From a virus, in IMG/VR virus record IMGVR_UViG_3300001589_000190, positions 1 through 23,301 of that record: 23,301 nt of DNA; one strand, 5' to 3'. A model generated the notes under the pieces. The model made no database searches, was not told where the DNA came from, and saw only the letters and a list, made by a program, of their open reading frames with translations. Shown here one piece after another: positions 1 through 23,301 of the stretch. Every line of letters begins with the position of its first letter. Within the stretch, counting starts at the first letter, position 1. The translations under genes and the position numbers were made by a program.

Positions 1-436
1 CAATTCTTGCATAACTGTTTTTAGTTGAGTCACAGAAGTATGTGACAATCACCCCATCGAAACCATAGTACTGACAGTAGTGAATGAAGGCGGCACCGTC
101 CCACCACATAATCTGATCGCAGTTAGCAACCACCAACTGATCGTCGTTGTTGATTTCATCACGAACAAGGTTGACTGTAGAAGACGGGCCATCAGTGACA
201 TAATCAATCTCACGAATTAAACAGTCTGGTTTGATCCTTCTGAGATGCTCATGGATTTCTTCTGAGTGTTCTGTTTTTCTTGTGATAAAGATGTAACGAC
301 CGTCAATTCCAATCGACTCAATTGCCTTCTGGATCATTGGGACATTGTTAATTTCAATTAGTGGCTTGGGTCGCGTGAACCCGTCGTCTGAGAATCTTTT
401 TCCCAAACCAGCCATAGGGATGACTATATTTCTCAT
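1..436 (-). CDS. Sugar-phosphate nucleotidyltransferase, partial (C-terminus beyond left edge)
   Basis: This open frame starts at the ATG at 436 and runs off the left edge, giving 145 visible residues. The N-terminus carries the nucleotidyltransferase signature: GLGKRF at residues 10-15 followed by RPKPLIE at 22-28. A DGPSSTV segment (82-88) and an NCDQ metal-site motif (D107) follow, as in RmlA/GlmU-type enzymes that join a sugar phosphate to an NTP. Which nucleotide and sugar are used cannot be read from this part. It lies 31 bp downstream of the dioxygenase gene, as the last visible member of the glycan cassette, and probably supplies an activated sugar to the glycosyltransferases. The family is well supported; the substrate is unknown. 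Confidence 0.85.
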   Translation of the reverse strand, partial: MRNIVIPMAGLGKRFSDDGFTRPKPLIEINNVPMIQKAIESIGIDGRYIFITRKTEHSEEIHEHLRRIKPDCLIREIDYVTDGPSSTVNLVRDEINNDDQLVVANCDQIMWWDGAAFIHYCQYYGFDGVIVTYFCDSTKNSYARI

Positions 437-467
437 AATTTTCTCTTTTCTTCTCACTAATCATTTT

Positions 468-1196
468 TCATTTAAATACTTTTTCTACGTTGGTGTTACC
501 AGACCGATATGATTTACCTTTTTCTTTGTAGATATCGGGTGGAACATTTTTAAATTTATCAATATGATACTGTTCATAAAAATCACCTTCTGCTTTTGGT
601 GTATAAGTGAAAAACAAAAAAGGTCTTGGGATTTTAGTTTTGTTATCATACGAAGCGTGTGGAACATAACTATCGAAGAAGATGACATCACCTAAAGACG
701 TACAAATCAATTTATAATCTAACTCCAATGTTAGGTCGGTGAAATTTGGTGTTAGTTGTTCTGTGATAGTGTCACCGAAATATATTCCACCATTTTCATC
801 ATCAGTATCACATAATGGAAGAGCAAAACTTACATGCTTATTTGTATAATTTCCCCAACCAGCAGTGATATCTTGGTGTGGTTGAAATCCTTCACCGCCT
901 GGATATTTGTAGTTGATTTTGTCTTTAAACAAAATTGATTCTTCGCCCATTAACTCATTGACTACATTTAATACTTTTTCAGAATTGGCAATATTCTTTA
1001 GTCCACTGTGGTGGTTAACAAAATATTCAATTCTATTAACTGTGGTGTTATCTGGTTCATAAAACTTCCAGATGTATTCTTTCCTATCTTCTTCGTTAGT
1101 GAGGGTAAAGACCATATCCTTAATGTTTTCTACTTCGTCAATAGTGAAGAAATTTTTCTTTAAAACTTTTCCAAATGCATTTTCCCAGTTATTCAT
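468..1196 (-). CDS. PhyH-type Fe(II)/2-oxoglutarate dioxygenase
   Basis: The 242-residue protein looks like a phytanoyl-CoA dioxygenase family member. The Fe(II) facial triad is visible as H107-x-D109 (in QPHQD) and H180 (in VPHAS), and R191 in PRPF is placed to bind the 2-oxoglutarate carboxylate. Length is close to the family norm, so it should be intact. Family members hydroxylate or otherwise oxidise small molecules, lipids, sugars or amino acids; sequence alone does not fix the substrate. The start ATG overlaps the stop of the upstream nucleotidyltransferase by one base (TAATG), so the two are probably coupled. Its position within sugar-activating genes suggests it modifies a sugar or glycan precursor. 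That is inference; phage PhyH-like proteins can also act elsewhere. Confidence 0.8.
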   Translation of the reverse strand: MNNWENAFGKVLKKNFFTIDEVENIKDMVFTLTNEEDRKEYIWKFYEPDNTTVNRIEYFVNHHSGLKNIANSEKVLNVVNELMGEESILFKDKINYKYPGGEGFQPHQDITAGWGNYTNKHVSFALPLCDTDDENGGIYFGDTITEQLTPNFTDLTLELDYKLICTSLGDVIFFDSYVPHASYDNKTKIPRPFLFFTYTPKAEGDFYEQYHIDKFKNVPPDIYKEKGKSYRSGNTNVEKVFK

Positions 1197-1861
1197 TAAT
1201 CATTGTCCTTATACACATCGTGTTCAAAATAAACTGTGCCCTTTGTGCTGTCCGAATTGTTGTCTGGTGTTGACCAAATATTTTTGTAAAATGCGTATGA
1301 CATAAATGTACCAACATCGTTATAGAAATATTCGTCAAGAGGTTTATGAGGATGAAATTGGCGATAATACTTGATTGCACATGAGTAATTCTCCTCACTC
1401 AAAAAATATTTTTTGTGAGATTCGGAAATCATATTAATACAATCACCCATATCTGCCCGTCTAATTAATCCAGTCGATGATTGGAGGTGTGGACCCCATG
1501 CATGTTGATAACGACAAAGAGCAGACTCATATTCGCTTGTCACAAATTTCTCCACATCACCATTCTGCAATTGAACAAGGTCACCACAAACTAAAATACA
1601 ATCACCTTCAACAGATAAAGCAGCCTCAAAGGTACTTCGTATCTTATCACCCTTTGGAATGATTGTATCAATATTTTCATACGATGCAACATGATTTTGT
1701 AACTCTATGTTGCTTTCATTAACTACAACATAAAGTCTGGTATCATCAACTCGGCATTTATTAATTAACCTGTCAATTAAAACCTGACCATCAAATAATT
1801 CCAGATGACGATTGCGATTTGGTTTGGGTGGACCGCCGGCGAGTATAACGATATTTTTCAC
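1196..1861 (-). CDS. MobA/RmlA-like NTP transferase, divergent signature
   Basis: The 221-residue protein starts with a Rossmann-like nucleotidyltransferase N-terminus (IVILAGG, residues 4-10). A central CGDL at about 92-95 could hold the metal-binding aspartate. The usual G-x-G-x-R and downstream lysine of the family are replaced by a PPKPNRNRHLE stretch, so nucleotide binding must differ from the textbook form. The start is a GTG at 1861 that overlaps the stop of the epimerase gene (GTGA), with GAGG seven bases upstream. It may activate a sugar or a non-sugar headgroup for the cassette. A CMP-sugar or other NTP transferase is plausible; I cannot choose between them. Confidence 0.65.
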   Translation of the reverse strand: MKNIVILAGGPPKPNRNRHLELFDGQVLIDRLINKCRVDDTRLYVVVNESNIELQNHVASYENIDTIIPKGDKIRSTFEAALSVEGDCILVCGDLVQLQNGDVEKFVTSEYESALCRYQHAWGPHLQSSTGLIRRADMGDCINMISESHKKYFLSEENYSCAIKYYRQFHPHKPLDEYFYNDVGTFMSYAFYKNIWSTPDNNSDSTKGTVYFEHDVYKDND

Positions 1862-2721
1862 ACCATTTCCTCAATTTCAGAGACACTATACAATTCAACT
1901 TCGTTTGAATACGGACCTTCCTCTAGAATCTTTTCGTGTAGATTCTCGCCCCTTTGAAGTCCTATTGTTTTGATCTTCAGTTCCCCATCTGAGGGAAGAT
2001 ATTTATTTGCCATCGCTTGTAGAAGATCTTCAATTTTCATGGCTTTCATATCTGGACAATATGGAGTTGTGTCTGTTGAATTCTCAAGACAAGAGAAAAT
2101 TAAATCAATGGCTTGTTCACGGGTCCAGAAAAATCTAGTAGCGGATGAATCAGTTACAATCACCTCTTTGTTTTGCGAGAGAAGATCTTTCCATTTACAA
2201 AGAACAGAACCAGTAGAATATAGAACATTCCCATAACGAACAATTCTATAATTTGTGTTCGGGTTTATTCTTGCATACTCATGAAACAGTCCCTCCATGA
2301 GAAGTTTCGTTGCACCGTACATACCCACTACTTGTGCTGCTTTGTCTGTGCTAATTCCCAGCACAAAGTCTAAGGATTTTCCTAGAGTTAAATCGAGAAG
2401 ATTCATGCTCCCTATCGTATTACTGGCGATACACTCTCGCGTATGTGTTTCCGCCATACCAACATGCTTGAATGCCGCCAAGTGAAAAACACCAGAAACA
2501 TCTTCAATAGTCTTGTGTAAACAATGAGGGTGAGAAATATCTCCAGGCACAATTTCCAACCACGGAAAGTTTTGCTTAGTTTGTACCAGATTCCCCTCAT
2601 TACGACAGACAGTTACCACATTAGTGCAACCAAAATTTTCTAGTCTAGCAAGGAGGGCTTCACCAAGAAATCCAGAGGCACCCGTTACCAAATACTTTTT
2701 ATCAGGACTAACAATACCCAT
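1858..2721 (-). CDS. NDP-sugar 4,6-dehydratase/epimerase (PseB/CapD-like SDR)
   Basis: This is an extended short-chain dehydrogenase of 287 residues from the chosen ATG. It has the NAD(P)-binding TGASGFLG (13-20), an AAFKHVGMAE segment like that of PseB/FlaA1/CapD enzymes, STDKA at 124-128 and the catalytic YGATK (Y135, K139). Family members convert UDP-GlcNAc to a 4-keto-6-deoxy sugar, often with C5 epimerisation, as the first step towards pseudaminic acid, QuiNAc or FucNAc. No aminotransferase that would use such a product is visible in the window. An upstream GTG at 2727 overlaps the previous stop, but GGAG at 2729-2732 sits seven bases before the ATG at 2721, which favours that start. The family is certain; the exact reaction is inferred. 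Confidence 0.85.
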   Translation of the reverse strand: MGIVSPDKKYLVTGASGFLGEALLARLENFGCTNVVTVCRNEGNLVQTKQNFPWLEIVPGDISHPHCLHKTIEDVSGVFHLAAFKHVGMAETHTRECIASNTIGSMNLLDLTLGKSLDFVLGISTDKAAQVVGMYGATKLLMEGLFHEYARINPNTNYRIVRYGNVLYSTGSVLCKWKDLLSQNKEVIVTDSSATRFFWTREQAIDLIFSCLENSTDTTPYCPDMKAMKIEDLLQAMANKYLPSDGELKIKTIGLQRGENLHEKILEEGPYSNEVELYSVSEIEEMV

Positions 2722-2723
2722 TA

Positions 2724-3506
2724 TCACTCTCCGTATATTATATCCATGGCTCGCTCTGTTTTAAAATTACCAATTTCTTCAGATCTGTGCGAGTAAAATT
2801 CTTTCACTTTACTTATGTCTTCTTCCCGCATACCAAAAACATTCAACTTGCCAGGATATTGATTATCACTGACCAATTCAATTTTTTTTGCACACCAGCG
2901 ATCCGCCGTACCTAAGATTTTATATCCATCACCCTCTGCCAATTTTCCGCCAACTATTTCCCACTGATGTACTGTCCAGTCTCGTTGTAGATTTTTTAGA
3001 AAATATTCTCTATTCCAGATTGAAAACTGTCCTGATATTCTGTAGATAAAAGAAGCAGCAGATCTTTGTCTAAGTTCTAAGATTTTAAAATCATCAAACT
3101 CTTTGTAAACACTAACATCCTCTGGATTCCTACAATGTTGAATTGATGGTTGTAGATCTATTCTTCCAACCTTTTCATCGGAAATTTCTTTCAAAAGAGT
3201 TTCATATACCTCACGATCAAAAGGTCTTACCATATAAAAATCATCAATACCGAATATAAAATGCTCATCATCAATCGACTCAAAAAAATCTATGATATAA
3301 TTGGACCATCCCTTTGAACGACCAACTTGTTCTTTTGCCATAGATATGAATTCGAAATTAGAGGGCAGTTCAAATTCGGGTTCCGAAAATCCTAAAACTT
3401 TTACATCGAAATCTTCGCCCCAATATTTGTTAAAAAAGTATGCAAATCCCTCTATCGCAAATAAATGAGGATCACATGTCGGAATGTATACTTTAAGATT
3501 ATTCAT
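2724..3506 (-). CDS. Glycosyltransferase-like protein (GT-A-like)
   Basis: The 260-residue protein has no signal peptide or membrane segment. Its layout suits a GT-A nucleotide-sugar enzyme: an N-terminal beta strand (LKVYIPT), then a hydrophobic strand ending in acidic residues, FGIDDFYM (D88, D89), where DxD-type metal ligands are expected. A segment near 170 (QFSIWNREYF) resembles the acceptor-side loops of related phage and bacterial proteins. The gene overlaps the stop of its upstream neighbour by four bases (ATGA) and lies between the 414-residue ParB-like protein and the epimerase. The donor and acceptor are unknown. The call rests on fold-level resemblance and context. Confidence 0.55.
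   Translation of the reverse strand: MNNLKVYIPTCDPHLFAIEGFAYFFNKYWGEDFDVKVLGFSEPEFELPSNFEFISMAKEQVGRSKGWSNYIIDFFESIDDEHFIFGIDDFYMVRPFDREVYETLLKEISDEKVGRIDLQPSIQHCRNPEDVSVYKEFDDFKILELRQRSAASFIYRISGQFSIWNREYFLKNLQRDWTVHQWEIVGGKLAEGDGYKILGTADRWCAKKIELVSDNQYPGKLNVFGMREEDISKVKEFYSHRSEEIGNFKTERAMDIIYGE
2729..2732 (-). promoter_or_regulatory. Shine-Dalgarno that decides the epimerase start
   Basis: GGAG lies seven bases before ATG 2721 but only one base from the GTG at 2727 that overlaps the preceding stop, so the ATG is the likely start. Confidence 0.65.
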
Positions 3507-4747
3507 ATTACTTCTTTCATTAACTGAATGTCTCGAACATCTTTGGGTTCGTTTCTTTTTTCTTTTAGTTCTCGTATCACACCAAGAGATGCAACTTTAA
3601 CACCATCATACCAGAAGTGATTCTTTGGGTCAAACAATATCTCATCTTTACCCATTGTATATTTGCTTAACTCTTCGTTGTGACTGTGGACCATATGATG
3701 GCCTTGAATATCAAGATCACGGTGTAGATAATCCAAATCTTTTCCCTCTCGTAACCCGTACAATGAAAGAACAGAACTGGCAGTAACACAATAGTTCTCT
3801 GGATCTAAATTGTTATCTCGGATGTAGTTTCGGTAGTAGTCAAACATACACTGAAAAGAATTGTAATGAACGTGCTTTGCATTGTTCATGTGATGAATAC
3901 TATTTTCGTTATAGTATAGTCTTGCAATTCTCATAGTCTCTTCATGCGTGTCGTTGATATGACACGAATGCTTTCCTATACCGAAGATGTTTCGGATAGA
4001 TTCTTTCAACTGAACCATGTCTACAGACTCATGTGGTACAATCAAGAAAGAAAGAACGGGTGCAGTTGTAGTGAAACAAAGTTTTGCTTTATAGGCAAAC
4101 CCAGCAAAGTTCTGAGGCCATCCCAATCCCCAATCTTCGCCCAGATATATCTGTCGGATGAGATTCAGAGGCGCATTGTTTTTCCAATCGAAAGACTTCG
4201 CATAGACAACATCAGAAGTCTTGTTTAGCAGTTCCCATGCTGATTGAATCTTTTCATTGTCGTGTGTCACGGAGGGGAACAAGGTGACAACTAATGTATT
4301 CGGAACCAGTCTTACATACTCAGTTGCCATTGCATCCAGATTAAACGTAGACAAACCCCTAGATGCAAACATACTGCTACTGCAATCTAATTGTCCTTCG
4401 TTTTCCGTTGCTTCGTGTGTCTCAACTTCTTTGTCGTATAGTATAGATGCTGCAACTCTATGTGAACCATTTATCAGATAGTTCTCATAAACTGGTAAAG
4501 TTCCTTTCGTCGAATCAAACCCATCAGTAGAAATTGAATCGAGTATGTTATCGAAAGTAGATTTGAAACTCTCGTAAGTATTCTTGTTAGAGTTGTCTAA
4601 TTCATTGAAACTGTTCCATGCATTTAGATGTGATGCGTATACATCCTCACCAAAGGACGTATCATAACCTGCATCTCTATACCTTGCGTATAGGTGCTTT
4701 GCTGGAATATCGAATCGATTATTCTTTAGGAGAGTCAGTGGGTTCAT
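3503..4747 (-). CDS. Unknown protein with ParB-like N-terminus and possible nucleotidyltransferase-like C-terminus
   Basis: This is the largest gene of the cassette (414 residues) and I do not recognise its family. Residues about 85-110 contain LINGSHRVAASIL followed by charged residues, the sort of GxHR core found in ParB/sulfiredoxin-like domains, some of which bind or hydrolyse nucleotides. Near the C-terminus, SSVLSLYGLREGKDLDYLH (324-342) resembles the GS...DxD core of small nucleotidyltransferases or LicD-like proteins. The middle (about 150-300) is rich in aromatic and histidine residues with no motif I can name. ATGA-type overlaps link it to genes on both sides, so it probably works with the glycosyltransferases. 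Both domain suggestions are tentative. Confidence 0.5.
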   Translation of the reverse strand: MNPLTLLKNNRFDIPAKHLYARYRDAGYDTSFGEDVYASHLNAWNSFNELDNSNKNTYESFKSTFDNILDSISTDGFDSTKGTLPVYENYLINGSHRVAASILYDKEVETHEATENEGQLDCSSSMFASRGLSTFNLDAMATEYVRLVPNTLVVTLFPSVTHDNEKIQSAWELLNKTSDVVYAKSFDWKNNAPLNLIRQIYLGEDWGLGWPQNFAGFAYKAKLCFTTTAPVLSFLIVPHESVDMVQLKESIRNIFGIGKHSCHINDTHEETMRIARLYYNENSIHHMNNAKHVHYNSFQCMFDYYRNYIRDNNLDPENYCVTASSVLSLYGLREGKDLDYLHRDLDIQGHHMVHSHNEELSKYTMGKDEILFDPKNHFWYDGVKVASLGVIRELKEKRNEPKDVRDIQLMKEVI

Positions 4748-5478
4748 AACGAATTTAGTTTTTCATATGGTTGCCGTTCTTTCAGCAATTTTTCAATTCT
4801 CAATTGTTCATGTGGCACTTTACGCCAGTCAGAGTTTTCATTGTGTTCATTATAAACGTAAAGAGGTTCTGGAATGAAAACAAATCTGTCTCCACACATC
4901 TCAAGCATTGGCCACATAAAAGTCAAATCACCAGCAGCCTTAAACCACTCTCCATCTATGTCAATGAAGTCATCAGTATTTATGTTCAATACCAAGTCCC
5001 GACGAAATGTTCTCAAGTGTGTTGCTCTCCAACGATCTTTACGGAATGCATTATTGTTTACAATATCATCACGGTAACGATCGTGTCCCCAAACAACATC
5101 CTTTGTACCTGTTTTGTACATGGAACCATATGTCATCCATACATCTTCTGTATAATACTTATCTAATGTCGTTAGAACATTGTCGTGAGGCAACCAGTCA
5201 TCAAAATCTAGAGTTACAATGATAGACCCTTCTCGGGCCATTTCAGATCCTTCAACCACATTTTGTGTTTGATACTTTCTAGTTTCGTTACGGATGACTT
5301 TTAGATTTTCATATTCATCTTGTTTTTCAAGAAGACATTCATACGTTCCGTCATTTGTTTGTGCGTCAATTGCAATGACATCAAAGTTATCGTGGTTCTG
5401 TAATAATGCCGATTTTACAGATTCTTCGATCCAAGGACGAGAGTTGTATCCCATCATTAAAATAGTATAGTGGTTCAT
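4744..5478 (-). CDS. Family 2 glycosyltransferase (GT-A)
   Basis: The 244-residue protein is a standard GT2-type enzyme. The N-terminal strand YTILMMGYNSRPWIEES leads into a series of aromatic/hydrophobic strands, then IAIDAQTNDGT (D38, the nucleotide-contact region) and VTLDFDDWLP (91-97), which provides the DxD metal and UDP-sugar ligands. A later D-G-E-W-F segment near 168-173 may provide the catalytic base. No transmembrane helices are seen, so it would act in the cytosol or at the membrane surface. It overlaps both neighbours by four bases. GT2 enzymes add sugars to lipid-linked glycans, to proteins or, in some phages, to modified DNA bases; the acceptor is not evident. Confidence 0.85.
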   Translation of the reverse strand: MNHYTILMMGYNSRPWIEESVKSALLQNHDNFDVIAIDAQTNDGTYECLLEKQDEYENLKVIRNETRKYQTQNVVEGSEMAREGSIIVTLDFDDWLPHDNVLTTLDKYYTEDVWMTYGSMYKTGTKDVVWGHDRYRDDIVNNNAFRKDRWRATHLRTFRRDLVLNINTDDFIDIDGEWFKAAGDLTFMWPMLEMCGDRFVFIPEPLYVYNEHNENSDWRKVPHEQLRIEKLLKERQPYEKLNSL

Positions 5479-6215
5479 AAAAGTTCCAAAAGTTTATCTA
5501 TCTGATCTCTATGCTTATCATAGGGACGCAGCGAGTGACAGTCAATATACCAATCATTCGTAACTTTGTCAACTTCAATATTCCAGTTTATTCTGTCCAG
5601 TCTTCTTCCATTATGAAAACCACTAGGTCTCATAGGCTGACTAACTCTTCCCCCATTGTCACGGTGCGAAGAAATAACCAGAGAAACAAACTGTTCATCT
5701 AGACCCCAAGATTCCATTGCTCCGCCGTCCCAATTTTCAGGTGTGTGTCTTGTCCCCTCATTGAAATTTGAAGTAACATCTTCCATGAAGTCAGAGAAAG
5801 ATTCTTCTACACCCAGAATGGTTTTGAAATTTTCTCCAGAGGCGACATTGTAACACAAAGGAAAGTAGTTTTTTAGGTTTGTGTTTAGATTACACCAATC
5901 ATACTCATTGGTTACGTTTTCTCTCCAATAAGATCGAGAGACGGGAAACATATCAATGTCGCTGGTTATCCATAGGGTCTCAGGTTCAAACTGCGGATAC
6001 CACAATCTCGCCAACTGTGCCTGAGTATGAATCTGATAGTCTTCCTCGGGTTTTACATTTACGACTTGACCGTGTTCATCGGATACTTGGGTTTCTCCAA
6101 CATGAACAAGAACGGGTTCGTACCCTATTCTTTCCCTCCAGACTCTAGCAACCAGAGGCCAAAACTCTAAGTAGTATGGGTTGTCGTCGCAAGACATTAT
6201 TACTTTAGTTTGCAT
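5475..6215 (-). CDS. Glycosyltransferase-like protein with SDID motif
   Basis: From the ATG at 6215 this gives 246 residues beginning MQTKVIMSCDDNPYY. LWITSDIDMFP (81-91) places a DxD pair (D86, D88) at the end of a hydrophobic strand, as in GT-A enzymes of the GT8 or related type. HTQAQLARLWYP upstream resembles the acceptor-organising helix seen in many such proteins, and a conserved-looking WGLDEQF follows near 170. Longer in-frame starts up to 6263 would lie deep inside the upstream gene. The start at 6215 overlaps that gene by only 11 bases, so I prefer it. Role in the cassette: a probable sugar transfer step, substrate unknown. Confidence 0.65.
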   Translation of the reverse strand: MQTKVIMSCDDNPYYLEFWPLVARVWRERIGYEPVLVHVGETQVSDEHGQVVNVKPEEDYQIHTQAQLARLWYPQFEPETLWITSDIDMFPVSRSYWRENVTNEYDWCNLNTNLKNYFPLCYNVASGENFKTILGVEESFSDFMEDVTSNFNEGTRHTPENWDGGAMESWGLDEQFVSLVISSHRDNGGRVSQPMRPSGFHNGRRLDRINWNIEVDKVTNDWYIDCHSLRPYDKHRDQIDKLLELL

Positions 6216-6903
6216 TTTCAACCTTATCCAAAGCATCACGATCAGACTGCGACCACAGTTCATCGTCCTTGGTCACACACTCTCCAATGTAGTAAACCAT
6301 TGACTCGGAATTTCTTTCTGGTGTAGGGAAAGGAGCGTTCTCTGTATAGAAAGGATCATGAGTAATGTTGTCTTCCATAGCAAGAGGCCAAATTAAACCC
6401 CACAAAAACGCTTGATCAACACCCTTCTTGTCTTCGTGGTATTTTCCTCTAATAAACTTTTCTACCTTAGATTGCATTTTAATTCTTGCAGTCTTTTTCA
6501 TCCCCCACATACCAGCCATAATTGCGGCAACATGATAAGGATGATCTCTCATTATATGGAAATTTTTATCTGACTCCAACCATTCGTCAACTGCTTCTTT
6601 CTCTCTAACAGATAAACGAGAGTCAGTATCCCTAGAAATAAAACACTCAACATCTTCGTCATCGCAAGCAGTAAATCTAGACATCGTAAAATTATGAGAA
6701 CCAACTTCGTCTTTAACAACGACTTCAACATTGTCGTACTCCATAAGACGATCGACAATTTCGGTTGGTGTGTTTTTACCAGCAACATAGAACCGACAAA
6801 TCCAGTCGGGATAAATCTCTTTGGCCAACTCTACGTTTTTGTATGCACCATCAAGGTAAAAGGGATCATCTCCCCACACAGAAAAAGTAATAAGTTTTTT
6901 CAT
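6205..6903 (-). CDS. Glycosyltransferase-like protein with RDTDS motif
   Basis: The start at 6903 forms an ATGA overlap with the stop of the previous gene and gives 232 residues beginning MKKLITFSVWG. The motif CFISRDTDSRLS (88-98) puts a DxD pair at residues 92 and 94 after a short beta strand, with HIMRDHPYHVAAIMAGMWG (about 119-137) after it. That combination is typical of small nucleotide-sugar-dependent hexosyltransferase-like proteins of capsule loci, recognised from memory of the family. No membrane segment is present. It probably transfers a hexose within the glycan built by this cassette; donor and acceptor are unknown. A longer GTG/TTG-type start upstream would overlap the preceding gene by 40 bases and is less likely. 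Confidence 0.65.
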   Translation of the reverse strand: MKKLITFSVWGDDPFYLDGAYKNVELAKEIYPDWICRFYVAGKNTPTEIVDRLMEYDNVEVVVKDEVGSHNFTMSRFTACDDEDVECFISRDTDSRLSVREKEAVDEWLESDKNFHIMRDHPYHVAAIMAGMWGMKKTARIKMQSKVEKFIRGKYHEDKKGVDQAFLWGLIWPLAMEDNITHDPFYTENAPFPTPERNSESMVYYIGECVTKDDELWSQSDRDALDKVENAN

Positions 6904-7523
6904 TGTGTTACCACCGATTCGGTTTCTTCTGTAGACCACTGATAAACATGAAGAAATTCATCGGACTTACATGATCGTAAAACCTTTGGGTAAAGTCTAG
7001 ACAACCACTGAATATCTTCACACGACTGACCTGTCTGTGAATACGTTTCGACAAACTGTTCACTTTGAGCCAATTCGGTTTTCCAACAACACCAATGATA
7101 CGGGGGACGAAGAGTATCTCTATACTCTCCCGTTTGATCTACAAGAACAGGATCGTGGGGGTTATACATGTCACAAAAAATACGAGCGTGCTTACCGTTA
7201 AGATAGGCATTTTGATTGAAAGAAATCACATCCCACGAAGGATCATTCTCGATGATATCAGTCAAACAAGAAATATAATTGTCTTCCACATCATCGTCGT
7301 CATCAAGCCAACAGAGATGACTTCCCCGAGCAGCGTTCAATAGAACATTTCTCTTTTCGTAGATATGAAAAGACTTATTATCAATGAAAGAAAGAACTTC
7401 TACGTCTTCTCTGTCACCAATCTGTTCGAGCAATTTATTTTGTAAGACGGTATATTTTTCGAGTCTCGAAGGAATCGAGAGTATTAGAATACTAAGTTTT
7501 ATTTTCGACGGTTCTTTGGGCAT
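6900..7523 (-). CDS. Family 2 glycosyltransferase, short
   Basis: The 207-residue protein opens with a GT2-type strand (KLSILILSIPSR) and has EKRNVLLNAARGSHLCWLDD followed by more acidic residues. The run of five aspartates (74-78) sits exactly where the GT-A DxD metal site is expected. The C-terminal half is aromatic-rich (PYHWCCWKTE) and may form the acceptor pocket. At just over 200 residues it is a minimal catalytic domain without a membrane anchor. The start at 7523 lies inside the end of the preceding glycosyltransferase gene (32-bp overlap), and its stop overlaps the next start (ATGA). Family confidence is high; the sugar and target are unknown. Confidence 0.8.
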   Translation of the reverse strand: MPKEPSKIKLSILILSIPSRLEKYTVLQNKLLEQIGDREDVEVLSFIDNKSFHIYEKRNVLLNAARGSHLCWLDDDDDVEDNYISCLTDIIENDPSWDVISFNQNAYLNGKHARIFCDMYNPHDPVLVDQTGEYRDTLRPPYHWCCWKTELAQSEQFVETYSQTGQSCEDIQWLSRLYPKVLRSCKSDEFLHVYQWSTEETESVVTQ

Positions 7524-8223
7524 CTAGACGCTCCTTCACTGAGTTCATATCAAAATCATTTTTCATTCGCTCCTGATAGATTGCTCCATCTTTCGCATAC
7601 ATCTCTGCATTCTCATTTCTTTGATGGAGAGCATCAGCATCAGGATGATCTCCTGGCAGCCAAGCATGTCGAATAATACATGTAGGAGAAACAGCCAAGA
7701 TATCCATCTTAGCAAACAACGCAGTCATTTCTGTGTCGCAGTATATTGATGTATAATCAGGGTGATACAGATGTCCCATTGCCTTGTACAAAGGGAAACC
7801 AAGGACTGGCAATGTCATCAACAGATCTTCTGGTCCACGAAGTCCATCATTGAATTTAATGGAACCGCAATAGTCGGGAAAGAGTTGATTGAAACCCTGA
7901 GCAATGATATCATCCCATCCCTCTAAACAGGGAACCATGTCATCACTGATAAGAACGATGATGTCACCATCTTCGCCTTCAAGATCGGCATTACATGCCT
8001 CAATCTTAGTCTTTGATTGTCCATAGTTGTACTTGAGATCAATGTCCAATGAGTCCAACCACTCTTTGATCTCTGGAGTGTTCATAGAAGTATCGTCTTC
8101 ATCCATCGTAATAACGAAACGGATATCGTGCTTCCCAGAAAGGAAGGCGATATACTTCTGTAGAACACTCTTGAATTTTTCTGGACGGGATCTAGTTGGA
8201 AATTTTACCACAATTTTTGACAT
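7492..8223 (-). CDS. GT-A-like glycosyltransferase
   Basis: The 243-residue protein begins MSKIVVKFPTRSRPEKF, a GT2-like opening, and carries VITMDEDDTSMN (38-48). The strand IIVLISDDMVP (88-98) supplies the likely DxD-equivalent (D94, D95), followed by GWDD. A C-terminal IIRHAWLPGDHPDAD with several histidines could be a metal or acceptor site. It is the first gene after regA, 19 bp downstream, with AGGA nine bases before the ATG. It therefore marks the junction between the T4-type replication block and the glycan cassette. In T4 the DNA polymerase gene follows regA at this point. Confidence 0.7.
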   Translation of the reverse strand: MSKIVVKFPTRSRPEKFKSVLQKYIAFLSGKHDIRFVITMDEDDTSMNTPEIKEWLDSLDIDLKYNYGQSKTKIEACNADLEGEDGDIIVLISDDMVPCLEGWDDIIAQGFNQLFPDYCGSIKFNDGLRGPEDLLMTLPVLGFPLYKAMGHLYHPDYTSIYCDTEMTALFAKMDILAVSPTCIIRHAWLPGDHPDADALHQRNENAEMYAKDGAIYQERMKNDFDMNSVKERLDAQRTVENKT

Positions 8224-8242
8224 AATGAATATTCCTTTTTTT

Positions 8243-8650
8243 TTACTTTCGTCTACCTATATGATATTTAGGTATCATTTCCCAATCTTTTTTATCATTA
8301 TAGGAAATAATTTTGATTTGTGCAAGTGAAACTTTTGGTTGTTTTACCTTTTCGGGGATCACGATAGAAAGAAGATCCCATTCTTCTAATAGAGAAGTGA
8401 TTGTATTTCTTCTACCTATATCGGTTTCGCTTATATCAGTAGGTAGTCCATCCAAAGAAAAAAGTTCTTTAAAATGAACAATATAATACTTACCGCGTTT
8501 ATGTAAAATATGACACGACTGATATAATTTGTTTTCTGTGCGAGACGACACACCAATTCTGGTAAGAGTTTCTCTCACTTTAAGAAAGTCGTCTTCTTCC
8601 TTCAGAGTGATTTCTACCAAATCGTCGATCGATAATTCTATATGTTCCAT
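8243..8650 (-). CDS. regA: RegA translational repressor
   Basis: The 135-residue protein aligns by eye with T4 RegA (122 residues) across its length. Shared blocks include DLVEITL, DFLKVRETLTRIG, LYQSCHIL, KRGKYYIVHFKELF, RRNTITSLLEEW and the C-terminal PKYHIGR. RegA binds the ribosome-initiation regions of selected early phage mRNAs and blocks their translation; in T4 these include genes for the clamp and clamp loader. The protein is about 13 residues longer than T4's, mostly at the N-terminus (MEHIELSIDD). GGAGG lies four bases before the ATG. It follows gene 62 in the T4 order, 32 bp away. Confidence 0.95.
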   Translation of the reverse strand: MEHIELSIDDLVEITLKEEDDFLKVRETLTRIGVSSRTENKLYQSCHILHKRGKYYIVHFKELFSLDGLPTDISETDIGRRNTITSLLEEWDLLSIVIPEKVKQPKVSLAQIKIISYNDKKDWEMIPKYHIGRRK

Positions 8651-8682
8651 GTAACCTCCATATTAAACACAATATGTAGGTT

Positions 8683-9069
8683 TTAACTATTTTTATCCCC
8701 GTATGTGGTACGATCTCGTATCTGAATCAACTGATCTTCAGTCATTAAAGAAATATACTCTTCGGCTTTTCTACGAGATACATCATAATACTCCATAACC
8801 CAAGAGATTTTGGGATCCATCTCTTTCTTTTGCCACTTACTGAAACGCTTTCTCTTACGAACTGAATGCAGAAAATACTCATAATGCATTCTCTTGTCCA
8901 TATTGGGGATGGCGTTCACAGCGTTAGACAAGAAAATCGTGTCAGGGAAATACGAAAGAGACTTGTTAATGATAAAAGGAGCATACGATCTCTCCTCTCG
9001 ATCATCCCGAGATCGGAGTATGTTCTCTTTGTTATGATTAATAGAGTTTAGAATCTCACTCAGATTCAC
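8683..9069 (-). CDS. 62: Clamp loader small subunit gp62
   Basis: The 128-residue protein has the gp62 core SYAPFIINKSLSYFPDTIFLSN and a conserved-looking C-terminal KISWVMEYYDVSRRKAEEYISLM. In T4 one gp62 joins four gp44 subunits to load the gp45 clamp. It is much shorter than T4 gp62 (187 residues), which I recall as typical of marine T4-like phages. The start is a GTG at 9069, with GGAG at 9076-9079 six bases upstream. The next in-frame ATG (MDKRM) would remove the conserved SYAPFIIN block, so GTG is preferred. The gene overlaps the GroES-like gene by 14 bases. Confidence 0.9.
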   Translation of the reverse strand: MNLSEILNSINHNKENILRSRDDREERSYAPFIINKSLSYFPDTIFLSNAVNAIPNMDKRMHYEYFLHSVRKRKRFSKWQKKEMDPKISWVMEYYDVSRRKAEEYISLMTEDQLIQIRDRTTYGDKNS

Positions 9070-9346
9070 TAATTACTCCGATAACATCATCAAAGTCTAC
9101 AATATCAAATGCATCGTATCCATTAACCTTTCGCATATCGTAGATCACAATATCCCCCACCGAAAACTCAGCCTCACGAATACGACCACTAGGATGCATC
9201 TTACCCTCACCGATCGCCATAACTTGACCTCGGATCCAATAGTCCATCTGCTTTTCTGAGTACACAATACCCTGTTCTGTAGTTTGTTCTCCTTTGGTTT
9301 CCCGCGAAAGAACAACCTTACCCCGTGTAGGAATCATCATTTTCAT
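9056..9346 (-). CDS. GroES/gp31-like co-chaperonin
   Basis: The 96-residue protein resembles GroES end to end. It opens MIPTRGKVVLSRE like the GroES first strand. A mobile-loop-like stretch follows (about 17-30) ending in GIVYSE, where GroES has GGIVL for GroEL contact. Then come GQVMAIGEGK and FSVGDIVIYD, the latter matching the GroES VGDIVIF block. The expected role is to cap host GroEL during folding of the capsid protein, as gp31 does in T4, though direct sequence likeness here is to GroES rather than gp31. It overlaps gene 44 by four bases (ATGA) and gene 62 by 14 bases, so it sits between the two clamp-loader subunits. Confidence 0.88.
   Translation of the reverse strand: MKMMIPTRGKVVLSRETKGEQTTEQGIVYSEKQMDYWIRGQVMAIGEGKMHPSGRIREAEFSVGDIVIYDMRKVNGYDAFDIVDFDDVIGVISESE
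9076..9079 (-). promoter_or_regulatory. 62: Shine-Dalgarno supporting the GTG start of gene 62
   Basis: GGAG at the end of the GroES-like gene is six bases from GTG 9069. No ATG occurs upstream of the conserved gp62 core, so this site supports the GTG. Confidence 0.7.
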
Positions 9347-10278
9347 TTGAATTCACACCTCATCATAAGTTCTGTAAGACACGCCACCATGTTAATCTCA
9401 TGGTCGGCAACGAAAGCCGACTTGTACTGATACTCTGCAAGAATCAGAACGGCTTCAGGAATAGAATGTGGTTTGATGTGATCATACAAACCATCATAAA
9501 TTTTACGGAAGATCTGTGACTGATCGTTATCGAGATGTTCAACAACCCAACTACGAACCTTGCCGAACTCTTTTACTTTCATCGACGAGATCAACTGCTT
9601 AACACTGATATCACCCAACTCGGAAAGAATACCAACATCAATCTTACCACCGACCGAGTATCGTTGAAGTTCGTTCAGAATTCGACGAATGTCTGGGAAG
9701 TGCTTCATGATCAACTTGGCAATAACCTCGTCATCATACGGAACATTTTCGTTCTTGAGAATCGTAGAGATTCGATCGTAGATCTGAGATGCCATTTTTG
9801 GTCGTTGATCCATTGGAATCTTGAACTCAACAACGGTACATCGTGAGTGAAGTGGTTCGATGATCCTGTTCTTATAGTTACAAGTAAGAATGAACCGACA
9901 GTTCTTAGAGAACTCTTCAATGAATCCACGAAGAGCAGGCTGAGTAGACTGGGGATTGGAGTAATCAAACTCATCGAGAATGACAACCTTCTTTCCACCA
10001 GTCATCGATACCGTGCTTGCAAAGTTGCGAATCGTTGTTCGGAGTGTGTCGATGTTTCCATCTTCCGAACAGTTGATCATCATAAACTCACTGTCCATTT
10101 CATGGCAGAGGGCCCTTGCAACAGTCGTCTTTCCGCAACCAGGCCCACCGCAGAGAAGCAGATTCTGAGTTTCCCCAGAGTCTACCATCTGCTTAAAGGT
10201 GGACTTGATCGAGTCAGGGAGAATGCAATCTCCGATCGTCTTCGGACGATACTTTTCTACCCAGAGAAATTCATCCAT
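9343..10278 (-). CDS. 44: Clamp loader large subunit gp44 (AAA+ ATPase)
   Basis: From the ATG at 10278 the protein is 311 residues, close to T4 gp44 (319). It starts MDEFLWVEKYRPKTIGDCIL, the classic clamp-loader N-terminus. Walker A is GGPGCGKT (44-51), Walker B is VVILDEFD (98-105), sensor 1 is LTCNYKN and the SRC arginine-finger motif is at 145-147. It is the ATPase that opens the gp45 ring and loads it on primer-template DNA together with gp62. The frame stays open upstream to 10383, but that extension lies inside gene 45 and lacks homology to the family. The chosen ATG overlaps the gene 45 stop by eight bases. Confidence 0.95.
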   Translation of the reverse strand: MDEFLWVEKYRPKTIGDCILPDSIKSTFKQMVDSGETQNLLLCGGPGCGKTTVARALCHEMDSEFMMINCSEDGNIDTLRTTIRNFASTVSMTGGKKVVILDEFDYSNPQSTQPALRGFIEEFSKNCRFILTCNYKNRIIEPLHSRCTVVEFKIPMDQRPKMASQIYDRISTILKNENVPYDDEVIAKLIMKHFPDIRRILNELQRYSVGGKIDVGILSELGDISVKQLISSMKVKEFGKVRSWVVEHLDNDQSQIFRKIYDGLYDHIKPHSIPEAVLILAEYQYKSAFVADHEINMVACLTELMMRCEFK

Positions 10279-10966
10279 TGTACACAGAATCCGACTCAAG
10301 GGCGATCCAGTACTGGACACCAGAAGTTCGGTGGACAAAGTGACTGACAACCTGCTTGGCGATTGATACATCGTAATCACCACCGATCATCTTAAGGTTC
10401 TCAACCTTGAAGAAGAACTTAAAGTCAGGAGAATCGGTCGATAGTTCTCCGAGATCAATCGAATACGAGTTAGAACTGTTGTTTGCCTTCTTGTCAACAG
10501 CGGTCATCATAAGAGTTTCACCCTCAGTCTGAACACAAAGATCAGCAAGTCCAAGAACAGCAGCAGCCTTCTGGAGTTCAACAAGATCCCGCTGTCGAAG
10601 TTCAAAATCAACGACAGAATCTGGCATCGTGATCTTCTTACTTGGTGTAGTAATAAGATTGGGAGCGGAGTAGAAGTAGCGAACGCTAGATCCATTTTTT
10701 CCCGAGATCATAACATGGTTCTCCTCAAACTCGAATGTTGGATTATCGAAGAGACTGATCGTTCCAAGGAACTGATTCAGATCCCAGATAGCGATCTCTC
10801 GGTCAAAATCCTCTTCGATCTCTGCTTCAGCCATGATGTTCTTCATGGGAGAAACAGTGGTAAGAGTATTACCAGGCTTGATTAGAATGTTAGAGTTGAT
10901 CCCAGCAAAGTTCTTTAGAATCGCCAGGGTCTTTTCCGATAGGACGGTCTTAGTTTTAGTCATCAT
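10271..10966 (-). CDS. 45: Sliding clamp gp45
   Basis: The 231-residue protein matches T4 gp45 (228 residues) in layout. SEKTLAILKNFAGINSNILIK at the N-terminus parallels the T4 sequence, and AIWDLNQFLGTISLF and the C-terminal YWIALESDS fit the conserved edges. Three copies form the processivity ring for DNA polymerase, and in T4 the same clamp activates late transcription through gp55 and gp33. Several starts are possible: TTG 10975, GTG 10972, ATG 10966 and ATG 10963. ATG 10966 has a perfect AAGGAG ten bases upstream and leaves an N-terminus close to T4; GTG 10972 overlaps the previous stop (GTGA) and cannot be excluded. Confidence 0.93.
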   Translation of the reverse strand: MMTKTKTVLSEKTLAILKNFAGINSNILIKPGNTLTTVSPMKNIMAEAEIEEDFDREIAIWDLNQFLGTISLFDNPTFEFEENHVMISGKNGSSVRYFYSAPNLITTPSKKITMPDSVVDFELRQRDLVELQKAAAVLGLADLCVQTEGETLMMTAVDKKANNSSNSYSIDLGELSTDSPDFKFFFKVENLKMIGGDYDVSIAKQVVSHFVHRTSGVQYWIALESDSVYNG

Positions 10967-10968
10967 AT

Positions 10969-11160
10969 TCACCAATCTCCTTGTTCAAGGTCTTCTGCAT
11001 AATCATCAAATTTATTACTATCATTCATAAGATCACGAAGCATTTTCTTGTCTTGTTTTCTCTTACCCTTACGTTGTTCACGACGAACACCGCGAGTACC
11101 ATCTTCTTCATAGTCTTCTGCCCAAGATCTTTTCTTAGGCTTTCTGTAGTCCCTAGACAT
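10969..11160 (-). CDS. Small highly charged protein, unknown function
   Basis: The 63-residue protein has no recognisable domain. Residues 1-40 are strongly basic (RKPKKRSW, RREQRKGKRKQDKK) and the rest is acidic (NKFDDYAEDLEQGDW), suggesting a disordered nucleic-acid- or protein-binding peptide. It fits exactly between rnh and gene 45: its ATG shares one base with the rnh stop, and its stop lies within the gene 45 initiation region. Its reading frame also carries the AAGGAG that serves gene 45. Tight placement on the coding strand supports it as a real gene, though nothing in it says what it does. Confidence 0.75.
   Translation of the reverse strand: MSRDYRKPKKRSWAEDYEEDGTRGVRREQRKGKRKQDKKMLRDLMNDSNKFDDYAEDLEQGDW
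10977..10982 (-). promoter_or_regulatory. 45: Shine-Dalgarno of gene 45
   Basis: A perfect AAGGAG inside the end of the 63-residue gene lies ten bases before ATG 10966 and four before GTG 10972. Both starts remain possible; homology to T4 gp45 favours an ATG. Confidence 0.65.
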
Positions 11161-12002
11161 TAAAAGTCTCCGATGCTTTCCATTAGATTCTTCAATCCTT
11201 TTTGAATAAAGTAATCGAGAAGGCCACTCCGTGACGCAATCTCTTGTGTGTCGTAATTTTCATTGATTCTTTCAACCACATCAGACGGAATATAGTTGAA
11301 GTCAATCAACTGTCTGTTCCTATCATAGTTCCTTGAGATCGTTTCGTCAACCTCAAATCCATCAATAACTTCACGAACGCGAGTCTTCGCCTTTGCGTTC
11401 ATTGGCTTCTGTCGCTTTCCTTCTACCACAAACGTATCGTCATCAGACAGAATGTTTGGAACACCGTCACTCACATCACCCTTCATAATATGATTGAAGA
11501 GAAAGGAGTCGGGACGATCACATACCAACATCTTCTTTTGAATTGGACTGTACTGATTCACGCCTGGATATACTTGCAACTGCTGAAAATCTTTGTCACC
11601 AGAAATGATCATGATCTTTTCCTGCTGATGAAACCGAGCAGTAAGAACCGCAATGATATCATCGGCTTCACATGCATCCACAGTCAAATTCTTATATGGT
11701 AAGTTATCGCGTACTTCGTTACGAATACTGGTCAAGGAGTCATAGATTGAACTCCAATCGACGCTAGAGTCCTTCTGCTGCTTCTTACGAGCAGCCTTGT
11801 AGTGTTCAAAGACACCACGACGCCAAGGTCCACCTGCATCATTACAGATAACAAGTTCGCCATGATCCGAAAACTTAGAACGATACATGCGGTATGTATT
11901 GAGGACGAGATGACGTATAAAATCATCATCTATGTTTGGATTATATTTGATTGACTGGAAAATGCTTGCCAGAATAATCTGACTATTATCAAGGAGTATC
12001 AC
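11160..12002 (-). CDS. rnh: RNase H / 5'-3' exonuclease (FEN-1 family)
   Basis: The 280-residue protein is recognisably T4 RNase H. Shared elements are LLDNSQIILAS (T4 LIDFSQIALS), CNDAGGPWRRGVFEHYKAARK, the metal-binding VDACEADDIIAVL, ISGDKDFQQL and KGDVSDGVPN, and the C-terminal FIQKGLKNLMESIGDF. It removes RNA primers from lagging-strand fragments and also degrades adjacent DNA 5' to 3'. The start is a GTG at 12002, which trims the N-terminal tail found in T4 but keeps the catalytic first aspartate (D5). The gene follows a 231-residue unknown protein by ten bases. Confidence 0.93.
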   Translation of the reverse strand: MILLDNSQIILASIFQSIKYNPNIDDDFIRHLVLNTYRMYRSKFSDHGELVICNDAGGPWRRGVFEHYKAARKKQQKDSSVDWSSIYDSLTSIRNEVRDNLPYKNLTVDACEADDIIAVLTARFHQQEKIMIISGDKDFQQLQVYPGVNQYSPIQKKMLVCDRPDSFLFNHIMKGDVSDGVPNILSDDDTFVVEGKRQKPMNAKAKTRVREVIDGFEVDETISRNYDRNRQLIDFNYIPSDVVERINENYDTQEIASRSGLLDYFIQKGLKNLMESIGDF

Positions 12003-12012
12003 GGGGTTCCAA

Positions 12013-12708
12013 TCACTTTGAATTTGAAACTTTAATTAGAACTACGTCACTGCTCACGCGACCAGTGACTTCTAGATTCTTGTTCTTCAGTTTATCAATT
12101 TCTTGCTTTATCGCTCGCACTCCAGTAATGGCAATGTCTTGTAGGCTCATCTTGGAACGACCGAAATTTTTACCGTATGATTTATCGGGATCAAAATTCT
12201 GAATCGTAGTACCTTTCACTTCAAATCCTGTGTCGCTTTCATACCAGAACATCTTGTTCTGTTTACAATTATAGCACACAAGAATCTTAGATCCAATGAT
12301 TTCTTCGGGATTGATGGACTTTACTCCATCGCACTCTTCTTTGAACTTCATTTTTTTTACCTGAACAGAGGCAGACTTTGCTCGCTTACGGCGAGTAATC
12401 TTACTGTTGGTCTCTAAGAAGTCTCTAACAAGAGTGGCAAAAGAAATCAGGTGATTCAACTTCGTCTTCGAAAGAAAGTCCCAAGCCTCTCGAAGATCTT
12501 CGTCTCCGTCGAGAGCAGATTCAATCTCGTCAACCAAAGAGGCATATTGATCAACCAATTCTTTCATGTCTCTTTTAGTTGGCTTATATGCCTTGACCAA
12601 ACCTGTTACCTTGGGCTTCTGCGTAGACGTACCCTGTCTCAAATTCTCGATATACCGATCAGTCATCAGGTCGAGAACGGACGCTAAATTATCTTGACTC
12701 GTCTTCAT
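12013..12708 (-). CDS. Unknown 231-aa protein with CxxC motif
   Basis: I do not recognise this protein. From the ATG at 12708 it begins MKTSQDNLASVLDLM. The first half is helical and charged (DMKELVDQYASLVDEIESALDGD). Residues about 105-125 are very basic (ITRRKRAKS...KKMKFK). A single CYNC pair lies at 145-148, followed by NKMFWYESDTGF. A second helical stretch, IKQEIDKLKNKNLEV, precedes the C-terminus. One CxxC pair is too little for a normal zinc ribbon unless it dimerises. An earlier TTG start (12726) is possible but has no ribosome-binding site. The gene overlaps the methyltransferase-like gene by 20 bases. A DNA-associated role is inferred only from its basic stretch and neighbours. Confidence 0.7.
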   Translation of the reverse strand: MKTSQDNLASVLDLMTDRYIENLRQGTSTQKPKVTGLVKAYKPTKRDMKELVDQYASLVDEIESALDGDEDLREAWDFLSKTKLNHLISFATLVRDFLETNSKITRRKRAKSASVQVKKMKFKEECDGVKSINPEEIIGSKILVCYNCKQNKMFWYESDTGFEVKGTTIQNFDPDKSYGKNFGRSKMSLQDIAITGVRAIKQEIDKLKNKNLEVTGRVSSDVVLIKVSNSK

Positions 12709-14281
12709 TAGGCTTAAAGAATACAAATACTGGTTCGTATTTGAGATACTTTCCTTTCACTTGACAAAAGTTCTTACACTTGGGCTTACCATCTTCACCG
12801 ACGCGGTTCTGACCTGGCATCCCTTCTAGGGCCATCTTCATAGTGTATCTATAAATCATTCCGTTGTCAAGTAGTATGTCCTTTGAATCCTGCTCCAGAG
12901 GTAAGTATTTTCCGCTCACCAAAATGTCGGCAATATTCCAGAGAAGATATCCGCCAGGTCGCAACCACTCAACGGCAGTTTCGAGAGTAGGCTTTAGGAA
13001 TCCGTCTCGCCACGATTCATACGATGAACCATACTTTTTGTAACTCTGGTTTTCATCTTCACTATAAGCCTCTCGATTAAAATAAGGAGGTGAAGTAAAT
13101 ACCAAGTCAATTTCGCCTCGGTGTCTTTGAAAATCTTCATTATGTCGTATCTCCTCGGATCCTAGTTGGAAGACTTCGTGGGTGTTGGTGCTAGAGAAGA
13201 ATGGATTTGATCTGTATGTCTTGGTGTTATAAAAATCCGCGACATTAGAATATCTAGAATCCATATCAGAATAAAAATTATCTGGATTGGGGTCGGTGCC
13301 GATGTAATGTACAGTGCGGTCATCACGGATAGCCATAGCACCAAGTATCCTACCACCCCAACCACTGCTAGGATCATAGATCTTGATTTGTCGGTCTTTG
13401 ATATGATCGGTGAATTTTTCATAGAGATATTTCGCAGTCATTGGAGGGAAGTTTACTGCGGGTTGAATGTAACCGATGCGAAAAGATTTGAACCCGCCAG
13501 GAAAAATCTTCTTACCTTTATCATACAAACGAATAGCATAGACATGATCATCATCCATATTTTCGATATCAAACGTCGAGTGATGACGATACTCTAGACG
13601 GTCTCGCATCGCCTCAACTTGATCCTTCGTTAGTTGAAGAATGTCTGACTGCTCCAATTGAAAGTATCCACTATTCAATCCCTCTCGGATTTTGACCTGC
13701 TCTAATAGAAAATCTTTTCCCTTGAACATGTCTGGATAATCAAAGAAAGTCAGAATCCAATCTTCGCCGTTATCTACATTGACAACAGAGTGCTTTGTAT
13801 CGTTCTTGATGGTAGAAAGGGCGTGGCTGTAGAACGAATCTCGTCGAAAGTGTCTCAATGATCCTTTATAGACTCTCTCAAGGTAGTCAGGGTTCGCTAC
13901 GAGATCATAGATCGAGTATCCGTTGTCCTTCTCGGTATAGTTGATACGAGTCTTGAACATGTTATCAAAGAACTGATCGACCTCGACACCGAGTCGTGAT
14001 TTATTAATGATAACTTCTTTAGGCGTATCAGACAACTCGTCATCAAACTCAAATTCATGAACGGGAAACTCAGACATACGATTGAATGCCGTAATCATAT
14101 CCTCTTCGTTCTTTCCTGTTCGGGGAGGACAGCCGTATGTGTCCCATGCGGCAGTTAACTCTGCACGAAGTTGAATCACCCAATCCTTAAATTGATCGGG
14201 TGTCATCTCTAGGAGGTCTTCGAAGTTTACATTCACATCGCTGTTGATGATGTGATCATTACGCTGATAAGGTATATTCAC
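12689..14281 (-). CDS. DNA methyltransferase-like protein with large unknown N-terminus
   Basis: The C-terminal half has a Rossmann methyltransferase core: motif I YDPSSGWGGRIL (302-313), a motif II-like GTDPNP (328-333) and the catalytic FTSPPYF (395-401) characteristic of amino-methyltransferases that use S/N/D-PPY, especially N4-cytosine types. WLRPGGYLLWNIAD follows. Motif I precedes motif IV, unlike the beta-class order often seen with SPPY. The first ~250 residues carry no motif I can name. The start is taken as GTG 14281, which overlaps the PLP-enzyme stop as GTGA; an upstream in-frame start at 14338 would overlap by 61 bases. The likely substrate is a base in DNA; RNA or a small molecule is not excluded. 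Confidence 0.82.
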   Translation of the reverse strand: MNIPYQRNDHIINSDVNVNFEDLLEMTPDQFKDWVIQLRAELTAAWDTYGCPPRTGKNEEDMITAFNRMSEFPVHEFEFDDELSDTPKEVIINKSRLGVEVDQFFDNMFKTRINYTEKDNGYSIYDLVANPDYLERVYKGSLRHFRRDSFYSHALSTIKNDTKHSVVNVDNGEDWILTFFDYPDMFKGKDFLLEQVKIREGLNSGYFQLEQSDILQLTKDQVEAMRDRLEYRHHSTFDIENMDDDHVYAIRLYDKGKKIFPGGFKSFRIGYIQPAVNFPPMTAKYLYEKFTDHIKDRQIKIYDPSSGWGGRILGAMAIRDDRTVHYIGTDPNPDNFYSDMDSRYSNVADFYNTKTYRSNPFFSSTNTHEVFQLGSEEIRHNEDFQRHRGEIDLVFTSPPYFNREAYSEDENQSYKKYGSSYESWRDGFLKPTLETAVEWLRPGGYLLWNIADILVSGKYLPLEQDSKDILLDNGMIYRYTMKMALEGMPGQNRVGEDGKPKCKNFCQVKGKYLKYEPVFVFFKPNEDESR

Positions 14282-15045
14282 GATCCTACATTCCAAAAAA
14301 GTGCGCCAGGTGACGCATGATCTAATATGAACTCCCACGCTTTTGCGTCGTAGGTTGGTGCTGACGGGAATGGGGGCAACACTTTGGTTGCTTTGTTGAA
14401 GGCATACTTTGATTTGTACAACTTCGCCTTTCCGTATTCGCCGCTATGTCCCACACGCACACAGTGAAACTCGGCGTTGGACCAAGCGAGTTGTAATCCT
14501 CTCGTAAGAGTTCCTGAAGAACCAACAGTCCAAACCTCAGTGGGTGTAACATCCATAGATTGTGCAACACGAATGATCGACGCGATGACTGTGGGGTGGT
14601 CAAAACCAATTGGTAACAGTCTGCGAGATGTAGGGCTATCTGATACATAATCTCTTGCTCGTTTTTCTGTTACACTCAGCATTCCGTTTGGAACCCAGTG
14701 CATTATAGCACCCGCTTCAATCGCTTGCAACTGGTAAGGATGTCGTTTTTCCACAGCACGATCTGCCATGAAAACAACTGCCTTCTTAAAGTATTTAGTA
14801 CACAGATGTGCCAATGAGATTTGGGCATAACCAGTGGCAGGTGAACTGCCATATACCCACTCTTTGATCTCGGGCTGTGAACGAATCAGGTGATCTGCGA
14901 ATCGCATCTTCGATCCACCACCTATGAGATCGTCACGGACGATGAGGAATCCCTCATGCTCCTCTACAACGGGAGGGGGGAGAGTATCCTTCCAGTAAGG
15001 GATCAAGTCTAAGTAGTCTTCTGCTGTCTGTGTGAATAGACTCAT
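14278..15045 (-). CDS. PLP-dependent enzyme, ACC deaminase/D-cysteine desulfhydrase-like fold
   Basis: The 255-residue protein resembles the tryptophan-synthase-beta (fold II) PLP family. DDLIGGGSKMRFADHL places the Schiff-base lysine at K46, as in the GGNKxRK of ACC deaminases. GSSPATGYAQISLAHLC (67-83) fits the helix that follows, and VWTVGSSGTLTRGL (171-184) contains the glycine/serine phosphate loop (175-179). It is shorter than typical relatives (about 330 residues). The family catalyses beta/gamma-elimination or deamination of amino acids. It is linked by ATGA to gene 46 upstream and by GTGA to the methyltransferase-like gene downstream, which suggests joint function. The substrate is unknown. 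Confidence 0.8.
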   Translation of the reverse strand: MSLFTQTAEDYLDLIPYWKDTLPPPVVEEHEGFLIVRDDLIGGGSKMRFADHLIRSQPEIKEWVYGSSPATGYAQISLAHLCTKYFKKAVVFMADRAVEKRHPYQLQAIEAGAIMHWVPNGMLSVTEKRARDYVSDSPTSRRLLPIGFDHPTVIASIIRVAQSMDVTPTEVWTVGSSGTLTRGLQLAWSNAEFHCVRVGHSGEYGKAKLYKSKYAFNKATKVLPPFPSAPTYDAKAWEFILDHASPGALFWNVGS

Positions 15046-16763
15046 ACTATTTTCAACTTACTAAAGTTATTCTTCTTATTGAATACCATCATGTTATTAA
15101 ACTTATCTGCTAACTGATCTGCCTTATGACTAATAATATAAACATTACATCGAGAGCCTAAGTTATGAAGTAGTTTCATAAACTCGTCTGTACCCCCTGA
15201 ATCTAAAGATGAATCAAACACCTCGTCAAGAATTAGTAAGTTAGTGTTAGCACTGTTCTTCAACCTAGCAATTTCTCGCCATGTTAGTAGTATTGCTAAG
15301 TCGATCCTAAGTTTTTCTCCTTCACTGAAACTCATATAACTAAAGTCATCTCGATGTCTAGACTTGATAGTTTCATTGAAGTTTTCATCTAGATTGAACT
15401 GGGCAAAGAAATCCATAACAGTTAGATACTTGTTAATAAGTTTGTTCATGGTAGGAAGGTAGTGTCGGATGATCTTAGATTTGATCCCACTGTCCTTTAA
15501 TAGTGCCATTGCATACTCACCAAGAACTTTCTCTTCTTTGAGTTCCTGCTGCTTCTCTACTTGTTCTTTGCCTTCCCTCGCAAGATTCTTAAGAATGTCC
15601 TTCTCTTTGAGGTTCTCTTTGTCGATGGACATGAGCCTACTATACTCTTTTTGATTCTTCGTGATGTAACTTTGATTGGCTCGGATCGTCGTGTTGTGGT
15701 TACTAATTTCCTTTTCTTTCTCACGAATTCGACCGAGTGTTTCTGAATACTCATCTAACTTCTTCTCCACAGCATCTATGCTTGTTTCATGATCAACTCG
15801 AATTTTATTCTTATCTTGCTTCTCTTCCTCAATCAGTGAACAGATTTTGTTCTTGTGATCCTCGGCGATTGGCTGACGACAAGTCGAGCAGTTATCGTTC
15901 TCTGTGTAGAACTTCATCTCTTTCTCTAACCGAGTTAACATCTGCTCTGTCTGATTCAACTTCTTCGTTAGTTCGCGGAACGTCTTCTTAGTTTCATCTT
16001 GCTCCGACAGACCAAGCAACAGACTATCAACTTCTGTCTGTAGAGCGTCAATAGAAGACTCTAACTCTGTGATATTATCTTCTGTATTCTTAATGTCAGT
16101 CATGATCACTTCGAGGTTGTCTTCGTTTTGTTTCTGTAGAGTCTCGATCATCTTTTTATGAACAGAAACCTTCTCGACAATCACTTCGATCCTTTGATCT
16201 ATAATGCCAATACTTTCCTTCACTTCAGAATATTTACTTTTCATAAGTGTATTCATTGTGGAGAAAATCTGAATATCTAGAATATCCTCGATCACTTCTC
16301 TGCGGTCTGCGGCAGGCAACTGCATGAAAGGAACGAATGATGAACTACCAAGAATCACCACCTGAGTAAATGACTTGTAGTTCATTTTCAAGATCTGTTC
16401 TTCAAGCATTCGTTGATAGTCCTTCGCCTTGGCATCCTGATGTAGCATTACATCGTTCTTAAAGATCTCAAAGATCTTGGGTGCCAAACCACGACGAACT
16501 TTATAATCATCTTTTCCAATTGAGAACTCGACCTCAACAACGCAGTGCTTCTGGTTAATGCTGTTTACTAACTGAGGAATGTTTACCTTACGAAACGGCT
16601 TACCAAACAGACCGAATGTAATAGAATCAAGCAGGGCAAAAGACTTACCCTGTCCGTTCGATCCTGACACCAGAACCATAGAATATTTGTCGAGATATAT
16701 TTCTGTGAAATAGTTTCCGAAAGAACCGAAGTTCTTGAATCGGACAGTTTTAAATTCAATCAT
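15042..16763 (-). CDS. 46: Recombination nuclease subunit gp46 (Rad50/SbcC-like ATPase)
   Basis: The 573-residue SMC-like protein has Walker A GSNGQGKS (34-41), long coiled-coil arms (about 175-290 and 300-415) and a zinc-hook CSTC at 292-295. The ABC signature is SFSEGEK (478-484), Walker B is LLILDEVFD (509-517), the D-loop is SSLD, and ISHK lies at 544-547. All catalytic parts are present and length is close to T4 gp46 (560). With gp47 it forms the Mre11-Rad50-type complex that resects DNA ends for recombination-dependent replication and degrades host DNA. It overlaps gene 47 and the PLP-enzyme gene by four bases each. Confidence 0.96.
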   Translation of the reverse strand: MIEFKTVRFKNFGSFGNYFTEIYLDKYSMVLVSGSNGQGKSFALLDSITFGLFGKPFRKVNIPQLVNSINQKHCVVEVEFSIGKDDYKVRRGLAPKIFEIFKNDVMLHQDAKAKDYQRMLEEQILKMNYKSFTQVVILGSSSFVPFMQLPAADRREVIEDILDIQIFSTMNTLMKSKYSEVKESIGIIDQRIEVIVEKVSVHKKMIETLQKQNEDNLEVIMTDIKNTEDNITELESSIDALQTEVDSLLLGLSEQDETKKTFRELTKKLNQTEQMLTRLEKEMKFYTENDNCSTCRQPIAEDHKNKICSLIEEEKQDKNKIRVDHETSIDAVEKKLDEYSETLGRIREKEKEISNHNTTIRANQSYITKNQKEYSRLMSIDKENLKEKDILKNLAREGKEQVEKQQELKEEKVLGEYAMALLKDSGIKSKIIRHYLPTMNKLINKYLTVMDFFAQFNLDENFNETIKSRHRDDFSYMSFSEGEKLRIDLAILLTWREIARLKNSANTNLLILDEVFDSSLDSGGTDEFMKLLHNLGSRCNVYIISHKADQLADKFNNMMVFNKKNNFSKLKIV

Positions 16764-17815
16764 ACAGACAACGACTCCATATACAAATCACGAATCATTA
16801 ATTTTAACTTAGTCTTCTGCTCTTCGTTTAGTTCTTTCATATCATTTACTTCATTAGATATGATCGAAACAGTATCCAAAGATAGATCAACATCCTCTTC
16901 TAGCCCATCTTCGTCACCGTAGTCTTCTACTACTGTCACGTTAGATACTGGTACATCATACAGGTTGTCTAAGAATCTGTCAAACAAATATGGTTTAGTT
17001 TTGTTGTCAACGAACAACTTAACATAGGCATTTTTATATTCACTGAATGGGAATTTGCCGATGTCAAAGTTTTGGCTATCATCATATGAGATCTTGAAGA
17101 ACTTCTTTCTCGGGTTCTCGATAAACTCTAAGTCTCGCGTCTCTGTGTCAAATACATGAAAGCCTTTTCTATCATTTAGATCACTAAAGGTAATCTGATA
17201 CTGCGTACCAAGATACGTCACGTTGTTCTGGACACTACGGCTGTGGAAGTGACCAGACAGAACCATGTCAAATCTCCTCAGACATTCGTCAGACATCCCA
17301 CCATCGAACGGCAGTCCTCTCATCACCTCGTAACCATTCAGTTCAAAGTGACCACAGATAATGTTACTCTTCGTGTTCTTTAGATACTCTAAAGTCTTCT
17401 CACGATTCTCGCTGTTTACCCACGGAACCATACCAACTTTTACGCCATCAAATTCTAGATCGACAGGTTGCTGATATATAAAGAAGTTCGAGTAACGATC
17501 ACCGAACAACTCATTAACAGAATTCAAATCGTTAGTGTTCTTATAGAACGTATCGTGATTACCTACAATACAATGAACAGTAATACCTTCACGAAGAAAA
17601 GGCTCCATGAACTGGTTACGAACACTGTTCAGTGTATTGAAGTTGACAAACTTTCGTCTGTCCATAAGATCACCTAAATGAAGAACAGTATCAATGTTGT
17701 TCTTCTTCAGGTATGGAAAAAACTGTTCACGAAAAAAGTCCGTGAAGTAATCTATAAATATTTGACTATCTGATCTTGCGCCCCAATGGGTATCATTTAT
17801 TATTGCTATCTTCAT
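16760..17815 (-). CDS. 47: Recombination nuclease subunit gp47 (Mre11/SbcD-like)
   Basis: The 351-residue protein is a calcineurin-like phosphoesterase with all metal motifs: NDTHWG (D8, H10), LGDLMDRR (47-54), VGNHD (84-88), CGHFE (154-158) and SGHFHSR (187-193). The C-terminal part is acidic (DYGDEDGLEEDVDLSLD) and probably carries the gp46-binding region. It provides the endo/exonuclease activity of the gp46/47 complex. GAGG lies six bases upstream of the ATG. The gene starts inside the last 23 bases of gene 55 and is coupled to gene 46 by ATGA. Confidence 0.96.
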   Translation of the reverse strand: MKIAIINDTHWGARSDSQIFIDYFTDFFREQFFPYLKKNNIDTVLHLGDLMDRRKFVNFNTLNSVRNQFMEPFLREGITVHCIVGNHDTFYKNTNDLNSVNELFGDRYSNFFIYQQPVDLEFDGVKVGMVPWVNSENREKTLEYLKNTKSNIICGHFELNGYEVMRGLPFDGGMSDECLRRFDMVLSGHFHSRSVQNNVTYLGTQYQITFSDLNDRKGFHVFDTETRDLEFIENPRKKFFKISYDDSQNFDIGKFPFSEYKNAYVKLFVDNKTKPYLFDRFLDNLYDVPVSNVTVVEDYGDEDGLEEDVDLSLDTVSIISNEVNDMKELNEEQKTKLKLMIRDLYMESLSV

Positions 17816-18365
17816 TTACATCCTCAAAACATGAAGTCAAGCCGGCTTGAGTTTTCTTCTTACTCTTTTTAGGCTCAAACTTCTTTAAGTCATTATCATT
17901 TAACTGAAAGAAATCTTTCATTGCTTGATCTGGATTCTTGTCAAAGTAGTTCTCCTTGAACCACTTATGAATATGTCCACCATGATCACCTTCTTCGATC
18001 ATCTTAAACTTAACGTATGACTGCTTCTTTTCTTTCTCAATACGCCTAAGAAAGGCATAGTAAATAATTTGTGTAAAATATGAGAAAGGATTCTTTGACT
18101 TTTCTGGATTGAAATTATGTGCATATAATATACAGTTCTCAATTGCATCTCCAATCATTTCTTCAACAAAAGGATAGTTCATAAAGTTAGGTTTAAGGGC
18201 AAGATTAGTTGCAATCTTGATAAAGCATTCCCCAATATACTCTGTCATTGGAGGTTTTGGATCACCATTACTTTCTGCAAGAACTACTTTTTCTTTCCAC
18301 TCAGACATTTTCACGAAGAACAATTTGTTATCGATATAATGATTTGTACTTTTCTTCTTGGCCAT
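17793..18365 (-). CDS. 55: Late-transcription sigma factor gp55
   Basis: The 190-residue protein matches T4 gp55 in length (185) and in its sigma region 2-like core: EEMIGDAIENCILYAHNFNPEK...NPFSYFTQIIYYAFLRRIEKEKKQ, where aromatic residues of the promoter-melting helix are evident. gp55 directs host RNA polymerase to late promoters of TATAAATA type and, in T4, needs the gp45 clamp and gp33. No gp33 gene is evident in this window. The C-terminus (LTSCFEDVNEDSNNK) mixes hydrophobic and acidic residues, as expected for a clamp-contact tail, but I cannot assign it firmly. It is the first gene after the divergent promoter region, with GGA eight bases before the ATG. Confidence 0.92.
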   Translation of the reverse strand: MAKKKSTNHYIDNKLFFVKMSEWKEKVVLAESNGDPKPPMTEYIGECFIKIATNLALKPNFMNYPFVEEMIGDAIENCILYAHNFNPEKSKNPFSYFTQIIYYAFLRRIEKEKKQSYVKFKMIEEGDHGGHIHKWFKENYFDKNPDQAMKDFFQLNDNDLKKFEPKKSKKKTQAGLTSCFEDVNEDSNNK

Positions 18366-18385
18366 GAATCACATCCTTTGAACAT

Positions 18386-18413
18386 ACTATACACTCGATT
18401 TAGTTTTTGTCAA
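18386..18413 (-). promoter_or_regulatory. Sigma70-type promoter for gene 55 and downstream operon
   Basis: On the minus strand TTGACA (18413-18408) and TATAGT (18391-18386) are separated by 16 bp, giving one mismatch to consensus. Transcription would begin about 20 bp before the gp55 ATG at 18365. It lies in the largest intergenic gap of the window and is positioned for early expression of the 55-47-46 replication block by unmodified host polymerase. Confidence 0.75.
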
Positions 18414-18427
18414 GTTTATCCTTGACA
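18408..18427. repeat. 7-bp inverted repeat joining the two -35 boxes
   Basis: TGTCAAG (18408-18414) and CTTGACA (18421-18427) are perfect inverted copies separated by TTTATC. Each arm contains the -35 hexamer of one of the two divergent promoters, which are thus only eight bases apart. It may be an operator that controls both, or simply the mirror image of two consensus -35 sites. Confidence 0.8.
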
Positions 18428-18449
18428 GTTTTGGGTTTACCCATATAAT
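18422..18449 (+). promoter_or_regulatory. Divergent perfect-consensus sigma70-type promoter, antisense to HNH gene
   Basis: On the plus strand TTGACA (18422-18427) and TATAAT (18444-18449) are separated by 16 bp, both hexamers perfect. The spacer holds a small inverted repeat, TGGG-TTTA-CCCA (18432-18443). No convincing plus-strand gene follows: transcription from about 18456 would run through the 3' end of the HNH gene in antisense. It could make a regulatory or antisense RNA, or be a chance match. Confidence 0.55.
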
Positions 18450-18496
18450 TTCACTTGTGAAGACGAAAAAGAAACCCTCTAGAAACACCGGATATA

Positions 18497-19015
18497 CTAG
18501 GTGGGAGGGATCCAACGATCCCACAACTTCAACAATTCGACAGTGACTGCGGCTAACTGCATTTCTAAGTGTTTTGGTTTTCTTGGTTTACTAAGAAGAG
18601 GCATGTTACATTCTTTAGGTTTCTTATTTCCTTTTTTAGAATTACAAGGTGCGCAAGAAGTTGTCAAATTCGTCCAAGAAGAATCTCCGCCTCTAGATCT
18701 AGGTGTTACATGATCGATTGTAAGGTTCTTACTATTTTTTGTTTTTATTCCACAGTATTGACAAGTCCATTTATCTCTTTTGAAAATATTCTTCCTAGTA
18801 GGTAAGTGGGATTGATGTGGACTCAAAACATATCTAAGTAAAATTAAAGCGACTGGTAATGGATATGTGCCTTTAGGTGTCTTGATTTTATATGTTTTCG
18901 AGAATGAATAAGGCTGAACAGCCTTCCCAGACTCTACCAGAGCAACTGCTTTTTTCCAATCGATTACATTTAATACTTCTTCAGAAGCGTTGAGGAGCAA
19001 GACTTCTTTATCCAT
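18497..19015 (-). CDS. HNH endonuclease
   Basis: The 172-residue protein has a typical HNH nuclease core: WTCQYCG (C85, C88), TIDHVTPRSRGG (D101, H102), W-T-N at 116 and CAPCNSKKGN (C121, C124, N125), with the two CxxC pairs forming the structural zinc site. Residues 1-70 (VLLLNASEEVLNVIDWKKAV) form the N-terminal region usual in stand-alone phage and bacterial HNH proteins of this type. It cuts DNA; it may be a homing endonuclease or a packaging- or recombination-related nuclease. GGAG sits five bases before the ATG. It is flanked by small gaps on both sides, consistent with a free-standing insertion between the Sm-like gene and gene 55. Confidence 0.9.
   Translation of the reverse strand: MDKEVLLLNASEEVLNVIDWKKAVALVESGKAVQPYSFSKTYKIKTPKGTYPLPVALILLRYVLSPHQSHLPTRKNIFKRDKWTCQYCGIKTKNSKNLTIDHVTPRSRGGDSSWTNLTTSCAPCNSKKGNKKPKECNMPLLSKPRKPKHLEMQLAAVTVELLKLWDRWIPPT
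18507..18522. repeat. Perfect 6-bp hairpin at the 3' end of the HNH gene
   Basis: GGGATC-CAAC-GATCCC forms a 6-bp stem with a 4-base loop inside the last codons of the HNH gene. There is no T-run after it on either strand, so I do not call it an intrinsic terminator. A transcript from the plus-strand promoter would carry it about 50 bases from its 5' end. Confidence 0.5.
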
Positions 19016-19027
19016 TTGGTCTCCAAA

Positions 19028-19735
19028 TTATTTGAGATAGTCGTCGATATCCGAACTCCAATCAGTCAGTCTATTGCCAAAGTCTGGGTGAGTCTTATCA
19101 TCCCCAGTGTATTCTTCTGATATTTTTTCTGAGTTCATGTTCTCGAATAAAAACTCAGACATCTGATCAGGTTTAATAATACCCTGATCTAACATTTTCT
19201 TGAGCATCTCGGGTGGAATCATTAGAGTCATTACAATAAACTCTTGCATCTCATCATCGTCTAAATCATCAAGTCCATCTACACCATCAAGTTGATCTGC
19301 CAATTCGTCATACATCTTCTTCATGGCATCATCTACGTTTTTGTTTACATCAAATAAATCACTTAACGGATTCTTTGGTGGAGTTGAATTTGGATTTGTC
19401 TCATCATCGTAGTTTATTACGCTTCTCTTCTTTTTAAGTTCTTCCTCTCTCTTCTTTTCTATGGTGTAGAGTTTTTCTGTTTCCCCTGTGGGGTTTAGAA
19501 ACGCAAGAATACTCTCTTGCTGAATTGTAATCTCATCACCATCAGCAAACGCAGTCCAACTCTGAAGCATGGTAACATCTTTCTTCATGCCGCTCATTGG
19601 ATCGATTACTGATTGTGTTCTGAATAAGAAGGGTTTCTGTAGAGTCAATTTCTTTCGATCTGACTTTACTATCTTTGCTATCACATCATCTCCATTTTTC
19701 AATCGGATGATTCTGCTCGTAATCTCATCAGTCAT
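19028..19735 (-). CDS. Unknown acidic protein with Sm-like N-terminus
   Basis: The 235-residue protein opens with a short beta-rich segment, SRIIRLKNGDDVIAKIV followed by KKLTLQKPFLF, like the Sm1 motif of LSm/Hfq-type folds. After about residue 85 come a charged helix (EKKREEELKKKR), a linker, and an acidic helical tail (GVDGLDDLDDDEMQEFIV...PPEMLKKMLDQG). No catalytic motif is seen. ATG 19735 is preferred over ATG 19741 because AAGGAG (19742-19747) is six bases from the former and directly abuts the latter. It follows uvsW in a tight operon. An RNA- or protein-binding role is only a suggestion from the N-terminal fold. Confidence 0.72.
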   Translation of the reverse strand: MTDEITSRIIRLKNGDDVIAKIVKSDRKKLTLQKPFLFRTQSVIDPMSGMKKDVTMLQSWTAFADGDEITIQQESILAFLNPTGETEKLYTIEKKREEELKKKRSVINYDDETNPNSTPPKNPLSDLFDVNKNVDDAMKKMYDELADQLDGVDGLDDLDDDEMQEFIVMTLMIPPEMLKKMLDQGIIKPDQMSEFLFENMNSEKISEEYTGDDKTHPDFGNRLTDWSSDIDDYLK

Positions 19736-19737
19736 AA

Positions 19738-21237
19738 TCATCTCCTTATATGAATTTTCGATATCTCATAATCAAACTTCTCATTAGTATATATTTTGAT
19801 TCTCTCTCCAAGATGTCGGAAAGTATGATTTTCGTATTTTCCTATGGAGAGATCATCTGAAAGATCAAACAACTTTACTTTCTGTTTCCTATCTGATTTT
19901 CTTAGTCCTCTGCCTATACTTTGAAGAACTCTTACAACAGATTTAGAAGGGCTAGCGAAAACAATGTTATCAATATTCCTAATATTAATGCCAGTAGAGC
20001 AGGTTCCGTAAGACGCGACCAGAACCGAGTTAGTTTTCCTATCAACGATCTTGCGAATCTCTTCCCGTTGTATGACATCTGTTGCTCCGTGTATGAGGAA
20101 AGTCTCTTTATCTCCTTGACTAATCAATTCATACAACGGTTTCCCGTGCTTCTCCACATAGTTGAAGAGGACTAGAGTATTACCCTTTAACCTGTTGGTT
20201 AGTTCGGCAATAAACTGGTTTCTCTTTTCATGAGTAACAATCCATTCTATTTCATCCTGATATTTTTTTCTCTTCATAAACTCCTTCTCGTCTTTAGTAT
20301 ACTGCAACGTAAGGCAGTTAATACTTAAAGTTGAGAGAAGTTTCTTATCCATTAAGTTCTTGGTTGTCGTAACCTGAAACACTCTACCAAAGAGTCCTTC
20401 GATTACGAGTTTGTGTGTCTGTGTTCCGTCGAGTGTGCCTGTAGTTCCTATTCGATAGTAGCAGTCATCTAGATTCGACATTAGAGTCGATAGTGATTTG
20501 GCTTTAAATAAGTGGCATTCATCACCAAACACACAACCGAATTTTGAAAAATATTCTTTTGGCATTTGATACAAACTCTGCCAAGTTGATATAATAATTC
20601 TCTTATCTGTTTCTTTCGACTGACCACTGAATACTTGATGGCAGTTGGACATACAATCCCAATCATCATTCGATGAGTAGTCTTTGAAGTCTTCAAGCAT
20701 CTGTGATACAAGACCTGTGGTTGGAACAATAATCAACAACTTCTTATCTGGGGGCAGCACTTCCATATAGTAACGCATTAGAGTATAGATGATCAGCGAC
20801 TTCCCAGACGCAGTAGGAGACAGCAGGAGACATCTCTTGGTATTCAATGCGTGCTGAATAGCATTCACTTGATGTAAGTGTGGTTTAATTGCTTTATTAT
20901 TTGCTACGATGGACAGAGAGTCAATAAACTCCGTAACGTCGCTCTGAGAGAACTCTGAGGACGGTAGAGAGTCCTTCAGCGTTTCCTCTAACTGGATAGT
21001 ATATTTTCTATCCTTAGCGAACTGAATGACGTAATCCAGTAAACCTCGGTAGATAGTCTGCTTGTATAGGTTGAATAATTTGATAGTGCCGTCCCACTGC
21101 TTCTTTTTATAAGCAGGACTGAACTCATGATTTGGCACTTTGAACGTGAAGAAGTCAGATAACTCTTTTGCTATCCACCTTTCACAATCCAATTTTACAT
21201 ATACGGAATCTAAATGTAGAACAGAAATATCACTCAT
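19738..21237 (-). CDS. uvsW: UvsW helicase (SF2)
   Basis: The 499-residue protein follows T4 UvsW closely: an N-terminal domain with VKLDCE...LSDFFTF...KKKQWDG, then Walker A SPTASGKS (140-147), IIVPTTGLVSQM, motif II GDECH (238-242), a TGTLDG motif III and the C-terminal VASYGTCSTGINIRNI and QSIGRGLRK motif VI. UvsW unwinds R-loops and branched DNA, shutting off origin-dependent replication in favour of recombination-dependent replication. No clear Shine-Dalgarno precedes the ATG, so translation may depend on coupling with uvsY, which ends 16 bases upstream. Intact and of normal length. Confidence 0.96.
   Translation of the reverse strand: MSDISVLHLDSVYVKLDCERWIAKELSDFFTFKVPNHEFSPAYKKKQWDGTIKLFNLYKQTIYRGLLDYVIQFAKDRKYTIQLEETLKDSLPSSEFSQSDVTEFIDSLSIVANNKAIKPHLHQVNAIQHALNTKRCLLLSPTASGKSLIIYTLMRYYMEVLPPDKKLLIIVPTTGLVSQMLEDFKDYSSNDDWDCMSNCHQVFSGQSKETDKRIIISTWQSLYQMPKEYFSKFGCVFGDECHLFKAKSLSTLMSNLDDCYYRIGTTGTLDGTQTHKLVIEGLFGRVFQVTTTKNLMDKKLLSTLSINCLTLQYTKDEKEFMKRKKYQDEIEWIVTHEKRNQFIAELTNRLKGNTLVLFNYVEKHGKPLYELISQGDKETFLIHGATDVIQREEIRKIVDRKTNSVLVASYGTCSTGINIRNIDNIVFASPSKSVVRVLQSIGRGLRKSDRKQKVKLFDLSDDLSIGKYENHTFRHLGERIKIYTNEKFDYEISKIHIRR
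19742..19747 (-). promoter_or_regulatory. Shine-Dalgarno that decides the start of the Sm-like gene
   Basis: AAGGAG touches the ATG that overlaps the uvsW stop (zero spacing) but is six bases from the next in-frame ATG at 19735. The second ATG is therefore the probable start, even though the first shows the ATGA overlap common in this genome. Confidence 0.7.
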
Positions 21238-21253
21238 ACACTATATGTATGAG

Positions 21254-21688
21254 TTATCCGCCGTTAGAAAATTTAGCCCAGTCGATTGCAGATCGAATAT
21301 ACCACTGTCGGTTGTTGATGATCTTTACTACCCCTTCGAGATACTTGACCTTTTCTTCCTGTAGGGCAAGACGATGGGACTGGATGATCAGTTCACGATC
21401 AGATTCAATGAACTGATCAGTATCAGCACGAAGAACATTGAGAGGAAACGGCTCCCAGTTTCTTTGCTTTAGTTCTTCATCGCCCATCTTACCAGTGTAA
21501 TATAGCCACTTATCTTTGCGGAGTGTCTTATACTCTGCCTGCATCTTCTTAAACAACAACGTCTCATCCGTGAATAAGATAAGATACTTATTGTGAAGTT
21601 GGGGTGTTTTGATGGACTCGATATCCAATTCGGTTCGATCCATCTCTAGGTCTTTGCTGACCATCTCACGAATATCATTCAGGTTCAT
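21254..21688 (-). CDS. uvsY: Recombination mediator UvsY
   Basis: The 144-residue helical protein fits UvsY (137 in T4) in length, charge and position next to uvsW. Recognisable parts are the N-terminal LNDIREMVSKDLEMD, the central KYLILFTDETLLFKKMQAEYKTLRKDKWLYYTGKM and the C-terminal EEKVKYLEGVVKIINNRQWYIRSAIDW. UvsY forms hexamers that load UvsX recombinase onto gp32-covered single-stranded DNA; neither partner gene is in this window. The ATG overlaps the stop of the tail-tube-like gene by four bases. Confidence 0.93.
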   Translation of the reverse strand: MNLNDIREMVSKDLEMDRTELDIESIKTPQLHNKYLILFTDETLLFKKMQAEYKTLRKDKWLYYTGKMGDEELKQRNWEPFPLNVLRADTDQFIESDRELIIQSHRLALQEEKVKYLEGVVKIINNRQWYIRSAIDWAKFSNGG

Positions 21689-22173
21689 ACTGTAGAGAAG
21701 TCCATACTATTAAACTTAAACTGAGTAGATACTATTATAGGGTCTGGATCAGTAGTTGTCAAATCAAAGTTAATAGAATCAATACTTATTGGAAACATTT
21801 TTTGAAATGCTACTTTGATATTAGGCCTATAAGAGTTATTAAGAATTATTAGAGATCCATCTTCGTATGGGGTAAGATCATCTACTGGTAGGTTGTCTTT
21901 AGGCACTTCACCACGAATCCAGTTAAATATCTCTAGATAGTTTTTCAGATCTTCATCGACAATAAAAGATAGAGATAGTTCACCATAAGTTATTCTACCT
22001 CCTGTATTGAAAACAGGCTCGGCGTATGTTGATTTGGTTTCTGGGTAGTCAACAGTTGTATCGGGAATATTGGCTTGTTGGATATAGAAATTAGTATTAG
22101 GAATCTTGTTCAGTGTGAACTTGAAACTGTTACTCTTCAAATAGTTTACTGCGTCGGGTGCATTTCCTGACAT
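21685..22173 (-). CDS. Tail-tube-fold structural protein (gp19-like family)
   Basis: The 162-residue protein has the beta-rich pattern of myoviral tail-tube and baseplate-tube proteins: FKFTLNKIPNTNFYIQQANIP near the N-terminus, then GGRITYGELSLSFIVDEDLKNYLEIFNWI. This pattern occurs in T4 gp19 and in the related gp48/gp54 tube-initiating proteins. It lies directly after the gp23 terminator, with GGGAG six bases before the ATG, and is coupled to uvsY by ATGA. In some marine T4-like genomes I recall gene 3 near this position, so a tail-terminator role is another option. The fold is the firm part; the exact paralogue is not. Confidence 0.6.
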   Translation of the reverse strand: MSGNAPDAVNYLKSNSFKFTLNKIPNTNFYIQQANIPDTTVDYPETKSTYAEPVFNTGGRITYGELSLSFIVDEDLKNYLEIFNWIRGEVPKDNLPVDDLTPYEDGSLIILNNSYRPNIKVAFQKMFPISIDSINFDLTTTDPDPIIVSTQFKFNSMDFSTV

Positions 22174-22196
22174 ATTATTCTCCCAATAAAGTATGT

Positions 22197-22233
22197 ATAT
22201 AAAAAAACACAGCCCCCCATGAGGAGGGCTGTG
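22197..22233 (-). terminator. Intrinsic terminator after gene 23
   Basis: Read on the minus strand, CACAGCCCTCC and GGGGGGCTGTG form an 11-bp stem (one U-G pair) around a TCAT loop, followed directly by a run of seven T. It begins 25 bp after the gp23 stop. It should end the abundant capsid transcript before the tail-tube-like/uvsY/uvsW genes. Confidence 0.93.
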
Positions 22234-22258
22234 AATTTATGCTACCTTAGAATTAAAT

Positions 22259-23301
22259 TCAAGGCTCAGCGGGGTGATTAAGAGCCTGGTTCTGACCGTG
22301 GAGGTTAAGAACTTCGAAGATACGATAGTACTGGTTAATACCAGTGACATCGATCTGCCCATTAGAACCGAAGCCTCCAACGAAGGGGTTGGCAACCATT
22401 CCGTAACGGGTCTTGAACCCGATACGAGGCTGGAAGGTATCCTCACCAACCGCACGAACCATCTGTAGTGGAACGTAGGGGCAGTAGAACATACCAGCAT
22501 CGTAGGGACTAGAACCTCTGTAACCTACGCAGATGAAGTTTCGTGATCCAGCGTAGGGATCAATGTAAACCTTCATCTTACCATTGAGAACACCAGCGAA
22601 GGTGTTGCCAGTATCGTCAACATTAAGGCTGACGTTAAGGGCTGGTGAGATGTTGAGGAATCCACCCATTGCGAGGGCAGAAGCAACATCAGACGAGCAG
22701 ATGATGAAGTTACCCTTACCGCGTCGAGTTTCCTTAGCAATCGCGTTGGCTTCACGTTCGATCTGGAACATGAGTCCACGGAAGCGTTCTGCACTCCAAC
22801 GTCCGTCAGCATCACGGTTGACATCATAGATACCACCAGTGAGTCCTGCTCTAACGTGCGAGGTGCGGAACACACCATCACCGGTGATACCGACCTTGGC
22901 ACCGGCGGATGCGAAGGTAAGATCTGCGTTTCTAGCGCCAAGTTTGGCGTTGAAGTAGATTCGACGAATAACTTCTCGGTTGATTTCTGCGAGGATTTCA
23001 GTCGAGAGGATGTTAGCGAGTTCGCTTTCAGCATCAAGTCCGTGAACGGCCTTGAGGTCTTGAGCGAGTTCAGTGGTGTACTGAGCCTTGAGGGCACGAG
23101 TCTTTGCTTCAACAGCAACTCGTTCGATGGTGAATGCCATCTCGCGGAAACCGTGGTTCACGATACCACCGAGTTTTTCTGCCACTTCAACTTCCATACC
23201 GCCGGCGAGGGCTGCTGAATCAGCAGCGGTGCCGCTACCGAATGGATCAGTACTGACATCGGCGTTAGAGGTAAATGAACCACCCGAAGCACCTGCACGG
23301 G
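22259..23301 (-). CDS. 23: Major capsid protein gp23, partial (N-terminus beyond right edge)
   Basis: The frame is open to the right edge, giving 347 visible residues of the T4-type capsid protein. The block MAFTIERVAVEAKTRALKAQ with the following YTTELAQDLKAVHGLDAE is the hallmark of gp23. SPYDAGMFYCPYVPLQ and IGFKTRYGMVANPF mark the conserved C-terminal part. The protein forms the hexameric lattice of the head; in T4 it is cleaved by the gp21 protease and folded with GroEL/gp31, which fits the GroES-like gene at 9.1-9.3 kb. The visible start of the frame includes a low-complexity Gly/Ser/Ala stretch. The N-terminus and promoter lie outside the window. Confidence 0.97.
   Translation of the reverse strand, partial: RAGASGGSFTSNADVSTDPFGSGTAADSAALAGGMEVEVAEKLGGIVNHGFREMAFTIERVAVEAKTRALKAQYTTELAQDLKAVHGLDAESELANILSTEILAEINREVIRRIYFNAKLGARNADLTFASAGAKVGITGDGVFRTSHVRAGLTGGIYDVNRDADGRWSAERFRGLMFQIEREANAIAKETRRGKGNFIICSSDVASALAMGGFLNISPALNVSLNVDDTGNTFAGVLNGKMKVYIDPYAGSRNFICVGYRGSSPYDAGMFYCPYVPLQMVRAVGEDTFQPRIGFKTRYGMVANPFVGGFGSNGQIDVTGINQYYRIFEVLNLHGQNQALNHPAEP

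Follow-up and report, generated by a model that had tools for sequence, protein, structure and literature searches.

A conserved early-type promoter facing away from gp55 at the late/early border of T4-like phage genomes

Judged by its conservation, the plus-strand element upstream of gp55 in a 23.3-kb fragment of a T4-like myovirus (the whole stretch of DNA that was analysed, hereafter the window) is a genuine promoter of the early (host sigma70-like) type and is anciently conserved. It faces away from gp55, its -35 box adjoins or overlaps that of the gp55 promoter, and in the annotated gene order it separates the late block (...gp23, uvsY, uvsW, gene X) from the early replication operon (gp55-47-46...). 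The minus strand of the window carries gp23, a gp19-like gene, uvsY, uvsW, gene X, an HNH gene, gp55, gp47, and gp46, with a gap of 131 nt between the gp55 start (18365) and the stop of the HNH gene (18497) (Table 1). The two back-to-back promoters of a preliminary description proved right to the base in both coordinates and sequence, and their -35 boxes do lie 8 bases apart within a 7-bp perfect inverted repeat. Its remark that the plus promoter points the "wrong" way also holds: the annotated genes nearby are all on the minus strand, and the promoter points into the HNH gene, gene X, and uvsW from their downstream ends. This orientation fits a cis-antisense RNA opposite the annotated genes, transcription itself being predicted, and the proposal that a real plus-strand promoter could give an antisense or regulatory RNA is supported by the conservation of the promoter.

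Table 1. Positions of the promoters, associated sequence elements, and neighbouring genes (window coordinates unless another phage is named)
Feature	Position	Strand	Details
Antisense (divergent) sigma70-type early promoter, facing away from gp55	18422..18449	+	TTGACA-N16-TATAAT; -35 at 18422-18427, 16-nt spacer, -10 at 18444-18449; conserved in relatives
gp55 (sense) sigma70-type promoter	18386..18413	-	TTGACA-N16-TATAGT; -35 at 18413-18408, 16-nt spacer, -10 at 18391-18386; placed to drive gp55
7-bp inverted repeat, coinciding with the two -35 boxes	18408..18427	.	TGTCAAG (18408-18414)-N6-CTTGACA (18421-18427)
Dyad directly after the plus -10	18450..18461	+	TTCAC-TT-GTGAA; arms change together between lineages
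TGT at the predicted antisense RNA start	18456-18458	+	Within the dyad
gp55, late-transcription sigma factor	17793..18365	-	First gene of the early replication operon; phrog_234, E 3e-55
Free-standing HNH endonuclease gene	18497..19015	-	Between gene X and the promoter pair; PF01844 HNH, phrog_16726
Gene X, conserved neighbour, function not known	19028..19741	-	phrog_471/431
uvsW helicase	19738..21237	-	End of the late block under the proposed antisense RNA; PF21241 UvsW_N, phrog_16
Predicted antisense start, phage Syn9	near 123.7 kb		TAGAATAACACTGTCAGGG

Conservation and genomic position of the antisense promoter

The window region gave no megablast match to phage records, so relatives were gathered through protein searches. 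About 400 gp55 loci were taken from viral contigs, and those with distinct sequences over the 330 bp ahead of the gene, 198 in all, were kept as dereplicated representatives. Each locus was scored by its best promoter within 230 bp upstream of gp55, with a cut-off of at least 10 and dinucleotide shuffles as the control. An antisense promoter was present in 90% of the 198 loci versus 2.3% of shuffles, and a sense promoter in 68% versus 2.2%. These loci are kin and their counts are not independent; the more cautious figure is that for gp55 clusters at 70% identity, 12 of 14 of which have the antisense promoter in the majority of members. In the closest relatives of the window the -35 and -10 hexamers are unchanged while the spacer is altered, and both hexamers persist across distant lineages, so that the conservation of the plus -10 that had been named as a check was indeed observed. 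It is this conservation, rather than the single match in the window, that excludes chance: TTGACA and TATAAT-like hexamers 16 to 18 nt apart, as in a sigma70-type promoter, recur well beyond the random expectation.

Promoters of this orientation are otherwise rare. In a position-weight matrix scan of the window (strong match, score of at least 11), the plus promoter was the sole strong match on its strand. Across the gp55 loci, strong antisense matches occurred at 3.65 per kb at the gp55-upstream site versus 0.017 per kb elsewhere (16 in 933 kb of the same loci), where forward promoters reached 0.177 per kb. The complete 190-kb genome of Synechococcus phage SynMITS9220M01 has 4 strong minus-strand versus 30 plus-strand promoters, and the gp55 antisense promoter is one of the four. 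A second strong divergent pair was seen in the early region of this genome (MT408532, 49670 on the minus and 49746 on the plus strand), in a 517-nt gap. The strongest promoter of the whole window is a perfect consensus (TTGACA-17-TATAAT, 21762-21734, minus strand) 46 nt upstream of uvsY.

The antisense promoter was found in the cyanophage isolates Syn9, ACG-2014b, S-CAM3, and S-SSM7, as well as in Pelagibacter phage HTVC008M and Sinorhizobium phage phiM7. Stenotrophomonas phage DLP6 has it with a weaker -35, and the Melnitz group carries a degenerate form in which the -35 boxes have decayed. It is absent from T2, where gp55 is not adjacent to uvsW and has other neighbours. Its occurrence follows the gene order, since in the 191 loci with uvsW at most 2 kb upstream of gp55 the antisense promoter was present 177 times. 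One further locus (L231) is instructive in this respect. There, gene X and gp55 are separated by mazG and uvsX, and the divergent pair (antisense TTGACA-17-TATAAT, forward TTGACA-17-TATTAT) immediately follows gene X, at a distance of 1.7 kb from gp55. That the pair stays at the gene X end indicates an element that demarcates the late block from the early operon.

The HNH gene, under which the plus promoter was originally described, does not account for it. An HNH gene adjoins gp55 in only 5 of the 198 representatives, all in the close group of the window, whereas the promoter occurs in nearly all loci. This confinement points to a later insertion that was not the reason for the promoter, and an HNH-linked explanation, of the kind known for CfrI or I-TevI autorepression, is ruled out by the occurrence of the promoter without the gene.

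The -35 region and the predicted start site

Both promoters are present in 141 loci, and in 87 of these the two -35 boxes are merged into one common TTGTCAA; elsewhere the geometry varies, with an 8-bp gap in the window and crossed boxes in Syn9. With the -35 regions overlapping or shared, both promoters can hardly be occupied simultaneously, and the pair thus behaves, on paper, as a bidirectional promoter whose opposed halves are too close for simultaneous binding. The inverted repeat looks like two -35 boxes written in opposite directions. It had been suggested to be an operator for both promoters, but its geometry varies freely and it is missing wherever the sense promoter is missing. The repeat follows from the two opposed boxes, none of the data point to an operator, and we have rejected that interpretation as improbable.

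Conceivably, the antisense promoter is a functionless by-product of the symmetry of a strong promoter. A common TTGTCAA would make such symmetry easy, and bidirectional promoters are common in bacteria (PMC12825309). In 42 loci, however, most of them from a freshwater group whose antisense -35 overlaps the start codon of gp55, the antisense promoter is kept without a recognisable sense promoter, and it is thus not a by-product of the latter. A near-consensus -35, -10, and start site maintained over very divergent phages, together with the rarity of antisense promoters elsewhere in these genomes, also speak against functionless divergent transcription, which we consider very unlikely.

The sequence just downstream of the antisense -10 is itself conserved. 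Of the 183 conserved antisense promoters, 97% have a TGT at either of two neighbouring positions, where the RNA is expected to start, and in cyanophages, where the first ~20 nt downstream of the promoter are far more conserved than the remainder, the start consensus is AAC-N2-TGT-N2/3-GGGTT. In many lineages the TGT lies in a dyad whose arms vary yet stay complementary: TTCAC/GTGAA in the window, TCGAC/GTCGA in L004, AACAG/CTGTT, AGGCA/TGCCT in HTVC008M, CAGGA/TCCTG in phiM7, and TCAGG/CCTGA in DLP6. The freshwater group has kept the TGT and not the dyad. This conserved dyad lies at the predicted plus start (18450-18461), a place that the preliminary description did not mention, and not at the -35 repeat. 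Stems of at least 5 pairs with G-T allowed occur in 75% of cyanophages versus 17% of shuffles, and permitting A-C adds nothing over strict pairing. Tolerance of G-T and not of A-C suggests that the dyad folds on the strand of the antisense RNA. Column-shuffle tests of single pairs gave mixed results, the register shifting between sequences. Despite the G-T pattern, a hairpin within the antisense RNA was set aside, because the 5' arm of the dyad lies upstream of the expected start.

A conserved TGT and a covarying dyad around the start would also be expected of a protein-binding or structural element that merely resembles a promoter, such as an operator or the end of a late mRNA. What is conserved, however, is a correctly spaced TTGACA-N16/17-TANAAT with a free third position in the -10, as expected for sigma70, and the same arrangement drives ordinary genes elsewhere, which makes a non-promoter element improbable to much the same degree as mere promoter symmetry. 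The combination of TGT and dyad was in fact seen ahead of a few ordinary genes, for instance at MT408532 36828, upstream of a phrog_1653 gene.

A possible antisense RNA over gene X and uvsW

From the position and direction of the promoter we infer the production, length, and effect of an antisense RNA. Early in infection, host polymerase would make an untranslated RNA from the plus promoter that runs backwards over gene X (in the window first over the HNH gene) towards uvsW. By collision and/or pairing, this transcript would oppose the transcription and expression of gene X and uvsW, while competition of the antisense promoter with the gp55 promoter, through their overlapping or shared -35 region, would limit gp55. 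The R-loop helicase UvsW might in this way be kept off while origin R-loops are needed, and the late sigma factor might be delayed, until late transcription takes over and the block is lifted. Our tentative reading, which we hold to be quite possible, if somewhat short of probable, is that early transcription antisense to gene X and uvsW keeps the late block quiet at that stage and competes with the gp55 promoter.

The rationale comes from T4, where a late promoter drives the synthesis of UvsW and the helicase unwinds the R-loops of origins (PMC3016281), so that an early appearance of the protein would have to be avoided. Consistent with this, 36 of the 119 loci tested have an ATAAATA late-promoter motif immediately upstream of uvsW. 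About 8% of uvsW starts, including those of the whole window group, carry a start-codon hairpin, which likewise counts for the mechanism; start-codon sequestration is known from the T4 genes e, soc, 49, and I-TevI (PMC3014915). In the window this is a 10-bp hairpin (ACTCATACAT-ATA-GTGTATGAGT, 21232-21254, minus strand, -11.6 kcal/mol, z -2.8) that encloses the uvsW start codon, and in a related cyanophage-type locus (L094) a similar hairpin overlaps the ATAAATA motif. On the other side, gene X and not uvsW is the first gene covered, and the start-site TGT and dyad are left unexplained. The E. coli bidirectional promoters tested so far are too weak for real competition (PMC12825309), and the degenerate -35 boxes of the Melnitz group also count against the mechanism. 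Intrinsic terminators speak against it as well, being scarce on the antisense strand (10 in 388 kb from 156 loci) and placed, in four loci, so as to cut the transcript off ahead of uvsW.

The latter four loci (L282, L300, L302, and L330) have a perfect antisense hairpin with a T-run 364-447 nt from the gp55 anchor (some 280-410 nt as counted from the anchor side). These hairpins lie inside the gene X region and are readable only as terminators of an antisense RNA, which would there stop short of uvsW; a general terminator of the antisense RNA was rejected given the low overall count. On the opposite strand of the window, a strong intrinsic terminator (11-bp stem plus T-run, 22208-22233) directly follows gp23 and separates it from the next late gene.

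Possibly, the product is instead a short regulatory RNA that acts in trans or on gene X only, with the conserved start (TGT, dyad, and a GGGTT-like sequence) belonging to the RNA or to its control. The four perfect terminators and the conservation of the first ~20 nt well beyond the rest in cyanophages would suit such an RNA. Most loci, however, lack a terminator, the start sequence differs between lineages, and the 5' arm of the dyad, being upstream of the expected start, could not be part of the RNA. Likewise, no described structured RNA family was recognised at the site, Rfam giving no match in the window and none above threshold in ten relatives, and we regard a small RNA as unlikely. In the window, the predicted RNA fold of the initial 111 nt is unremarkable (z = -1.5). 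A small plus-strand protein was also considered and set aside, as the aligned antisense strands, inspected over their first 75 nt, revealed no conserved start codon or frame. The Rfam searches did return a sub-threshold match to the ROSE thermometer (34.1 bits, gathering cut-off 43) in a locus of phage Melnitz-3 (L082, 11447-11509, plus strand), directly upstream of an Hsp20 gene.

An antisense transcript could also prime replication, the border being an origin similar to T4 oriF or oriE with an R-loop formed from an early promoter. Each genome region has a single element of this sort next to its replication genes; T4 oriE needs an early promoter and oriF transcription of the uvsY region (PMC3016281), and the G-richness of the initial 50 nt of the transcript (skew +0.30) would favour R-loops. 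On the other hand, the A+T-rich unwinding stretch that a T4-type origin has downstream of its promoter was not seen across 152 loci (AT 0.67 versus about 0.66 around, with a flat profile), iterons or other repeats were not found in the window, and SynMITS9220M01 has no GC-skew switch at the site, so that we judge an origin to be quite unlikely. Distinctly unlikely, too, is that the whole constitutes a dedicated border element, tied to the order uvsW-X-55, in which one -35 serves both directions and a backward RNA times the switch from early to late, possibly also priming the first round of replication. This last proposal would take in the covarying start-site dyad and the invariant TGT as parts of the backward arm.

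Relation to known systems and significance

The element belongs to kinds already known, namely, bidirectional promoters (PMC12825309) and phage antisense RNAs such as CfrI (PMC2984593). As in the bacterial bidirectional promoters described for E. coli, one DNA stretch would take polymerase in two orientations, with mutually exclusive binding and divergent RNAs. The E. coli promoters described in PMC12825309 and in the 2021 work cited there share a symmetrical -10 flanked by the starts, whereas the phage element has two separate -10s and an overlapping, shared, or adjacent -35. Moreover, unlike in E. coli, the backward promoter of the phages is conserved even without the forward one.

CfrI, an antisense RNA of cyanophage S-PM2 directed against a homing-endonuclease gene (Millard 2010, as summarized in PMC2984593), resembles the present case in coming from a T4-like marine phage and in lying antisense to a homing-endonuclease gene; here the RNA is predicted from its promoter. 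According to the same summary, CfrI is located at psbA, which it connects with the endonuclease gene. In contrast, the element described here is at gp55/uvsW, is nearly universal in its group, and occurs independently of the HNH gene, which only the window group has. The T4 origins oriF and oriE (PMC3016281) are similar in that a promoter drives an RNA near uvsY/uvsW or against late genes, in oriE from an early promoter, but the unwinding element, iterons, and skew switch sought at the gp55 border were not found there. The early promoters of T4-like cyanophages have the form TTGACA-N17-TATAAT and are recognised by unmodified host polymerase (PMC2984593); the gp55 antisense promoter differs from these ordinary promoters in pointing away from all genes, and of the 30 ordinary early promoters of SynMITS9220M01 roughly 3 have the start TGT that 97% of the antisense promoters carry. 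We found no earlier report of the element in the open full-text literature, although the Syn9 transcriptome or CfrI papers may mention it. Published annotations of these genomes list promoters by intergenic position only (PMC3037559, PMC9004378). The present case is a warning for phage annotation that "wrong-way" or non-intergenic promoters should not be dropped, as happens in pipelines that keep only promoters upstream of genes.

In conclusion, an antisense RNA that matters is probably made beside gp55, to judge from the conservation of its promoter, and strand-specific RNA-seq data that already exist for infected Synechococcus should reveal its start. The T4-like phages of the sea, which rank among the most abundant viruses, lack MotA and AsiA, and the timing of their gene expression is an open question (PMC2984593). 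Hence, a wrong-way promoter long kept exactly where the late block meets the operon of the late sigma factor offers a concrete, testable candidate for part of the early/middle/late timing in these phages.
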